Shown one piece after another: positions 1 to 64,000 of a stretch of DNA of 64,000 nt. The translations under genes were made by a program, and so were the position numbers. The notes under the pieces were generated by a model, which did no database searches, was not told the DNA's origin, and saw only the letters and a list, made by a program, of their open reading frames with translations. The stretch's first letter is position 1; every line of letters starts with the position of its first letter. The DNA comes from Streptomyces sp. CB02414 (GTDB lineage: Bacteria > Actinomycetota > Actinomycetes > Streptomycetales > Streptomycetaceae), in NCBI RefSeq assembly GCF_001905385.1, contig NZ_LIPF01000002.1:620001-684000 (forward strand), given 5' to 3'.

Positions 1-410
1 GTACGCGCCCCTGCCCGAGCCGCTCCCGCGTCTCGCCTCCTGCACCGCCACGCCCGACGCCCGCCTTCCCCGACCCCTGCGACAACCCCGCGCACACCGC
101 GGTGGAACCCAGCAACGACACCCGCACGACATGCGCGCGACGTCCGCACGGCACCGGCCCGGGCTTCCACCGCGCCGGCCGCGGCGGAAGCCCTAAGTCC
201 CGTGGGACGGAAGCGAATTGTGCCGTACGGAGCCCCCTGCGCGCCCGCCGCCCCGGCCCGCACTGCCCGGCGCGGGTGACACGCGGCCCCGCCGTGTTGA
301 CCCGACCGGGCGAACCGGCGACCGGTCGACGACGGACAGACGACGACAGACGAGGGACCCGGTTGCGATACCGGACACAGGATGTCGCCTTTCGGGTTCA
401 CACTCGTCGT
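1..410. other. Non-coding left edge upstream of the PPOX gene
   Basis: No convincing coding frame is present before the ATG at 411; frames open through this stretch lack Streptomyces third-position bias. It holds one strong hairpin (161-193, listed separately). The rest should contain the promoter of the gene at 411, but I see no clear -35/-10 pair and no Shine-Dalgarno just before the ATG. Confidence 0.6.
161..193. terminator. Hairpin, probable terminator of a gene left of the window
   Basis: GGGCTTCC (161-168) pairs with GGAAGCCC (186-193). An inner CCGCG/CGCGG stem sits inside it after one mismatch, with a 5-nt loop. No U-tract follows, as is common for Streptomyces terminators. Confidence 0.45.
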
Positions 411-920
411 ATGACTGACAGCGCCGCACCGGGCACCGCACCCGGCCCCACCGTGAACTGGTCGCACTTCGCCACCGCCGAACCCGCGCTCGCCGCCACC
501 GTCGAGGCGCGCTTCGGCGCGTACACCCACCACGTCCTCGCCACCCTGCGCAAGGACGGCTCGCCGCGCACCACCGGCCTGGAGGTGCGTTTCCTGGGCG
601 GCGAGCTGTGGCTCGGCATGATGCCGGGCTCGGTGAAGGCGCTCGACCTGCGCCGTGACCCGCGGTTCGCGTTGCAGGCGAACCCGGGGGACGGGACCGG
701 GATGGGCGGCGGGGACGTACGGATCGGCGGGCGGGCGGTCGAGGTCGAGGACGCGGCGACGCGGGCCCGGTACGTGAAAGAGGTGGAACCGCCGGAGCCG
801 TTCCACCTCTTCCGGACCGAGCTGACGGAGGTCGTGCGGACCTGCGTGGAGGACGACGCGTACCTCGCCGTCCAGATCTGGCAGCCCGGGAAGCCCCTGC
901 GCGCCGTCAGGCGCGCCTAG
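411..920 (+). CDS. Pyridoxamine 5'-phosphate oxidase (PPOX)-fold family protein
   Basis: 169 aa, probably a small cytosolic split-barrel flavin- or F420-binding protein. The early segment VEARFGAYTHHVLATLRKDGSPRTT and the following strand with GELWLGMMPGS fit the first beta-hairpins of the PPOX/FMN-binding split barrel, and DLRRDPRFALQAN is the typical next strand. The ATG at 411 is chosen because upstream codons lose coding bias; no clear Shine-Dalgarno precedes it. It converges on guaA with an 11-bp gap. Substrate and cofactor cannot be read from the sequence. Confidence 0.75.
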   Translation: MTDSAAPGTAPGPTVNWSHFATAEPALAATVEARFGAYTHHVLATLRKDGSPRTTGLEVRFLGGELWLGMMPGSVKALDLRRDPRFALQANPGDGTGMGGGDVRIGGRAVEVEDAATRARYVKEVEPPEPFHLFRTELTEVVRTCVEDDAYLAVQIWQPGKPLRAVRRA

Positions 921-931
921 GGGTTACCCGG

Positions 932-2512
<1,581 letters not shown>

Positions 2513-2637
2513 GGGGTGCCTTCCGGCGGTCGGGCGGGGGTCTTGTGCTCCCGATTCTACCGAGGCGGACGGCCGCCCCCTCCCGGCCGTGGCGCCCGGC
2601 GCCGCCCCAGTGGCACGTCTCACCATGCGGATCGACT

Positions 2638-2672
2638 CGGATCACCTTCGGATCACCTTCGGATCACCATGC
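2638..2672 (+). repeat. Three tandem 11-bp direct repeats, PHO-box-like
   Basis: CGGATCACCTT occurs at 2638-2648 and 2649-2659, followed by CGGATCACCAT at 2660-2670, each exactly one helical turn apart. Read as GATCACCTTCG, the first two units match 9 of 11 positions of the Streptomyces PhoP direct-repeat consensus as I recall it (G-G/T-TCAYYYR-G/C-G). The repeats lie between divergent guaA and the chorismate mutase leader, immediately upstream of the -35 at 2681. PhoP binding is inference; the repeats themselves are seen. Confidence 0.6.
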
Positions 2673-2680
2673 GAACCGGG

Positions 2681-2709
2681 TTGGCCACGGACCGTTCGCA
2701 GGGCATACT
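2681..2709 (+). promoter_or_regulatory. Promoter of the leader peptide / chorismate mutase transcript
   Basis: TTGGCC (2681-2686) and CATACT (2704-2709) are separated by 17 nt and resemble a housekeeping sigma promoter. The expected start point, about 7 nt downstream of the -10, coincides with the A of the leader ATG at 2716, predicting a leaderless transcript. Confidence 0.6.
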
Positions 2710-2715
2710 GGCGCC

Positions 2716-2787
2716 ATGCGCAAGTACCAGGTGTTCAGCTTTATCTATGGCAACCGGCCTACCGGCTGCCATGGTCGTGCTGCTTGA
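2716..2787 (+). CDS. Phe/Tyr-rich leader peptide (23 aa) of the chorismate mutase attenuator
   Basis: The short ORF reads MRKYQVFSFIYGNRPTG and then CHGRAA, stop. Tyr4, Phe7, Phe9 and Tyr11 give four Phe/Tyr codons in eight residues, and there is no Trp. Phe9 (TTT) and Tyr11 (TAT) use codons that are rare in this GC-rich genome. No Shine-Dalgarno precedes the ATG, and the promoter spacing predicts that the mRNA starts at the ATG. A hairpin (2747-2752 with 2767-2772, inner CCGG/CCGG) begins exactly at the last Tyr codon, and a terminator-like stem (2811-2845) follows the stop. The arrangement fits ribosome-mediated attenuation sensing charged tRNA-Phe/Tyr in front of chorismate mutase. The peptide itself probably has no further function. 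Confidence 0.7.
   Translation: MRKYQVFSFIYGNRPTGCHGRAA
2747..2772 (+). promoter_or_regulatory. Pause (1:2) hairpin of the leader
   Basis: ATGGCA (2747-2752) pairs with TGCCAT (2767-2772), and inside it CCGG (2754-2757) pairs with CCGG (2762-2765), around a CCTA loop with one mismatch. Its 5' arm overlaps the Tyr11 codon, so a ribosome stalled there would mask it. I could not identify a strong alternative antiterminator pairing; the best is weak and wobble-rich. Confidence 0.5.
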
Positions 2788-2810
2788 GCAACTGACGAGC
2801 GACAACTTCC

Positions 2811-2845
2811 CAGGCGCCCCGGGCCGACAAGGCCCGGGGCGCCTG
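2811..2845 (+). terminator. Transcription attenuator stem before chorismate mutase
   Basis: A perfect 15-bp stem (2811-2825 with 2831-2845) with a 5-nt GACAA loop, followed by TCGTTT. It lies 23 nt after the leader stop and 65 nt before the chorismate mutase ATG, so it must be read through for expression. Confidence 0.75.
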
Positions 2846-2910
2846 TCGTTTCCGGGTCCTGCCGCCCCGGGGCACCGCCACCACCCCCTTCCCGGCGAGG
2901 AGCCCCCGAC

Positions 2911-3198
2911 ATGACCGTCACCACCGCAGACAAGACCGGCGCCCGCACCGCCGAGGCCGCCGACGTGATCACCGGCGCCCGGGAGCGCATCGACGCGCTC
3001 GACGACCGGATCATCGGCCTGATCCAGGAACGGATGGCCGTCTCCGCCGTCATCCAGCAGGCGCGGATCACCTCCGGCGGCCGGCGCGTGAATCTCTCCC
3101 GCGAGATGGAGGTCCTCGGCCATTACAGCGAGGCGCTGGGCAAGCCTGGTACGCCGCTGGCGATGACGCTGCTGGAGCTGTGCCGGGGGCGCGTCTGA
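2911..3198 (+). CDS. Chorismate mutase, AroQ class
   Basis: 95 aa, monofunctional. It rearranges chorismate to prephenate, the branch point to Phe and Tyr. The helical AroQ signature is visible: RERIDALDDRIIGLIQERM near residues 20-40 (substrate-binding Arg and paired Asp residues), then AVSAVIQQAR and a third helix ending ELCRGRV. The length is that of free-standing actinobacterial enzymes. GAGGAG precedes the ATG by a good distance. It lies downstream of the Phe/Tyr leader peptide and attenuator, which suggests end-product control at the transcript level. No other aromatic-pathway gene is adjacent. Confidence 0.9.
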   Translation: MTVTTADKTGARTAEAADVITGARERIDALDDRIIGLIQERMAVSAVIQQARITSGGRRVNLSREMEVLGHYSEALGKPGTPLAMTLLELCRGRV

Positions 3199-3807
3199 AC
3201 GTCGTATCTGAGTTCGGGCCACTTCTCACCCGTACGGCGCGTGACCGCCGCGCGGGACGCTTCGTTGGTCCCGGTGTCCGTGCCAGCCAGGGGCGGGCCC
3301 GAAAGAACCACGCGTGGCTCGCTGGGGCGATGAGACGTACGGATCGTGCCGTACGTCGTGGGACCTCGCCCCAGGAAGTGACCGGACGGCAGGGGACAGC
3401 AGCCCGGTCACCCATGAGAACGGCCGGCTCCGGGGACGCCCGGGGCCGGCCGACGGGAAATGCCCGGGCCCGGGACGCCCCTCCCCTCGACAACCGCATG
3501 CTCGACAGACCAGCGGCGCGACCCCCCGGCGCCGCTCCGAGGCACCGGCGCAGCCCTGACGCCGGTGCTGGCTGAGGAAGGGCCCCGCGGCGCAGCCCGC
3601 GGGGCCCTTCGCCATGCCGTTCCCCCCTTGGCCAGAGGTGACGAGCGCCACATAAAAGTTCTGTGAGTTCGGGGGCAACCATTCACAGCTTTCACAGATC
3701 AAACAGGCGTACGGATCGCACCAAGGGCACTCCCGCGCCCCACACGCGGAGGCCTCCCTGACTCTCCCGTGCCGCGCGTGCGGTACGCCGGACCACCCGA
3801 GGTCTTC
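3199..3807 (+). other. Non-coding stretch rich in hairpins; possible structured RNA
   Basis: There is no credible CDS in 609 nt. Hairpins follow one another: 3322-3374 (9 bp plus 9 bp with an internal loop), 3378-3411 (8 bp), 3421-3452 (8 bp), 3512-3536 (8 bp, loop containing CCCCCC), 3542-3568 (9 bp) and a terminator at 3578-3609. It may be a small RNA of about 290 nt or the structured 3' trailer of the chorismate mutase mRNA. The remaining 200 nt is the upstream region of the surface protein gene at 3808 and is comparatively AT-rich near 3650-3710. Confidence 0.4.
3578..3609. terminator. Rho-independent-type terminator
   Basis: A 13-bp perfect stem, AAGGGCCCCGCGG (3578-3590) with its complement (3597-3609), and a 6-nt loop. 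It closes the hairpin-rich region; no CDS ends close by on either strand. Confidence 0.7.
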
Positions 3808-4830
3808 ATGAAGCTTCGTCGCGCCATGGCAGCTGCGGCCGCCACGGCAGTGATCGCCCCGCTGGCACTGCTCGCGGCTCCCGCCGCCTACGCGACCGAC
3901 GGCACGCCGTCGCCGGCCAGTTCCACCGAGACGACGGCCCCGGGGAGCACGCCGTCGACCGGGGCCCCGTCCCCGAGCCAGTCCACGAGCGAGACCGCTC
4001 CGGCGCCGAGCAACTCGCCGAGCGGTTCCCCGAGTGGTTCCCCGAGCAGCTCTCCGAGCACCTCCGCGCCCGAGTCCCCGGCGCCCAGCACGTCCACCTC
4101 CACGCCCGCCTCGCCGTCGCCGAGCACGTCGGCGCCCGAGGAGTCACAGACCCCGGAGCCCGAGCCGTCGGTGTGCGAGGACAGCAAGGTCGACGTCAGC
4201 ATCACGGGTCTGCCCGGCCGGATCGCGGCGGGCAGCGGCTGGCACGAGTTCTCGCTGAACGTGGCCAACAACTCCGACTCCACGCTCCAGAACCTCGACT
4301 ACCTGGCCGGCGCCTCCGCCGACCGCGACGGCGAGGAGCTGTTCGAGAGCAAGAAGGTCAGCCTTCAGGCCTGGAACCCTGACGACAAGGTCTGGGAGGA
4401 CCTCAACGAGTTCGGCTACGCGGTCGGCTATGTCGGTTACACCGACGAGCTGGCTCCCGACTACGAGGTCGCCATCCCCATGCGCGTCAACGTGAAGGCC
4501 TCCGCCCCGGTCGGCGCGGGCTTCACGCTCGGCGCGACCATCTACGGCGACGCGGACGGCGAGTGCACCGGCTACGGTCAGGTCGCCTACAAGTTCCGGA
4601 TCGTGGCCGCCGGCACGGACACCGAGGGCACCAAGCCGCAGGAAGGCGGCAAGGCTCCCGTGGCCGTCCAGAAGCCGGCCTCGGACACGCCCGAAGTCAC
4701 CGGCAGCCTCGCCGAGACCGGCTCCAGCTCGGCACTGCCGATGATCGGCCTCGTCGGCGGGATCGCCGTCGTCGCGGGTGCCGGTGCGGTGTTCGCCGTC
4801 CGTCGCCGCAAGGCCGGTGTCGAGGCGTAG
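3808..4830 (+). CDS. Sortase-anchored (LAETG) Ser/Thr/Pro-rich cell-surface protein
   Basis: 340 aa. A signal peptide (Lys-Arg-Arg start, hydrophobic core to about residue 24, Ala-Tyr-Ala cleavage near 29) is followed by a roughly 90-residue Ser/Pro/Thr stalk with repeated PSGSPSG/PSSSPS units. A conserved-looking domain (VDVSITGLPGRIAAGSGWHEF to the FRIVAAG region) and a C-terminal sorting signal come next: LAETG at 301-305, hydrophobic span, then RRRKAG. LAxTG is the class E sortase signal used by Streptomyces chaplins and similar proteins, so covalent attachment to peptidoglycan is expected. The ATG at 3808 is chosen because the signal peptide starts there; an in-frame ATG 39 nt upstream is less likely. 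Ligand and role are unknown. Confidence 0.85.
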   Translation: MKLRRAMAAAAATAVIAPLALLAAPAAYATDGTPSPASSTETTAPGSTPSTGAPSPSQSTSETAPAPSNSPSGSPSGSPSSSPSTSAPESPAPSTSTSTPASPSPSTSAPEESQTPEPEPSVCEDSKVDVSITGLPGRIAAGSGWHEFSLNVANNSDSTLQNLDYLAGASADRDGEELFESKKVSLQAWNPDDKVWEDLNEFGYAVGYVGYTDELAPDYEVAIPMRVNVKASAPVGAGFTLGATIYGDADGECTGYGQVAYKFRIVAAGTDTEGTKPQEGGKAPVAVQKPASDTPEVTGSLAETGSSSALPMIGLVGGIAVVAGAGAVFAVRRRKAGVEA

Positions 4831-4845
4831 CCGACGGTACGGCTT

Positions 4846-4900
4846 CACAGAACGAGAAGGACCTGCGCTCGGAGGGGGGCGCAGGTCCTTCTGTTCTGTG
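4846..4900. terminator. Bidirectional terminator between surface protein and GMC oxidoreductase
   Basis: A very long stem: an 8-bp outer helix (4846-4853 with 4893-4900) stacked on a 14-bp inner helix (4855-4868 with 4879-4892), one bulge and a 10-nt loop. It lies between convergent genes. Confidence 0.9.
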
Positions 4901-4907
4901 TCGTCCG

Positions 4908-6725
4908 CTACTTCTTCGGCGGTACCGCCGGCATCCCGAGGAACGGCAGCCGCAGCGCGCCGAAGGCCTCCGCCGGAACCGCCGGGGACTTGGGCTCGAC
5001 GGGCGTCAGGCGCCGGTACTCCGTGCCCTGCGCCGGGCGCGGGTCCTCCTCGCCCTTGTTGGGCCAGTACGACATCGCGCGCTCGGCCTGCGCCGTGATG
5101 GTCAGGGACGGGTTGACGCCGAGGTTCGCGGAGACCGCGGCGCCGTCGACGACGGAGATGCCGGGGTGGCCGTAGAGGCGGTGGTACGGGTCTATGACAC
5201 CGGTCTCGCGGGAGGCGCCGATGGGGCAGCCGCCCAGGAAGTGGGCGGTGAGCGGGGTGCCCATCAGTTCGCCGACGTTGGAGCCGGCGAAGCCGTTGAT
5301 CTCGGCGGCGAGGGCTGCGGCACCCTCGGTGGCGGCCTTGATCTGCTTGGGGTTGGGCGAGCCGTGGCCCTGGCGGGCGGTGAGCAGGCCCTTGCCGACG
5401 CCCGTCGGTTTCAGGTGCGTGGTCAGGGAGTTGTCCAGGGACTGCATCACCAGGCCGATGATGGTGCGCTCCGACCACTTGCGGTTGGAGAGCGAGCGCA
5501 GGACCAGGAGAGGGTGCTTGGCCGCGTGGCCCAGGAAGCCCAGGACGCGGGAGGCGCCGGAGGCGGTGTGGCCGGCGTAGGGGACCTGGAGGATGGACAG
5601 GCCGCCCATGGAGTTGGAGCCCTTGCCGTAACGGACCGGCTCGATGTGGGTGTTGGCGTCCGGGTGGATCGAGGACGTGATGGCGACGCCGCGCGTGAAG
5701 TCGGCGCGGGACTCGCCGGTGGCCTTGCGGTAGCGCCGGTCGTCGGTCTGGGCGCCGACCAGGGCCTCGGAGTTGGTGCGGGTCAGCTCGCCGAGCTTGT
5801 CGGAGAGGTGCGGGAGTTGCCCGTTGGCCTTCATGCGGTGCAGCAGGGTCTGGGTGCCGTAGGTGCCGGCTGCTACGACGACGCGGCGGGCGGTGAAGGT
5901 GCGGCCCGCGCCCTTCTTCTTCCGGTCGGTGGGGAGCGTGGCCACCGCGAAGCCGCCGCGCGAGTCCTCGGTGACCGAGACGACCGACGTCATGGGGTGC
6001 ACGACCGCGCCCGCCTTCTCGGCGAGGTACAGGTAGTTCTCGTTGAGGGTGTTCTTCGCGCCGTGGCGGCAGCCGGTCATGCACTCGCCGCACTCGTTGC
6101 AGGCCTTGCGGTCGGGTCCCGCGCCGCCGAAGTACGGGTCGGGTATCTCCTCGCCCGGCTTCGCCTTCGCCGTGCCGTCGGCGTCCTCGCCGTCGCCGAA
6201 GAAGACACCGACCGGCGCCATGTGGAAGGTGTCGCCGACCCCCATCCGCTGGGCGGCGGCCTTCAGGTGCACGTCGGAGGGGGTCATGGTCGGGTTGAGA
6301 CGGACCCCGAGCATGCGCTTGGCCTGGTCGTAGTACGGCGTCAGCTCGTCCTGCCAGTCGGTGATGTCCCGCCACTGGGGGTCGTCGAAGAAGGGCTTCG
6401 GCGGTACGTAGAGGGTGTTGGCGTAGTTGAGGGAGCCGCCGCCGACGCCCGCGCCTGCCAGGACCATGACATTCCCGAGCAGGTGGATGCGCTGGATGCC
6501 GAACATGCCGAGCTTGGGCGCCCACAGGTAGTTCTTCAGGTCCCAGGAGTTCTTCGGCAGCGACTGACGGGTGAAGCGGCGGCCCGCTTCCAGGACGCCG
6601 ACCCGGTAGCCCTTCTCCGTCAGGCGGAGGGCGGACACCGAGCCGCCGAAGCCGGAGCCGACGACGAGGACGTCGTAGTCGTACCCGTTCTCGTCCCGGG
6701 TCTGGGCGGAGTTCTCCTGCGACAC
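4908..6725 (-). CDS. GMC-family FAD oxidoreductase (cholesterol-oxidase-like)
   Basis: 605 aa flavoenzyme. The N-terminal dinucleotide-binding motif VVGSGFGGSVSALRL (about 21-35) is followed by VLEAGRRF. GAGVGGGSLNYAN matches the conserved flavin-contact segment of the family, and the C-terminal segment PLTAHFLGGCPIG plus VVDGAAVSANLGVNP is the typical FAD/active-site end. A Cys cluster (CNECGECMTGCRHGAKN) marks the cholesterol oxidase-like GMC branch. The GTG start at 6725 is supported by a well-placed AGGAG. It is 49 nt downstream of the aldehyde dehydrogenase gene and likely co-transcribed, suggesting sequential alcohol/aldehyde oxidation. The substrate is unknown. Confidence 0.85.
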   Translation of the reverse strand: MSQENSAQTRDENGYDYDVLVVGSGFGGSVSALRLTEKGYRVGVLEAGRRFTRQSLPKNSWDLKNYLWAPKLGMFGIQRIHLLGNVMVLAGAGVGGGSLNYANTLYVPPKPFFDDPQWRDITDWQDELTPYYDQAKRMLGVRLNPTMTPSDVHLKAAAQRMGVGDTFHMAPVGVFFGDGEDADGTAKAKPGEEIPDPYFGGAGPDRKACNECGECMTGCRHGAKNTLNENYLYLAEKAGAVVHPMTSVVSVTEDSRGGFAVATLPTDRKKKGAGRTFTARRVVVAAGTYGTQTLLHRMKANGQLPHLSDKLGELTRTNSEALVGAQTDDRRYRKATGESRADFTRGVAITSSIHPDANTHIEPVRYGKGSNSMGGLSILQVPYAGHTASGASRVLGFLGHAAKHPLLVLRSLSNRKWSERTIIGLVMQSLDNSLTTHLKPTGVGKGLLTARQGHGSPNPKQIKAATEGAAALAAEINGFAGSNVGELMGTPLTAHFLGGCPIGASRETGVIDPYHRLYGHPGISVVDGAAVSANLGVNPSLTITAQAERAMSYWPNKGEEDPRPAQGTEYRRLTPVEPKSPAVPAEAFGALRLPFLGMPAVPPKK

Positions 6726-6774
6726 GTGCTCTCCTCGTTGAGAACGGGCGGGGGTCGGGGGTTGCCTGGGTGGA

Positions 6775-8388
6775 TCAGCGGAAGCGGAATGCCTTCATCA
6801 GCCGCAGGCTCCGGCTCATGAACGCCGCGTACTTCTCGTCGTCCATGCCGAGCGACGGCGCCATCGGCAGCAGCCGCTGGTGGGCGACCGTCTGGGCCTC
6901 GGTGTACTTGAGGATGCCCTCGGAGCCGTGCCGGCGGCCGAGGCCGGAGTCCTTCATGCCGCCCATCGGGGCCTGGGCGCTGCCGTAGGCGGGGGCGTAT
7001 CCCTCGTTGATGTTGACGGTGCCGGTGCGCATCCGGGCGGCGACCTCGTGGCCGCGCCGGGCGTCCCTCGTCCAGACCGAGGAGTTCAGGCCGTACGGCG
7101 TCGAGTTGGCCTGCTCGACCGCCTCCTCCTCGGTCTTGAAGCGGTAGACGGAGACGACCGGGCCGAAGGTCTCCTCGGTGCACACGGTCATGGGGGCCAC
7201 GACGCCGTCGAGGATGGTCGGCTCGTAGAAGTACGGGCCGATGTCCGGGCGGGCGACCCCGCCGGCGACGAGCTTCGCGCCCCGCTCCACGGCGTCCGCC
7301 ACGTGCGCCTTCACGGTCTGAAGCTGCCGCTCCCCCACCAGCGAGCCCATGTCGGCGCCGTAGGAGAGGGAGGTGCCGAGGCGCATCGCCTTGGTGCGGG
7401 CGGCGAAGCGGTCCAGGAAGGCGTCGGCGACCGACTCGTGGACGTAGAGCCGCTCGATGGAGATGCAGAGCTGGCCGGCCGAGGAGAAGCAGGCCCGCAC
7501 GGCGCCCGCCGCGGCCTTCTCGATGTCGGCGTCCTCCAGGACCAGCATGGCGTTCTTGCCGCCGAGTTCGAGGGAGACGCCGACCAGACGGGCGGCGGCG
7601 CCCTGGGCGACCTCGCGGCCGGTGCGGGTGGAGCCGGTGAAGGAGACGTAGTCGGCGTGCTTGACGACCTCGGGGCCGACGACCGGGCCGTCGCCGAGGA
7701 CGACCTGGAAGACCTCGGCGGGCAGGCCGGCCTCGATGAGCAGGTCGCGGGCCCACAGGGCGGTGAGACAGGTCTCGGTGTCGGGCTTCATGACGACCGC
7801 GTTGCCCGCGACGAAGGCCGGGAGCGCGTCGCCGACGGACAGCTCCAGCGGGTAGTTCCACGGGGCGATCTGGCCGACGACGCCGCGCGGGTGGCGCAGT
7901 TCGGTGACCTTGGTGAGGGTCGGTACGGCGCCGGTGTGCCGCTTGGGGCGCAGGTACGCCGGGGCCTTGCGGCCGTAGTGCCGGGCGGCGACGGCGACGG
8001 CCTGGACCTCCTCGTGGGCGTGCAGGCGGGCCTTGCCGGTCTCCAGCTGGATGAGGTCGAGGACCTCGGCCTGGCGCTGCAGGACCAGGTCGTGGAAGCG
8101 GAGCAGGACCGCGGCGCGCTGCCGTACCGGTGTGCGCTCCCACACGGCCTGTGCGGCGCGGGCGCGCTCGAAGGCGCCGGCCACGTCCTCGGGCGTCGAC
8201 TCGGGCAGGTCGGCGAGCTTCTCGCCGGTGAACGGCGTGTGGTTGGCGGTGCGGCCGGAACCGGCCACGCCCTTGGTGAGCTGGGCGACCAGCTCGGGGG
8301 TGACCACGTCCGCAGCGGTGCGGGCGCCCGCCGGGCTGGGGGCGAGGGGGTTGGTGCCGGTGATTTCCGGGGCCTGCGCGTCCGTCAT
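6775..8388 (-). CDS. Succinic semialdehyde dehydrogenase (GabD2-like aldehyde dehydrogenase)
   Basis: 537 aa, NAD(P)-dependent aldehyde dehydrogenase superfamily. Seen in order: the nucleotide-binding loop FTGSTRTGREVA, the general-base region LELGGKNAML, the catalytic Cys in SSAGQLCISIERLYVHE, and the C-terminal ETFGPVVSVYRF and GLNSSVWTRD motifs. The C-terminal segment INEGYAPAYGSAQAPMGGMKDSGLGRRHG matches the actinobacterial GabD2 branch, so oxidation of succinic semialdehyde to succinate is likely. It is first of a probable two-gene operon with the GMC oxidoreductase. A 20-bp near-palindrome lies 72-92 nt upstream of the ATG. Exact substrate is inferred from family. Confidence 0.88.
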   Translation of the reverse strand: MTDAQAPEITGTNPLAPSPAGARTAADVVTPELVAQLTKGVAGSGRTANHTPFTGEKLADLPESTPEDVAGAFERARAAQAVWERTPVRQRAAVLLRFHDLVLQRQAEVLDLIQLETGKARLHAHEEVQAVAVAARHYGRKAPAYLRPKRHTGAVPTLTKVTELRHPRGVVGQIAPWNYPLELSVGDALPAFVAGNAVVMKPDTETCLTALWARDLLIEAGLPAEVFQVVLGDGPVVGPEVVKHADYVSFTGSTRTGREVAQGAAARLVGVSLELGGKNAMLVLEDADIEKAAAGAVRACFSSAGQLCISIERLYVHESVADAFLDRFAARTKAMRLGTSLSYGADMGSLVGERQLQTVKAHVADAVERGAKLVAGGVARPDIGPYFYEPTILDGVVAPMTVCTEETFGPVVSVYRFKTEEEAVEQANSTPYGLNSSVWTRDARRGHEVAARMRTGTVNINEGYAPAYGSAQAPMGGMKDSGLGRRHGSEGILKYTEAQTVAHQRLLPMAPSLGMDDEKYAAFMSRSLRLMKAFRFR

Positions 8389-8460
8389 GAGCCGCAGGGT
8401 ATGACGCCGCGACGGCTTTGTGTACCCGTCGGTAATCGGGATTCACCGAGTGCTCACACA

Positions 8461-8480
8461 TTGCCAGTGATCGCTGGCAA
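8461..8480. promoter_or_regulatory. 20-bp palindrome upstream of the SSADH-GMC operon
   Basis: TTGCCAG (8461-8467) and CTGGCAA (8474-8480) flank TGATCG, giving a near-perfect dyad. It lies between the end of the first kinase gene and the SSADH start, a sensible operator position. The cognate regulator is not identifiable here. Confidence 0.5.
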
Positions 8481-8564
8481 CAAACCCGCTGATCAGGGCG
8501 TTACGCGGATGCGTCGCACCTGACGGTTTCCACGACCCGGGGCGGTCCGCCGGGTCGGGCTCCG

Positions 8565-10304
8565 TCAGGGCTCCGCGACCTCCCAGTTGGCGATCACCGT
8601 GCGGGCGATCTCGCGTCCCTCGTCGGCGAAGTAGCCCTTGCGGGGGTAGTCGATCCACAGCCGGTACATGTCGCCGTTCGCGGCCCGGTAGTACAGGATG
8701 TGGAACTCGCGCTCGCGCGGGTCCTGCGAGTCCGTCGTCGTGTACGCGATGACGTTCTCGGTGGCCTTCTCGCCCCGGTACTCGGTCTCGCTCGGCTCGC
8801 CCCTGGGCGCGGGCTCGTCGGCGAAGTTCCAGGAGTACTCGCCGTCCTTGAGCACGTCCCAGTCCGCCCACGCCTGTGCCGCCGCCGTGTCCGGGATCTT
8901 CCCGTCCTCGTCGTCGGCCTTGATGTCACGGTCGACGAAGACGGTCACCGCGCCGCTCGGGTCGGCGAACGTCTCGTTGGTGCCGTCCCAGTCGTCGGCG
9001 TGCTCCGCCTTCACGAACGCCGTCGGCAGGGCGACGCTGATGCCGGTCCTCGCGCCGAGTTCGTGCGTCCTCCAGCCCTTCGGCAGCGGCCCCGCGAAGG
9101 GCTCCGCGACCACCAGGTACGACGCCAGGGCCGCCGCGACGACCGCCGCGCCCAGGGTGATCCACGCGTTGCGGCCCAGCCGCACGCCCCACTTGGATCC
9201 GGCACTGGACGACCTGGCAACACCGTCCGGCCCGTCCGCCCCGTCGCCCCGGACCACGCGGGTGGGCGCGGGCTCGGGCGGGTTCGCGGCGGCCTCCAGC
9301 AGGGCGCGGGTGCGGGCCGCGTCCGGGCGGCGTGCCGGATCCTTGTCGAGCAGGCCGGTGATGAGCTCGGCGAGCGGTCCCCGCGCGGCGGCGGGCGGCG
9401 CGGGCGCGGCGTTGAGCACGGACTGGAGGGTGGCGGGGGTGTTGCTGCGGCGGAACGGCGAGACGCCCTCCGTCGCCGCGTACAGCACCACGCCCAGCGA
9501 CCACAGGTCGCTCGCCGGGCCGGGGCGCCGGCCCAGCACCCGCTCCGGTGCGATGTACTCGGGCGAGCCGACGAATCCGCCGGTGTCGGTCAGGTTGGTC
9601 TCGCCCTCGATCCGGGCGATGCCGAAGTCGGTGAGGACGACCCGGTCGTGCCGGCCGAGCAGGACGTTGTCCGGCTTCACGTCCCGGTGCAGGACGCCGG
9701 CCGCGTGCGCGGCCTCCAGCGCGCCGAGCACCTCCAGGCCGATCCGGGCCGCCTCGCGGGCGCCGAGCGTGCCCTCCTGCAACGCGTCGCCCAGCGAGCG
9801 GCCCCGGACCAGTTCCATCACGATCCACGGCTGGTCGTCCACCACCGCCACGTCGTGCACGCCGACGACGGCGGGATGGTCGAGCCGGGCGGCGGCGCGG
9901 GCCTCGCGGCGCATCCGCTCGAAGGCGTTGGCCCGTTCGCGTTCGGGAAGGTGGTCGGGGACGCGGGGCTCCTTGACGGCCACCTCGCGGTCCACGGTCT
10001 CGTCCTTGGCCCGCCACACCGTGCCCATGCCGCCGTGCCCGAGTCTGGCGATCAGCCGGTAGCGGCCGGCGATGAGCCGCCCGGCGCCCGGGTCCGGCGC
10101 GCCCGCGGAACGGGGCGGCGCCGGTGCCTGGTTCTCCGACTGCCCCCGGGCCTCCGGCCGGGCCTGCGTCTGCGGCGGCACGACCTGGGTGGGTGCCGCG
10201 TACGGGTTGCCGGGACGGGGCACGGCCACGGGCGGGTTCGGTGGTTGCAGGCCGAAACTCGTGGGCTCGTCCGGCCCGTTGTGCGGCCCCCCGTTGCTGC
10301 TCAT
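8565..10304 (-). CDS. Membrane Ser/Thr protein kinase with extracellular domain (kinase 1)
   Basis: 579 aa from the ATG at 10304 (another in-frame ATG at 10316 is possible). After a Pro/Gln-rich N-terminus, the PknB-type kinase domain spans about 80-340: glycine loop LGHGGMGTVW, Lys111, HRD 206-208, DFG 226-228, SPEY-IAPE activation segment. A transmembrane helix (about 381-400) leads to a 180-residue extracellular domain (GWRTHELG...ISVALPTAF, ending TVIANWEVAEP). Related extracellular modules occur in kinases 3 and 5 and in the pseudokinase. It is last in a run of five co-directional kinase genes, so shared ligands or cross-phosphorylation are plausible. Likely an active receptor kinase. 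Confidence 0.93.
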   Translation of the reverse strand: MSSNGGPHNGPDEPTSFGLQPPNPPVAVPRPGNPYAAPTQVVPPQTQARPEARGQSENQAPAPPRSAGAPDPGAGRLIAGRYRLIARLGHGGMGTVWRAKDETVDREVAVKEPRVPDHLPERERANAFERMRREARAAARLDHPAVVGVHDVAVVDDQPWIVMELVRGRSLGDALQEGTLGAREAARIGLEVLGALEAAHAAGVLHRDVKPDNVLLGRHDRVVLTDFGIARIEGETNLTDTGGFVGSPEYIAPERVLGRRPGPASDLWSLGVVLYAATEGVSPFRRSNTPATLQSVLNAAPAPPAAARGPLAELITGLLDKDPARRPDAARTRALLEAAANPPEPAPTRVVRGDGADGPDGVARSSSAGSKWGVRLGRNAWITLGAAVVAAALASYLVVAEPFAGPLPKGWRTHELGARTGISVALPTAFVKAEHADDWDGTNETFADPSGAVTVFVDRDIKADDEDGKIPDTAAAQAWADWDVLKDGEYSWNFADEPAPRGEPSETEYRGEKATENVIAYTTTDSQDPREREFHILYYRAANGDMYRLWIDYPRKGYFADEGREIARTVIANWEVAEP

Positions 10305-10386
10305 GGGTCCATGCATACCGTGCCGGACGTACCCGCATCCACCACCCGTGCGCGGCGGTCACAGAGCCGTGACGCACGGCTGCCGT

Positions 10387-11416
10387 TTATCTCCCGTTTG
10401 AGGGTGTTGCGGAGGCCTCTGAGGGCGTCGGGGACGCGGGCTCCGTCGTCGAGGTGGCGGACGGCGAACGCGTCGGCGCGCCGCCCCCGTCGCCGCCGTC
10501 CCCGTCGGCGAGCAGGGCCGCCGCCGTGACGCCCGCGCCGGCCGCCGCGACCACCAGCAGTACGGCGGTGAGCACGGCCCGTGGCCAGGAAGGCGCGCAG
10601 CATCCGCTCCGCCTCCGCCGCGTCCAGACGCCGTCGCGGATCGCGTTCCAGCAGGCCCCGGACGACCGGGAGCAGCGGCCCGGCCTCGGCGGGCGGGCGG
10701 ATCTCCTCGGTGACCACGGCGTGCAGGACACCGCCCAGCGAGTCCCGGTGGAAGGGTGAGGCGCCGCTGAGGACCGCGCACAGCAGCACGCCCACCGACC
10801 ACAGGTCGGACTCCGGGCCCGTGCCGGCGCCCGACATCCGCTCCGGGGCGGTGTACTCGGGGGAGCCGACGAAGGAGCCGGTCTCGGTGAGCGTGGTGGC
10901 ACCGGCGACCTGGGCGACGCCGAAGTCGGTGAGCACGACCCGGCCGTCCTCGGACACCAGCACGTTGGACGGCTTCACGTCCCGGTGCAGGATGCCGGCC
11001 GAGTGCGCGGTGTGCAGGGCGCCGAGGAGGGCGATGCCGATGCGGGCGGCCTCGGCGGCGTCGACCGGGCCCTGGCCGAGCACCCGGTCGGCGAGCGAAC
11101 CGCCGTCGACCAGTTCCATGACCATGTACGCGCGTTCGTCGTCCTCGACGACGTCGTGCACGACGATGACGTGGGGGTGGCTGAGCTGGGCGACCGCGCG
11201 GGCCTCGCGCAGGGTGCGCTCGCGGCGCCGCCGGGCCTCGGCCGCGGAGAGCGTCTCGTCGAGGGGGAGCGCCTTCACGGCCACCTCGCGGCCGAGCAGC
11301 TGGTCGGTGGCCCGCCACACGATGCCCATGCCGCCGCGGCCGAGCCGCTCGTGGAGCCGGTAACGGCCCGCGATGACACGCCCGCCCGCCCCCTCGGTCA
11401 CCATGCGCCCCATCAT
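10387..11416 (-). pseudogene. Membrane Ser/Thr protein kinase with a one-base frameshift before its transmembrane helix (kinase 2)
   Basis: The kinase domain is complete: glycine loop LGRGGMGIVW, Lys48, HRD 144-146, DFG 164-166, GSPEYTAPE. At about residue 279 the reading frame switches. Removing one C from CCC at 10578-10580 restores ATAVLTAVLLVVAAAGAGV and following residues, a clear transmembrane helix, then a Ser/Thr/Pro tail ending at the TAA at 10387; the repaired protein is 342 aa. Without repair the frame continues to 10301 with Arg/Gly-rich nonsense. Codon bias confirms the switch. It lacks the long extracellular domain of its neighbours. A sequencing error, a recent mutation or tolerated loss of anchoring are all possible. 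The start could also be 11404. Confidence 0.75.
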
Positions 11417-11536
11417 GCCCCACCGGACGCATCGGCTCCGGGCGGCGTCACCAGGGTGGCCGACAACCGACGGACGTACGAACGCCGTTGCGACGACTTC
11501 CGGCCACCGTCCGCCCGCCACCCGGTGCGGGGGAGG

Positions 11537-13246
11537 TCAGGCGGTCCTGGTCTTCTCCTGCCAGCTCTGCAGCACCGTGCGGAACCGCTGCCGTGTGGTC
11601 TCCCAGTCGTCGGCGGGGCCCGACATGTTGAGGGCGTACTCGACGCCGTCCCGGGACATGTACGTCTGCGACACCGCGCGGCGCGGTCCGGGGAAGGGGG
11701 TGTCCTTCGCCAGCGCGGTCCAGGTGTACTCCCAGCGGGCGCTGTCGCGGTCGCGGTAGCCGGTCGGTTCCAGGACGACGCGCCGGTAGTCCACCAGCCG
11801 CTGGAGCTGCACCTCCAGGTCCAGCTGGTGCGCGTACGGGTCGTTGTAGTCGGGTGCGCGGTCGACGGATATGCGCAGGACGTGTTCGCCGCCGTCGGGG
11901 GTGTAGTCGATCTGCCGGAGTTCGCCGCTGTCGCCGCCGAAGTCCGTGCGCTGCCAGTCCTCGGGCAGGTACAGGCTGAAACCCAGCGGGTCGTCGCGGC
12001 GCACCCAGTCGGCCGGAACGGAGCCACCGGGGCCCTTGCCCTGCGTGGCGGACGGGGAGGCGGAGGGCGAGTGGGTGGTGTCCGGGCCGGCCGTCGAGCC
12101 CGTGTCGTCCCGCTGTTGCAGCACCACGGCGGTACCCGCGCCGATCAGCGCGGCCACGGCGACGACCAGGGCGAACGTACGCAGGCGGCGACGGGGGCGC
12201 GGCCCGGTGGTGGCCGGCGGCGGGTACGGGTGTCCCGCCGCGGTGGGGCCGGGCGCGGCGTGTCCCATGGGTGCCGGGCCGACCGCGGTCGGGCCGGTGG
12301 CCGTCCGGTACGGCGTCGCCGTCGTCCCACCCGCGGGCCCCGCGGCCCCCTGGTGGACCGTGCCGTCCTGCCAGGACGGGCCCGAGTACCGCGTCGGCAC
12401 ATACGCCTGGGCGGACTTCGGCTGCCGCCCCTCCGCCGCCTCCGCGAGCATCTGCTCGGCCTCGGTGGCGTCGGGGCGCGTGGCCGGGTCCTTGCGCAGC
12501 AGGGCGTCGATGACGGGCGCGAGCGGACCGGCGTACCGGGGCTCGGTGGCCTCCTCCTCGACGACCGCCTGCATGGTGGTCAGCGGTGACGTGCGGCGGA
12601 ACGGCGATCTGCCCTCCACCGCCGTGTACAGGGTCGCGCCCAGTGCCCACAGGTCGGAGGCGGGGCCCGGGTCGTGGCCGCGGACGCGCTCGGGGGCCAG
12701 GTAGTCGACGGAGCCGACGACCTCTCCGGTCCGGGTGATGGTGGAGTCGCCCTCTATCTGGGCGATGCCGAAGTCGGTGAGCAGTACGCGGCCGTCCTCG
12801 CCGAGCAGCACGTTGCCGGGCTTGACGTCTCGGTGCAGCACGCCCGCGGTGTGCGCGGCGCGCAGGGCCCGCAGGACCCACAGGCCGATCCGGGCGGCCT
12901 CCCGGGGCTCGACCCGTTCCTCCTCCTTGACCGCGTCGGCCAGTGAGCGGCCCTCGACCAGCTCCATCACGATCCACGGCCGGCCGTCGTGTTCGAGTAC
13001 GTCGTGCACGGTGACGACGGCCGAGTGGTTGATCCGTGCGGCCGCCCGTGCCTCTCCCCGGGTGCGCGCCAGCAGTATCGCCTGGTCGCTCTCGGAGACG
13101 TAGAGCGCGGCGGTCAGCTCCTTGATGGCGACGGCCCGGTGCAGTACCTCGTCGTGTGCGCGCCACACCCGGCCCATGCCGCCGCTGCCGATGGCGTCGC
13201 TGAGCCGGTAACGGCCCGCGACGAGCCGGCCCTGCATCTGATTCAC
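11537..13246 (-). CDS. Membrane Ser/Thr protein kinase with extracellular domain (kinase 3)
   Basis: 569 aa from the GTG at 13246, chosen for its GGGG Shine-Dalgarno (ATG at 13237 also possible). The PknB-type kinase has glycine loop IGSGGMGRVW, Lys42, HRD 138-140, DFG 158-160 and DYLAPE. A Pro/Ala/Gly-rich juxtamembrane linker (about 280-355) precedes a transmembrane helix at about 357-376. The extracellular domain begins with FSLYLPEDWQR and ends near VLQSWQEKT, resembling the LPxxW-type modules of its neighbours. It is third in the kinase run. All catalytic residues are present, so an active receptor kinase is likely. Confidence 0.93.
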   Translation of the reverse strand: MNQMQGRLVAGRYRLSDAIGSGGMGRVWRAHDEVLHRAVAIKELTAALYVSESDQAILLARTRGEARAAARINHSAVVTVHDVLEHDGRPWIVMELVEGRSLADAVKEEERVEPREAARIGLWVLRALRAAHTAGVLHRDVKPGNVLLGEDGRVLLTDFGIAQIEGDSTITRTGEVVGSVDYLAPERVRGHDPGPASDLWALGATLYTAVEGRSPFRRTSPLTTMQAVVEEEATEPRYAGPLAPVIDALLRKDPATRPDATEAEQMLAEAAEGRQPKSAQAYVPTRYSGPSWQDGTVHQGAAGPAGGTTATPYRTATGPTAVGPAPMGHAAPGPTAAGHPYPPPATTGPRPRRRLRTFALVVAVAALIGAGTAVVLQQRDDTGSTAGPDTTHSPSASPSATQGKGPGGSVPADWVRRDDPLGFSLYLPEDWQRTDFGGDSGELRQIDYTPDGGEHVLRISVDRAPDYNDPYAHQLDLEVQLQRLVDYRRVVLEPTGYRDRDSARWEYTWTALAKDTPFPGPRRAVSQTYMSRDGVEYALNMSGPADDWETTRQRFRTVLQSWQEKTRTA

Positions 13247-13393
13247 GTTGCCCCGCAATGATCTGGTCAAAGGTCAGACTAGGGACCGCTCACCCCGCGG
13301 GGAACGGGTGGGGTGGTATGGAAACAGCTCTGTGACGGTTGTCGCTTTCCTCGCTCCGGCTCAACCACCCGCCCGGGATGGGTCCCTGGGCGG

Positions 13394-15838
13394 TCAGCCG
13401 GTGTACCGGTAGGTGGCCGAGGCCTGTTCGAACAGCCGGGACACCTCGTCCCGCTCCGACACCGGACCGCGGACCTGCACCACGTGGTAACGGCCGTCGA
13501 CGAGCATCGCGAGGTTGCGCACGTACAGCTCGCCGTCCGCGCCGGTCCAGGTGAACTGGCCCTCGGCCATGGTCCGTCCGCCGACCTCGATGGTCTTCAG
13601 CCCGCTGGAGGTGGCCCAGCTGGAGGCTCGGTACGAGGCCAACTCCGGCTCGGAGTCGCGCTGGTAGGCCATCGGGTCGTCACCGTACTCGGCGGCGCGG
13701 TCCCGGCCCGGTACGACGATGAGCTCGAAGCCGCCCTTGCTGTAGGCGACCTGCCCGCTGCCGTTGCGGGGCGTGCGCTCCCAGCCCTCGGCGACGGCGA
13801 CGCGGAAACCCTCGTCGTCCTCGCGCAGGGTGAACCCGTCGGCCGCGGCGGGGGTGTCGCCCTGCGTCTCGGTGCCACCGGACGCCGACCTGGAGGGGGC
13901 GGGGTCGTTCTCCGGTGACGTCTGCTCCGGGCGGGGCTCGGCGCCGCCGTCCGGGGTCCGCTCGGGCGGCGCCTGGCTCGCCTCTCCGGCGGCGCCCGTG
14001 CGGTCGCCGGCGCCGTCCGTGCCGCTCTTGGGCATGAAGAGCATGGCGTACGCGACCGCTCCGGCCAGGGCGAGCAGTATCAGCAGGAGCAGGGTGCGGC
14101 CGAGGCTGCGCGGGGAGCGGGCCTTCTCCCGCCGGTCGCGTTTGTGCCGTCCGTGGTGTGCGGGCAGGCCGGCGCGCCGCTTGCGCACCAGTTCGCCACG
14201 GCGGCGCACGATGGGCAGGCGGCTGGTCTCGGCGGGCGGCGCGGAGACGACGTGCAGGCCGGCCTCGGGCTCGGGCGCCGACCTGACGAGGGAGCGCAGC
14301 CAGCCGCGGAGTTCCTCGATGTCGAGGCGTTCGGTGGGGTCCTGACGCAGCAGCGACTCCACGACCGGCCGCAGCGGCCCGCACTCCTCGGCGAACGCCG
14401 GCGGCTCCGCGCAGACGATCTGCACCAGTTCGGCGGTCGACTCCTCCGGGTACGGCGCGTGCCCCTGTACGGCGCGGAAGAGCAGCGCGCCCAGCGCCCA
14501 CAGGTCGGTGGCGGGTCCGATGGGCGCGGCCAGCTGCCAGTTCTCGTGCACGGGCCCGGCCTGCTCCGGGGCCCAGCGCTCGGTGACCGGTCCGACCACG
14601 GCCATGCGGGTCTGCCGGGCCCGTTCGGCGGCGAGCGCGGTGGCCGGGCCGCGCGGGGCGGGGGTCAGGGCGGGCCCGGCCGCCGGGGCGGGGGCGGGGG
14701 CGGGCGGTTCGCCGGTGGCGCGGGGGGCGGCGCCGTGCCAGGAGGTCGTCGTGCGTACGCCGTAGGGGTCGGCGATCTGTCCCGGCGGGGCGGCGGCCGG
14801 TGCCTCCTGTCCGGCCGTGTCGGCGGGCCGGGGGACGGCGAGGTGAGGGCCGCCGGGACCGTCGTCGGGGGCGGGGCGGGCGCCGGGCAGGGCCGCGCGG
14901 CCGTTCCTCCCCTCCTGGACGCGGGCGGCCGCACGGGCGCCGGCGCGGTAGGCGGCGATGGCTCCGGCGCGCGCGGCGCGGGCGTCCCCGCTGGTCTCCA
15001 GCGGCGCGGGAGCGAGCCCGGAGACGGTGCCCCCGGGGCCCTGGGGGGCGGGCAGCCCGCCCACGTCCCGGGCCTCGATGGCGGCCCGCCGGGCGGCCTC
15101 GGGATCGCAGCCGTCGGACCCGGAGGCCCCGGACCGCGCACCCCCACCGCCCCGCCCGAAGGTCCCGTCAGGAGCGACCGGGGCGCTGCCGCTCTCCTCG
15201 TCGTCGGGGGCCGGCACCGGGTCGTATCCGCACAGCGCCTCCTCCGCCGCCCCGGCCGCCAGGCCGGTCAGCACCACGCGCCCGTCGTCGCAGACGAGCA
15301 CGGTGCGCGCGGTGATGTTGCGGTGCACCCAGCCGTACGTGTGCAGCACCCGCAGCGCCAGGAGGATGTCGGAGGCCACCTCGGCCGCCCGGTAGGGCGT
15401 CAGCGGCTGCTCGGCGAGCAGGGCGGCCAGCGGCCTCGCGGTCACCAGCTCGCTGACGATCCACAGGGAGCCGCCCTCGGCGAACACGTCGAAGACCTGG
15501 TCGAGGCGCGGGTGGTCGGGTACGGCCGCCGCGGCCTGCGCCGCCTCGACGGCACGGCGTACCACCGGGTCCGCGGGCTTGCGGGAACCGCCGCGCGCTG
15601 CCGCCGAACGGCCGCCGGCGTGCCTGAAGGCGCCGTCGCGGGCCGTGAACCCGTCGGGCAGGCCGTCCGCGTCGAGCACCTCGGCCTCGACGACCTCGGG
15701 CAACGGCACCTGCCTGACCAGGACTTCCTGTCCGCTGTAGGTGTCGAAGGCCCGGGTCTCGGTGAGTTCGTACTCGTCGGACGGCGGCAGCGGCAGGCGG
15801 TAGCGGTCGGCGAGCACCCGTCCCGCATAGTCGTCCAC
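13394..15838 (-). CDS. Membrane pseudokinase with extracellular domain (kinase-like 4)
   Basis: 814 aa from the GTG at 15838, which has a GGGGGTGG Shine-Dalgarno. The kinase fold is recognisable (HTYGWVHRNITARTVLV, TDLWALGALLFRAVQGHAPY, DPTERLD) but catalytic residues are lost. There is no glycine loop, Arg42 stands where the ATP-binding Lys is expected (VLVRQVPLP), the catalytic Asp of HRD is Asn (HRN 172-174), and DFG is replaced by GLA (192-194). A long Ala/Gly/Pro-rich insertion (about 205-425) sits where the activation loop should be. A transmembrane helix at about 580-601 leads to an extracellular domain containing EDDEGFRVAVAEGWER, related to those of kinases 1, 3 and 5. It probably acts as a scaffold or regulator of the adjacent active kinases, as known for some actinobacterial pseudokinases. 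Confidence 0.9.
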   Translation of the reverse strand: MDDYAGRVLADRYRLPLPPSDEYELTETRAFDTYSGQEVLVRQVPLPEVVEAEVLDADGLPDGFTARDGAFRHAGGRSAAARGGSRKPADPVVRRAVEAAQAAAAVPDHPRLDQVFDVFAEGGSLWIVSELVTARPLAALLAEQPLTPYRAAEVASDILLALRVLHTYGWVHRNITARTVLVCDDGRVVLTGLAAGAAEEALCGYDPVPAPDDEESGSAPVAPDGTFGRGGGGARSGASGSDGCDPEAARRAAIEARDVGGLPAPQGPGGTVSGLAPAPLETSGDARAARAGAIAAYRAGARAAARVQEGRNGRAALPGARPAPDDGPGGPHLAVPRPADTAGQEAPAAAPPGQIADPYGVRTTTSWHGAAPRATGEPPAPAPAPAAGPALTPAPRGPATALAAERARQTRMAVVGPVTERWAPEQAGPVHENWQLAAPIGPATDLWALGALLFRAVQGHAPYPEESTAELVQIVCAEPPAFAEECGPLRPVVESLLRQDPTERLDIEELRGWLRSLVRSAPEPEAGLHVVSAPPAETSRLPIVRRRGELVRKRRAGLPAHHGRHKRDRREKARSPRSLGRTLLLLILLALAGAVAYAMLFMPKSGTDGAGDRTGAAGEASQAPPERTPDGGAEPRPEQTSPENDPAPSRSASGGTETQGDTPAAADGFTLREDDEGFRVAVAEGWERTPRNGSGQVAYSKGGFELIVVPGRDRAAEYGDDPMAYQRDSEPELASYRASSWATSSGLKTIEVGGRTMAEGQFTWTGADGELYVRNLAMLVDGRYHVVQVRGPVSERDEVSRLFEQASATYRYTG

Positions 15839-15990
15839 GTCGCCACCCCCGGCAGCCCGTCGGTCAATTCCGTTCGCCCGGCGGGCCGTTCCGGCTGCGT
15901 ACGGTCCGCAAGCACTCACGATACGTGCCGGAGGCAACCCGCAAAGAGGGGATGCCAGATATCGGACCGCGCAAACCCGGCCCGCCCGGT

Positions 15991-18009
15991 TCAGGACTTG
16001 GGTTCGAACGATGTCGTCAGCGTCCGCCAGGTGTCGCGGCGCAGGTCGCTGTCCCAGTCGCCGGCCTTCGCGGTGTACATCAGCGCGTAGCCCTGATGGT
16101 CGTTGACGACGAAGCCCCGGTCCACGGTGCGGAACTTGGTGCCGTCGTCCGTGTAGGTGAACTCCCAGTCGGCCGCGTTCCAGCCGCGGTAGCCCACCTT
16201 CTCTATGCGGATCTTCTTGTACTGGGAGCGGACCATGTACCGCTCCTGGTTCTTCCAGTCGGCGACCGGGTCGTCCTTGGGCGTGGACGTCCAGGCGACG
16301 AGCAGCTTCTGCCCGTTCGGACCGGTGAAACGGTCCCCCGCCGAGCCCTTGGCCTGGTACTTCCAGCCTTCCGGCAGCCCGATGGAGTAGCCCTGGGCGC
16401 CCTGGTGGGTGGCCGCCGCGCCCTCGTCGTCGGCCTTGCCCGCGTCACCCTGGCCGGCGCCGTCCGCCCCGGTGTCGCCGGACGCGCTCGCGCCGGAGTC
16501 CGGCGCGCCGGCCGAGCCCCCGTCCGTCGCCTCCTGCGACGCGGAGCCGTCGGTGCGGGCCCCGCCCTCGTCGTCCTGCTTCGTGTCGCCGCTCGCGCCC
16601 GCGGTGGCGACGGTCTTGTCGCCGTTTCCGCCCTGGGCACCCTTGTCGTCGTCGCCGCCGAGCGTGAGGGCCAGTACGGTGCCGAGCACGGCGAGCGCCA
16701 CGACCACCGCGATGACGACCAGCGTCCGGCGCGGCACCACGTCGGTGAGCGGCGCCCGGGGCGCGGGCCGGGGCGGCAGGTCCGGGGGCGGCACGACGGG
16801 CCAGCCGGAGCTGCGGGTACCCGCGGGCGCGTTCGCCGCCCCGGAAACCGCACCGGCTCCGGCGCCCGCACCCGGGCGGGCACCGGAGGTGGCACCCGTA
16901 CCGGCACCCGAGCCCGTACCGGTGCCCGGCCCGCCGCCCCGCACCGACGCGTTCACGGCCGCCCCGGCGGACGCCGAAGCGGTGGCCGGACCGGCGGCGG
17001 CCTTGCGGACGGAACGCAGCGCGCCGCGCAGCCGCTCCCCGGCCTCCTCGCCGCGCTTGCCCCCGGCGCCCGCCGGACCGCCCCTGCGGGACCGCTCGTC
17101 CGGCTGGGCGGGCAGCGGTACGACCTTGGTGGCGTCGGCCGGCTCGTCCGCCGGGTCGGGGGCGTGGAGGACCTTGTTGAGCAGCGCGCGGGCGCCCGCG
17201 TCGTCGAGCCGCAGCGCGGGGTCTTTGTTGAGCAGGCCGTAGATGACGTCCCGCAGCGGGCCGGCGTTCTTCGGCTCCTCCAGGTTCTCCGTCATCACCG
17301 CGGTGAGCGTGGCGATGGCGGAGCCCTTGTCGTAGGGCGGGGTGCCCTCGACCGCCGCGTACAGCAGCCCGCCGAGCGACCACAGGTCGGCGGCCGGGCC
17401 GGGCTTGTGGCCGCGGGCGCGCTCCGGGGAGATGTAGGAGGGGGCGCCGACGAGCATGCCGGTGGAGGTGATGGACGGGTCGCCCTCGACCTGGGCGATG
17501 CCGAAGTCGGTGAGCACGACCCGGCCGTCCTCGGCGATCAGCACGTTGGACGGCTTCACGTCGCGGTGCAGGATGCCCTCGCGGTGCGCCGAGCGCAGCA
17601 CGTCGAGGATGGCGAGGCCCACCTCGGCGGCGCGCCTCGGCTCCAGCAGGCCGTCCTCACGGATGGCCTCGGCGAGCGACTTGCCCTCGACGAGTTCCAT
17701 CACGATCCACGGACGGTCGTCCTCCTCGACGACGTCGTAGACCGTGACGGCGCTGTTGTTGCGGATCCGCGCGATCGCCTTGGCCTCACGCAGGGTGCGC
17801 GTGATCAGGCGCCGCTTCTCCTCCTCGTCGATGTTGCCCGGGAACCGCAGCTCCTTGACGGCGACCGTGCGTCCGAGGGTCTCGTCCTCCGCCCGCCACA
17901 CCGTCCCCATGCCGCCGCGGCCGAGCACGTCTCCCAGCCGGTACCGCCCGGCGAGGAGACGTGCGCTCTTGTCCGTACGGGGTGTCCCCGCCCGCTCCGC
18001 CTCCGACAT
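15991..18009 (-). CDS. Membrane Ser/Thr protein kinase with extracellular domain (kinase 5)
   Basis: 672 aa from the ATG at 18009 (GAGGGGAC Shine-Dalgarno; ATG at 18021 also possible). The PknB-type kinase has glycine loop LGRGGMGTVW, Lys52, HRD 148-150, DFG 168-170 and SYISPE. A long low-complexity linker rich in Gly, Ala, Thr and Pro (about 285-425) precedes a transmembrane helix at about 429-450. Outside it come an acidic Gly/Ala/Asp-rich spacer and a globular domain beginning SIGLPEGWKYQ and ending TLTTSFEPKS. It is the first gene of the five-kinase run in transcription order. The kinase is predicted to be active. Confidence 0.93.
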   Translation of the reverse strand: MSEAERAGTPRTDKSARLLAGRYRLGDVLGRGGMGTVWRAEDETLGRTVAVKELRFPGNIDEEEKRRLITRTLREAKAIARIRNNSAVTVYDVVEEDDRPWIVMELVEGKSLAEAIREDGLLEPRRAAEVGLAILDVLRSAHREGILHRDVKPSNVLIAEDGRVVLTDFGIAQVEGDPSITSTGMLVGAPSYISPERARGHKPGPAADLWSLGGLLYAAVEGTPPYDKGSAIATLTAVMTENLEEPKNAGPLRDVIYGLLNKDPALRLDDAGARALLNKVLHAPDPADEPADATKVVPLPAQPDERSRRGGPAGAGGKRGEEAGERLRGALRSVRKAAAGPATASASAGAAVNASVRGGGPGTGTGSGAGTGATSGARPGAGAGAGAVSGAANAPAGTRSSGWPVVPPPDLPPRPAPRAPLTDVVPRRTLVVIAVVVALAVLGTVLALTLGGDDDKGAQGGNGDKTVATAGASGDTKQDDEGGARTDGSASQEATDGGSAGAPDSGASASGDTGADGAGQGDAGKADDEGAAATHQGAQGYSIGLPEGWKYQAKGSAGDRFTGPNGQKLLVAWTSTPKDDPVADWKNQERYMVRSQYKKIRIEKVGYRGWNAADWEFTYTDDGTKFRTVDRGFVVNDHQGYALMYTAKAGDWDSDLRRDTWRTLTTSFEPKS

Positions 18010-18157
18010 GCGTCCCCTCATGCAACCCGCCCTGACAGAGCCTTCATTGTCCCTCACCCGACAAGTGCTCGACGCCCAGGGTGCCCCTGGCGCCGGCCGG
18101 GCGAGCGGGCGGGCGGCACGGCGGGGTGACCCTGCGTCACACCCGCCCCGGCGGCCC

Positions 18158-19864
18158 CTACCGTGGCACGATGTCCGGCGCTCCCAGCCGTGCCGCGTCG
18201 GCCGTCAGGTCGTCGGGCTGACGCTGCGACTCCCGCTCGGCCTCGACCCGCTTCTCGTAGTGCTGGACCTCCCGTTCGACCTGGTCCTTGTCCCAGCCGA
18301 GCACCGGCGCCATCAGCTCGGCGGCCTCGCGGGCGCTTCGGGTGCCCCGGTCGAAGGTCTCGATGGAGATGCGGGTGCGCCGGGTCAGTACGTCGTCCAG
18401 GTGGCGCGCGCCCTCGTGCGAGGCGGCGTAGACGACCTCGGCGCGCAGGTAATCGTCGGCGGCGTGCAGGGGTTCGCCGAGGGAGGGGTCGTCGGCGATG
18501 AGCCCCAGCACCTCCTCCGTCAGGGCGCCGTACCGGTTCAGCAGGTGCTCCACGCGTACGACGTGCAGGCCGATGCGCGCGGCGATCCGGGCCCGCGCGT
18601 TCCACATGGCCCGGTACCCTTCGGCGCCGAGCAGCGGCGTGTCCTCGGTGACGCAGTCGGCGACCCGCATGTCGAGCCCGTGCACCGTCTCGTCGACGGC
18701 GTCCTTGGCCATCACCCGGTACGTCGTGTACTTGCCGCCGGCCACGACGACCAGGCCGGGCACCGGGTGCGCGACGGTGTGCTCGCGCGAGAGCTTGCTG
18801 GTGGCGTCGGACTCGCCGGCCAGCAGCGGGCGGAGCCCGGCGTAGACGCCCTCGACGTCGTCGCGGGTGAGCGGCACGTGGAGCACCGAGTTGACGTGCT
18901 CCAGGAGGTAGTCGATGTCCGCGCTGGACGCGGCCGGGTGCGCCTTGTCGAGGTCCCAGTCGGTGTCGGTGGTGCCGATGATCCAGTGCCGCCCCCAGGG
19001 GATGACGAACAGCACGGACTTCTCGGTGCGCAGGATGAGCCCGGTGGTGGAGTGGATGCGGTCCTTGGGGACGACCAGGTGGATGCCCTTGGAGGCCCGG
19101 ACGTGGAACTGACCGCGCTCGCCCACCATCGACTGGGTGTCGTCGGTCCACACCCCGGTCGCGTTCACGACCTGCTTGGCGCGGATCTCGTACTCGCCGC
19201 CCGCCTCGACGTCCTGCACCCGTGCCCCGACCACACGCTCGCCCTCGCGGACGAAGGAGGTGACGCGCGCCCGGTTGGCGACATGGGCACCGTACGCGGC
19301 CGCGGTGCGCACCAGGGTCGTCACGAACCGGGCGTCGTCCATCTGGGCGTCGTAGTACTGGAGCGCGCCGACCAGCGCGTCCTTCTTCAAGGCGGGGGCG
19401 ACGCGCAGGGCGTGACGCCGGCTCAGGTGGCGGTGCATCGGCAGTCCCCGGCCGTGGCCGCGAGCCATCGACATCGCGTCGTAGAGGGCGACGCCCGAGC
19501 CGGCGTAGAGCCGCTCCCAGCCCTTGTGCTGCAACGGGTACAGGAACGGCACGGGCTTCACGAGGTGCGGTGCGAGCCGCTCCAGCAGCAGCCCGCGCTC
19601 CTTCAGCGCCTCCCGTACGAGGGCGAAGTCGAGCATCTCCAGGTAGCGCAGGCCGCCGTGGATCAGCTTGCTGGACCGGCTGGAGGTGCCCGAGGCCCAG
19701 TCCCGCGCCTCGACCAGGCCGGTGGACAGGCCGCGGGTCACCGCGTCGAGGGCGGTGCCCGCGCCGACCACGCCCGCGCCCACCACCAGAACGTCCAGCT
19801 CGCGCTCGGCCATGGCCGCGAGCGACTCGGCGCGCTGCGCCGGCCCCAGGGTCGCTGTCCTCAC
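18158..19864 (-). CDS. glpD: Glycerol-3-phosphate dehydrogenase (FAD, aerobic type)
   Basis: 568 aa. It oxidises sn-glycerol 3-phosphate to dihydroxyacetone phosphate at the membrane, passing electrons to quinones. The FAD motif LVVGAGVVGAGTALDAV lies near residues 26-42, followed by the signature SGTSSRSSKLIHGGLRYLE. WGRHWIIGTTDTDW and the conserved GGKYTTYRVMAKD lie further on, and the C-terminal helical cap follows. The GTG at 19864 is preceded by GGGAGG at ideal spacing. No glpF or glpK is adjacent. It is divergent from the nucleotide-sugar dehydrogenase across 303 bp. Confidence 0.93.
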   Translation of the reverse strand: MRTATLGPAQRAESLAAMAERELDVLVVGAGVVGAGTALDAVTRGLSTGLVEARDWASGTSSRSSKLIHGGLRYLEMLDFALVREALKERGLLLERLAPHLVKPVPFLYPLQHKGWERLYAGSGVALYDAMSMARGHGRGLPMHRHLSRRHALRVAPALKKDALVGALQYYDAQMDDARFVTTLVRTAAAYGAHVANRARVTSFVREGERVVGARVQDVEAGGEYEIRAKQVVNATGVWTDDTQSMVGERGQFHVRASKGIHLVVPKDRIHSTTGLILRTEKSVLFVIPWGRHWIIGTTDTDWDLDKAHPAASSADIDYLLEHVNSVLHVPLTRDDVEGVYAGLRPLLAGESDATSKLSREHTVAHPVPGLVVVAGGKYTTYRVMAKDAVDETVHGLDMRVADCVTEDTPLLGAEGYRAMWNARARIAARIGLHVVRVEHLLNRYGALTEEVLGLIADDPSLGEPLHAADDYLRAEVVYAASHEGARHLDDVLTRRTRISIETFDRGTRSAREAAELMAPVLGWDKDQVEREVQHYEKRVEAERESQRQPDDLTADAARLGAPDIVPR

Positions 19865-20167
19865 TGCTGCCTCCCGCTGTCGGTCGCGTCGGCCGCGCCC
19901 GCCGGGCCAACACACCCGTCGGGCGAAGCCCGGTTCCTGGTACCCACCATGCCCAGATTCTGACCCGCTCGCCCGACATCGGGCCTCGCGCGGCCCCAGC
20001 CTGTGGACAACCTCCCCGCGGGTCGCCGTCGACACTCGCCGAAACCAGGCCGACCAATCCCGCAAATCGGTCATATTTACTCCTAGTCTGACGTTGTGCT
20101 CGCCCATCCTGTCCACCGGGCTTGCGCACCTGTCCCGCTTCGGCTACTGGGAAGGACGGCCCACGCC
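19865..20167. other. Divergent intergenic region glpD / nucleotide-sugar dehydrogenase
   Basis: This 303-bp non-coding region holds the 5' sites of both flanking genes. A comparatively AT-rich patch (about 20062-20095) may contain a promoter, but no clear hexamer pair is seen. TGTGGACAA at 20002-20010 is the reverse complement of the Streptomyces-type DnaA box TTGTCCACA. A single box may be chance or a DnaA regulatory site. Confidence 0.5.
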
Positions 20168-21376
20168 ATGCCCGCAGATCTCGCCGTCATCGGTCTCGGC
20201 CCGTACGGCCTGCCCCTGGCCCAGGCCGCCGTCACCGCAGGCATCCCCACCCTCGGCTACCGCACCGGCCCCGAGGCCGACCCGCTCACGCCCGCCGAGG
20301 TCCGCCGGATGCTGGCGACGGGCTTCCGCACCCCCGCCACACCGGCCGAGCTGGGCCGGGTCCGCACCGCCGTCATCTGCGCGCCCACCCCGCCCGCCCC
20401 GGACGGCGGCCTGGACCTCACCCAGGTGGAGGCCGCCGCCCGCACCCTCGCCGCCCACATGCGCCCGCACACCACGGTCATCCTGGAGTCGCCGGTGCGG
20501 CCGGGGACGACGGAGGAGTTCCTGCGTCCGCTCCTGGAGCAGGGCTCCGGCCTGCGCGCCGGCCGCGACTTCCACCTCGCCTACTCCCCCAGCCGCGTCG
20601 ACCCCGGCAACCGCGAGCACACCCCGGCCAACACCCCGAAGGTCATCGGCGGCCTCACCCCCGCCTGCACCGAGTCCGCCGCCACCTTCTACGGCCGCCT
20701 CACCGACAAGGTGGTCCGCGCCCGTGGCCCCCGCGAGGCGGAGACGGTGCAGCTCCTGGAGACCAACTTCCGGCACGTCAACATCGCGCTCGTCAACGAG
20801 ATGGCCGTCCTCTGCGACGACCTCGGCGTCGACCTGTGGGACGTGCTGCGCTGCGCGGAGACCAAGCCGTACGGTTTCCACGCCTTCCGCCCCGGCCCCG
20901 GCGTCGGCGGCCACTCCGTCCCCCAGGACCTGACCGGCCGGGCCCCGCACAGTCTGCGCATGGTGGAGCTGGCCCAGCAGGTGAACGGCCAGATGCCCCG
21001 CTACGTCGTCCAGCGCGCCGCCGCCCTCCTCAACGAGCACGGCAAGTCCGCGCGCGGCGCCCGCGTCCTCCTCCTCGGCGTCACCTACAAGGCCGACCTC
21101 GCCGACCAGCAGGCCACCCCGGCCGAGGAGATCGCGACCCGCCTGATGTCGATGGGCGCCGCCGTCAGCTACCACGACCCGCACATCCCGTCCTGGAACG
21201 TCGCCGACCGCCCCGTCCCGCGCGCCGACTCCCTCTACGAGGCCGCCGCCGACGCCGACCTCACGATCCTCCTCCAGCAGCACCGCACGTACGACCTCCA
21301 GGGCCTGTCGGTCAAGGCCCAGCTGCTGCTGGACACGCGGGGGGCGACGCCCACGGGGGCGGCGCACCGGCTCTGA
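20168..21376 (+). CDS. UDP-glucose/GDP-mannose dehydrogenase-family protein lacking the catalytic Cys
   Basis: 402 aa. The fold is clear: N-terminal NAD motif VIGLGPYGLPLAQ, PVRPGTTEEF, the linker-helix segment ETNFRHVNIALVNEMAVLCD, and the UDP-binding C-terminal domain LLLGVTYKADLADQQATPAEEIATRL. Family enzymes oxidise a nucleotide sugar to the uronate through a thiohemiacetal on a Cys in GPGxGGxC. Here the motif reads GPGVGGHSVPQD, with Ser at the Cys position and Gln at the usual Lys. It may be inactive, perform only one oxidation, or act differently. The ATG at 20168 directly precedes the Rossmann strand; a GGAAGGA lies somewhat far upstream. No glycan genes adjoin it. Confidence 0.88.
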   Translation: MPADLAVIGLGPYGLPLAQAAVTAGIPTLGYRTGPEADPLTPAEVRRMLATGFRTPATPAELGRVRTAVICAPTPPAPDGGLDLTQVEAAARTLAAHMRPHTTVILESPVRPGTTEEFLRPLLEQGSGLRAGRDFHLAYSPSRVDPGNREHTPANTPKVIGGLTPACTESAATFYGRLTDKVVRARGPREAETVQLLETNFRHVNIALVNEMAVLCDDLGVDLWDVLRCAETKPYGFHAFRPGPGVGGHSVPQDLTGRAPHSLRMVELAQQVNGQMPRYVVQRAAALLNEHGKSARGARVLLLGVTYKADLADQQATPAEEIATRLMSMGAAVSYHDPHIPSWNVADRPVPRADSLYEAAADADLTILLQQHRTYDLQGLSVKAQLLLDTRGATPTGAAHRL

Positions 21377-21393
21377 CTTCTAGGCGCACACAC

Positions 21394-21429
21394 GCGAGGG
21401 GCCCGGAGCGATCGCTCCGGGCCCCTCGC
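21394..21429. terminator. Bidirectional terminator
   Basis: A 17-bp perfect stem, GCGAGGGGCCCGGAGCG (21394-21410) with its complement (21413-21429), between the convergent nucleotide-sugar dehydrogenase and guaB3 genes. Confidence 0.9.
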
Positions 21430-21445
21430 TACTGCGTACGGGTGA

Positions 21446-22570
21446 CTACCGCCGGTGCTGCGAGTCCGCCACCGTCACCTCGACGCGCTGGAACTCCTTG
21501 AGCTCGCTGTAGCCGGTGGTGGCCATCGCGCGGCGCAGGGCGCCGAAGAAGTTCATCGAACCGTCGGGGGTGTGGGACGGGCCGGTGAGGATCTCCTCGA
21601 TGGTGCCGACCGTGCCGAGGTCGACCTTCTTGCCGCGGGGCAGCTCCTCGTTGACGGCCTCCATGCCCCAGTGGTTGCCCTTGCCCGGCGCGTCGGTGGC
21701 GCGGGCCAGCGGGGAGCCCATCATCACGGAGTCTGCGCCGCAGGCGATGGCCTTGGGCAGGTCGCCGGACCAGCCGACGCCGCCGTCGGCGATGACGTGC
21801 ACGTACCGGCCGCCGGACTCGTCCATGTAGTCGCGGCGGGCGGCGGCCACGTCGGCGACCGCGGTCGCCATGGGGACCTGGATGCCGAGCACGTTGCGCG
21901 TGGTGTGGGCGGCGCCGCCGCCGAAGCCGACGAGGACGCCCGCGGCGCCGGTGCGCATCAGGTGCAGGGCGGCGGTGTAGGTGGCGCAGCCGCCGACGAT
22001 CACCGGGACGTCCAGCTCGTAGATGAACTGCTTCAGGTTCAGCGGCTCGTGCGAACCGGAGACGTGCTCCGCCGAGACGGTGGTGCCCCGGATGACGAAG
22101 ATGTCGACGCCCGCGTCCACGACGGCCTTGGAGAACTGGGCGGTGCGCTGCGGGGAGAGCGCGGCGGCGGTGACGACGCCGGAGTCGCGCACCTCCTTGA
22201 TGCGCTGCCCGATCAGCTCCTCCTTGATCGGAGCGGCGTAGATCTCCTGGAGGCGGCGGGTCGCGGTCTCCGGGTCGAGGCCGGCGATCTCGTCGAGCAG
22301 CGGCTGCGGGTCCTCGTGCCGGGTCCAGAGCCCTTCCAGGTTCAGGACGCCGAGGCCGCCGAGCTCGCCGATGCGGATGGCGGTGGCCGGGGAGACGACC
22401 GAGTCCATGGGAGCGGCCAGGAACGGCAGCTCGAAGCGGTAGGCGTCGATCTGCCAGGCGATCGAGACCTCCTTCGGGTCCCGCGTACGGCGGCTGGGGA
22501 CGACGGCGATGTCGTCGAAGGCGTACGCCCGGCGGCCGCGCTTGCCGCGCCCGATCTCGATCTCAGTCAC
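21446..22570 (-). CDS. guaB3: GuaB3 family IMP dehydrogenase-related protein
   Basis: 374 aa TIM-barrel protein of the IMPDH/GMP reductase superfamily without CBS domains. The N-terminus AYAFDDIAVVPSRRTRD and FLAAPMDSVVSP match IMPDH strand and helix motifs, and VIADGGVGWSGDLPKAIACGADSVMMGSPLA is the phosphate-binding region. The catalytic loop, which reads GxGSICTTR in IMPDH, reads GFGGGAAHTTRN here, so the nucleophilic Cys appears absent. Its biochemical role is uncertain; in actinobacteria it regularly follows guaB, as here (115-bp gap with a terminator between). Confidence 0.88.
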   Translation of the reverse strand: MTEIEIGRGKRGRRAYAFDDIAVVPSRRTRDPKEVSIAWQIDAYRFELPFLAAPMDSVVSPATAIRIGELGGLGVLNLEGLWTRHEDPQPLLDEIAGLDPETATRRLQEIYAAPIKEELIGQRIKEVRDSGVVTAAALSPQRTAQFSKAVVDAGVDIFVIRGTTVSAEHVSGSHEPLNLKQFIYELDVPVIVGGCATYTAALHLMRTGAAGVLVGFGGGAAHTTRNVLGIQVPMATAVADVAAARRDYMDESGGRYVHVIADGGVGWSGDLPKAIACGADSVMMGSPLARATDAPGKGNHWGMEAVNEELPRGKKVDLGTVGTIEEILTGPSHTPDGSMNFFGALRRAMATTGYSELKEFQRVEVTVADSQHRR

Positions 22571-22639
22571 GTCTGTGGCCTTTCCCTGATGCGTTGCAGC
22601 GCCTTCCAGTATCCCCGACGGGCTCGGCGGGGCACCGCA

Positions 22640-22672
22640 GAGGGCGGCCCCGGATGGTCCGGGACCGCCCTC
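22640..22672 (-). terminator. guaB terminator
   Basis: GAGGGCGG (22640-22647) with CCGCCCTC (22665-22672), and an inner CCCGGA/TCCGGG stem, placed 13 nt past the guaB stop. It separates guaB from guaB3. Confidence 0.75.
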
Positions 22673-22685
22673 GGAAGGCTGCCGC

Positions 22686-24293
<1,608 letters not shown>

Positions 24294-24329
24294 CTACGAG
24301 CAGAACGCGCCGCCCGTTCACGCCCGGCG

Positions 24330-24917
24330 TTACTGCTCCGCCAGGGCCCGCAGCCGGCTCAGCGCCCGGTGCTGGGCGACCCGGACGGCGCCGGGTGACA
24401 TTCCCAACATCTGCCCCGTCTCCTCGGCCGTGAGGCCCACCGCGATGCGGAGCAGCAGCAGCTCGCGCTGGTTCTCCGGCAGGTTGGCCAGCAGTTTCTT
24501 GGCCCAGGCGGCGTCGCTGTTGAGCAGCGCGCGCTCCTCGGGGCCGAGGGAGTCGTCGGGGCGTTCGGGCATCTCATCGGACGGGACGGCCGTCGAGCCC
24601 GGGTGCCGCATCGCGGCGCGCTGGAGGTCGGCGACCTTGTGGGCGGCGATGGCGAAGACGAACGCCTCGAAGGGGCGGCCGGTGTCCTTGTAGCGGGGCA
24701 GGGCGAGCAGCACCGCGACACAGACCTCCTGGGCGAGGTCCTCGACGAAGTGCCGGGCGTCGCCGGGCAGGCGGGACAGCCGCGTGCGGCAGTAGCGCAG
24801 CGCCAAGGGGTGGACATGGGCGAGCAGGTCGTGCGTGGCCTGCTCGTCCCCGTCGACGGCGCGGTGCACGAGCCCGCCGACCGTCCCTTGATCAGGGGCC
24901 GCCTCGTCGTCACGCAT
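24330..24917 (-). CDS. shbA: ECF-type RNA polymerase sigma factor, ShbA-like
   Basis: 195 aa from the ATG at 24917; an in-frame ATG at 25007 would give 225 aa, but the added codons have poor third-position bias. Region 2 spans [32 protein letters not shown] and [19 protein letters not shown]. Region 4 spans [49 protein letters not shown]. The gene lies between guaB and bldM, where Streptomyces carries shbA, the sigma factor reported to drive transcription of the principal sigma gene hrdB in S. griseus; mycobacterial sigD holds the equivalent place. The symbol rests on synteny and recall of family sequence. Confidence 0.85.
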
Positions 24918-25192
24918 CGGTCCATGGTGCCTTGCGGCCGTCCGATCCGTGGCTTCGTGCCCGTTGTTGTGCACCGAAGCGTTATGAGCAGGTGCGCCGG
25001 AACTCATCCCCTGCGCCCTCCCCTTCCGCTCGACCGACTCGTCCCCGAGGAACTCCACACCTCAAGGATGCGTCATCCGCGCCGAAACGAGCAGTGGGCA
25101 CCCGGCGGGTCGCCTTGTCACCCCCGCTCACCTCGCGATAAGCGGGGATCGCCGCTCCCCCGACGGGTCCCTTCGGACTCCGTCGCACGGCC

Positions 25193-25804
25193 TCAGCGGA
25201 CCAGGCCCCACCGGAAGCCGAGCGCCACCGCGTGTGCCCGGTCCGAGGCGCCGAGCTTCTTGAAGAGCCGCCGGGCGTGGGTCTTGACGGTGTCCTCGGA
25301 GAGGAACAGCTCGCGGCCGATCTCCGCGTTGGAGCGGCCGTGGCTCATGCCCTCCAGCACCTGGATCTCACGCGCGGTGAGGGTGGGCGCGGCGCCCATC
25401 TCGGCCGAGCGCAGCCGGCGCGGGGCGAGCCGCCAGGTCGGGTCGGCGAGGGCCTGCGTGACCGTGGCGCGCAGCTCGGCGCGCGAGGCGTCCTTGTGCA
25501 GGTAGCCGCGGGCACCGGCGGCGACCGCGAGGGCCACGCCGTCCAGGTCCTCGGCGACGGTGAGCATGATGATGCGCGCGCCGGGGTCGGCGGACAGCAG
25601 CCGCCGGACGGTCTCGACGCCGCCCAGGCCGGGCATGCGCACGTCCATCAGGATGAGGTCCGAGCGGTCGGCACCCCAGCGGCGGAGGACTTCCTCGCCG
25701 TTGGCGGCCGTCGTCACGCGCTCGACGCCGGGCACGGTCGCGACCGCGCGGCGGAGCGCCTCTCGGGCAAGCGGGGAGTCGTCGCAGACGAGGACGGAAG
25801 TCAT
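25193..25804 (-). CDS. bldM: BldM, NarL/FixJ-family developmental response regulator
   Basis: 203 aa, required in Streptomyces for aerial hyphae and sporulation. The receiver domain is N-terminal (VLVCDDSPLAREALRRAV, phosphoacceptor-position Asp in LILMDVRMPG, Lys in YLHKDAS). The C-terminal LuxR-type helix-turn-helix is LTAREIQVLEGMSHGRSNAEIGRELFLSEDTVKTHARRLFKKLGASDRAHAV. The family is known to bind DNA as a homodimer or with WhiI. A consensus sigma-BldN promoter lies about 125-152 nt upstream of the ATG. It is divergent from whiD. Confidence 0.95.
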   Translation of the reverse strand: MTSVLVCDDSPLAREALRRAVATVPGVERVTTAANGEEVLRRWGADRSDLILMDVRMPGLGGVETVRRLLSADPGARIIMLTVAEDLDGVALAVAAGARGYLHKDASRAELRATVTQALADPTWRLAPRRLRSAEMGAAPTLTAREIQVLEGMSHGRSNAEIGRELFLSEDTVKTHARRLFKKLGASDRAHAVALGFRWGLVR

Positions 25805-26192
25805 GGCCGTCCTCCGCAGCTCTTGCGCGTCACGTTGAGCCTCCAGGCTGGTACGAAATCGTCACCTGTGCGGTCGACCGTCCCGGACGCCCGCCCGAGC
25901 ACTTGTTCCTTCAACCGCCTCCGCACTCTCAACGACGGTCACTCGAAAGAGTTACGGGGCTGTGTGTCGTCTTCGGCACTCTACGTGAGGGGGCGGCCAC
26001 GCAGCAGACATGCGCGTCGGACCCGCCCCGTTTCATCACATCCCATGCCCCATTTAGCCGCTTTTCTTCCACTTCGCTGGTGTCTGCGGCTAGATTCGCA
26101 ATGAGTCATATTTTCATCTCCTTAGATCGTAGTTGTACGGTTGCGGACGCTGTATCCCGCATCTACCCATATCGGCTACAAGGGGTCACGCA
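25805..26192. other. Divergent bldM / whiD regulatory region
   Basis: A 388-bp non-coding region between two developmental genes, becoming AT-rich near whiD (about 26040-26160). It contains the sigma-BldN promoter for bldM (separate entry). On the whiD side I see no confident promoter hexamers; AGGGG lies about 9 nt before the whiD ATG. Confidence 0.7.
25929..25956 (-). promoter_or_regulatory. Sigma-BldN-type promoter of bldM
   Basis: On the minus strand CGTAAC (25956-25951) and CGTTGA (25934-25929) are separated by exactly 16 nt, identical to the consensus reported for sigma-BldN promoters, of which bldMp1 is the classic target. The predicted transcript starts near 25922, giving a 5' UTR of about 118 nt. 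Confidence 0.88.
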
Positions 26193-26537
26193 ATGGCAGA
26201 TTTCTCCCGCCTTCCAGGACCGAACGCGGACCTGTGGGACTGGCAGCTCCTGGCTGCGTGCCGCGGGGTGGACAGCTCGCTCTTCTTCCACCCGGAGGGC
26301 GAACGGGGAGCGGCGCGGAGTGCTCGCGAGAACTCGGCCAAGGAGGTCTGCATGAGGTGCCCGGTCCGCGCCGAGTGCGCGGCGCACGCGCTGGCGGTGC
26401 GCGAGCCGTACGGCGTGTGGGGCGGACTGACGGAGGACGAGCGCGAGGAGCTCATGGGCCGGGCCCGCCACCGCCTGGTGGCGGCGACGGCATCGGCATC
26501 GGCGTCGGTCGGCGGGGAGGCGGCCGCGCACCACTGA
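26193..26537 (+). CDS. whiD: WhiD, WhiB-like iron-sulfur sporulation protein
   Basis: 114 aa. Four cluster-ligand cysteines are present: Cys23, then CxxC at 53/56, then Cys62. The WhiB-family signature GVWGGLTEDERE follows at about 74-85, then the basic C-terminal segment ARHRL. WhiB-like proteins carry an O2/NO-sensitive [4Fe-4S] cluster and bind the principal sigma factor. Position beside bldM and length identify it as WhiD, needed for late spore maturation. The ATG at 26193 fits family alignment. A Ser/Ala-rich tail follows the basic region. Confidence 0.92.
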   Translation: MADFSRLPGPNADLWDWQLLAACRGVDSSLFFHPEGERGAARSARENSAKEVCMRCPVRAECAAHALAVREPYGVWGGLTEDEREELMGRARHRLVAATASASASVGGEAAAHH

Positions 26538-26581
26538 AGGAACGTTTCTCTATAGCGCGGACGCGGTAGTGCGCCCTGCCC

Positions 26582-27508
26582 TCAGCGCGCCGCCGACTGG
26601 CGCGCGCCCGCCCGCGCCAGCTCGTCGAGCGTCGCCGTGACCGCGGGCACCTGCGCCAGGTCGGGCAGGGTGAGCGCGACGATCTCCCGCCGCACCGCCG
26701 GCTCCAGCGTCACCGTGCGCGCACCCCGGGGCCGTACGGACTCGACGGCGAGCTGGGGCAGCACGGCCACGCCCAGGCCGGCCCCGACCAGGCCGACGAC
26801 CGCCGGGTAGTCGTCGGTGGCGAAGTCGATGCGGGGCGTGAAACCGGCCCCCTCGCAGACCTCGACCAGCTGGCCCCGGCAGCGCGGGCAGCCCGCGATC
26901 CAGGGCTCCCCCGCCAACTCCCCGATGGCCACTGAACCGGCGGATTCCGCTTCCGTCCTCGCGAGCCGGTGCCCCTCCGGCACCAGCGCCACCAGCCGGT
27001 CGGTCAGCAGCGGCCGTACGACCAGGTCGTCCCACTCCTCAGCGCCCGCCGCCCCCTCGTAGCGGAAGGCCAGCGCCACGTCGCAGTCGCCCTCGCGCAG
27101 CAGCTCGACGGACCTCGGCGGCTCGGCCTCCTCCAGGGAGACCCGGGTGCCGGGGTGCGCGGCACGCAGTGCGGCCAGCGCCGTCGGTACGAGGGTGGAG
27201 CTGCCGCTGGGGAAGGAGACGAGGCGGACCCGTCCGGCGCGCAGCCCGGCGATGGCGGCGACCTCCTCCTCGGCGGCGGTCAGCCCGGCGATGATCCCGG
27301 CGGCGTGCCGCACCAGCGCCTCTCCCGCCTGGGTCAGCCGCATCTCGCGGCCGGTGCGTACCAGCAGCGGAGTGCCGACGGAGGTTTCCAGTGCCTTCAT
27401 CTGCTGGCTGACGGCGGGCTGGGTGCAGCCCAGTTCGCGCCCGGCGGCGGAGAAGGAACCGGTCGATGCCACGGCGCGCAGCACGCGGAGATGACGAGCC
27501 TCGATCAC
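26582..27508 (-). CDS. LysR-family transcriptional regulator
   Basis: 308 aa. The N-terminal winged helix-turn-helix has HLRVLRAVASTGSFSAAGRELGCTQPAVSQQMKALE, and a periplasmic-binding-like effector domain follows. An unusual CPRC motif (GCPRCRGQ) sits in the effector domain and could be redox-sensitive or metal-binding. The GTG at 27508 aligns with family starts (VIEARHLRVL). It is divergent from the MOSC gene at 27590, which may be a target; LysR genes commonly regulate the divergent neighbour. Confidence 0.9.
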   Translation of the reverse strand: MIEARHLRVLRAVASTGSFSAAGRELGCTQPAVSQQMKALETSVGTPLLVRTGREMRLTQAGEALVRHAAGIIAGLTAAEEEVAAIAGLRAGRVRLVSFPSGSSTLVPTALAALRAAHPGTRVSLEEAEPPRSVELLREGDCDVALAFRYEGAAGAEEWDDLVVRPLLTDRLVALVPEGHRLARTEAESAGSVAIGELAGEPWIAGCPRCRGQLVEVCEGAGFTPRIDFATDDYPAVVGLVGAGLGVAVLPQLAVESVRPRGARTVTLEPAVRREIVALTLPDLAQVPAVTATLDELARAGARQSAAR

Positions 27509-27589
27509 ACCACCGAGGATAAGCGACCCTTTGACCGAACGGCGAATAATGCGTCGACGCTTTGATGAGGGCTGTCCTACCGTTCGGCC

Positions 27590-28258
27590 ATGAAGCTTCT
27601 CTCCGTCAATCTGGGCCGCGCGAAGGCCGTGCCGTACACCGACCAGCCCGAGGGCGTCACCGGTATCGACAAGCGGCCGGCGGACGGGGCCGTACGGGTG
27701 ACCGCTCCCGGGCCGAAGGGCACCGGGGCGAGCGGGCTGGCCGGGGACACGGTCTGCGACACCCGGCACCATGGCGGCACCGACCAGGCGGTCTACGCGA
27801 TGGCGCGCGAGGACCTGGACGACTGGGAGCGCGAGCTGGGCCGCCCGCTGCCGAACGGCTCCTTCGGCGAGAACCTCACCACGACGGGCGTGGACGTCTG
27901 TGGCGCCCGGATCGGCGAGCGCTGGCGCATCGGCCCCGACCTGGTCCTGGAGGTCACCTCCGGCCGCATCCCCTGCCGCACCTTCCAGGGCCATCTGGGC
28001 GAGGAGCGGTGGGTGAGGCGCTTCACGGAGAAGGGGGCGCCGGGCGCGTACCTGCGGGTGATCGAGCCCGGGGAGATACGGGAGGGCGACCCGGTCGAGA
28101 TCGTCCACCGGCCCGGCCACGAGGTGACCGTCGCCCTGCAGTTCCGGGCGGTGACGACCGAGCGGGAGCTGCTGCCCCGGCTGCTCGCGGCGGGCGAGGC
28201 GCTGCACCCGGAGACGCTGGCGACGGCTCGGAAGTACGTCGCGAAACGGACCTCCTGA
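27590..28258 (+). CDS. MOSC-domain protein (YiiM-like)
   Basis: 222 aa. The MOSC beta-barrel is visible: GDTVCDTRHHGGTDQAVYAM, GSFGENLTTTG, and the conserved Cys in SGRIPCRTFQGHLG thought to bind sulfur or a molybdenum cofactor in this superfamily. A C-terminal three-helix extension (LPRLLAAGEALHPETLATARKYV) is typical of the YiiM subgroup linked to 6-hydroxylaminopurine resistance. It is cytosolic. Divergent from the LysR gene by 81 bp. Substrate is not deducible. Confidence 0.85.
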   Translation: MKLLSVNLGRAKAVPYTDQPEGVTGIDKRPADGAVRVTAPGPKGTGASGLAGDTVCDTRHHGGTDQAVYAMAREDLDDWERELGRPLPNGSFGENLTTTGVDVCGARIGERWRIGPDLVLEVTSGRIPCRTFQGHLGEERWVRRFTEKGAPGAYLRVIEPGEIREGDPVEIVHRPGHEVTVALQFRAVTTERELLPRLLAAGEALHPETLATARKYVAKRTS

Positions 28259-28355
28259 CCCCCATTCACCATGCGCTGGTCACCGGTTCTTCACGATCGG
28301 CGATCACGATGTGAGCGAAGCGGACGTGCCCGGTCCGGCCCCATAACCTTGCGCC

Positions 28356-29129
28356 ATGACAACGGCATTGATTACGGGATCGACGGCGGGCATCGGCGCC
28401 GCGTTCGCGCGGCGGCTGGCGGCCGACGGGCACGACCTGGTGCTGGTGGCCCGCGACACCGAGCGGCTGCGCGAGCAGGCCACCGAGCTGCACGACCGGC
28501 ACGGCATCGAGGCGGAGGTGCTGACGGCCGACCTGGCAACGGACGCCGGCATCGACGCGGTGGCCGCCCGGCTGGGCGAGCGCAGGAGCCCCGTCGACCT
28601 GCTGGTCAACAACGCCGGCTTCGGCAACAAGGGCCGTTTCCTCGACGTCTCCATGGGCGACGAGCTGACCATGCTCAAGGTGCACTGCGAGGCGGTGCTT
28701 CGGCTGACCTCGGCGGCGACGGAGTCGATGCGGGAGCGGGGCCGCGGCGGTGTCGTCAACGTCGCCTCGGTCGCCGCCTTCGTCCCGCGCGGCACCTACG
28801 GCGCCTCCAAGGCGTGGGTCGTGCAGTTCACGCAGGGCGTGGCGAAGGACCTGGCCGGCAGCGGGGTGCGCCTGATGGCCCTGTGCCCCGGCTTCGTGCG
28901 CACGGAGTTCCACGCGCGGGCGGGCATGGGCACGGACAACATCCCGGGCTGGATGTGGCTCGACGCGGACAAGGTCGTCGCGGCGGCGCTGGACGATCTG
29001 GCGCGCGGCAAGTCCCTGTCGATCCCCGACCCCCGCTACAAGGCCCTGATGGGCGCGGCGAAGCTGGTGCCGCGGGGGGTGCTGGGCGGGATCACCTCGC
29101 GGACGGGGCGGAAGTACGGGCCGCAGTAG
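28356..29129 (+). CDS. Short-chain dehydrogenase/reductase
   Basis: 257 aa classical SDR. The cofactor motif TGSTAGIGAAFA lies near residues 8-19, NNAG in LVNNAGFGNKG, and the catalytic Ser-Tyr-Lys in ASVAAFVPRGTYGASKAW. The PGFVRTEFH segment after the active site is typical. An Arg-poor first loop with a downstream Asp/Arg pair (VARDTERLR) suggests NADP(H) preference, which is inference. CATAAC at 28342-28347 is a possible -10 close to the ATG. Not obviously in an operon. Confidence 0.88.
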   Translation: MTTALITGSTAGIGAAFARRLAADGHDLVLVARDTERLREQATELHDRHGIEAEVLTADLATDAGIDAVAARLGERRSPVDLLVNNAGFGNKGRFLDVSMGDELTMLKVHCEAVLRLTSAATESMRERGRGGVVNVASVAAFVPRGTYGASKAWVVQFTQGVAKDLAGSGVRLMALCPGFVRTEFHARAGMGTDNIPGWMWLDADKVVAAALDDLARGKSLSIPDPRYKALMGAAKLVPRGVLGGITSRTGRKYGPQ

Positions 29130-29370
29130 GGGCCGGATGTCACCCGAACGTGTGGTCCATTCCGGTCCCGCCCTGGCAGGGCGCCGGTGGGACGTAGCGT
29201 CAGGTGGCTGCGCCCGCAGCGGGCGGGAGGTCGCAGGCCGGCAAGGGAGAAGGTGGCATCGGGTGAGCGCGGGCACGGGTGGCCGGGACGGGCTGTTCGT
29301 CGACGGCACCGGCAGGGGTCGTACGGACAAGGTGACCACGGGGCGGGGGGCGGTGAACGGCGGTGGGGCG

Positions 29371-30510
29371 ATGATGTTCTCCGACCTCGACTCCGCTCCT
29401 TCCGGCTTCCCCTCGTCTCCTTCCGACCCTCCCGCACCTCCTTCCGGCACCCCCATCCCGGCCCCCCGGCCCGCACCGCTGACCCAAACTCGTACCGCCG
29501 CCCAGCGCGGCGGGTCGTCGCGGCGTGCGAAGCAGCGAGCGGCGACGATCGCGCAGCGGATCGTGCCGGACGACCTCCAGCCCGACGCGCTGCGGATCGA
29601 ACTGGTCGAACTCGGGGACGCGTTCCGTGCCTACCAGCGGCGGCCGGAACCCGACCTGGCCCTCCTCGCCGAACTCCACGACCGCAAGGCCCGCGCCTTC
29701 GCGGTGTGGGCCACCGTCACCGACGACGCGACCCTGCGCGAGGAGGCGGAACGGGCGGAGACGGCCGCGCGGACGACACGCGAGATGAACGCCAACCGCC
29801 TCGGCGTCCCGGTGGACGGGGACGGACCGGGGGTGGAGCGGTTGCTGACCCGGGGTCAGGGGGCCCACGCCCGACGCGTGCTGGAGCACATCAGGACGCA
29901 GGCACCGCTCCCCGGCGCCCAGGAGCGGCTCGCGGTGCTCATGCTCACCCTGCGGGCGGCGCGCGCCGGCACCGGGAACGTCACCGGGCAGGACCTCAGC
30001 GGCTGGTTGGCGTCGGACGCCGAGCAGGTGTTGCAGGAGCTGGCCGACGCGGGCTGGCTGGTCCTGCCGGAGGACGTCACCGCCGACGATGCGCTGATGT
30101 CCCGGCCCGAGGAACCCACCCAGATCACGGTGCCCACGCTGATTCCCACCCAGCCCCGCCCGTTCTTCTTCGGCAAGGTCACCCGGGCTCGGCTCTCGGG
30201 GTGGGCGCAGAAGGTGGTGGGCGACCGGAAGCTGCGGAAGAAGAAGGCTGGGCCCGCCACGCGGCTCCTCGCCGTGTACACCGCCGCCCACAGCCGTCCT
30301 GAGGGGCACCTGGGAGGTTGCGGCGAGGAGGGTGACGGGCTCGCTCTGGACGTGGTCGCCTCGTTCTGCGGGCTGCGGCCCGAGGACGTCGCCGAGCACG
30401 TCGGGCTGCTGGTCGCAGCGGGCTGGCTCGCGGAGGAGGCCGACACCGCCGGGGACCGGCTGCGCGGGCGGCTCACCGAGCGCGTACTGCCGCTGAGCGG
30501 GCTGCTGTGA
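29371..30510 (+). CDS. Uncharacterised protein with possible winged-helix C-terminal region
   Basis: 379 aa, function not recognised. The N-terminal 60 residues are Pro/Ser-rich and then basic (SSRRAKQRAATIAQRI). A central helical part with LRIELVELGDAFRAYQRRPEPDLALLAELHDRKARAF and an Arg/Glu/Ala-rich helix follow. Two later segments look like winged-helix modules: LSGWLASDAEQVLQELADAGWLVLPEDV and LDVVASFCGLRPEDVAEHVGLLVAAGWLAEEA. This could be a DNA-binding or regulatory protein. The ATG at 29371 is chosen for its GGTGGGG; frames upstream have weak bias. It lies before groEL on the opposite strand. Confidence 0.7.
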   Translation: MMFSDLDSAPSGFPSSPSDPPAPPSGTPIPAPRPAPLTQTRTAAQRGGSSRRAKQRAATIAQRIVPDDLQPDALRIELVELGDAFRAYQRRPEPDLALLAELHDRKARAFAVWATVTDDATLREEAERAETAARTTREMNANRLGVPVDGDGPGVERLLTRGQGAHARRVLEHIRTQAPLPGAQERLAVLMLTLRAARAGTGNVTGQDLSGWLASDAEQVLQELADAGWLVLPEDVTADDALMSRPEEPTQITVPTLIPTQPRPFFFGKVTRARLSGWAQKVVGDRKLRKKKAGPATRLLAVYTAAHSRPEGHLGGCGEEGDGLALDVVASFCGLRPEDVAEHVGLLVAAGWLAEEADTAGDRLRGRLTERVLPLSGLL

Positions 30511-30606
30511 CGGCTACTCGGTGACGCGGCACCTCTGTGCTTCCACCGGCGTCCCTCCTTCGCGGTCACCGGGGCGCGTGCTGGTGGAGGTGAGCGAGGA
30601 AACGCG

Positions 30607-30642
30607 CGGTGCCCGGCACCCCCGCAGGGGCACCGGGCACCG
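30607..30642 (-). terminator. groES-groEL terminator
   Basis: CGGTGCCCGG (30607-30616) pairs with CCGGGCACCG (30633-30642), with further CCCC/GGGG pairing inside. It sits 23 nt beyond the groEL stop. Confidence 0.8.
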
Positions 30643-30665
30643 TTCGGCTCAGCTCAGCGCAGCGC

Positions 30666-32324
<1,659 letters not shown>

Positions 32325-32341
32325 TTATACGGCACTGCGCC

Positions 32342-32360
32342 CCGGGCGCCCGGCTTTTTT
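32342..32360 (+). other. Palindrome plus T-run inside the groES-groEL spacer
   Basis: CCGGGCGCCCGG (32342-32353) is followed by CTTTTTT on the plus strand, antisense to the operon. Read on the plus strand it resembles an intrinsic terminator; read in the operon direction it is a hairpin preceded by A residues. It could be an mRNA-processing or partial-attenuation site between groES and groEL, or block antisense transcription. Confidence 0.4.
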
Positions 32361-32410
32361 ATGGTCGCGGGAGCCAGGGGCGCAGCTGAACTGCTGGGTG
32401 CTTCGGTGAA

Positions 32411-32719
32411 TTACTTCTCGACGATCGCGAGCACGTCGCGGGCCGAGAGGACGAGGTACTCCTCGCCGTTGTACTTCACCTCGGTGCCGCCGTACTTGCT
32501 GTAGAGCACGACGTCGCCGACGCTGACGTCGAGCGGAAGACGGTTGCCGTCCTCGAAGCGGCCCGGGCCCACGGCCAGGACGACGCCCTCCTGGGGCTTC
32601 TCCTTGGCGGTGTCCGGAATGACCAGGCCCGAAGCCGTGGTCTGCTCGGCGTCGAGCGGCTGGACCACGATGCGGTCCTCGAGCGGCTTGATGGCAACCT
32701 TGGAGCTGGCGGTCGTCAC
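32411..32719 (-). CDS. groES: 10-kDa co-chaperonin GroES
   Basis: 102 aa lid of the GroEL chamber. [38 protein letters not shown] contains the mobile loop, [25 protein letters not shown] is the conserved barrel end, and it closes with DVLAIVEK. The GTG start at 32719 has a strong GGGGGAGG. It is first gene of the groES-groEL1 operon, transcribed from the CIRCE-flanked promoter. Confidence 0.97.
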
Positions 32720-32818
32720 GATCCGACCTCCCCCTTCGGAGATCTCACGGGGTTAACTGTCTGAGGTGGCGACCAGGTCGATCCGTCGTCGCGGGTGCCG
32801 GACCTGCCCGTCGCTGTG

Positions 32819-32845
32819 TTGGCACTCTCCGGTGGGGAGTGCCAG
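32819..32845 (-). promoter_or_regulatory. CIRCE element 1 (HrcA operator)
   Basis: TTGGCACTC-N9-GAGTGCCAG at 32819-32845 matches CIRCE (TTAGCACTC-N9-GAGTGCTAA) with minor changes. It lies downstream of the predicted -10, in the 5' UTR of groES. Confidence 0.9.
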
Positions 32846-32852
32846 AGCCGAG

Positions 32853-32880
32853 ACTATGACCGCGATTAGCACTCGGTCAA
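32853..32880 (-). promoter_or_regulatory. groES-groEL1 promoter
   Basis: On the minus strand TTGACC (32880-32875) and CATAGT (32858-32853) are 16 nt apart. The -35 falls in the 9-nt spacer of CIRCE element 2, so HrcA binding would block polymerase. Confidence 0.75.
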
Positions 32881-32892
32881 GCGGAGTGCCAA
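32866..32892 (-). promoter_or_regulatory. CIRCE element 2 (HrcA operator)
   Basis: TTAGCACTC-N9-GAGTGCCAA at 32866-32892, matching the CIRCE consensus at 17 of 18 arm positions. It overlaps the -35. Confidence 0.93.
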
Positions 32893-32930
32893 TGCCGACG
32901 GCGCGTCGGCGGGGAAATCGGCCTGGACGG

Positions 32931-32959
32931 CCTCGTCCTCAAGCGCCGGAGGGGCTGGA
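32931..32959. repeat. Streptomyces dispersed intergenic repeat (CCAGCCCCTCCGGCG type)
   Basis: The segment CCTCGTCCTCAAGCGCCGG followed by AGGGGCTGG is, from memory, a member of a very common interspersed extragenic repeat of Streptomyces genomes. It lies just 3' of the polysaccharide deacetylase gene that ends at 32962. It has no coding role. Confidence 0.6.
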
Positions 32960-32961
32960 GC

Positions 32962-33681
32962 TCAGAGGTAGTCCCCCAGGTCCGCCACCCTCAGCCCCTG
33001 CTCCTCGATCGTCTCCAGCAGCGCTTCCGTGCGGGCGCTCAGGCCGGTGCCCGTCGGGTGGTCCGGTGTGACGGCCACGATGTCGCCGGGGTGCAGGCGG
33101 TGTTCGCCGCGGGTGTAGGTGAGGTCGCCGTCGGCGTTCAGGGCCGCTCGCCACAGGACGACGGCCGTGATGCCGCAGTCGGCGGCGGCGCGCAGGGTCG
33201 TGGTGTCGTACCTGCCGTAGGGCGGGCGGAACAGGTGGGGGCGGACGCCGAAGCGGGAGCGGAGCTTGGTCTGCTGGCCGCAGATCTCCGCGCGCTGGCC
33301 GGCGTAGGGCAGGCCGCGCAGGGAGCGGTGGTCGAGGGTGTGGTTCTGCAGGCTCGCGCCGACCGACCGCAGCCGGGCGAAGTGGCCGTACGCGGGTCCG
33401 GCGACCGTGTCGGTGAGGAAGAGCGTGACCGGGAGCCGGTGTTCGCGGACCGTGTCGGCGAAGTGGCGGTCGCGCTCGGCGCTGTCGTCGAAGGTCAGGA
33501 AGACGACCGGGTCGGTGGTGCGGACGTGGTCCACGACGGGCGGCAGGCGCTGCCCCCGGTCGCTGCCCCGGGCGGGCTCCGCGCCCGCCGGGGGCTGCGC
33601 GGGTCCGGCGAACTGGGCGCAGCCGGTGAGCAGTACGGCGGCCAGGGCGGCCCCGGCCGGCCGGAGCCGCCCGCGCCTCAC
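32962..33681 (-). CDS. Lipoprotein polysaccharide deacetylase (NodB homology)
   Basis: 239 aa. The lipobox LLTGC (Cys near residue 21) predicts an extracytoplasmic lipoprotein. NodB motifs are present: the metal/base pair FLTFDDS, metal His residues NHTLDH, and the FRPPYGRYD groove motif. The CX-type activity expected is removal of acetyl from peptidoglycan or other amino-sugar polymers. Its start overlaps the stop of the upstream deacetylase by 4 nt (ATGA), so the two are translationally coupled paralogues. The last catalytic region (VTPDHPTG) differs from the canonical LxH, so activity is uncertain. Confidence 0.85.
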   Translation of the reverse strand: MRRGRLRPAGAALAAVLLTGCAQFAGPAQPPAGAEPARGSDRGQRLPPVVDHVRTTDPVVFLTFDDSAERDRHFADTVREHRLPVTLFLTDTVAGPAYGHFARLRSVGASLQNHTLDHRSLRGLPYAGQRAEICGQQTKLRSRFGVRPHLFRPPYGRYDTTTLRAAADCGITAVVLWRAALNADGDLTYTRGEHRLHPGDIVAVTPDHPTGTGLSARTEALLETIEEQGLRVADLGDYL

Positions 33682-34619
33682 AGGTAGTCCTCCAGCCGGG
33701 CCACGGCGTATCCCTCGGCGGTGACCTTGTCGAGGAACTCGCGGACCATGTCGCGCATGGTGCCGTCCCAGTCGTCCTCGCCCCGGAAGTGGGTGAGGAC
33801 GATGTCACCGGGGTGGATCTTCCGGTCCCACTCGCGGTAGTCCCAGTGGTCGGCGAAGACCTCCTCGTTCCAGATGGGGGCGTACTCGATGCCGCAGGCC
33901 TTGGCGGCGCGCAGGGTGTCGCGGTTGTAGTTGCCGTAGGGCGGGCGGAAGACGGTGGGGCGCTTGCCGTAGCGCTTCTCGATCACGTCCTGCATGCCGC
34001 AGATCTCGCGCTTCTGCTCGGTGTAGGACAGGCCGGGCAGGTAGGGGTGGTTGAGGGTGTGGTTGTTGAGGGTGACGCCGCGGTCCTGCATCTTCTTGAA
34101 GTAGCCGTAGTCCTCCTTGACCAGGTAGTCGCTGAGGAAGGCGGTGTACGGGATCTTCAGCTCGCTCATCATCCGCAGGAACGCCGGGTCCTTCTCGGCG
34201 CCGTCGTCGATGGTGAGGAAGACGATCTTCTCCTTGGTGGGGACCGAGGTGAAGACCGGCGGGAGGTTCTCCTGCCCGTCCACCTCGAAGCCCTTGCGGG
34301 CCTTGATCTCCGGCTTCTTCGCGGGGGGCGGCGGGGCGGTCAGCGGGACCTTCTTCAGCTTCCAGCGCTTGGCGGCGGCGACCCGGGCGGCGTGCGCCGC
34401 GCCCAGCTTGGAGGCGTAGGCGTCCAGCGCGCGGGCCGGGGGCGCCTGGAGGGGCTGCTGGCCGGAGGCGCCGCGCACCTCGGAGGCGTCCTGCGCACAG
34501 CCGGAGGCGAGGGCGGCGACGGCGAGGACGGCGGCGCCGCCGCGCGTCCGGAGCCTCGCGAACGGCGCCCGATACGCCCTGAACACCCGGCTCTTGTCAT
34601 TTTGTACGACTGCTCGCAT
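33678..34619 (-). CDS. Polysaccharide deacetylase, probable lipoprotein (NodB homology)
   Basis: 313 aa from the ATG at 34619. A basic N-terminus, a hydrophobic segment and SGC (ALASGCAQD, Cys near 41) predict membrane anchoring. A Lys/Pro-rich spacer leads to the NodB domain: FLTIDDGAEKD, NNHTLNHPYLPG, FRPPYGNYNRDTL, and IVLTHFRG, which supplies the late LTH motif. All core catalytic and zinc residues are present. It is first of a coupled pair with the gene at 32962. Cell-wall peptidoglycan or teichoic glycan modification is likely; substrate unknown. Confidence 0.88.
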   Translation of the reverse strand: MRAVVQNDKSRVFRAYRAPFARLRTRGGAAVLAVAALASGCAQDASEVRGASGQQPLQAPPARALDAYASKLGAAHAARVAAAKRWKLKKVPLTAPPPPAKKPEIKARKGFEVDGQENLPPVFTSVPTKEKIVFLTIDDGAEKDPAFLRMMSELKIPYTAFLSDYLVKEDYGYFKKMQDRGVTLNNHTLNHPYLPGLSYTEQKREICGMQDVIEKRYGKRPTVFRPPYGNYNRDTLRAAKACGIEYAPIWNEEVFADHWDYREWDRKIHPGDIVLTHFRGEDDWDGTMRDMVREFLDKVTAEGYAVARLEDYL

Positions 34620-34709
34620 GGTGCGGGATCCTCGCAGTCCCCGGCCCCCGGACCCGGCCCGACACCGCGCCGGAGGCACACCATCCACCGACTGGCCCAC
34701 AATGTTCCG

Positions 34710-35900
34710 GTGAACGACCTCGACGCCCTCCTCGCCCTGCTCACCCCCGAGGGCCGCGCCCTCCTCGACGAGGTGCGCGACACCGACCCGGCACAGGAGC
34801 TGGCGGTCGCGACCCGGTTGCGGCGCACGCACCCCGCGGAACTGGTGTCGGCCGCGCTCGGACAGGCGCGGCTGCGGCAGCGGGCGGTGGCGAAGTTCGG
34901 GGCCGAGGACGCCGGGCGGATGTTCTTCACGCCCAACGGGGTCGAGCAGTCGACGCGGGCGAGCGTGGCGGCGTACCGGGCCGAGTGCCTCCGGGCGGTC
35001 GGGGTACGGTCCGTCGCCGACCTGTGCTGCGGGATCGGCGGCGACGCGGTGGCGATGGCGCGCGCGGGGATCCGGGTACTGGCGGTCGACCGGGACCCGG
35101 CCACGGCCGCGGCGGCCCGTGCCAACGCGGAGGCGCTGGGGCTGGGCGAGCTGATCGAGGTGCGCGAGGCCGATGTGACGGAGGTGGACCCCGCCTCGTA
35201 CGACGCCGTGTTCGTCGATCCCGCGCGGCGTTCCTCCAGGCGTGGCCGGATCTTCGATCCGGAGGCCTACTCCCCTCCCTTGTCCTGGGCGGTGTCTGCC
35301 GCGCTCGGGGCGCCGCTGGGCCTGCTGAAGATCGCGCCCGGCATTCCGCACGAGGCGATCCCCGCGGAAGCGACGGCCGAGTGGATCTCGGACGGCGGGG
35401 ACGTCAAGGAGGCCATGCTGTGGTTCGGCCCGGACGTGACGCCCGGAGCGCGGCGGGCGACGCTGCTGCCCGCCCATGCGGGTATCTACGCGACACCCGA
35501 GACCATGCTCCCGGACCCCGAGGTGCGGGAGGTCGGAAGGTACCTGTACGAGCCGGACGGCGCCGTCATCCGAGCCCACTTGGTGGCCGAGGTCGCCGAG
35601 GAGCTGGACGGCGGGCTGATCGACCCGACCATCGCCTACGTCACCGCGGACGAACTGCACAATACGCCGTACGCCAGCGCCTACGAGATCACCGACCGGA
35701 TGCCGTTCAACGTCAAGAAGCTGAAGGCGCTGCTGAGGGAGCGCGAGGTCGGCACGCTGACGGTGAAGAAGCGGGGCTCGGCCGTCGAGCCGGAGGAGCT
35801 GCGCAGGAAGGTCAAGCCGCAGGGGCCGAACGCGGCGACGGTGTTCATGACCCGGGTCACCGGGGCACCGACGATGCTGATCGGGCACCCCGTCCGCTAA
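34710..35900 (+). CDS. Class I SAM-dependent methyltransferase (THUMP-like domain protein)
   Basis: 396 aa from the GTG at 34710. The SAM-binding strand-loop VADLCCGIGGDAVAMAR is followed by VLAVDRDPATAAAARANAEALG and DAVFVDPARRSSRRGRIFDPE, whose DPARR resembles an NPPY-type active-site motif. The C-terminal domain (AYEITDRMPFNVKKLKALLREREVGTLTVKKRG) is the THUMP-like module seen in RNA-related methyltransferases. A nucleic-acid target is plausible but unproven. It converges with the sigma factor gene, overlapping its stop by 4 nt. Confidence 0.82.
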   Translation: MNDLDALLALLTPEGRALLDEVRDTDPAQELAVATRLRRTHPAELVSAALGQARLRQRAVAKFGAEDAGRMFFTPNGVEQSTRASVAAYRAECLRAVGVRSVADLCCGIGGDAVAMARAGIRVLAVDRDPATAAAARANAEALGLGELIEVREADVTEVDPASYDAVFVDPARRSSRRGRIFDPEAYSPPLSWAVSAALGAPLGLLKIAPGIPHEAIPAEATAEWISDGGDVKEAMLWFGPDVTPGARRATLLPAHAGIYATPETMLPDPEVREVGRYLYEPDGAVIRAHLVAEVAEELDGGLIDPTIAYVTADELHNTPYASAYEITDRMPFNVKKLKALLREREVGTLTVKKRGSAVEPEELRRKVKPQGPNAATVFMTRVTGAPTMLIGHPVR

Positions 35901-37156
35901 GCGGTGTCCGCCTCCCGTGCCCGGCGCGACAGGAGCGCGCGTTCGCGTTCGTTGCGGGCGAGGGACGCGGCGCGGTCGAACTCCGCGCGGGCCTCCGCCC
36001 GGCGGCCCAGGCGGAGCAGGAGGTCGCCGCGGACGCTGGGGAGCAGGTGGTAGTCGCGCAGGGCCGGTTCGGCGGCGAGGGCGTCGACGAGGGCGAGGGC
36101 CGGGGCCGGGCCCTCGGCCATCGACACGGCGACCGCGCGGTTGAGTTCGACGACCGGTGACGGGGCGCGGTGCGCGAGCAGGCCGTAGAGCGTGGCGATG
36201 CGCGGCCAGTCGGTCTCCTCGTAGGTGTACGCCGTCGCGTGGCAGGCGGCGATCGCGGCCTGGAGGGTGTACGGGCCGGGGGGACCGGCGTCCCTGGCCG
36301 CGTGGGCGTGGTCGAGGGCGGTGACGCCGCGGGCGATGAGCATGCGGTTCCAGCGGCGGCGGTTCTGGTCCTTCAGGAGGACGGGCGTGCCGTCGGGGCC
36401 GGTGCGGGCGGCGGTGCGGGAGGCCTGGAACTCCAGCAGGGCGGTGAGGCCGTGGACCTCGGGTTCCTTCGGCATCAGCGCGGAGAGTACGCGGGCCAGG
36501 CGCAGGGCGTCCTCGCACAGGGCCGGGCGGAGCCAGTCGTCGCCGGCGGTGGCGGCGTAGCCCTCGTTGAAGATCAGGTAGATGACCTCCAGGACCGAGC
36601 CGAGGCGGGCGGCGCGGTCCGGGCCGTACGGCACCTCGAAGGCGACGTTCTTGCGGGCCAGGGTGCGTTTGGCGCGCACGATGCGCTGCGCCACCGTCGG
36701 TTCCGGGACGAGGAAGGCGCGGGCGATCTCGGGTGTGGTGAGGCCGCCGAGCAGGCGCAGGGTGAGGGCGATGCGGGCCTCGGCGGACAGCACCGGGTGA
36801 CAGGCGGTGAAGACCAGGCGCAGCAGGTCGTCGTCGATGTCCTCCGGGTCGGCGGGCTCCTCGGGCGGCGCCGTGGCGGTGGGCAGGTCGCGGCCGATCT
36901 CCGCCAGCTTGCGGGCGTAGTTCTCGCGGCGCCGGATGAGGTCGACGGCGCGGCGCCGGGCGGTGGCCATGAGCCAGGCGCCCGGGTTGTCGGGCACGCC
37001 GTCCCGGGGCCACTGCTCCAGGGCCGCGACCATCGCGTCCTGCGTGAGCTCCTCGGCGATGCCGACGTCCCGGACCAGGCGGGCGACGCCGGCGATGACG
37101 CGCGGGGACTCAAGGCGGAAGACCGTCTCGACGGCCTCGGTGGGCTGTGGTCGCAC
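35897..37156 (-). CDS. ECF42-type RNA polymerase sigma factor with C-terminal TPR-like extension
   Basis: 419 aa from the GTG at 37156 (GGTGGG upstream). Sigma region 2 is RLESPRVIAGVARLVRDVGIAEELTQDAMVAALEQWP with AWLMATARRRAVDLIRRREN. Region 4 is ARIALTLRLLGGLTTPEIARAFLVPEPTVAQRIVRAKRTL. A helical extension of about 200 residues (IYLIFNEGYAATAGDDWLRPALCEDALRLARVL onwards) is characteristic of the ECF42 group, which needs it for function and lacks an anti-sigma factor. The partner DGPF/YCII protein lies immediately upstream (44-nt gap). Confidence 0.88.
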   Translation of the reverse strand: MRPQPTEAVETVFRLESPRVIAGVARLVRDVGIAEELTQDAMVAALEQWPRDGVPDNPGAWLMATARRRAVDLIRRRENYARKLAEIGRDLPTATAPPEEPADPEDIDDDLLRLVFTACHPVLSAEARIALTLRLLGGLTTPEIARAFLVPEPTVAQRIVRAKRTLARKNVAFEVPYGPDRAARLGSVLEVIYLIFNEGYAATAGDDWLRPALCEDALRLARVLSALMPKEPEVHGLTALLEFQASRTAARTGPDGTPVLLKDQNRRRWNRMLIARGVTALDHAHAARDAGPPGPYTLQAAIAACHATAYTYEETDWPRIATLYGLLAHRAPSPVVELNRAVAVSMAEGPAPALALVDALAAEPALRDYHLLPSVRGDLLLRLGRRAEARAEFDRAASLARNERERALLSRRAREADTA

Positions 37157-37200
37157 AGCCCACCATGCAACACCGCCGGGCCGCCGGAGCCAAACGGAAC

Positions 37201-37557
37201 TCAGCCCTCCATCAGCTCCCGCACCTCGCAGGTCACCGTCCAGTACTCCTCGTGCACCTTGAGGAAGCGCTTGGTCCACTCGACCGCCTCGGCCTTGTCC
37301 TTGGCCTGAAGGAGCGAGTAGCCGCCGATGACCTCCTTGGACTCGGTGAACGGCCCGTCGGTGACGGACAGCTGCCCGCCCTCGTAGTGGACGCGGGTGC
37401 CCTGGGCGGTCGGGGTCAGCCCGGCGGTGTCGAGCAGCACGCCGGCCTTGGTCATCTCCTCCATCAGCTTCTCCATGCGCTGCACCAGCTCGGGGCTGGG
37501 GCCGCCGGAGAGGGCGTCGTTCTCCTCGATGCGGATCAGCGACAGGAAGCGGGGCAT
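37201..37557 (-). CDS. YCII/DGPF-domain protein, ECF42 partner
   Basis: 118 aa small cytosolic protein. MPRFLSLIRIEEND and the diagnostic segment LSVTDGPFTESKEVIGGYSLLQAKDKAEAVEWTKRF define the DGPF (YCII-related) family. GAGGAGTCACC precedes the ATG at 37557. It is co-directional with and just upstream of the ECF42-type sigma gene, the standard pairing for this sigma group. It may be a target and/or modulator of the sigma factor; no enzymatic activity is established from sequence. Confidence 0.9.
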   Translation of the reverse strand: MPRFLSLIRIEENDALSGGPSPELVQRMEKLMEEMTKAGVLLDTAGLTPTAQGTRVHYEGGQLSVTDGPFTESKEVIGGYSLLQAKDKAEAVEWTKRFLKVHEEYWTVTCEVRELMEG

Positions 37558-37666
37558 GGTGACTCCTCGAGTGGTTCGGTGCCGGGTCCGTCCCGGCCTC
37601 TCACCCGTGCGTCGAACGGGCGGGGCATGGATCGACACCCGCCGCGAGATTTTTCCGAAGGACCTC

Positions 37667-38794
37667 TCAGCGCAGCGATTCCCACAGGTCGGCGGCTTCC
37701 GGCTGGTCCGCCACCACCCGGTTGGGGTCGGAGGGTGCGGGCAGCACCGGCATGGTCAGCGTGCGTACGTCGTCCGCGTCGAGGTCACCGAGGCTGCGGC
37801 CGAGGCTCACCAGCTCGCTCAGCGAGTCCAGGCCGGTGTCGGTGGTGAGGCTGCCGGTGACCGCGTCGGCGGCCTGGTAGAGGCGGGTGGGGTCGGTGAG
37901 CAGGTCGGTGGTGGAGATCTGCTCCAGCAGCGCCTCGACCAGCTTGTGCTGGAGCTCTATGCGGGCGAGGTCGCTGCCGCCCGCCAGGCCGTACCGGGTG
38001 CGGGCGAGGCCCAGGGCCTCGGTGCCGTCGAGGTGGTGGGTGCCGGCGTCCAGGTGCAGGTGGCTCTTGTCGTCGTCGATGTCCACGTCCGTGGTGACCG
38101 TGACCCCGCCGAGCGCGTCGACCAGGTCGGCGAAGCCGGAGAAGTCGATCTCCATGTAGTGGTCCATGCGGACACCGGTGACCGACTCGACGGTCTTGAC
38201 CGCGCAGACCGGCCCGCCCACGGCGTAGGCGGTGTTGAACATCGCGCCGCTCGCCTCGGGGGTCGTTCCGCCGGACGGCAGCGGGCAGGAGGGGCGGTCG
38301 ACGAGCGTGTCGCGGGGGATGCTGACGACGGTGGCGGCGGTCCGGCCGGCGTCGAGGTGGACGACCATCGCCGTGTCGGAACGGGCGCCCTCGCTGTCGC
38401 CGCCGCCGAGCTCCTGGTTCTCCTCGCCGCTGCGCGAGTCGGAGCCGAGGACCAGGATGTTGAGGGCGCCGGTGGGCACCGGGGACGCGGAGGGCGAGGC
38501 GGAGGGGACGGTGACCGGCCTCGCGGGGCGGTCGTCACCGAGCGCGCCGTTGATGTCGACGCTTCTGATGTTGTCGTTGAGGTGCCAGTAGGCCCAGCCC
38601 GCCGCGCCGGCCCCGAGCAGCAGGGCGCCGGCCAGGGCGAGACCGGCGGCCCGCAGCCCTTTCGAGCGCCCGCTGGGCCGCCTCTGTCGCGCGCCGTGCG
38701 CGTCCCGTCCCGCCATGCGTCCGCCCCCGCTCGTGCCGGTGCCGTTCCCGGTTCCGTTCGCGTCCCCACCCGAGTGCCCCGTCGACAGGAACAT
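37667..38794 (-). CDS. LytR-CpsA-Psr (LCP) family cell-wall glycopolymer ligase
   Basis: 375 aa from the ATG at 38794; an ATG at 38716 with a better Shine-Dalgarno would give 349 aa. A cytoplasmic Gly/Thr-rich and basic N-terminus precedes a single transmembrane helix (GLRAAGLALAGALLLGAGAAGWAYW). The extracellular LCP domain has LNILVLGSDSRSG, RSDTAMVVHLDAG, SIPRDTLV and FSGFADLVDALGGVTV, which carry the Arg/Asp residues for pyrophosphate-lipid binding. A later segment has LGLARTRYGLAGGSDLARIELQ. LCP enzymes attach teichoic-type polymers to peptidoglycan. No cluster partner is adjacent. Confidence 0.92.
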   Translation of the reverse strand: MFLSTGHSGGDANGTGNGTGTSGGGRMAGRDAHGARQRRPSGRSKGLRAAGLALAGALLLGAGAAGWAYWHLNDNIRSVDINGALGDDRPARPVTVPSASPSASPVPTGALNILVLGSDSRSGEENQELGGGDSEGARSDTAMVVHLDAGRTAATVVSIPRDTLVDRPSCPLPSGGTTPEASGAMFNTAYAVGGPVCAVKTVESVTGVRMDHYMEIDFSGFADLVDALGGVTVTTDVDIDDDKSHLHLDAGTHHLDGTEALGLARTRYGLAGGSDLARIELQHKLVEALLEQISTTDLLTDPTRLYQAADAVTGSLTTDTGLDSLSELVSLGRSLGDLDADDVRTLTMPVLPAPSDPNRVVADQPEAADLWESLR

Positions 38795-38856
38795 ACGTCT
38801 GAATTGTTGAAATCAGGAACATGCGGGACCGCATTCTGCGGGAATTCTCAGACTTC

Positions 38857-39909
38857 TCAGCCCGTCGCAGGCGCCGCCGTACTGCTGCGCACCTCCAGGC
38901 TGGTGGCCAGTTCCACCCGGGTCGCCGCCGCCGAACCGTCGTCGCGCCCGAGGTCCAGGACCAGCCGGGCCGCCGCCTCGGCCATCTCCATCAGCGGCTG
39001 CCGTACGGTCGTCAGCGGCGGGCCCACCCAGCGCGCCACCGGCAGGTCGTCGAAGCCGACCACGCTCAGGTCCTGCGGGATGCGCAGCCCCAGTTCGCGT
39101 GCGGCCTCGTACAGCCCGAGCGCCTGGAGGTCGTTGCCGGCGAAGACGGCGGTCGGCCGGTCGGGGCGGCGCAGCAGCTCCAGGCCCTGGCGGTAGCCGG
39201 CCTCGTGGTGGAAGTCGCCGGTGACGATCAGGCCGGGGTCGACCGGCAGCCCCGCCGTCTCCAGGGCCGCCCGGTAGCCGTCGACGCGGGCGCGGCTGCA
39301 CATCATCCGGGTGGGTCCGCTGATCGCGCCGATGCGGGTGTGACCGAGGTCGACCAGGTGCCGGGTGGCGGCGAGTCCGCCCTGCCAGTTGGTGGCGCCG
39401 ATGGACGGCACGTCGGCGCCCGGGTCGCCGGCCGGGTCCATCACCACGAACGGGATGGAGCGGCTGGTGAGCAGGGCCCGCTGGGACTCGTCGAGGCCGG
39501 ACAGGACGAGGATCACGCCGTGCGGGCGGCGGGCGGCGACCTGGTCGGCCCAGCTCCGGCCGGGGGTGAGGCGTCCCGCGCTCTCGGAGAGCACGACGCT
39601 GAGCCCCGCGTCCCGCGCCACGTTCTCCACGCCGCGGATGACCTCCATCGCCCAGGCGCTCTCCAGTTCGTGGAAGACCAGGTCGATCAGGGGCGAGCGG
39701 GTCGCCTCGGCCCGCCTGCGCCGGTACCCGTGGGTGCGCAGTAGTTCCTCCACCCGGGACCGGGTGGAGGGCGCGACGTCGGCGCGGCCATTGAGGACCT
39801 TCGAAACAGTCGGCGCCGACACGCCGGCCTCACGCGCGATCTCGGCGAGGGTCGCGGTCTGCGCGGAACGCCTTTGCGTCCGGGTTCCAGCGGGCTGCGG
39901 GGATGTCAT
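38857..39909 (-). CDS. LacI-family transcriptional regulator
   Basis: 350 aa. The LacI helix-turn-helix ATLAEIAREAGVSAPTVSKVLNGRADVAPSTRSRVEELLRTHGYRRRR is complete with its hinge helix. The periplasmic-binding-like core has the conserved PTAVFAGNDLQALGLYEAARELGLRIPQDLSVVGFDDLPVA. Likely a sugar-responsive repressor, but no transporter or glycosidase adjoins it, so its targets are elsewhere. An N-terminal extension of about 18 residues precedes the HTH. Confidence 0.92.
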   Translation of the reverse strand: MTSPQPAGTRTQRRSAQTATLAEIAREAGVSAPTVSKVLNGRADVAPSTRSRVEELLRTHGYRRRRAEATRSPLIDLVFHELESAWAMEVIRGVENVARDAGLSVVLSESAGRLTPGRSWADQVAARRPHGVILVLSGLDESQRALLTSRSIPFVVMDPAGDPGADVPSIGATNWQGGLAATRHLVDLGHTRIGAISGPTRMMCSRARVDGYRAALETAGLPVDPGLIVTGDFHHEAGYRQGLELLRRPDRPTAVFAGNDLQALGLYEAARELGLRIPQDLSVVGFDDLPVARWVGPPLTTVRQPLMEMAEAAARLVLDLGRDDGSAAATRVELATSLEVRSSTAAPATG

Positions 39910-40019
39910 GGCGGCGATCGTAACCCTGCGGGCCCTCTTGACGCAGTCCTCGGACGGCGACGGAGCATCGGCACATTCGCCATACGCTCCGAAACATTCT
40001 GCCGTTCAAGGAGCGGTCG

Positions 40020-40277
40020 TCAGTCAGCGGCCACCGACTCGAACCGCCACCGGTGCACCGCGCGTGTGACCAGACCGCCGTCCGGTTCCGGCAGTTCCGG
40101 CAGTTCGGCGTCGTAGGCGGCGTCCCACCAGGTGATGACGAGGACCCGGTCCTGCGGGGCGCACAGCACCTCCCGGCGGACCGGGGCGCCGGCGAGCGGC
40201 TGCGCCCGCGCCCAGGCGAGCAGGTCCTCGCCCCGGCCGGGCACCGCCCGCGCCTCCCACATCAGCGCGACCGTCAC
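40020..40277 (-). CDS. Small uncharacterised protein coupled to tsaD
   Basis: 85 aa, acidic/Trp-containing, no signal peptide. [28 protein letters not shown] followed by LVITWWDA weakly resembles a dimeric alpha/beta-barrel (ABM-like) fold, but I do not assign function. Its GTG start overlaps the tsaD stop (GTGA), indicating translational coupling at the end of the tsaB-rimI-tsaD operon. Confidence 0.75.
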
Positions 40278-41365
40278 GAGTACAGGTTCTCCTTGCTGAC
40301 CTCGTGCACGTGCTCATGGGCGTGCCCCGGCACGTGCGGGTCGGTCACCGGCAGCGAGGAGTCGGCCGACAGGTCCCAGTCGGAGGCGGCCCGGCCCCGG
40401 GCGACCATCTCGGCGCCGAGGGCGGCCACCATCGCGCCGTTGTCCGTGCACAGCTTGGGGCGCGGCACGCGCAGCCGGATGCCGGCCGTCTCGCAGCGCT
40501 CCTGCGCGAGGGCCCGCAGCCGGGAGTTGGCGGCCACGCCGCCGCCGATCATCAGGTGGTCGACGCCCTGGTCCTTGCAGGCCCGCACCGCCTTGCGGGT
40601 CAGCACGTCCACGACCGCCTCCTGGAAGGACGCCGACACGTCCCGCACCGGCACCTCCTCCCCCGCCGCCCGCTTGGCCTCGATCCAGCGGGCCACGGCC
40701 GTCTTCAGCCCGGAGAAGGAGAAGTCGTACGCCGGGTCGCGGGGGCCGGTGAGCCCGCGCGGGAAGGCGATCGCGTTCGGGTCGCCCTCGCGCGCGTAGC
40801 GGTCGATGACCGGGCCGCCGGGGAAGCCGAGGTTCAGCACGCGGGCGATCTTGTCGAAGGCCTCGCCGGCCGCGTCGTCGATGGTGGCGCCCATCGGGCG
40901 GACGTCGGAGGTGATGTCCGAGGAGAGCAGGAGGGAGGAGTGGCCGCCGGAGACCAGCAGCGCCATCGTCGGCTCGGGCAGCGGGCCGTGCTCCAGCTGG
41001 TCGACGCAGATGTGGGACGCGAGGTGGTTGACGCCGTACAGGGGCTTGCCGAGGGCGTAGGCGTACGCCTTGGCCGCCGAGACACCGACCAGCAGGGCGC
41101 CGGCGAGGCCGGGTCCGGCGGTGACGGCGATGCCGTCGAGGTCGCGGGCGCTCACCCCCGCTTCCCTCAGGGCGCGGTCGATGGTGGGGACCATCGCCTC
41201 CAGGTGGGCGCGGCTCGCCACCTCGGGGACGACGCCGCCGAAGCGGGCGTGCTCGTCCACGCTGGAGGCGACGGCGTCGGCCAGCAGGGTGGTGCCCCGG
41301 ACGACACCGACACCGGTCTCGTCGCAGGAGGTCTCGATCCCCAGGACCAGAGGTTCGTCAGGCAT
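40274..41365 (-). CDS. tsaD: tRNA N6-threonylcarbamoyladenosine transferase TsaD
   Basis: 363 aa. It transfers threonylcarbamoyl from TC-AMP to A37 of ANN-decoding tRNAs, together with TsaB and TsaE. The N-terminal ASKHA fold starts [17 protein letters not shown]. The metal-binding HxxxH lies in [13 protein letters not shown], and the [11 protein letters not shown] and [11 protein letters not shown] motifs follow. The Ala/Glu/His-rich C-terminus ([12 protein letters not shown]) is unusual. It overlaps rimI by 8 nt and the 85-aa gene by 3 nt. Confidence 0.96.
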
Positions 41366-41894
41366 GGTTGTCGGTTCCTCGTTCGGTTCCCGGTACGGAG
41401 GTGGAAGGGTCGGTCAGGCGCATCACCAGGGCGTCCACGTTCCCCGGCTGGTAGTAGCCGCGTCTGAAGCCGATGGGCTCGAAGCCGAAACGCTCGTAGA
41501 GGCGCTGGGCGCGGGTGTTGTCGACCCGGCACTCCAGCAGCACCTCGGTGCACTCGAAGGCGGTCGCCGCCCGCAGCAGTTCGGTCAGCAGCCGCGCGCC
41601 GAGGCCGGTGCCCCACTGGTCGCGGGCGACGGCGATGGTCTGCACGTCGGCCTGCTCGCCGGAGGTGACCAGGCCCGCGTAGCCGACGACCCGCCCGTCC
41701 GTCTCGGCGACCAGGTACCGCCGGGTCGCGCCGGGCCCGCGCGCGTGGGCCAGCTCGGACCAGAACATGCCGCGGGACCAGGCGTCCTCCGGGAACAGCT
41801 CCCGTTCCATCCGCAGGACGGGGTCGATGTCCCACCAGCGCATCTCGCGCAGTGCGGCGGTGGAGGGCCCGGCGGCGGTGGCTGACTCGGTCAC
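41358..41894 (-). CDS. rimI: Ribosomal protein S18-alanine N-acetyltransferase RimI
   Basis: 178 aa GNAT acetyltransferase. [23 protein letters not shown] is the typical first helix. Acetyl-CoA binding occurs in [27 protein letters not shown] (the R/QxxGxG/A loop), and [23 protein letters not shown] is the C-terminal signature including the catalytic Tyr region. The GTG at 41894 overlaps the tsaB stop (GTGA). Position between tsaB and tsaD is conserved in actinobacteria and supports RimI over other GNATs. Confidence 0.9.
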
Positions 41895-42544
41895 TTGGGG
41901 GTGACCACCTTGTAGTTCTTGGGGACCTGGGCGTCGGGCCGGCGCAGGTAGAGCGGCCGGGGCGCGGGCAGTTCCTCGCCCGCGGCGAGCTTCTCCGCGG
42001 CCAGGCACGCGAGGGCGGCGGCGGAGACGTGCTCGGGCTCATGGGCCTTCGGGAAGGTCTCCGGGTACAGCAGCGCGCCCGCGCCGACGGCCGGGAGCCC
42101 GGCGACCCGCTCCGCGATGTCGGCGGGACGGTCGACCGCCGGGTCGGTGAGGCGGGTGCGGGAGTCGGCGTACCGGGCCCAGTAGACCTCCTTGCGGCGG
42201 GCGTCGGTCGCCACCACGAAGGGGCCCTCCAGGTCGGCGGCCCGGGCGAGACCGTCCAGCGTGCACACGCCGTGCACGGGGACGCCCAGGGCGAGCCCGA
42301 AGGTGTCCGCGGTCATCAGTCCGACGCGCAGCCCGGTGTACGGGCCGGGGCCGGTGCCGGCGACGATGCCGGTGACGGCGTCGAGGCGCAGTCCGGCCTC
42401 GGCGAGCACCCGGTCGACGGCGGGCAGCAGCAGCTCACCGTGGCGGCGGGCGTCGACCTGGCTCGACGAGGCGATGACGTCCGTACCGTCGTGCAGCGCG
42501 ACGGTCACGGCGGGCGTGGCGGTATCCAGAGCGAGCAAGAGCAC
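41891..42544 (-). CDS. tsaB: t6A biosynthesis protein TsaB
   Basis: 217 aa inactive TsaD homologue acting as dimerisation partner. LLLALDTATPAVTVALHDG, the GTGPGPYTGLRVGLMTADTFGLALGVPVHGV segment and VATDARRKEVYWARY are characteristic. It lacks the HxxxH metal site, as expected. The GTG start at 42544 begins the tsaB-rimI-tsaD operon, which here is separated from tsaE by two other genes. Confidence 0.93.
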   Translation of the reverse strand: MLLLALDTATPAVTVALHDGTDVIASSSQVDARRHGELLLPAVDRVLAEAGLRLDAVTGIVAGTGPGPYTGLRVGLMTADTFGLALGVPVHGVCTLDGLARAADLEGPFVVATDARRKEVYWARYADSRTRLTDPAVDRPADIAERVAGLPAVGAGALLYPETFPKAHEPEHVSAAALACLAAEKLAAGEELPAPRPLYLRRPDAQVPKNYKVVTPK

Positions 42545-42759
42545 GCAAACAGCCTACGGCGCCGCGGGGCCCGTGTCGGACGCCCGGTGGGCGGTGCGCG
42601 GCGGACGGCGGGGGCGCGCACCCGGGTCGCGCCGGCGGGCCGGCGTCGGCCGCCGCCCCCTCCGTGTTGCGCACCGCGTTCGCACGGTCACGTACTGCTA
42701 CCTTCGCCGGAGAGGGACGCACGGACACGCACCGACGTACGACGACGAGGTGGTCGCCA

Positions 42760-43314
42760 GTGGCAAGCAGCAGCGCCGGTTTCGTCGCCGGGCTCACGGC
42801 GGCGGCGCTCGCGACGATCGGCTACCTCACCCACCAGGCCTCGGTCGCCGCCCCGCACGACCTCGGCCGGGCGCACGCGAGCAGTACACCCGCCCCCGGC
42901 GCCTCCAAGGCACCCCGCGACCGACGGCACCCGGAAGCGCTGCCGACGGGGACCGGAAGGGGTGAACGGGTGGTGTACTCGGTGGACGACGACCGGGTGT
43001 GGCTGGTCGGCCCGGACAACCGGGTCCAGCGCACCTTCGAGGTCACGCCCAGCACGGTCGACCCGGCGCCGGGCACCTACGCGGTCACGTCCCGGTCCAA
43101 CCGCGTCACCGGCTCGGACGGCATCCCGGTCGAGCACGTCGTGCGCTTCACCAGCGTCGACGGCGTGGTCATCGGGTTCAGCGCGGCCGTGGACGGCTCG
43201 ACGGCGAAACCCGACCCGGACGAGCGCACCGGCGGCATCCGCGAGACCCGCGCGGACGGCGACGCGATGTGGCGGTTCGCGACGATCGGGCAGCAGGTCG
43301 TCGTCGTCCGCTGA
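42760..43314 (+). CDS. Uncharacterised membrane-anchored or secreted protein
   Basis: 184 aa from the GTG at 42760. A short hydrophobic stretch (GFVAGLTAAALATIGYLT) near the N-terminus predicts an anchor or signal. A Pro/Ala/Arg linker precedes a globular domain: VVYSVDDDRVWLVGPDNRVQRTFEVTPSTVDPAPGTY and VPVEHVVRF-like strands, then VVIGFSAAVDGS and IRETRADGDAMW. The set of beta strands around a PGTYAV turn recalls extracytoplasmic L,D-transpeptidase-like folds, but no HxxC-type catalytic motif is present. Divergent from tsaB. Confidence 0.75.
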   Translation: MASSSAGFVAGLTAAALATIGYLTHQASVAAPHDLGRAHASSTPAPGASKAPRDRRHPEALPTGTGRGERVVYSVDDDRVWLVGPDNRVQRTFEVTPSTVDPAPGTYAVTSRSNRVTGSDGIPVEHVVRFTSVDGVVIGFSAAVDGSTAKPDPDERTGGIRETRADGDAMWRFATIGQQVVVVR

Positions 43315-43339
43315 GCCCTCCACCTGGGCGACCGCGGGG

Positions 43340-43501
43340 TCAGGCGGCCTCGCGGTGCTCCGGGACGGGCGCCCGGCGGGCCTCCGGCTCGGGTGCGCAC
43401 GGCGGCGTCGAGACCGCCGCGGCGGCGGCGCAGGAAGCGAGCAGGTCGTACATGGACACACCGGTCGGCGCGGGCCCCGGCTGCGGCTTGGTCTCCGGCA
43501 T
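43340..43501 (-). CDS. 53-aa Pro/Ala-rich small protein under an iron box
   Basis: The ORF reads MPETKPQPGPAPTGVSMYDLL, then ASCAAAAAVSTPPCAPEPEAR, then RAPVPEHREAA, stop. GAGGAGG precedes the ATG at ideal spacing, and third-position bias is strong. Two Cys residues flank a short Ala stretch; there is no clear signal peptide or domain. A perfect 20-bp palindrome of the DmdR/IdeR iron-box type lies 30-49 nt upstream. An iron-repressed small protein is the likely reading; function unknown. Confidence 0.7.
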   Translation of the reverse strand: MPETKPQPGPAPTGVSMYDLLASCAAAAAVSTPPCAPEPEARRAPVPEHREAA

Positions 43502-43530
43502 GGACGCCTCCTCATGGTCGGGGGCGGGCG

Positions 43531-43550
43531 TAGTTAGGCTTGCCTAACTA
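43531..43550 (-). promoter_or_regulatory. Iron box (DmdR1/IdeR-type operator)
   Basis: TAGTTAGGC-TT-GCCTAACTA is a perfect dyad with the TTAGG...CCTAA core of actinobacterial iron-box operators. Its place 30-49 nt before the small ORF fits a repressor site over a promoter. tsaE ends at 43666 upstream, so the small ORF is the natural target. Confidence 0.82.
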
Positions 43551-43665
43551 CGAGCTGGGTACCATGTGACCACGCGCAAGACCCGGAACGCAATATCTTG
43601 CCGACGTCTTGTCGGAACATCGGCGCCTCGACGGAACGCCCCGCGGCGGGCGCGGGACCGGCGGC

Positions 43666-44214
43666 TCAGACGGCCAGCACGCCCAGGTCGGCCGAGGTCC
43701 AGCGCTCACCGATCCCGGCCAGGGTCACGTGCCGCACCTCGTCGGTGGTGTCGCCCTCGGCCCGGTGGATCCGGAGCTGGAGCCGGTCGTCGGTCAGCTC
43801 CTCGACCTTGCCCTCGCCCCACTCCACGACGATCACCGAGTCCGGCAGCGAGACGTCGAGGTCGAGGTCCTCCATCTCGTCGAGGCCGCCGGAGAGCCGG
43901 TAGGCGTCGACGTGGACGAGCGGCGGGCCGTCGCCGAGCGAGGGGTGGACGCGGGCGATCACGAAGGTCGGGGAGGTGACGGCGCCGCGCACGCCCATGC
44001 CCTCGCCGAGTCCCCGGGTCAGCGTCGTCTTGCCCGCGCCCAGCTCCCCGCTGAGCATCAGCAGGTCACCGGCGCGCAGCACCTTGGCGAGCCTGCGGCC
44101 CAGTTCCCGCATCTGGTCCGGGGAGGTGACGGTGATCTCGACGGCGGGGGCGGAGTGGGAGGACCCGGAGGGTTCAGCCGGGTCCTGGTGTGCTGCTGGT
44201 GCTTCCATAGCCAT
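43666..44214 (-). CDS. tsaE: tRNA t6A biosynthesis ATPase TsaE
   Basis: 182 aa. Walker A is in MLSGELGAGKTTLTRGLGEGMG, and VTSPTFVIARVHPS and VHVDAYRLSG follow with the switch-like motif; IVVEWGEGKVEEL is conserved. It regenerates the TsaBD complex. Start at 44214 overlaps the upstream hydrolase by 41 nt, so the two are probably co-transcribed. The N-terminal 25 residues are Pro/Ala-rich and low complexity. Confidence 0.93.
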   Translation of the reverse strand: MAMEAPAAHQDPAEPSGSSHSAPAVEITVTSPDQMRELGRRLAKVLRAGDLLMLSGELGAGKTTLTRGLGEGMGVRGAVTSPTFVIARVHPSLGDGPPLVHVDAYRLSGGLDEMEDLDLDVSLPDSVIVVEWGEGKVEELTDDRLQLRIHRAEGDTTDEVRHVTLAGIGERWTSADLGVLAV

Positions 44215-45439
44215 TCACGGTAGCGGCTGCCGGGACGGCACCGGCGCGGGCGAGCAGGTCGGCGAGCCGGTCGGTGACCAGCTCCGGATGCTCCAGCATC
44301 ACCAGGTGGCCCGCGTCGGGCACGAGCACCAGCTCCGCGTCCGGCAGCAGGCCGGCGACCGCCTCGCTGTGCTCGCTGGGCGTCACCAGGTCCCGCACCC
44401 CGGCCAGCACGAGCACCGGCAGATCCGCGAAACGGGCGAGGGCGTCGGTCTTGTCGTGGTCGTTGAAGGCCGGGTAGTACTCGGCGACCACGTCGATCGG
44501 CGTCGACTCGATCATCCGCTCGGCGAACCGCGCCACGGCCGGGTCGACGTCCCGGGACGCGAACGAGTACCGCTTGATGATCCCGGCGAACAGGTCCGCC
44601 GTCGCCCGCCGCCCCTTCTCCACCAGCTCGGCCCGCTGCCCCAGCGCCTTCAGCACGCCCGGCAGCACCCGCCGCACCGCGTTTACCCCGGCCACGGGCA
44701 GCCCGAAGTTCACCTCGCCGAGCCGCCCGGAGGAGGTGCCGACGAGGGCGACGCCGACGACCCGCTCGCGGATCAGGTCGGGGTACGCGTCGGCCAGCGC
44801 CATCACCGTCATGCCGCCCATGGAGTGCCCGACCAGCACGATCGGGCCCTCGGGGGCGGCCGCGTCGATCACGGTCTTCAGGTCGCGGCCCAGTTCGTCG
44901 ATGGTGACCGGCCGGTCCTCCCGCACCTGGGCCACGCCCCGGCCGGACCGGCCGTGGCTGCGCTGGTCCCAGTGGACGGTGCGGACGACGCCCCTGAGGG
45001 CCGCCCGCTGGAAGTGCCAGGAGTCCTGGTTGAGGCAGTAGCCGTGGCTGAAGACGACGGTCACGGGGGCGGGGGCCTTGCGGCCGAACAGCCGCCGTCG
45101 GCGCCCGGTGAGCGCGGACTCCGTCTCCGGCTCGACGTCGTCGACCTCGTAGTACAGCTCGGTGCCGTCGTCGGCGAACGCCCTGCCGGGGGTGCCGCGC
45201 AGTCCGCCGTACGGCCCCGCCGAGTCGAGGGCGACCCGCGCCTTGTGGCGCATACCGCGGCCGACGGTCAGCCGCTCTATCGCCACGCCGGCCGCGGCAC
45301 CGGCCGCGACCACGCCTATCGCGACGCCGGCGATGCCGGTCGCCCGGCGCCAGCCGCCCGCGGCGGCCTCGGTGGCGGCCTCGGTGGCGGAGGCGACGGC
45401 CGACGCGACGGCCTCCGCGTTGCTCTCGCTCACGTACAC
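44174..45439 (-). CDS. Alpha/beta hydrolase, N-terminally membrane-anchored
   Basis: 421 aa. An Ala-rich N-terminus and hydrophobic segment (GIAGVAIGVVAAGAAAGVAIE) suggest a membrane anchor. The hydrolase core has VVFSHGYCLNQDSW (oxyanion-hole region), VHWDQRSHGRSGRG, the nucleophile elbow VLVGHSMGGMTVMAL (Ser), and catalytic His in LVPDAGHLVMLEHPE. The Asp is likely in VLAGVRDLVTPSEH. The GTG at 45439 has AGGAG at good spacing; GTG at 45433 is also possible. It lies between alr and tsaE, the conserved place for this gene in Streptomyces. Substrate unknown. Confidence 0.88.
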   Translation of the reverse strand: MYVSESNAEAVASAVASATEAATEAAAGGWRRATGIAGVAIGVVAAGAAAGVAIERLTVGRGMRHKARVALDSAGPYGGLRGTPGRAFADDGTELYYEVDDVEPETESALTGRRRRLFGRKAPAPVTVVFSHGYCLNQDSWHFQRAALRGVVRTVHWDQRSHGRSGRGVAQVREDRPVTIDELGRDLKTVIDAAAPEGPIVLVGHSMGGMTVMALADAYPDLIRERVVGVALVGTSSGRLGEVNFGLPVAGVNAVRRVLPGVLKALGQRAELVEKGRRATADLFAGIIKRYSFASRDVDPAVARFAERMIESTPIDVVAEYYPAFNDHDKTDALARFADLPVLVLAGVRDLVTPSEHSEAVAGLLPDAELVLVPDAGHLVMLEHPELVTDRLADLLARAGAVPAAATVNGYGSTSSTPGPG

Positions 45440-45526
45440 CGCTCCTCTTCGCCGGGCCCGCGGACTGCTGTGCGGATACCCGCTGGTCGTTGACTCACCT
45501 GAACCTGAAAGTGCGGACCGTGCGTG

Positions 45527-46693
45527 TCACTCGTTGACGTAGACGCGCGGAACGCGTGATCCGATCCGGGTGACGATCTCGTACGCGATGGTGCCGGCCG
45601 CCTGCGCCCAGTCCTCGGCGGTGGGCTCGCCGCGGTCGCCGGGGCCGAACAGCACCGCCTCGGCGCCCGGCTCCGGCCGCTCCCCGCCCAGGTCGACGAC
45701 GAACTGGTCCATCGCGATCCGCCCCGCGACCGTGCGCCACTTGCCGCCGACCAGGACCGGCCCGGCGGACGAGGCGTGGCGCGGGACGCCGTCCGCGTAG
45801 CCGAGGGGGACGAGGCCGAGGGTGGTCTCGCCGGGGGTGGTGTAGTGGTGCCCGTAGCTGACGCCGTGGCCGCCGGGGACCTGCTTGACCAGGGCCAGCG
45901 AGGCGGACAGCGTCATCACCGGGCGCAGTCCGAAGTCGGCGGGGGCGCCGATCTCTGGGCTGGGCGAGACGCCGTACATCGCGATGCCGGGGCGTACGAG
46001 GTCGAAGTGGGTCTCGGGCAGGGTGAGCGTGGCCGGCGAGTTGGCGATGTGCCGCACGTCCGGGCGTACGCCCTGCCGCTCCGCGTACGCGGTCATCTCC
46101 CGGAAGCGGGTGAGCTGCGCGGCGATGGAGGGGTGGCCGGGTTCGTCGGCGCAGGCGAAGTGCGACCAGAGGCCGGTGACGCGGAGCAGCCCCTCGCTCT
46201 CGGCGCGCAGGGCCTCGCGGACCAGTTCCTCCCAGTCCCCGCCCGGCTGGCAGCCGTTGCGACCGAGCCCGGTGTCGGCCTTGAGCTGCACCCGCGCGGG
46301 CACCGCGGCCCGCCGTGCCGCCGCGACGACCTCCTCCAGGGCCCACATCCCGCTGACGGACACGTCGAGTCCGGCCTCGACGGCCTCCCGCCAGGGCCCG
46401 CCCGGCGTCCACAGCCAGCACATGATCCGCACGTCGTCCGGCAGGGCCGGGTCCGCGCGCAGGGCGAGGGCCTCCTGCGGGGTGGCGGTGCCGAGCCAGG
46501 TCGCGCCCGCCGCGACGGCCGCGCGGGCGCACGGGAGCGCGCCGTGACCGTAGGCGTCGGCCTTGACCACGGCCATGAGAGCCGCCCCGGGGGCCCGTTC
46601 GCGCAGTGCGCGGACGTTGGCCCGCAGGGCGGCCAGGTCGATCTCGGCACGGGCCCGCGTCCCCGCGTCCCGCCGAGCAGCTGTCTCACTCAT
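45527..46693 (-). CDS. alr: Alanine racemase
   Basis: 388 aa PLP enzyme making D-Ala for peptidoglycan. The PLP-lysine motif AVVKADAYGHGA lies near residues 42-53. RLSTRL-type strand motifs follow, with KADTGLGRNG and SVSGMWALEE-like segments. The C-terminal domain includes SYGHHYTTPGETTLGLVPLGYADGVPR, carrying the catalytic Tyr, and VAGRIAMDQFVVDLG. Probably the first gene of an alr-hydrolase-tsaE operon. Divergent from acpS by 82 bp. Confidence 0.95.
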   Translation of the reverse strand: MSETAARRDAGTRARAEIDLAALRANVRALRERAPGAALMAVVKADAYGHGALPCARAAVAAGATWLGTATPQEALALRADPALPDDVRIMCWLWTPGGPWREAVEAGLDVSVSGMWALEEVVAAARRAAVPARVQLKADTGLGRNGCQPGGDWEELVREALRAESEGLLRVTGLWSHFACADEPGHPSIAAQLTRFREMTAYAERQGVRPDVRHIANSPATLTLPETHFDLVRPGIAMYGVSPSPEIGAPADFGLRPVMTLSASLALVKQVPGGHGVSYGHHYTTPGETTLGLVPLGYADGVPRHASSAGPVLVGGKWRTVAGRIAMDQFVVDLGGERPEPGAEAVLFGPGDRGEPTAEDWAQAAGTIAYEIVTRIGSRVPRVYVNE

Positions 46694-46775
46694 CGTGGCC
46701 CCAGTCTCTCAGAGCACCCGCCGCCCGCTTCCGCCACGCACCGCGGGCCTTCGGTGAGTGGTTAGGGTGCCCGGC

Positions 46776-47147
46776 ATGAGCATCATCGGGGTCGGGATCG
46801 ACGTGGCCGAGATCGAGCGGTTCGGCGCGTCGCTGGAACGTACGCCGGCCTTGGCGCGGCGGCTCTTCCGGGAGAGCGAGTTGCTGCTGCCCGGCGGGGA
46901 GCGTCGGGGCGTCGCCTCGCTCGCCGCCCGGTTCGCGGCGAAGGAGGCGCTGGCGAAGGCGCTGGGCGCGCCGGGCGGGCTGCACTGGACGGACGCGGAG
47001 GTGTACGTCGAGGACAGCGGGCAGCCGCGGCTGCGGGTGACGGGGACGGTGGCGGCGCGGGCGGCGGAGCTGGGGGTGGCGTCGTGGCACGTGTCGCTCA
47101 GCCACGACGCGGGGGTGGCGTCGGCGGTGGTGATCGCGGAGGGGTGA
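46776..47147 (+). CDS. acpS: Holo-[acyl-carrier-protein] synthase
   Basis: 123 aa. It transfers 4'-phosphopantetheine from CoA to acyl carrier proteins. The AcpS signatures [13 protein letters not shown] (catalytic Asp) and [12 protein letters not shown] (Glu and Lys) are present, and [20 protein letters not shown] closes the protein. The ATG at 46776 fits the family start, with AGGGTG upstream. Its product may be important for the many polyketide carriers of Streptomyces. Followed by the NAD(P)HX repair gene region. Confidence 0.95.
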
Positions 47148-47153
47148 TCCGGA

Positions 47154-47177
47154 CCGGCGGGGTCAGTTTCCCGCCGG
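47154..47177. terminator. Terminator-like hairpin between acpS and the XRE-cupin gene
   Basis: CCGGCGGG (47154-47161) pairs with CCCGCCGG (47170-47177) around an 8-nt loop. It overlaps the last codons of the convergent XRE gene. Confidence 0.5.
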
Positions 47178-47783
47178 CTGGACGCGGATGTGCATGCGCT
47201 CGCCCTGTGCTCCGTACAGGGCGATCCATTCGACGGGCCGGTCCCCCGCGTTGGCGATGCCGTGCGGGACGCGGGTGTCGAACTCCGCCGTCTCACCGGC
47301 CGTCAGGACGAGGTCGTGGTCGCCGAGGGCGAGGAGCAGGCGGCCGGAGAGGACGTAGATCCATTCGTGGCCCTCGTGCGATCCCTGTTCGGGACGCGGG
47401 GTCCACTCGGTGCGGGCGGTCGCGGGGGCGGGCAGGATCTGCTTGTACGCGTGCAGCCCGTCGTTGGGGTTGCGGGTGAGGGGGACCCAGGTCTGGCCGT
47501 GCCGGGTGAAGGGGCGCGGGTGGACGCGGGGGTCGCCGGTGCGGGAGCCGACCAGTTCGTCCAGGGGCAGCCGGTGGGCCCTGGCCAGCGGCAGCAGGTG
47601 CCGCAGCCCCGGCTCGCGCTGTCCCGACTCCAGCCGGGACAGGGTGGACACGGAGATGCCGGTGACGGCGCCGAGCTGGGCCAGCGTGAGGCCCCGGGCC
47701 TGCCGGATGGCGCGCAGGCGGGCCCCCAGCGAGGTCATCACCTGTGCCGTCTCCTCGTCACCCACGTCGCTCACGTCGCCCAT
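47163..47783 (-). CDS. XRE-family regulator with C-terminal cupin domain
   Basis: 206 aa. The XRE helix-turn-helix is SLGARLRAIRQARGLTLAQLGAVTGISVSTLSRLESGQREPGLRHLLPLARAHRLPLDELVG (about 18-80). The C-terminal cupin has SHEGHEWIYVLSGRLLLALGDHDLVLTAGETAEFDTRVPHGIANAGDRPVEWIALYG. Cupin His/Glu residues could bind metal or a small ligand. Divergent from the NAD(P)HX repair gene, a possible target. The gene family often controls small-molecule stress or polyamine/amino-acid use; specificity unknown. Confidence 0.92.
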   Translation of the reverse strand: MGDVSDVGDEETAQVMTSLGARLRAIRQARGLTLAQLGAVTGISVSTLSRLESGQREPGLRHLLPLARAHRLPLDELVGSRTGDPRVHPRPFTRHGQTWVPLTRNPNDGLHAYKQILPAPATARTEWTPRPEQGSHEGHEWIYVLSGRLLLALGDHDLVLTAGETAEFDTRVPHGIANAGDRPVEWIALYGAQGERMHIRVQPAGN

Positions 47784-47854
47784 GCAACAACTGTCCCTTA
47801 TCGCGGACGGCCGGTGCCGTGCGTGATCACGGCGTACGGGGAAGACTCGACGCC

Positions 47855-49315
47855 ATGCGGACTGCGTACAGCGTGGAGACGGTCAGGAACGCCGAACGGG
47901 AGCTGATGGCGCGGCTCCCCGAGGGAGCGTTGATGCAGCGGGCGGCGGCGGGGCTGGCCGTCGCCTGTGCCCAGGTGCTCGGCCGGGTGGCCGGCCGGGT
48001 CTACGGCGGCCGGGTGGTGCTGCTGGTCGGCAGCGGGGACAACGGCGGCGACGCCCTGTACGCCGGGGCGCGGCTGGCCCGGCGCGGGGCGGGGGTGACG
48101 GCGGTGCTGCTCTCCCCTCGGCGGGCGCACGGCGGCGGGCTGGCGGCGCTGCGCCGGGCGGGCGGCCGGGTCGCGGAGAGCGCCGGTGCCCGGGACCTGA
48201 TCGAGCGGGCGGACCTGGTCGTCGACGGCATCGTCGGGATCGGCGGCAAGGGCGGACTGCGCGAGGAGGCGGTGCCGCTCGCGGACGCGGCGGCGCGGTC
48301 CCGGGCGTCCGTCGTCGCGGTGGACCTGCCGAGCGGGGTCGACGCGGACACCGGGCAGGTGCAGGGGGCGGCCGTGCGGGCCGACCTGACGGTGACGTTC
48401 GGGGCGCACAAGCCGGGGCTGCTGGTCGATCCGGCGCGGGAGTACGCGGGGTCGGTGCGGCTGGTGGACATCGGGCTGCCGCTGCCGGACGACGCGGCCG
48501 AGCTGGAGGCGTTGCAGCACGCGGAGGTGGCGCGGCTGCTGCCGGTGCCGGGAGCGGAGAGCGACAAGTACCGGCGGGGGGTCGTGGGCATCGCCGCCGG
48601 GTCGGCGCGCTACCCGGGCGCGGCCGTGCTCGCCGTCGCGGGGGCGCTGCGGGGCGGTGCGGGGGCGGTGCGGTACGTCGGTCCGGCCGGGGACGCGGTG
48701 ATCGCGCGGTACCCGGAGACGCTGGTGTCGGACCAGGGCCCGAAGCGGGCGGGGCGGGTGCAGGCGTGGGTCGTCGGGCCGGGGGCCGGGGACGACGCCG
48801 GGACCGTGGCCCAGGTGCTGGCGGCCGAGGTGCCGGTGCTGGTCGACGCGGACGGGCTGCGGCTGGCCGACGCCGGGGCGGTGCGGGCGCGCACGGCGCC
48901 GACGCTGATGACGCCGCACGCCGGGGAGGCGGCGGCGCTGCTCGGAGTGGGCCGCGAGGAGGTCGAGGGGGCGCGGCTGGCCTCGGCGCGGGAGCTGGCG
49001 GGGCGGTACGGGGCGACGGTGCTGCTGAAGGGCTCGACGACGGTGGTGGCCGGGGCGGAGGGCGGGCCGGTGCGGGTCAACTCGACGGGGACGTCCTGGC
49101 TCGCCACGGCGGGCAGCGGGGACGTGCTGTCCGGGCTCGCGGGATCACTGCTGGCGGCGGGGCTGTCGGCGCGGGACGCGGGGAGCGTGGGGGCGTATCT
49201 GCACGGGCTGGCGGGGCGGTTCGCGGCGGAGGGGGCGCCGGTGGGGGCGCATGAGGTGGCGGGGGCGATTCCGGGGGCGTGGCGGCGGGTGCGGGAGGTG
49301 CTGCGGAACCCTTGA
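47855..49315 (+). CDS. nnr: Bifunctional NAD(P)HX epimerase / ADP-dependent dehydratase
   Basis: 486 aa. The N-terminal YjeF_N-type epimerase has VLLVGSGDNGGDALYAGARLARRG and DGIVGIGGKGGLRE with LPSGVDADTGQVQG. The C-terminal ribokinase-like dehydratase has VVGIAAGSARYPGAAVLAVAGALRGGAGAVRYVG, LMTPHAGEAAALLG, VLLKGSTTVV and the catalytic NSTGTSWLATAGSGDVLSGLAGSLLAAG. It repairs hydrated NAD(P)H. The ATG at 47855 aligns with the epimerase start. The C-terminal half is exceptionally Gly/Ala-rich at the codon level. Confidence 0.93.
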   Translation: MRTAYSVETVRNAERELMARLPEGALMQRAAAGLAVACAQVLGRVAGRVYGGRVVLLVGSGDNGGDALYAGARLARRGAGVTAVLLSPRRAHGGGLAALRRAGGRVAESAGARDLIERADLVVDGIVGIGGKGGLREEAVPLADAAARSRASVVAVDLPSGVDADTGQVQGAAVRADLTVTFGAHKPGLLVDPAREYAGSVRLVDIGLPLPDDAAELEALQHAEVARLLPVPGAESDKYRRGVVGIAAGSARYPGAAVLAVAGALRGGAGAVRYVGPAGDAVIARYPETLVSDQGPKRAGRVQAWVVGPGAGDDAGTVAQVLAAEVPVLVDADGLRLADAGAVRARTAPTLMTPHAGEAAALLGVGREEVEGARLASARELAGRYGATVLLKGSTTVVAGAEGGPVRVNSTGTSWLATAGSGDVLSGLAGSLLAAGLSARDAGSVGAYLHGLAGRFAAEGAPVGAHEVAGAIPGAWRRVREVLRNP

Positions 49316-49320
49316 GCGGA

Positions 49321-49354
49321 CTCGTGAGCGGACCTCCGGAGGCCCGCTCACGAG
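49321..49354. terminator. Bidirectional terminator
   Basis: CTCGTGAGCGG (49321-49331) pairs with CCGCTCACGAG (49344-49354), with CCTCC/GGAGG inside. Located between the convergent NAD(P)HX repair and acyltransferase genes. Confidence 0.85.
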
Positions 49355-49363
49355 GCAGTGCAC

Positions 49364-50572
49364 CTAGGGCTTGCCCTGGACGACGGTCGCCGCCGGGCTC
49401 GTCGGCACGCCGGCGGGACGGGACTTCGGACCCCGTCTCGTCCACCACTTCTGGGCCGGTTCCTCGACCCACCGGTACAGGAGCCAGGCGAGCGCCTGGG
49501 AGATCAGGAAGGTGCCCAGGAGGAAGACGATCGCCTCGTTGTTCGGCTCCATGCGGTGCGGCCAGTACTCGCGGATGAACTGGTTGACGGTCTGGTGGAC
49601 GAGGTAGAAGGCGTAGGAACTGGCCCCGAGCGCGATCAGTGACCGGTTGGTCAGCAGCCGGGAGCGTCCCGCGCCCTCGTTCTGCACGCACGCGGCGATC
49701 AGCAGTACGGAGAGGATCGCCACGACGGGGCGGACGGTGCCCTCCATCTGGTGCGCGACGAAGGGGCTCGCCCAGTCGGAAGCGCGCGTGTAGACGACGG
49801 CGTACACGAAGAACACCAGGACCACCGCGGTGGGCCGCACGGGGACCCGGTGACCGCGCCGGAGCGCGATGGCGAAGGTCACGCCGATGAGGAACTGGGG
49901 CAGGTAGACCACCGGGTGCCGCATCACCCAGGAGGCGTCATGGCCGTTGAGGTAGTGGTCGGCCGCCATGTGCACCGCCCACATCCCGGCCAGGCCGGCC
50001 AGCGTCAACACGGCCAGGCTTCTCGTACGCAGCGCGCGCAGACGCCCGATGACCAGCGGGAAGAGCGCGTAGAAGAGGAGCTCGACACTCAGCGTCCAGG
50101 TGACGGGGTTGCCCGGCAGCGTGGGCACCGCGTCCGGCAGCCACGCCTGCACCAGCAGCAGGGAGGCGACGAAGCTGACGGCGTCCGTGCGGTCGTCACC
50201 CATGCCGTAGAAGACGGCGACGGCGGCGACGGCGGCGACCAGGTGGGCGGGGTAGATACGGCCGAAGCGCCGCCAGTAGAACACCTTCTTGCCGTTGCCC
50301 GGTTTGTGGCTCCAGGTGAGCAGGAAACCGGAGAGGACGAAGAAGAACGTCACCCCGTGTGCGCCGATCTTGGAGTACGGGAAGAGATCCGGCACTTGCC
50401 ACACACCACCGCCGGGTCCCACACCGTTGAAGTGGTGGACGAAGACCGCGAAAGCGGCGAAGAAGCGCAGGCTGGTCAGCGAGGCCAGACGCGTCGGCAA
50501 CGCTTTGGCCCCGTCTGTGCGTCCGGACCAGATCACGGTCCGTTTCGCGGGTGCCGGTGGGGCTGTGGTCAT
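49364..50572 (-). CDS. OafA/YrhL-type membrane acyltransferase (acyltransferase 3)
   Basis: 402 aa polytopic protein, about ten hydrophobic helices. The acyltransferase-3 signature is ASLTSLRFFAAFAVFVHHFNG (His in VHH is the family's key residue), then FFVLSGFLLTWSHK and FYWRRFGRIYPAHLVA with the conserved R-x10-R-type Arg residues. It acetylates or otherwise acylates a surface polysaccharide or lipid. The ATG at 50572 is preferred to an upstream TTG. No partner biosynthetic genes are adjacent. Confidence 0.88.
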   Translation of the reverse strand: MTTAPPAPAKRTVIWSGRTDGAKALPTRLASLTSLRFFAAFAVFVHHFNGVGPGGGVWQVPDLFPYSKIGAHGVTFFFVLSGFLLTWSHKPGNGKKVFYWRRFGRIYPAHLVAAVAAVAVFYGMGDDRTDAVSFVASLLLVQAWLPDAVPTLPGNPVTWTLSVELLFYALFPLVIGRLRALRTRSLAVLTLAGLAGMWAVHMAADHYLNGHDASWVMRHPVVYLPQFLIGVTFAIALRRGHRVPVRPTAVVLVFFVYAVVYTRASDWASPFVAHQMEGTVRPVVAILSVLLIAACVQNEGAGRSRLLTNRSLIALGASSYAFYLVHQTVNQFIREYWPHRMEPNNEAIVFLLGTFLISQALAWLLYRWVEEPAQKWWTRRGPKSRPAGVPTSPAATVVQGKP

Positions 50573-50734
50573 GAAGGTCCGCCAGTCGTGTCCGCGTGCC
50601 AAAGGCGGCCGGGCGGGAGAAACAAGCTCACCACCGGAGCAGCCGCAAACCCCCGCACTCTAGCGATCATCTCCTGATGCGCACAGAGGTACGCCCGGTG
50701 ACCTTCGTCCCACACCGGCGCCGGACTGCGCCGC

Positions 50735-52582
50735 TCACTCCACCGTCACCGACTTCGCCAGGTTCCGCGGCTGATCCACCTCGTTGCCCCGTGCCGTCGC
50801 CAGCTCGCACGCGAAGACCTGCAACGGCACCGTGGCCACCAGCGGCTGGAGCAGGGTCGGGGTGGCCGGGATGCGGACCAGGTGGTCGGCGTAGGGGACG
50901 ACCGCCTCGTCGCCCTCCTCGGCGATGACGACGGTGCGGGCGCCGCGGGCGCGGATCTCCTGGATGTTGGACACGATCTTGTCGTGGAGGACCGACCGCC
51001 CGCGCGGGGACGGCACGACCACGACGACCGGCAGGTCCTCCTCGATCAGCGCGATCGGCCCGTGCTTCAGCTCGCCCGCCGCGAAGCCCTCGGCGTGCAT
51101 GTACGCCAGCTCCTTGAGCTTGAGGGCGCCTTCGAGGGCGACCGGGTGGCCCACGTGCCGGCCCAGGAACAGCACCGTGTTCTTGTGGGCGAGGGAGCGG
51201 GCCAGTTCCCGCACGGGCGTCATCGTCTCCAGGACCTGCTCGACGGCGCCGGAGATCCGGGAGAGGTCGCGCACGACGTCGCGGATCTCGTCGCCGAACT
51301 TCGTGCCCCGCACCTGTCCGAGGTACAGGGCGACGAGGTAGCAGGCCACCAGCTGGGTGAGGAAGGCCTTGGTGGAGGCGACGGCGACCTCGGGGCCGGC
51401 GTGGGTGTAGAGGACGGCGTCGGACTCGCGGGGGATCGTCGAGCCGTTGGTGTTGCAGATGGCCAGCACCTTGGCGCCCTGTTCGCGGGCGTGGCGCAGG
51501 GCCATGAGGGTGTCCATGGTCTCGCCGGACTGGGAGATCGCGACGACCAGGGTCTGCTGGTCGAGGATCGGGTCCCGGTAGCGGAACTCGCTGGCCAGCT
51601 CCACCTCGCAGGGGATCCGCGTCCAGTGCTCGATGGCGTACTTGGCGATCAGCCCGGCGTGGAAGGCCGTACCGCACGCGACGACGACGACCTTGCCGAC
51701 CTCCCGGAGCACGTCCGCGGGGATGCGCACCTCGTCCAGGCTCAGCGTGCCGGAGCCGTCGATGCGGCCCAGGAGGGTGTCGGCGATCGCCTGCGGCTGC
51801 TCGGCGATCTCCTTGAGCATGAAGGAGGCGTAGCCGCCCTTCTCGGCGGCCGAGGCATCCCAGTCGACGTGGTAGGAGCGGACGTCGGCCGGACTGCCGT
51901 CGAAGCCGGTGACCGTCACGCCGCCCGGACGCAGCTCCACCACCTGGTCCTGGCCCAGCTCGACGGCGTTGCGGGTGTGCGCGATGAAGGCCGCCACGTC
52001 CGAGGCGAGGAAGGCCTCGCCCTCCCCCACGCCCACCACGAGCGGCGAGTTGCGGCGGGCGCCGACGACCACGTCCGGCTGGTCCGCGTGCACCGCGACC
52101 AGCGTGAACGCGCCCTCCAGACGCCGGCACACCAGCCGCATCGCCTCGGCGAGGTCGGCGCAGGCGGAGAACTCCTCGGCGAGCAGGTGGGCGACGACCT
52201 CGGTGTCGGTCTCGGAGGCCAGCGCGTGGCCGCGCTCCTCCAGCTCGGCCCGCAGCGGCGCGAAGTTCTCGATGATGCCGTTGTGGACGACGGCCACCCG
52301 GCCCGCGTTGTCCAGGTGCGGATGGGCGTTGGCGTCGGTCGGCGCGCCGTGCGTGGCCCAGCGGGTGTGACCGATGCCGGTCACGGCGCTCGGCAGTGGC
52401 CGCTCGGCCAGTTCCTTGTCCAGGTTGACGAGCTTCCCGGCGCGCTTGGCGGTGGCGAGGCCGCCGTCCGCGAGCACGGCCACGCCCGCCGAGTCGTATC
52501 CCCGGTACTCGAGTCGCTTCAGCCCGGCCATCACGACGTCGAGCGCCGACTGAGACCCCACGTATCCCACGATTCCGCACAT
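50735..52582 (-). CDS. glmS: Glutamine-fructose-6-phosphate transaminase (isomerising)
   Basis: 615 aa. It makes glucosamine 6-phosphate, entry to UDP-GlcNAc. The N-terminal Ntn glutaminase begins MCGIVGYVGSQSA with Cys2 as nucleophile; GHTRWATHG and HNGIIENF follow. Two SIS domains include ACGTAFHAGLIAKYAIEHWTRIPCEVELASEFRYRDP and SQSGETMDTLMALRHAREQGAK, and the C-terminus ends PRNLAKSVTVE. glmM lies 3 kb away. No glmS ribozyme is visible upstream. Confidence 0.96.
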   Translation of the reverse strand: MCGIVGYVGSQSALDVVMAGLKRLEYRGYDSAGVAVLADGGLATAKRAGKLVNLDKELAERPLPSAVTGIGHTRWATHGAPTDANAHPHLDNAGRVAVVHNGIIENFAPLRAELEERGHALASETDTEVVAHLLAEEFSACADLAEAMRLVCRRLEGAFTLVAVHADQPDVVVGARRNSPLVVGVGEGEAFLASDVAAFIAHTRNAVELGQDQVVELRPGGVTVTGFDGSPADVRSYHVDWDASAAEKGGYASFMLKEIAEQPQAIADTLLGRIDGSGTLSLDEVRIPADVLREVGKVVVVACGTAFHAGLIAKYAIEHWTRIPCEVELASEFRYRDPILDQQTLVVAISQSGETMDTLMALRHAREQGAKVLAICNTNGSTIPRESDAVLYTHAGPEVAVASTKAFLTQLVACYLVALYLGQVRGTKFGDEIRDVVRDLSRISGAVEQVLETMTPVRELARSLAHKNTVLFLGRHVGHPVALEGALKLKELAYMHAEGFAAGELKHGPIALIEEDLPVVVVVPSPRGRSVLHDKIVSNIQEIRARGARTVVIAEEGDEAVVPYADHLVRIPATPTLLQPLVATVPLQVFACELATARGNEVDQPRNLAKSVTVE

Positions 52583-52682
52583 GACGGGCAGCCTACGATC
52601 AGTTTCGATCGCGAACCGGCCTTCCCGTGCCCGAAATCGGAAATTCCCACCGGGGTACGAACGCCACCGGGCACACCCCGCG

Positions 52683-53495
52683 TCAGCCGAGCTTGGCGAC
52701 CTGCGCGTCCACGACGTCCATCGGCACCTCGAAGTCCGCGCCGTTCATCATGGAGGAGAGGTTCGTGGCACTGAAGGTGGCGAGCGTGCCGCCCTTGCGG
52801 ACCAGGACGATCTTCATGGGCGAGGGAGCCTCCTTGCCGATGTCGATGCCGATGGTGGCGGCGACGCCTGCGTCCCCGCCCTCGGGGGCGGCGGTCGTGG
52901 TGACTTCGGCGACCCGCATCTTCTCGCCGTCCACGGTCGCGGTGAAGCCGCCGGCGCACGTCTCGGTGGCCGTCTTCAGCTCCGTCAGCGCCTGCTCGGC
53001 GCCGCCGCCCGCGTAGGAGGCGAGGTTCAGCCTGATCATGTTCACCTGGACCTCGGTCATGTCCTGGCCGTCCGGGCCCGAGCCCTCGGAGAGCGTGTCC
53101 GTCTGCCCCTCCCAGGAGCGCTTCACCTCGGCACCCGGCTGACCCTGGGCCACCGCGGCGACGGCGAGCGCGACCGGCAGACAGGCCTTGTCGTCCGTGG
53201 AGACCTTGTCCCTGGAAACGTCCTCGTCGGCCGGGATCTCGGTGGCGACTTCGCCGCTCTTGACGTCGGCCTGCGCGAGAGCGATCTTCTCCAGTTCCGC
53301 GGCGCCCAGCGCGTCGCCCGCCGGGGCTGCCTGCTCCGACTCCGACTTGCCGTCGCCCGCCGGAGCGGACTGGTCCGACGTGGCCTTGGCGTCATCGCCA
53401 CCCTCGTCGGACGACCCTCCGCAGGCGGTGACGAGCAGGGCAAGGGCGGCGGCCGAGGCCGCGAGGGCGGTGCGGCGGACAGCGGTCGTTCTCAC
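52683..53495 (-). CDS. Putative lipoprotein
   Basis: 270 aa. A signal peptide with lipobox LVTAC (Cys near residue 25) is followed by an acidic Gly/Ser/Asp-rich linker (about 26-62), typical of Streptomyces lipoproteins. The mature part has Cys residues in KACLPVALAV and ATETCAGGF that may pair. No enzymatic motif is recognised. The ending MMNGADFEVPMDVVDAQVAKLG resembles LppX/sporulation-type lipoproteins only vaguely. Start GTG at 53495. Divergent from coaA. Confidence 0.78.
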   Translation of the reverse strand: MRTTAVRRTALAASAAALALLVTACGGSSDEGGDDAKATSDQSAPAGDGKSESEQAAPAGDALGAAELEKIALAQADVKSGEVATEIPADEDVSRDKVSTDDKACLPVALAVAAVAQGQPGAEVKRSWEGQTDTLSEGSGPDGQDMTEVQVNMIRLNLASYAGGGAEQALTELKTATETCAGGFTATVDGEKMRVAEVTTTAAPEGGDAGVAATIGIDIGKEAPSPMKIVLVRKGGTLATFSATNLSSMMNGADFEVPMDVVDAQVAKLG

Positions 53496-53523
53496 GTCGG
53501 CACTCTTTCATCGGGGTGATGTC

Positions 53524-53555
53524 GCATCACGTGTCGGATCGTGTCGGATCACGTC
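53524..53555. repeat. Tandem 10-bp repeats upstream of lipoprotein gene
   Basis: GTGTCGGATC occurs twice (53531-53540, 53541-53550), flanked by degenerate copies GTCGCATCAC and ACGTCGAGG. Located 30-60 nt 5' of the lipoprotein start. It could be a regulator site or a simple slippage repeat. Confidence 0.45.
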
Positions 53556-53745
53556 GAGGTCTGCCGGGGCGGGCAGACGGTTTCCGCTCGAAGTTGTGCA
53601 CCGTACACACGACAATCGCACCTATGATCGATAACCAGCCATCCGTACCCGCCCGTAACTTCGGCGGAGCCGTCGATCGGCGGCGGTCCGGCCGACGTGA
53701 CACACCCCACCTGCCGCCCCGTTCGAACTCCGTTAACAATGGACT

Positions 53746-54735
53746 GTGATCTCTCCGGTCTCCTCGATGCCCCGGAGCGCCCACCGGCACCGCCCGGAGG
53801 CGACTCCCTACGTCGACCTCACCCGCCCCGAGTGGAGCGCGCTGCGCGACAAGACGCCGCTGCCGCTGACCGCCGAGGAGGTCGAGAAGCTGCGCGGCCT
53901 CGGTGACGTCATCGACCTCGACGAGGTCCGCGACATCTACCTCCCGCTGTCCCGGCTCCTCAACCTCTACGTCGGCGCCACCGACGGCCTGCGCGGCGCG
54001 CTGAACACCTTCCTCGGCGAACAGGGCTCCCAGTCCGGCACCCCCTTCGTCATAGGGGTCGCCGGATCGGTGGCCGTCGGCAAGTCCACCGTCGCCCGCC
54101 TGCTCCAGGCGCTGCTCTCCCGCTGGCCCGAGCACCCGCGCGTGGAACTGGTCACCACCGACGGCTTCCTGCTGCCCACGAAGGAGCTGGAGGCCCGGGG
54201 CCTGATGTCGCGGAAAGGTTTCCCCGAGTCCTACGACCGCCGGGCCCTGACGCGTTTCGTCGCGGACGTCAAGGCGGGCAAGGCGGAAGTGACCGCGCCC
54301 GTCTACTCCCACCTCATCTACGACATCGTCCCCGACCAGAAGCTCGCCGTCCGCCGCCCGGACATCCTGATCGTCGAGGGCCTGAACGTCCTCCAGCCCG
54401 CACTGCCCGGCAAGGACGGCCGCACCAGGGTCGGCCTGGCCGACTACTTCGACTTCAGCGTGTACGTCGACGCCCGCACCGAGGACATCGAGCGCTGGTA
54501 CCTCAGCCGCTTCCGCAAGCTGCGCGAGACCGCCTTCCAGAACCCGTCCTCGTACTTCCGCAAGTACACCCAGGTGTCGGAGGAGGAGGCCCTCGACTAC
54601 GCCCGCACCACCTGGCGCACCATCAACAAGCCCAACCTGGTGGAGAACGTCGCCCCCACCCGCGGCCGGGCCACCCTCATCCTGCGCAAGGGACCCGACC
54701 ACAAGGTGCAGCGGCTGAGCCTGCGCAAACTGTGA
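53746..54735 (+). CDS. coaA: Type I pantothenate kinase
   Basis: 329 aa. It phosphorylates pantothenate, the committed step of CoA synthesis. Walker A is in [23 protein letters not shown], and [47 protein letters not shown] and [13 protein letters not shown] follow. The length is typical of type I (CoaA). The GTG at 53746 lacks a clear Shine-Dalgarno; TAACAA at 53734-53739 would place the transcript start at about the GTG, so the mRNA may be leaderless. Followed by the DUF389 gene 29 bp downstream. Confidence 0.95.
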
Positions 54736-54752
54736 CGGCGCCCGGCCCACGG

Positions 54753-54758
54753 TAGAAA
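54753..54758 (+). promoter_or_regulatory. Possible -10 of a leaderless DUF389 transcript
   Basis: TAGAAA lies 6 nt upstream of the ATG at 54765, and TGTGAC (54731-54736, overlapping the coaA stop) is a plausible -35 at 16 nt spacing. The expected start point is at the A of the ATG. Confidence 0.4.
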
Positions 54759-54764
54759 TACCGG

Positions 54765-55706
54765 ATGCTGCATCTGCGCCTGATCACCCCGGCCGACCGC
54801 ACCGACGAGGTCGTCCACCTGATCGACCGGACGGTCGGCACCACGCACCTGGTCGTCCTGCCGGGCGCCGCCCGCGATCCGGTGGGCGACGTGGTCATGT
54901 GCGACGTGGCCCGCGAGGCCGGCGACGAGCTCATCAACCGCCTCCGCTCCCTGCGCATCGACAGCTGCGGCGCCATCACCGCCGAGAACATCGACCTGTC
55001 GTTGTCCGAGCACGCCGAGCGGGCGGAGCGGGACGCGCCGGGTGAGCCCGCCGACGCGGTGCTGTGGGAGCAGTTGGAGGAGGCGACGCACGAGGAGTCG
55101 ACCCTCTCCATCACCTACATCGCCTTCATCACGCTCGCCACGATGATCGCGGCCTGCGGTGTGGTGCTCGACAACGCGATCCTGATCGTGGGCGCGATGG
55201 CGGTCGGCCCGGAGTTCGGCCCGCTGGCCGGCATCTGCACGGCGATCGTCCAGCGGGCCCCGCGGCTGGCACTGCGCTCACTGATCGCCCTGCTGGCGGG
55301 GTTCGCGGTGGCGATGGCGGTGACGGTGGGCTTCAGCCTCTTCATGGACGCCGTGGACCTCTTCAGCGAAGCCCAGTTGGACGCGGAACGCCCCAACACC
55401 GGGTTCGTGTACGCCCCCGACTGGTTCTCCTTCGTGGTGGCGATCCTCGCCGGCATCGCGGGGACGCTGTCGCTGACCTCGGCGAAGTCCGGCGCCTTGG
55501 TGGGCGTCGCCATCTCCGTCACCACGGTCCCGGCCGCCGCGAACGCGGCCGTAGCCCTCTTCTACGAGGACGCCCACCAGGCCTGGCGCTCGACCGAGCA
55601 GCTACTGCTCAACCTGGCCGCCATCATCCTGGCAGGCACCCTGACTCTCCTCGCCCAGAAGGCCCTGTGGGCGACCCAAAGACGCCGGATGACAAAACCC
55701 ACCTAG
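54765..55706 (+). CDS. DUF389 family membrane protein
   Basis: 313 aa. The soluble N-terminal part (about 1-105) resembles ACT/ferredoxin-like folds seen before DUF389 (MLHLRLITPADRTDEVVHLI, ITAENIDLSLSEHAERAERD). The membrane part has about six helices, including ITYIAFITLATMIAACGVVLDNAILIVGAMAVGPEFGPLAGICTAIV, the DUF389 hallmark. Transport or sensing function is not established for the family. Its stop TAG is the first base group of a dispersed repeat. May be part of a coaA transcript or have its own leaderless promoter. Confidence 0.88.
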   Translation: MLHLRLITPADRTDEVVHLIDRTVGTTHLVVLPGAARDPVGDVVMCDVAREAGDELINRLRSLRIDSCGAITAENIDLSLSEHAERAERDAPGEPADAVLWEQLEEATHEESTLSITYIAFITLATMIAACGVVLDNAILIVGAMAVGPEFGPLAGICTAIVQRAPRLALRSLIALLAGFAVAMAVTVGFSLFMDAVDLFSEAQLDAERPNTGFVYAPDWFSFVVAILAGIAGTLSLTSAKSGALVGVAISVTTVPAAANAAVALFYEDAHQAWRSTEQLLLNLAAIILAGTLTLLAQKALWATQRRRMTKPT

Positions 55707-55740
55707 GGGCGCGGGGAACTGCGCGACCAGCCACAACGCC
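55704..55740. repeat. Streptomyces dispersed repeat (GGGGCGCGGGGAACTGCGCG type)
   Basis: TAGGGGCGCGGGGAACTGCG followed by CGACCAGCCACAACGCC is, from memory, a highly repeated 3'-intergenic sequence in Streptomyces genomes. Here it supplies the stop codon of the DUF389 gene and lies between it and glmM. Confidence 0.65.
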
Positions 55741-55792
55741 GCCGCAGCCCGCAACACACAGAACCCCCACCCCGAACCCGGCAACCGAAAAA

Positions 55793-57151
55793 CTACCCCA
55801 GCGCCGACTTGACAGAATCCGCCAGCCGCCCCGCCACAGCCCGAGCCTGCTCGATATCCGCCGCCTCGACCATCACCCGCACGAGCGGCTCGGTCCCGGA
55901 GGGACGCAGCAGCACCCGCCCGGTGCTCCCCAGCTCCCGCTCGGCCTCGGAAACCGCGGTGGCCAGCTCGGCAGAGCTCGTCACCCGCGACTTGTCCACG
56001 TCCGGAACATTGATCAGCACCTGCGGCAGCCGCTCCATGACGGCCGCGAGATCCCGCAGCGTACGCCCGGTCTGCGCCACCCGCGCCGCCAGCATCAGAC
56101 CGGTCAGCGTGCCGTCGCCCGTCGTGGCGTGGTCGAGGATGATGACGTGCCCGGACTGCTCGCCGCCGAGGGCGTAGCCGTGCTCCTTCATCTCCTCCAG
56201 GACGTACCGGTCGCCGACGCCGGTCTGCGCGAACCGGATGCCCTCGCGCTCCATGGCCAGCTTGAAGCCCAGGTTGGACATGACGGTCGCGACGACAGTG
56301 TCGGACCGCAGCGCGTCCCGCTCCCGCATCGCCAGCGCGAGCACGGCGAGGATCTGGTCGCCGTCCACCTCCGCGCCGGTGTGGTCCACGGCCAGGCAGC
56401 GGTCGGCGTCGCCGTCGTGGGCGATGCCCAGGTCGGCGCCGTGCTCGACGACGGCGGCCTTGAGCAGGTCGAGGTGGGTGGAGCCGCAGCCGTCGTTGAT
56501 GTTGAGGCCGTCCGGCACGGCACCGATGGTGACGACCTCGGCGCCGGCCCGTGCGAACGCCTCGGGCGAGACCCGGTGGGCGGCGCCGTGCGCCTCGTCG
56601 AGGACGATCTTCAGCCCGTCGAGGCGGTTGGGCAGGACGCCGACGAGGTGGGCGACGTACTGGTCGAGCCCCTGGTCGTAGTCCCGCACCCGGCCGACAC
56701 CGGCGCCGGTCGGACGGTCCCAGGGGGCGCCGGTGCGGTGGTCGGCGTAGACGGACTCGATGCGGTCCTCCAGCTCGTCGGCGAGCTTGTGGCCGCCGCG
56801 GGCGAAGAACTTGATGCCGTTGTCGGGCATGGCGTTGTGGCTCGCGGACAGCATCACGCCGAGGTCGGCGCCGAGCGCACCGGTGAGGTGGGCGACCGCC
56901 GGCGTCGGCAGCACGCCGACGCGCAGCACGTCCACGCCGGCGCTGGCCAGGCCGGCGACCACGGCGGCCTCCAGGAACTCCCCGGAGGCGCGCGGATCCC
57001 GCCCGACCACGGCGGTCGGCCGGTGTCCGGCGAAGGTGCCCGCCTCGGCCAGTACGTGCGCCGCGGCGACGGAGAGACCGAGCGCCAGCTCTGCCGTCAG
57101 ATCCGCGTTGGCGACGCCGCGCACGCCGTCCGTGCCGAAGAGTCGTCCCAC
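55793..57151 (-). CDS. glmM: Phosphoglucosamine mutase
   Basis: 452 aa. It converts glucosamine 6-phosphate to glucosamine 1-phosphate for UDP-GlcNAc. [15 protein letters not shown] starts the family. The active-site phosphoserine loop is [18 protein letters not shown], the metal-binding loop is [16 protein letters not shown], the sugar-binding loop is GGEQSGHVI, and the phosphate-binding loop is [18 protein letters not shown]. The GTG at 57151 has AGGAGG. With glmS it completes two steps of amino-sugar supply in this window. Confidence 0.97.
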
Positions 57152-57302
57152 TTGTCCTCCTGAGGAAACGTCACGGACGGGAGCGCTGCCGGTGCGGCCC
57201 ACGCAGCGGGCTCCCGCCGTCCCGGGCGCACACCGCCCGGCATCCGATCACATGAACCTAAGAACGTCTTGTGCCGTTATACGCCCAACGGCCGGGATAA
57301 AC

Positions 57303-57342
57303 GAACGCCCCGGCAGCACAGTGGCGTGCCGCCGGGGCGTTC
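57303..57342. terminator. rplM-rpsI terminator
   Basis: GAACGCCCCGGC (57303-57314) pairs with GCCGGGGCGTTC (57331-57342), with GCAC/GTGC inside. It is 29 nt past the rpsI stop. Confidence 0.85.
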
Positions 57343-57371
57343 GGAGTACAGCCGGTACCAGCCGGTACGAC

Positions 57372-57884
57372 TTAGCGCTTGCTGTACTGCGGGGCCTTGC
57401 GGGCCTTCTTCAGACCGGCCTTCTTGCGCTCGACCGCACGGTCGTCACGCTTGAGGAAGCCGGCCTTCTTCAGCGGGCCGCGGTTGTTGTCGACGTCGGC
57501 CTCGTTCAGGGCGCGGGCGACACCGAGACGGAGCGCACCGGCCTGGCCGGAGACACCGCCACCGGCGATGCGGGCGACGACGTCGTAACGGTCGTCCAGC
57601 TCGAGCACCTTGAAGGGCTCGTTGACCTCCTGCTGGTGCACCTTGTTGGGGAAGTAGTCCTCAAGGGTGCGGCCGTTGATCTTCCACTTGCCGGTGCCCG
57701 GGACGATCCGGACACGGGCGATGGCGTTCTTGCGACGGCCCAGGCCGGCGGCCGGCTGGGGCTCGCCGAAGGCGGAGGCCATGGACTCCGAGGTGTACTC
57801 GCCCTCGACGGGGACCTCGGACTCGGTGGTGTAGCTGTCGATGTCGATCTCTTCGAGCGGCTGCTCGGCAGTGGTCTCGGCCAC
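57372..57884 (-). CDS. rpsI: 30S ribosomal protein S9
   Basis: 170 aa. The S9 core begins [32 protein letters not shown] and has [20 protein letters not shown], ending with the decoding-site tail [12 protein letters not shown] whose final Lys-Arg contacts P-site tRNA. A 45-residue acidic N-terminal extension is typical of Actinobacteria. Second gene of the rplM-rpsI operon (42-nt gap). Confidence 0.97.
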
Positions 57885-57926
57885 GATGCTCCTCAGATTC
57901 TCTTCAGTCTTAGGGGGTGGCCGGAC

Positions 57927-58370
57927 TTACTGCGCGACCTGGGTGATCTCGAACGGCTGCGGCTGCTGCGCGCCGTGCGGGTGCTGGTCACCCTTGTAGA
58001 CCTTCAGCTTCGAGAGCATCTGACGGCCCAGGGAGTTCTTGGGGAGCATGCCCTTGATGGCCTTCTCGACGGCCTTCTCCGGGTTCTTGTCCAGCAGCTC
58101 GTCGTAGCGCACCGAGCGGAGACCGCCCGGGTAGCCGGAGTGGCGGTACGCCATCTTCTGGGTCCGCTTGTTGCCGGAGAGGTGCACCTTGTCGGCGTTG
58201 ATGATGATGACGAAGTCACCAGCGTCGACGTGCGGCGCGTAGATCGGCTTGTGCTTGCCGCGCAGGAGGGTGGCGGCAGTGGTGGCGAGACGGCCCAGGA
58301 CGACGTCCTGAGCGTCGATGACGTGCCACTGGCGCGTCACATCGCCGGGCTTGGGGCTGTACGTACGCAC
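57927..58370 (-). CDS. rplM: 50S ribosomal protein L13
   Basis: 147 aa. [57 protein letters not shown] and [27 protein letters not shown] are the canonical L13 motifs. GTG start at 58370. First gene of the operon; an upstream region of about 200 nt may hold its promoter and any autoregulatory leader, but no structure was identified with confidence. Confidence 0.97.
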
Positions 58371-58577
58371 GGTTCGTAGCCTTCGCTTCTTCAGTGAGTG
58401 GTCCTGACATGGTCACCGAAGACGATCACGACAGCCCTGACCGCACCGCGGTGACGCAAACCGCGTGCTGGTCGCTGGTCATCGGTCCCGGTGGACCGGT
58501 GTAAGGGCCCCTCACGTGAGAATGAGCAAGCCAATACACATACGATTGTGCAGAGTACCCGGGGTGGCACAGCCTGG

Positions 58578-59789
58578 TCAAAACGGAGCCGCGGCGGCCC
58601 GCGCGCTCGTCGGCCCGGTCCCGGCGCGCACCTCATCGACTCCGTCTGCGGACGCCCGCCCCGCGCTCGACTGCCGGGCTACCGTCACCGCCAGCACACA
58701 CAGTGTGAACGCGTCCCGGAAGGCCCGCCGCTTCTCCGACTCCAGCCAGGGCCAGGTCACCCCCGGCACCTGCGGCACCAGGGAGATCCAGAACCAGACC
58801 ACGCGGGCCGCCGAACCGGCGTACGGCAGTCCGGCGAGCAGCAGCGGCAGGACGACCAGGAGGTAGTGGTCGTAGGAGGGCCGGGAGACGAGGAACGCCG
58901 CCAGCATCAGGCCCGCGCCGGTCTCCGCGAGCCGCAGCGGCCCGGGGTCGGCGCGGCGCCAGCGGACGTACGCGCACAGCACCCCGGCTCCGGCCGCCGC
59001 CACCGCCAGCGCCTGGGCGAGCGCCTCCGGCACCCCGAGCCGGGGCAGCACGGCCGCCGGGGACGCCTCGTACAGCCGGACGAAGCCGTCGTCGCCGTGC
59101 AGGAGGAAGGGCAGGGTGCGGGTGAAGAAGCCGGCCGGGTCGGGCATCAGCAGCGCCGCGGCGCCGGAGGCGAGCGCGGGCAGCGCCACGGCCGTCGCCA
59201 GCGCCCGCCACCGCCCGGCGAACACGAGGAGCAGGACGACGGGCGCGAGCAGCGGCTTGAGCGCCACCGCCGCGCCGATCACCACTCCGGCCGCCGTCCA
59301 CCGCCCCCGGCTCGCGAGCAGCAGGGCGAGCGGCAGGGCCACGGCCGCCGTAACCGTCCAGTTGCCGAGCCGCACCAGGTGCCCGAACGGCGCGAAGCCC
59401 GCCGCGAGCCCGGTGAGCCCCAGCACCGCGAGCCTGCTGCCGAGCGGCACCCGGTGCAGCCGCAGCGCGCACGCCCAGCCCGCCGCCAGCAGGGCGGTCA
59501 CCGCGCACGGCACCAGCCACCGCAGTACCGCACCGGGCAGCATCGCCTGCGGTGCGGCGGCCAGGACCGCGCTCGGGAGGTAGAGGAAGTGCGGATCGTC
59601 GTACGGGGAGCCGCCGGCCAGCCAGGTGCGGGCGGCCCGCACGACGATCGCGTTGTCCATCCCCCCGTCCGAGGTCACCCGCGCCGCGTGCCCCGCGCAC
59701 GCCGCCAGCACCGCCAGGAGCACCGCCCACAGCGGCCCGCCCGCCGGCCGCACCAACCACCCGGAGATGTCGCTTTTGCCCGTCCGCAT
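58578..59789 (-). CDS. Polytopic glycosyltransferase-87-like (DUF2029) membrane protein
   Basis: 403 aa, about ten hydrophobic helices. The N-terminal GGMDNAIVVRAARTWLAGGSPYDDPHFLYLPSAVLAAAPQAML contains the loop with the Asp residues and the YLP segment typical of GT-C/GT87 alpha-mannosyltransferase-like proteins using polyprenyl-phosphate sugars. LPFLLHGDDGFVRLYEASPAAVLPRLG and SRPSYDHYLLVVLPLLL follow. Likely transfers sugars to an extracytoplasmic lipid or polymer; acceptor unknown. Upstream of rplM on the same strand. Confidence 0.8.
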   Translation of the reverse strand: MRTGKSDISGWLVRPAGGPLWAVLLAVLAACAGHAARVTSDGGMDNAIVVRAARTWLAGGSPYDDPHFLYLPSAVLAAAPQAMLPGAVLRWLVPCAVTALLAAGWACALRLHRVPLGSRLAVLGLTGLAAGFAPFGHLVRLGNWTVTAAVALPLALLLASRGRWTAAGVVIGAAVALKPLLAPVVLLLVFAGRWRALATAVALPALASGAAALLMPDPAGFFTRTLPFLLHGDDGFVRLYEASPAAVLPRLGVPEALAQALAVAAAGAGVLCAYVRWRRADPGPLRLAETGAGLMLAAFLVSRPSYDHYLLVVLPLLLAGLPYAGSAARVVWFWISLVPQVPGVTWPWLESEKRRAFRDAFTLCVLAVTVARQSSAGRASADGVDEVRAGTGPTSARAAAAPF

Positions 59790-59850
59790 GGACGGAACGC
59801 TAGGTCCTGCGGGGCCTCCACAGCCGCACCAGCACGCCGCACGGCCCGTC

Positions 59851-59856
59851 TAAGAT
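59851..59856 (+). promoter_or_regulatory. Possible -10 of a leaderless transcript
   Basis: TAAGAT ends 7 nt before the ATG at 59864, predicting transcription from the A of the start codon. The -35 is weak. Confidence 0.4.
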
Positions 59857-59863
59857 GCCGCCC

Positions 59864-60760
59864 ATGAGCTTTGGGCAGGGGGGACCTCAGTCGCAGTGGG
59901 ATCCCTGGAAACCGCAATCGCAGCAGCCGTCCCAGCAGCCCTGGAACAGCGGCCAGGGCGACAACACCCCTGACTGGGCCGCCCTCGCCGAGGCCTCCGA
60001 GGCCCGCGCCAAGCGTCGCCGGCTGCTCTTCATCGGCGGCGGCGCCCTGGCCACCGTGGCGATCGCCAGTGCCGTCGCCGTGGCCGTCGTCTCGGCGAAC
60101 GGCTCCGGGCAGGCGTCGGACGGCCCCTCCTCGCAGCTGCCCGCGACGGCGGACATACCCAGCGCCTCGGCCACCGACCCGTCGTTCGCGCCGACCAGCG
60201 CCCCGCCGCCGCTGGACCCCAAGGACTTCATCTCCAGCGTCAAGAAGGACAAGGCCCCCCTCAGCCCCGACGCGCTCTTCCCCGGCACCCAGCTCACCAT
60301 GAGCGGGACGGTCTACAAGAAGGGCCCGACGGCGGACACCCGCACCTGCGGCTCCGCGGCCCAGAAGACGCTGCCGAAGGTCCTCACCGACAACGACTGC
60401 ACCCGCATGATGCGGGTCACCTACACCCAGGGCGACGTGGCGGTCACGGTCGGCGTAGCCGTCTTCGACACCGAGGCGCAGGCCGTCAAGGCCAAGCAGC
60501 AGGCCGACAAGAAGAGCATCATCCGCTCCCTGTCCGGCGGCGGCGTGAAGTCCTTCTGCACCGGCGCCGTCTGCCGCTCCACCACCAACTCCTACGGCCG
60601 CTACGCCTACTTCACCGTCGCCGGCTTCACCGACGGCAAGGACGTGACGGAGAAGACCACCGAGGTGTTCAAGGCCGGCGACGACCTGGCCGAGTTCGCC
60701 TTCCGCCAGATCCGCCGCCGCGGCGAGGCCCAGGCGTCGGAGGCGGCCCAGGCGGGCTGA
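59864..60760 (+). CDS. Uncharacterised single-pass membrane protein
   Basis: 298 aa from the ATG at 59864 (an ATG at 59855 is also possible). A cytoplasmic Gln/Pro/Trp-rich N-terminus (SQWDPWKPQSQQPSQQPWNSGQ) and ASEARAKRRR precede a transmembrane helix (LLFIGGGALATVAIASAVAVAVVSA, about 50-74). The extracellular domain follows a Ser/Pro/Ala linker and has two probable disulphide pairs (TCGSAAQKTL, NDCTRMMRV; FCTGAVCRS). YTQGDVAVTVGVAVFDTEAQAVKAKQQADKKSI resembles sensor-like domains of Streptomyces. Function unknown. Confidence 0.75.
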   Translation: MSFGQGGPQSQWDPWKPQSQQPSQQPWNSGQGDNTPDWAALAEASEARAKRRRLLFIGGGALATVAIASAVAVAVVSANGSGQASDGPSSQLPATADIPSASATDPSFAPTSAPPPLDPKDFISSVKKDKAPLSPDALFPGTQLTMSGTVYKKGPTADTRTCGSAAQKTLPKVLTDNDCTRMMRVTYTQGDVAVTVGVAVFDTEAQAVKAKQQADKKSIIRSLSGGGVKSFCTGAVCRSTTNSYGRYAYFTVAGFTDGKDVTEKTTEVFKAGDDLAEFAFRQIRRRGEAQASEAAQAG

Positions 60761-60771
60761 CCTCCGCCCGG

Positions 60772-62202
60772 TCAGTCACTCCCCGCGAGCGTGTTCACGT
60801 GACTCGTGCCCGCGGCGGCGTAGTCGGCGGCGGCCTTCGCCGCGTCGTCAGGGGCGACGGCCTGGCCGGACATGACGTAGACCCAGTCGACCTTCATCTC
60901 CCAGGAACGCTCCCCCTTGAAGGGAAGGTCGATGAACCAGTTGCTGAAGTTGATGCTCATCGGCTCGCGCGGGAGGTACTTCTTCCCACTGGTGAACAGC
61001 GTTTCGCCGTCCACCGAGTACGTGACCTTGCCGTCGGCCGCGGTCATGGCCAGGGTGTGCCAGCCGCCGAGCTTCCGCTGGTGGGGCTCGGTGACCCGGT
61101 CGCCCAGGTCGCTGCTGCGCCAGCTGGTGGTGTCGAGGATCGGGCCGTAGCGGCCCCAGCCGCCGTTCGCCATGTACTCGAAGTCGAGTTCGCTGTACTT
61201 CTTCGACCTGTGGTCCGGCGAGATGGCGAAGACGGACTGGGAAGCATGATCACCGTCCTCACCGGTCACCGGCTCGTCGGTGAAGTACACGCGGGCGACG
61301 AATGTGCCTTCGCGGAACACCGGGCGCGCGGTGTGGAATTCGGACTGCACCGTGCCCTTCTCGGTGCCGTCGGTACGGGCCTCCAGCCGCAGCGCCTGGC
61401 CGCCCTCACCCTTCTCGCCGGCGGGAAACGTGACCCCCTTCGCCGACCACGAGTCCTCGACGCCCGGGCCGCCCGCGCCGTCGCGCACCTCCCAGCCGTT
61501 GGCGGCGAGTGCCGGGTCCTCGGGGCCCGTGTAGGCGAAGTCGTCGAAGAGGAGGCCGTCGGGCGGCCGCACCGCTTCGGCGGGGGCTCCCGCGTTCGCG
61601 CGCTTCCCCGACCCCGTGGTCTCCCCCTGCGGTCCCTCGCCCCACACCTGGGCCCCGGCCAGGTAGGCGGTGACCCGCTCGGACTCCTGGTACGACGTCT
61701 TCTCCGCGTCGAACGAGTAGTCGTCCGCCTGGTCCAGCTTCTTGTCGTCGACGCGGTACAGCTGGAGCCCTATCGCCTGGGTCGTCCCACCGGGCTTCAG
61801 GGTGCCGGCCTCTCCCGTGAAGCCGATCTCCAGATAGCGGTCGGCCTTCGGACCGGCCTTCTGCGCGGGGGCCGTGTGCAGGGTGACCTTGGAGCAGTCG
61901 AGGGACGTCTGCACGCAGTTGGCCGCGAACTGGGCGCCGTCGTCGGCGGTGTAGTGGTACCGGACGGTGACGTCGGCGAGGTCGACCGCCTTGTCCGACG
62001 TATTGACGACTTCCAGCCACGGCCTGGCGGCGTCCGTCACCGTCGAACCTTCGGTGCGATAACGGACGGTCAGGGCGGTGGACTCCTCGTCCGACGGCCA
62101 CCATCGATAGGCGGCCGCACCGGCGGCGGCCAGAAGGACCACCACAAACATAATGATAAGGGCGCTTCGCCCTTTACCAGATGATTTACTGCGATGGGAC
62201 AC
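60772..62202 (-). CDS. Membrane-anchored CBM3-like plus GH16-like (lectin-fold) protein
   Basis: 476 aa. A basic N-terminus and a single hydrophobic segment (about 13-32) anchor it. A CBM3-like domain (about 43-188) starts LTVRYRTEGSTVTDAARPWLEVVNTSDKAVDLADVTVRYHY and ends ESERVTAYLAGAQVWGEGP. A concanavalin-A-like domain follows (about 215-450) with the glycoside-hydrolase-16 signature ELDFE (Glu338, Asp340, Glu342). Role: binding and perhaps cleaving a beta-glucan or related polymer. Divergent from the GT2 synthase across 337 bp, so a co-functioning glycan locus is likely. Confidence 0.85.
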   Translation of the reverse strand: MSHRSKSSGKGRSALIIMFVVVLLAAAGAAAYRWWPSDEESTALTVRYRTEGSTVTDAARPWLEVVNTSDKAVDLADVTVRYHYTADDGAQFAANCVQTSLDCSKVTLHTAPAQKAGPKADRYLEIGFTGEAGTLKPGGTTQAIGLQLYRVDDKKLDQADDYSFDAEKTSYQESERVTAYLAGAQVWGEGPQGETTGSGKRANAGAPAEAVRPPDGLLFDDFAYTGPEDPALAANGWEVRDGAGGPGVEDSWSAKGVTFPAGEKGEGGQALRLEARTDGTEKGTVQSEFHTARPVFREGTFVARVYFTDEPVTGEDGDHASQSVFAISPDHRSKKYSELDFEYMANGGWGRYGPILDTTSWRSSDLGDRVTEPHQRKLGGWHTLAMTAADGKVTYSVDGETLFTSGKKYLPREPMSINFSNWFIDLPFKGERSWEMKVDWVYVMSGQAVAPDDAAKAAADYAAAGTSHVNTLAGSD

Positions 62203-62539
62203 GGAATACCCCAGATTCGACGGCCGACTGTCGTGCGAATCTTAGGCACACGCTCACCTCACCCTCACAACCAACCCCATCCGGTCACTGGAGTGACCTT
62301 CATCACGCCGAAATAGCACAACCCCTGCCGTGATTGCCTGAATTGCTTGGGTTCACAAACCGATGAGGGATAACGGGGGACTAACGCCGTGTCCAATTTG
62401 CGTCGGATACCCCCACAAGTAGTGACCTGCTCAAGCACTCAGCAGTCGGACATGCTTGCGGTATCTTCACAAGCGCCTTCGCACTGCCCACACGGAGTGG
62501 GTGTGTCATCTCAAAAGAAAACAGGGTGGGGGGATCGCC
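62203..62539. other. Divergent intergenic region of the glycan locus
   Basis: A 337-bp non-coding region, unusually AT-rich for this genome. It must carry promoters for the GH16-like gene (minus) and the GT2 gene (plus). A possible plus-strand pair is TTGGGT with ATAACG 17 nt later (about 62348-62376), but this is weak. GGGTGGGGGG just before 62540 is the GT2 ribosome-binding site. No riboswitch was recognised. Confidence 0.5.
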
Positions 62540-63733
62540 TTGTCCGTCATCGACACGGGCCACGACCGGGCTGAGTCGCAGCCGGCGGCCCGGAGCCGTC
62601 ACCGAAGAGGCCGCGGTGGGGACGTCCGCGCAGCCCCCACCACGACCACGATGGTCTACGAGACCGTCGTCCTCGTTCCCGCGAGGAACGAGGAGGTCGG
62701 CGTCTTCACCTCTCTCGAGTCCCTGTCCCAGCAGACCCGCCGGCCCGACCTGATCGTCGTGGTGGTCAACAACTCCACCGACCGCACCGAGGACTACGCG
62801 CTCCAGTTCGCCGAGGACGAGAGCACGCCGCCGACCGTCGTGCTGAACTTCCCGGACAACCCCCACAAGAAGGCGGGCGCCCTCAACTACGGTCTGAGCT
62901 GGCTCAGGCAGGCCGTCGGCGGCCGTCTCAACGGCCGCGTGGGCCACATCCTCGTCATGGACGCCGACACCGAACTGCACTCCCGGTTCATCGAGCGCGC
63001 CCGCAACGTCATCTCGTCCGATCCCGAGATCGGCGGTGTCAGCGCGGCCTGCTTCGGCCGTACCGACCTGTGGCGCAGCCCCTGGCAGCGGTTCCTGCTC
63101 GGCATGCAGATCATCGAGTACGGCCGGGCGGCCAACTCGCGCTTCCGCAAGGACGTCCACACCATGTCGGGCGCCGGCTCCTTCTACCGTGCCGAGGCAC
63201 TGCAGGGCCTCATCGACTGGCGCGGCGAGGTGTTCTGGGAGGACCACCGCAACCTCGTCGAGGACTACGAGACCACGCTGGCCCTCAAGGAGTCCGGCTG
63301 GAAGGTCACGGCCAATCAGCTGTGCATCGCGTACACCGACCTCATGCCCACCCTGCGCGAGCTGATCCAGCAGCGCGAGCGGTGGAGCCGGGGCACCGTG
63401 GACGCACTGCGCCGCCGTGGCTGGACCAAGTTCACCTGGCACTCCATCATCACGATGGTCCTGGGCCTGTTCGGCTTCTCGTACATCTTCATCTGGGGCG
63501 CCCGGCAGCTCGTCGCCGCGGCCCAGTACAGCCTGAGCACCCACCCGCTGCTGTGGGCCCTGCTCGCCTTCTGGATCATCTATCCCGCGCTGCGGGTACG
63601 GACCCTGGGCTGGAAGGCGATGCTCGTCGAGGCCCTGCTCATCCCCGAGCTGGTCTACACCGTCGTACGGGCCTACTGGCTCGTGTCGTCCATCCTCAAG
63701 TCCTACGTGACGCGTGTGTCCGCCTGGAAGTAG
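62540..63733 (+). CDS. Processive family 2 glycosyltransferase (cellulose/hyaluronan-synthase-like)
   Basis: 397 aa from the TTG at 62540, chosen for its strong Shine-Dalgarno. The GT-A fold begins ETVVLVPARNEEVGVFTSLESL. The DxD (Asp141, Asp143 in MDADTEL), the acceptor/general-base ED (241-242 in NLVEDYETT), and the QxxRW motif (QQRERW, 277-282) mark a processive beta-glycan synthase. Three to four C-terminal transmembrane helices (SIITMVLGLFGFSYIFIWG onwards) would form the export channel; the usual N-terminal helices are missing, so a partner may be needed. The 68-aa membrane protein follows by 4 nt. Product unknown. Confidence 0.9.
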   Translation: MSVIDTGHDRAESQPAARSRHRRGRGGDVRAAPTTTTMVYETVVLVPARNEEVGVFTSLESLSQQTRRPDLIVVVVNNSTDRTEDYALQFAEDESTPPTVVLNFPDNPHKKAGALNYGLSWLRQAVGGRLNGRVGHILVMDADTELHSRFIERARNVISSDPEIGGVSAACFGRTDLWRSPWQRFLLGMQIIEYGRAANSRFRKDVHTMSGAGSFYRAEALQGLIDWRGEVFWEDHRNLVEDYETTLALKESGWKVTANQLCIAYTDLMPTLRELIQQRERWSRGTVDALRRRGWTKFTWHSIITMVLGLFGFSYIFIWGARQLVAAAQYSLSTHPLLWALLAFWIIYPALRVRTLGWKAMLVEALLIPELVYTVVRAYWLVSSILKSYVTRVSAWK

Positions 63734-63737
63734 AAGA

Positions 63738-63944
63738 ATGAACACCCTCAGAGGCCTCGGAGCCTGCGCGGTCCTCGCCGGCATCGCCTACACCGTCACG
63801 AAGGTCACCCAGGTCGAGATCGTCGTCCTCGGCTTCACGTGCCTGGCCGTCACCCTCACCCTGCTGGGCTGGATACTCTCCGTCAAGCGGAGCCGGCACG
63901 ACCGCCGGGCGGCCGGCGGCGGCAGGCGGGCACGCCGCTCCTGA
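63738..63944 (+). CDS. Small two-helix membrane protein of the GT2 locus
   Basis: 68 aa. Two hydrophobic helices (GLGACAVLAGIAYTV and VEIVVLGFTCLAVTLTLLGWIL) are followed by a very basic tail (VKRSRHDRRAAGGGRRARRS). Its ATG lies 4 nt after the GT2 stop, so it is translationally coupled. It may supply the N-terminal membrane helices missing from the synthase or act as a regulator. No family recognised. Confidence 0.75.
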   Translation: MNTLRGLGACAVLAGIAYTVTKVTQVEIVVLGFTCLAVTLTLLGWILSVKRSRHDRRAAGGGRRARRS

Positions 63945-63973
63945 CCGCACGCCGCACACGTACGAACGCCGGG

Positions 63974-64000
63974 GGCGCCGCACAGATCCTGTGCGGCGCC
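63974..64000. terminator. Terminator at the window edge
   Basis: GGCGCCGCACAG (63974-63985) pairs with CTGTGCGGCGCC (63989-64000) around a 3-nt loop, 29 nt past the small membrane protein stop. The stem may extend beyond the window. Confidence 0.85.

Follow-up and report, generated by a model that had tools for sequence, protein, structure and literature searches.

In Escherichia coli, the pheL leader is rich in Phe, contains no Tyr and belongs to an mRNA with an ordinary 5' leader and Shine-Dalgarno (SD) sequence. The leader peptide and Phe-charged tRNA are described as controlling pheA, which encodes chorismate mutase-prephenate dehydratase (PMC11802643). Among the Actinobacteria, a leader containing a Phe-Tyr-Phe run has been reported ahead of a gene of the aromatic pathway in Corynebacterium glutamicum, where the AroR leader and the aroF attenuator (PMC11802643, PMC4046766) control a DAHP synthase and are stated to respond to Phe, not to Tyr (PMC11802643). 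Short leaders preceding amino-acid genes, several of them leaderless and some followed by terminator hairpins, are also listed for Streptomyces lividans TK24 (trpL1/2, ilvL, leuL1/2, thrL, metL, alaL), but none of these eight listed leaders is one for Phe or Tyr, and the word "chorismate" is absent from the main text of that report (PMC8079986). It is likewise absent from the main text of PMC2965389, PMC10272879, and PMC4833913, and in a survey of Actinobacteria from 2005, no conserved RNA structure is reported ahead of the operons for phenylalanine or tyrosine (PMC1262725). Among the open-licence literature, judged by title and the start of the abstract, no description of the element treated here was found; nor did the open-licence literature yield a published start site for this Streptomyces leader.

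The element lies in a 64,000-nt stretch of DNA from Streptomyces sp. CB02414 (the window), and all features given below are on the plus strand. It shares the actinobacterial setting and the aromatic control codons with AroR and the chorismate mutase target with pheL-pheA, but differs from the former in that chorismate mutase and not DAHP synthase is controlled, and from the latter in having a free-standing mutase, Tyr among its control codons and an apparently leaderless start. Its mode of action resembles that of AroR, but the controlled gene marks it as a different system. The mechanism is of a classical kind; what appears to be new is this member, its antiterminator with a hairpin nested inside, and how widely it occurs. 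As to known RNA families, a search of the window gave no Rfam element at gathering score, and no Rfam leader family is listed even at E <= 10 in 2600-2950, where only microRNA, sRNA, snoRNA and similar models occur.

Results

Layout of the locus and the leader reading frame

The controlled gene (2911-3198) encodes a monofunctional AroQ chorismate mutase of 95 amino acids, assigned by Pfam (CM_2, type II) and NCBIfam (chorismate mutase), and is preceded by its own SD sequence, GAGGAG at 2897-2902, outside the hairpins described below; the corresponding gene of S. coelicolor is presumably SCO4784. Direct reading places a -35-like hexamer TTGGCC at 2681-2686 and, after a 17-nt spacer, a -10 hexamer CATACT at 2704-2709, with six bases between the latter and the leader ATG at 2716, which is also the predicted transcription start. 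TTGGAC or TTGGCC is often seen by eye at a similar place in relatives, and the -35 assignments made by script vary widely across the leaders compared. A generic scan of the window lists neither a promoter nor a plus-strand terminator at 2681-2911; it misses the leader promoter because a match of 8/12 bases to the consensus is too low.

The comparison covers 210 located leaders, of which 189 are distinct. A script which, in all frames, accepted -10-like hexamers placed 5-8 nt ahead of an ATG or GTG returned CATACT in 145/189 and CATAAT in 15/189 of the distinct leaders, a distance of 6 nt to the start codon in 125/189 and of 7 nt in 64/189 within that permitted range, and ATG as the start codon in 185/189, the other four starting with GTG. 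The script found no SD-like site before the leader start in any of the 189. With a mean spacing of 6.3 nt between -10 box and start point reported for S. lividans (PMC8079986), the leader mRNA is apparently leaderless, its transcription probably starting on the A of the leader start codon or right beside it. Leaderless leader peptides have already been reported in S. lividans (PMC8079986), and such a peptide is therefore not new in Streptomyces.

The apparently leaderless leader ORF (2716-2787) comprises 23 codons, MRKYQVFSFIYGNRPTGCHGRAA, and a stop codon. Its control codons (2734-2748) are Phe7 (2734-2736), Phe9 (TTT, 2740-2742), and Tyr11 (TAT, 2746-2748). Codon 9 is TTT in 186/189 distinct leaders of the family and codon 11 is TAT in 185/189, while codon 7 is TTC in 148/189 or TAC in 20/189 (together 168/189). 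At codon 11, L210 has CAG and L221 has CAT. Both conserved codons are rare: in the 44 ORFs called by script in the window, TTT makes up 6/383 Phe codons (1.6%) and TAT 10/365 Tyr codons (2.7%). The TAT at codon 11 can be explained by the first hairpin, P1, whose stem includes that codon. The rare TTT at codon 9 is nearly invariant and lies outside every conserved helix found, beside a codon 7 which is mostly the common TTC. The distance from the start codon to codon 9 takes seven values between 15 and 33 nt, all of them multiples of 3, and the two are in frame in 189/189; since the frame is kept although the distance varies, the ORF is probably translated.

Much of what the sequence-only reading had proposed for this part is borne out. 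The -35/-10 pair with its start point on the ATG of a 23-codon ORF can be read directly, the downstream gene is a chorismate mutase by both domain databases, and Tyr4, Phe7, Phe9, and Tyr11 are present, two of them in codons which window codon usage identifies as rare. The cross-species alignment suggested at the time yields conserved Phe/Tyr codons at positions 7, 9, and 11. Tyr4, in contrast, which had been named alongside the other three, is not part of the sensor, as relatives mostly carry His at position 4 and the Tyr4 of the window is not conserved.

Hairpins, terminator and antiterminator

The hairpin P1 (2745-2774, -19.1 kcal/mol) starts at the Tyr11 codon and is formed by regions 1 and 2. 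Region 2 (2755-2774), the 5' side of the antiterminator, takes in the loop and the 3' arm of P1 together with 3 nt of its 5' arm, and pairs with region 3 (2810-2826), which serves both as the 3' side of the antiterminator and as the 5' arm of the terminator. Nested inside the antiterminator is a third hairpin, P2 (2781-2801), in which 2781-2786 pair with 2796-2801 and the 5' arm lies over the stop codon; in 146/189 leaders, the stop codon falls within P2 or directly beside it. The terminator hairpin (2811-2845, -39.9 kcal/mol) has a perfect, GC-rich stem of 15 bp (2811-2825/2831-2845) with the loop GACAA, followed by TCGTTTCC with a short U tract. In the automatic parse, 9/189 leaders are without a simple terminator, probably owing to stem mismatches.

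The fold of 2717-2850 (-76.8 kcal/mol) has a z value of -7.2 relative to shuffles, most of which comes from the terminator, as the leader RNA cut before the terminator 3' arm reaches only z = -1.5; stronger evidence against chance comes from the family, in which position, frame and codons are conserved. When the P1 5' arm is masked, the predicted fold is the antiterminator, at -29.8 kcal/mol for RNA from 2755 (2755-2828, P2 included) and -21.2 from 2759, and the RNA beyond a ribosome placed at the stop codon is predicted to fold into the terminator. Unmasked window RNA cut before region 4 retains P1; the unmasked consensus RNA, unlike that of the window, prefers the antiterminator (-32.9), so P1 would need to win by forming first.

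The antiterminator energy alone is unremarkable in such GC-rich RNA: after dinucleotide shuffling of region 2 of the window, 71/1000 sequences pair with region 3 just as well as the native one does, which is weak support, and the same kind of test over 93 combinations gives a mean z of -1.33. Because the shuffle test gave little, a swap test was adopted, in which native arms are compared with partners swapped between species, using the 56 leaders with less than 90% identity that also make up alignment A2. The native partners are predicted to pair more stably than the swapped ones in all four elements; uncorrected for relatedness, the test gives p = 0.007 for P1 (49 unique arm pairs), p = 1.5e-8 for P2 (54), p = 2.7e-6 for the terminator (55), and p = 0.005 for the antiterminator (54). 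P2 was judged by folding and by a listing of its arms, since MAFFT misplaces parts of it in alignment A2, as seen by eye. Its arm types change together, for example TGCTTG:CAAGCG, TGCTTG:CGAGCG, GTCTG:CAGAC, GCCTG:CAGGC, and GCATG:CATGC, among others. The clearest case for the antiterminator is a genus whose region 3 ends in GGGTT, where the native pairing scores -22.5, compared with -16.1 and -13.9 when region 2 is taken from the two classes that are the largest apart from it; in several classes that consist of one member, the native partner has no advantage. Changes on both sides occur in 2/31 predicted pairs when 31 Streptomyces-type leaders are aligned, most pairs being invariant or variable on one side. 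Counted over nine positions in each of 189 sequences, the core of region 3 deviates from the consensus 7 times and that of region 4, the opposite arm, 65 times, for the most part at a single wobble position; the low variation of region 3 fits its having two partners.

The locus thus combines, as in trp-type attenuators, a short ORF whose control codons specify the amino acids made by the controlled pathway with a protector or pause hairpin whose 5' arm contains or abuts these codons (P1, from Tyr11), a Rho-independent terminator between ORF and gene (conserved 15-bp stem, weak U tract), and a mutually exclusive antiterminator using the terminator 5' arm. The hairpin at Tyr11 and the perfect 15-bp stem after the stop codon had been noted before and hold up in reading and folding, and pairing-preserving changes, proposed as a check on the hairpins, were found in relatives. 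The remark that there was no strong antiterminator is wrong, as 2755-2774 pairs with 2810-2826 once the P1 5' arm is masked, and the departure from the trp scheme which had been considered for that reason is unneeded.

Linkage to chorismate mutase and spread in the family

The leader element is tied to the chorismate mutase gene, and the two occur together. Among the best 80 of 379 confirmed loci fetched with the chorismate mutase of the window, 79 of which are titled Streptomyces, the leader core lies upstream of the gene in 79/80; the remaining locus (L057) offers only 131 bases before the match because of a contig end. A search with the leader peptide gave a match in 108/150 genomes of the genus, and, with E <= 0.001 as the cut-off, an RNA model (R1) matched 102 of the 150 family genomes, spread over 16/17 genera, including one chance match (L214), which is the sole match of its genome (G222) and genus. 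As judged from 80 family loci fetched, all 70 with an R1 E-value <= 2.1e-6 lie upstream of chorismate mutase, as does the weaker L213. The other nine weak loci (L211, L212, L214-L220) have neither a chorismate mutase nor a leader and were terminator-only matches by eye; the same holds for the low-scoring matches L289 and L294, which also lack a DAHP synthase.

Of the 48 family genomes that R1 did not match, 20 were tested: in 15 the gene was likewise unmatched, one gave a weak 31% match to it, and the remaining four, all from one genus, carry the gene behind a diverged leader visible by eye. In another genus (g14 in the tool's numbering, e.g., G162, G174, and G186), 10/11 genomes tested are without a match to the chorismate mutase of the window and one has a weak match, so that a different enzyme may serve the Phe/Tyr branch in this genus. 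An order-level search with a second model (R2) matched 130/132 genomes of the window's own genus, counted without reference to the gene behind each match, and the two genomes left over show no match to the chorismate mutase gene. G344 has only a weak R2 match, its gene lying 96 bases from a contig end.

Similar leaders in other families and before DAHP synthase

R2 and protein searches together turned up aromatic-rich leaders, similar in layout, ahead of chorismate mutase in six further families (f2, f3, f23, f33, f37, and f39 in the tool's numbering), for example MLANRRFFYGYGPGSLAIVGC and VSDRRSYFYYGTGSPAAVGRA; at the single f2 locus, the scan found no terminator. Candidate leaders were obtained at 20/21 chorismate mutase loci outside the family, two of them weak (L343, L344), with a scan that is uncalibrated against chance and that covers neither the chorismate mutases of f6 nor most of those of f16 and f20. 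The C-terminal ends of the leaders in other families consist of unrelated residues.

Leaders of the same kind also precede DAHP synthase in f10, f19, f26, f29, f30, and f40, e.g., MQRNFWRFYGYRPDSRTVACQALR and VRNRFFSYGDAPEAARAGRLAAAA, the downstream gene of L274 being a DAHP synthase by NCBIfam. The same uncalibrated scan gives a candidate leader at 17/30 DAHP synthase loci, and among the other 13 only L374 is short of upstream sequence. Aromatic-rich leader ORFs before DAHP synthase were noted at L274, L275, L277, L279, L288, L291-L293, L295, L345-L348, L353, L357, L358, L360-L362, L364-L368, L370, and L373; they are apparently leaderless, mostly followed by a terminator-like hairpin and usually contain Trp beside Phe/Tyr codons. 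A count of Trp codons was based on 172 chorismate mutase peptides, of which 155 were translated by script from the distinct leaders and 17 typed, and on 19 DAHP synthase peptides, all typed and many of them from one family. Up to the conserved Tyr-Gly, a Trp codon occurs in 15/19 DAHP synthase leaders vs. 5/172 chorismate mutase leaders (Fisher p = 8e-15, uncorrected for relatedness). For Trp anywhere in the peptide the contrast is weaker (16/19 vs. 34/172), as a Trp codon lies in the P1 loop of many leaders from other genera. The difference matches the pathway, since DAHP synthase supplies the route to Phe, Tyr and Trp alike and chorismate mutase only that to Phe and Tyr.

All these leaders may represent one ancient class of leaderless attenuators across the actinomycetes, placed at the DAHP synthase entry with Phe, Tyr, and Trp codons and at the chorismate mutase branch with Phe and Tyr codons. 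The rare UUU and UAU codons in the sensor would then make the switch report the decoding speed at wobble-read codons, that is charging plus tRNA modification, instead of charging alone. We put this forward as a speculation and regard it as rather doubtful.

Discussion

Conservation, reading frame, control codons, hairpins and alternative pairing are all found in the leaders themselves. As judged from their sequences, it is highly probable that the element is a ribosome-mediated transcription attenuator which senses the charging of Phe-tRNA and Tyr-tRNA and controls the AroQ chorismate mutase; start site, translation, stalling and direction of regulation are what we infer from this arrangement. 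An intact 70S ribosome would start on the 5'-terminal AUG of the leader. With ample charged tRNA, it would reach the stop codon inside P2, cover region 2 and melt P2, so that region 3 would pair with region 4, form the 15-bp terminator and stop transcription near 2845. If Phe or Tyr were short, the ribosome would be expected to stall at codon 9 or 11 and to mask the P1 5' arm; P2 would fold and bring regions 2 and 3 together, and the antiterminator would form before region 4 is made, allowing RNA polymerase to continue into the chorismate mutase gene. A word of caution comes from the ilvB leader of S. coelicolor, where mutating the candidate control codons is reported to have been without effect (PMC1262725); sequence alone has therefore misled before in Streptomyces.

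Other readings of the same features have to be weighed against this attenuator. Control of translation or of Rho access by the leader peptide, not by an intrinsic terminator, would agree with the short U tract and has parallels in the actinobacterial cys operon leaders, which are described as having no conserved terminator hairpins (PMC1262725), and in leuL1 of S. lividans, for which none is reported either (PMC8079986). However, the long terminator stem is kept with pairing-preserving changes, and the SD sequence of the gene lies outside the described hairpins, which makes this reading improbable. A small protein gene with a terminator of its own, combined with another chorismate mutase promoter between 2845 and 2911, would account for the well-conserved ORF and the strong hairpin behind it. 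It is nevertheless extremely improbable, as the gap between terminator and gene is only 65 nt, gene and leader co-occur in nearly all loci tested, and the complementarity of regions 2 and 3 would lack an explanation; the generic scan lists no promoter in the gap, but also misses that of the leader.

Nascent peptides may themselves arrest the ribosome, as TnaC does in response to tryptophan, and the conserved C-terminal peptide of the leader (YGNRPTGCHGRAA), which is near-invariant in Streptomyces loci, might similarly stall it in response to a metabolite. The P1 3' arm, however, is read in another frame in 10/189 leaders, and in L141 and L147-L149 the C-terminal residues differ while the RNA hairpin is kept. 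The leader of L036 (about 1258-1335) carries a natural 1-nt insertion inside the ORF, which alters the C-terminal residues and leaves the control codons in place, and the leaders of other families, too, end differently, as noted above. We therefore consider peptide arrest very unlikely: since the P1 3' arm shifts its frame while the hairpin persists, the conserved thing, as far as can be told from these sequences, is the RNA and not the C-terminal peptide.

Chorismate mutase sets the share of chorismate that goes to Phe and Tyr, and chorismate additionally serves antibiotic producers as a precursor of secondary metabolites. The Phe/Tyr gap left by the 2005 survey and by the 2021 re-annotation of S. 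lividans is filled by an attenuator that accompanies the gene in almost every Streptomyces genome searched and that would provide a simple handle for aromatic flux as well as a highly conserved natural test case for leaderless mRNA initiation coupled to a transcription decision. The switch very probably turns chorismate mutase on, in Streptomyces and its relatives, only when Phe or Tyr runs short.
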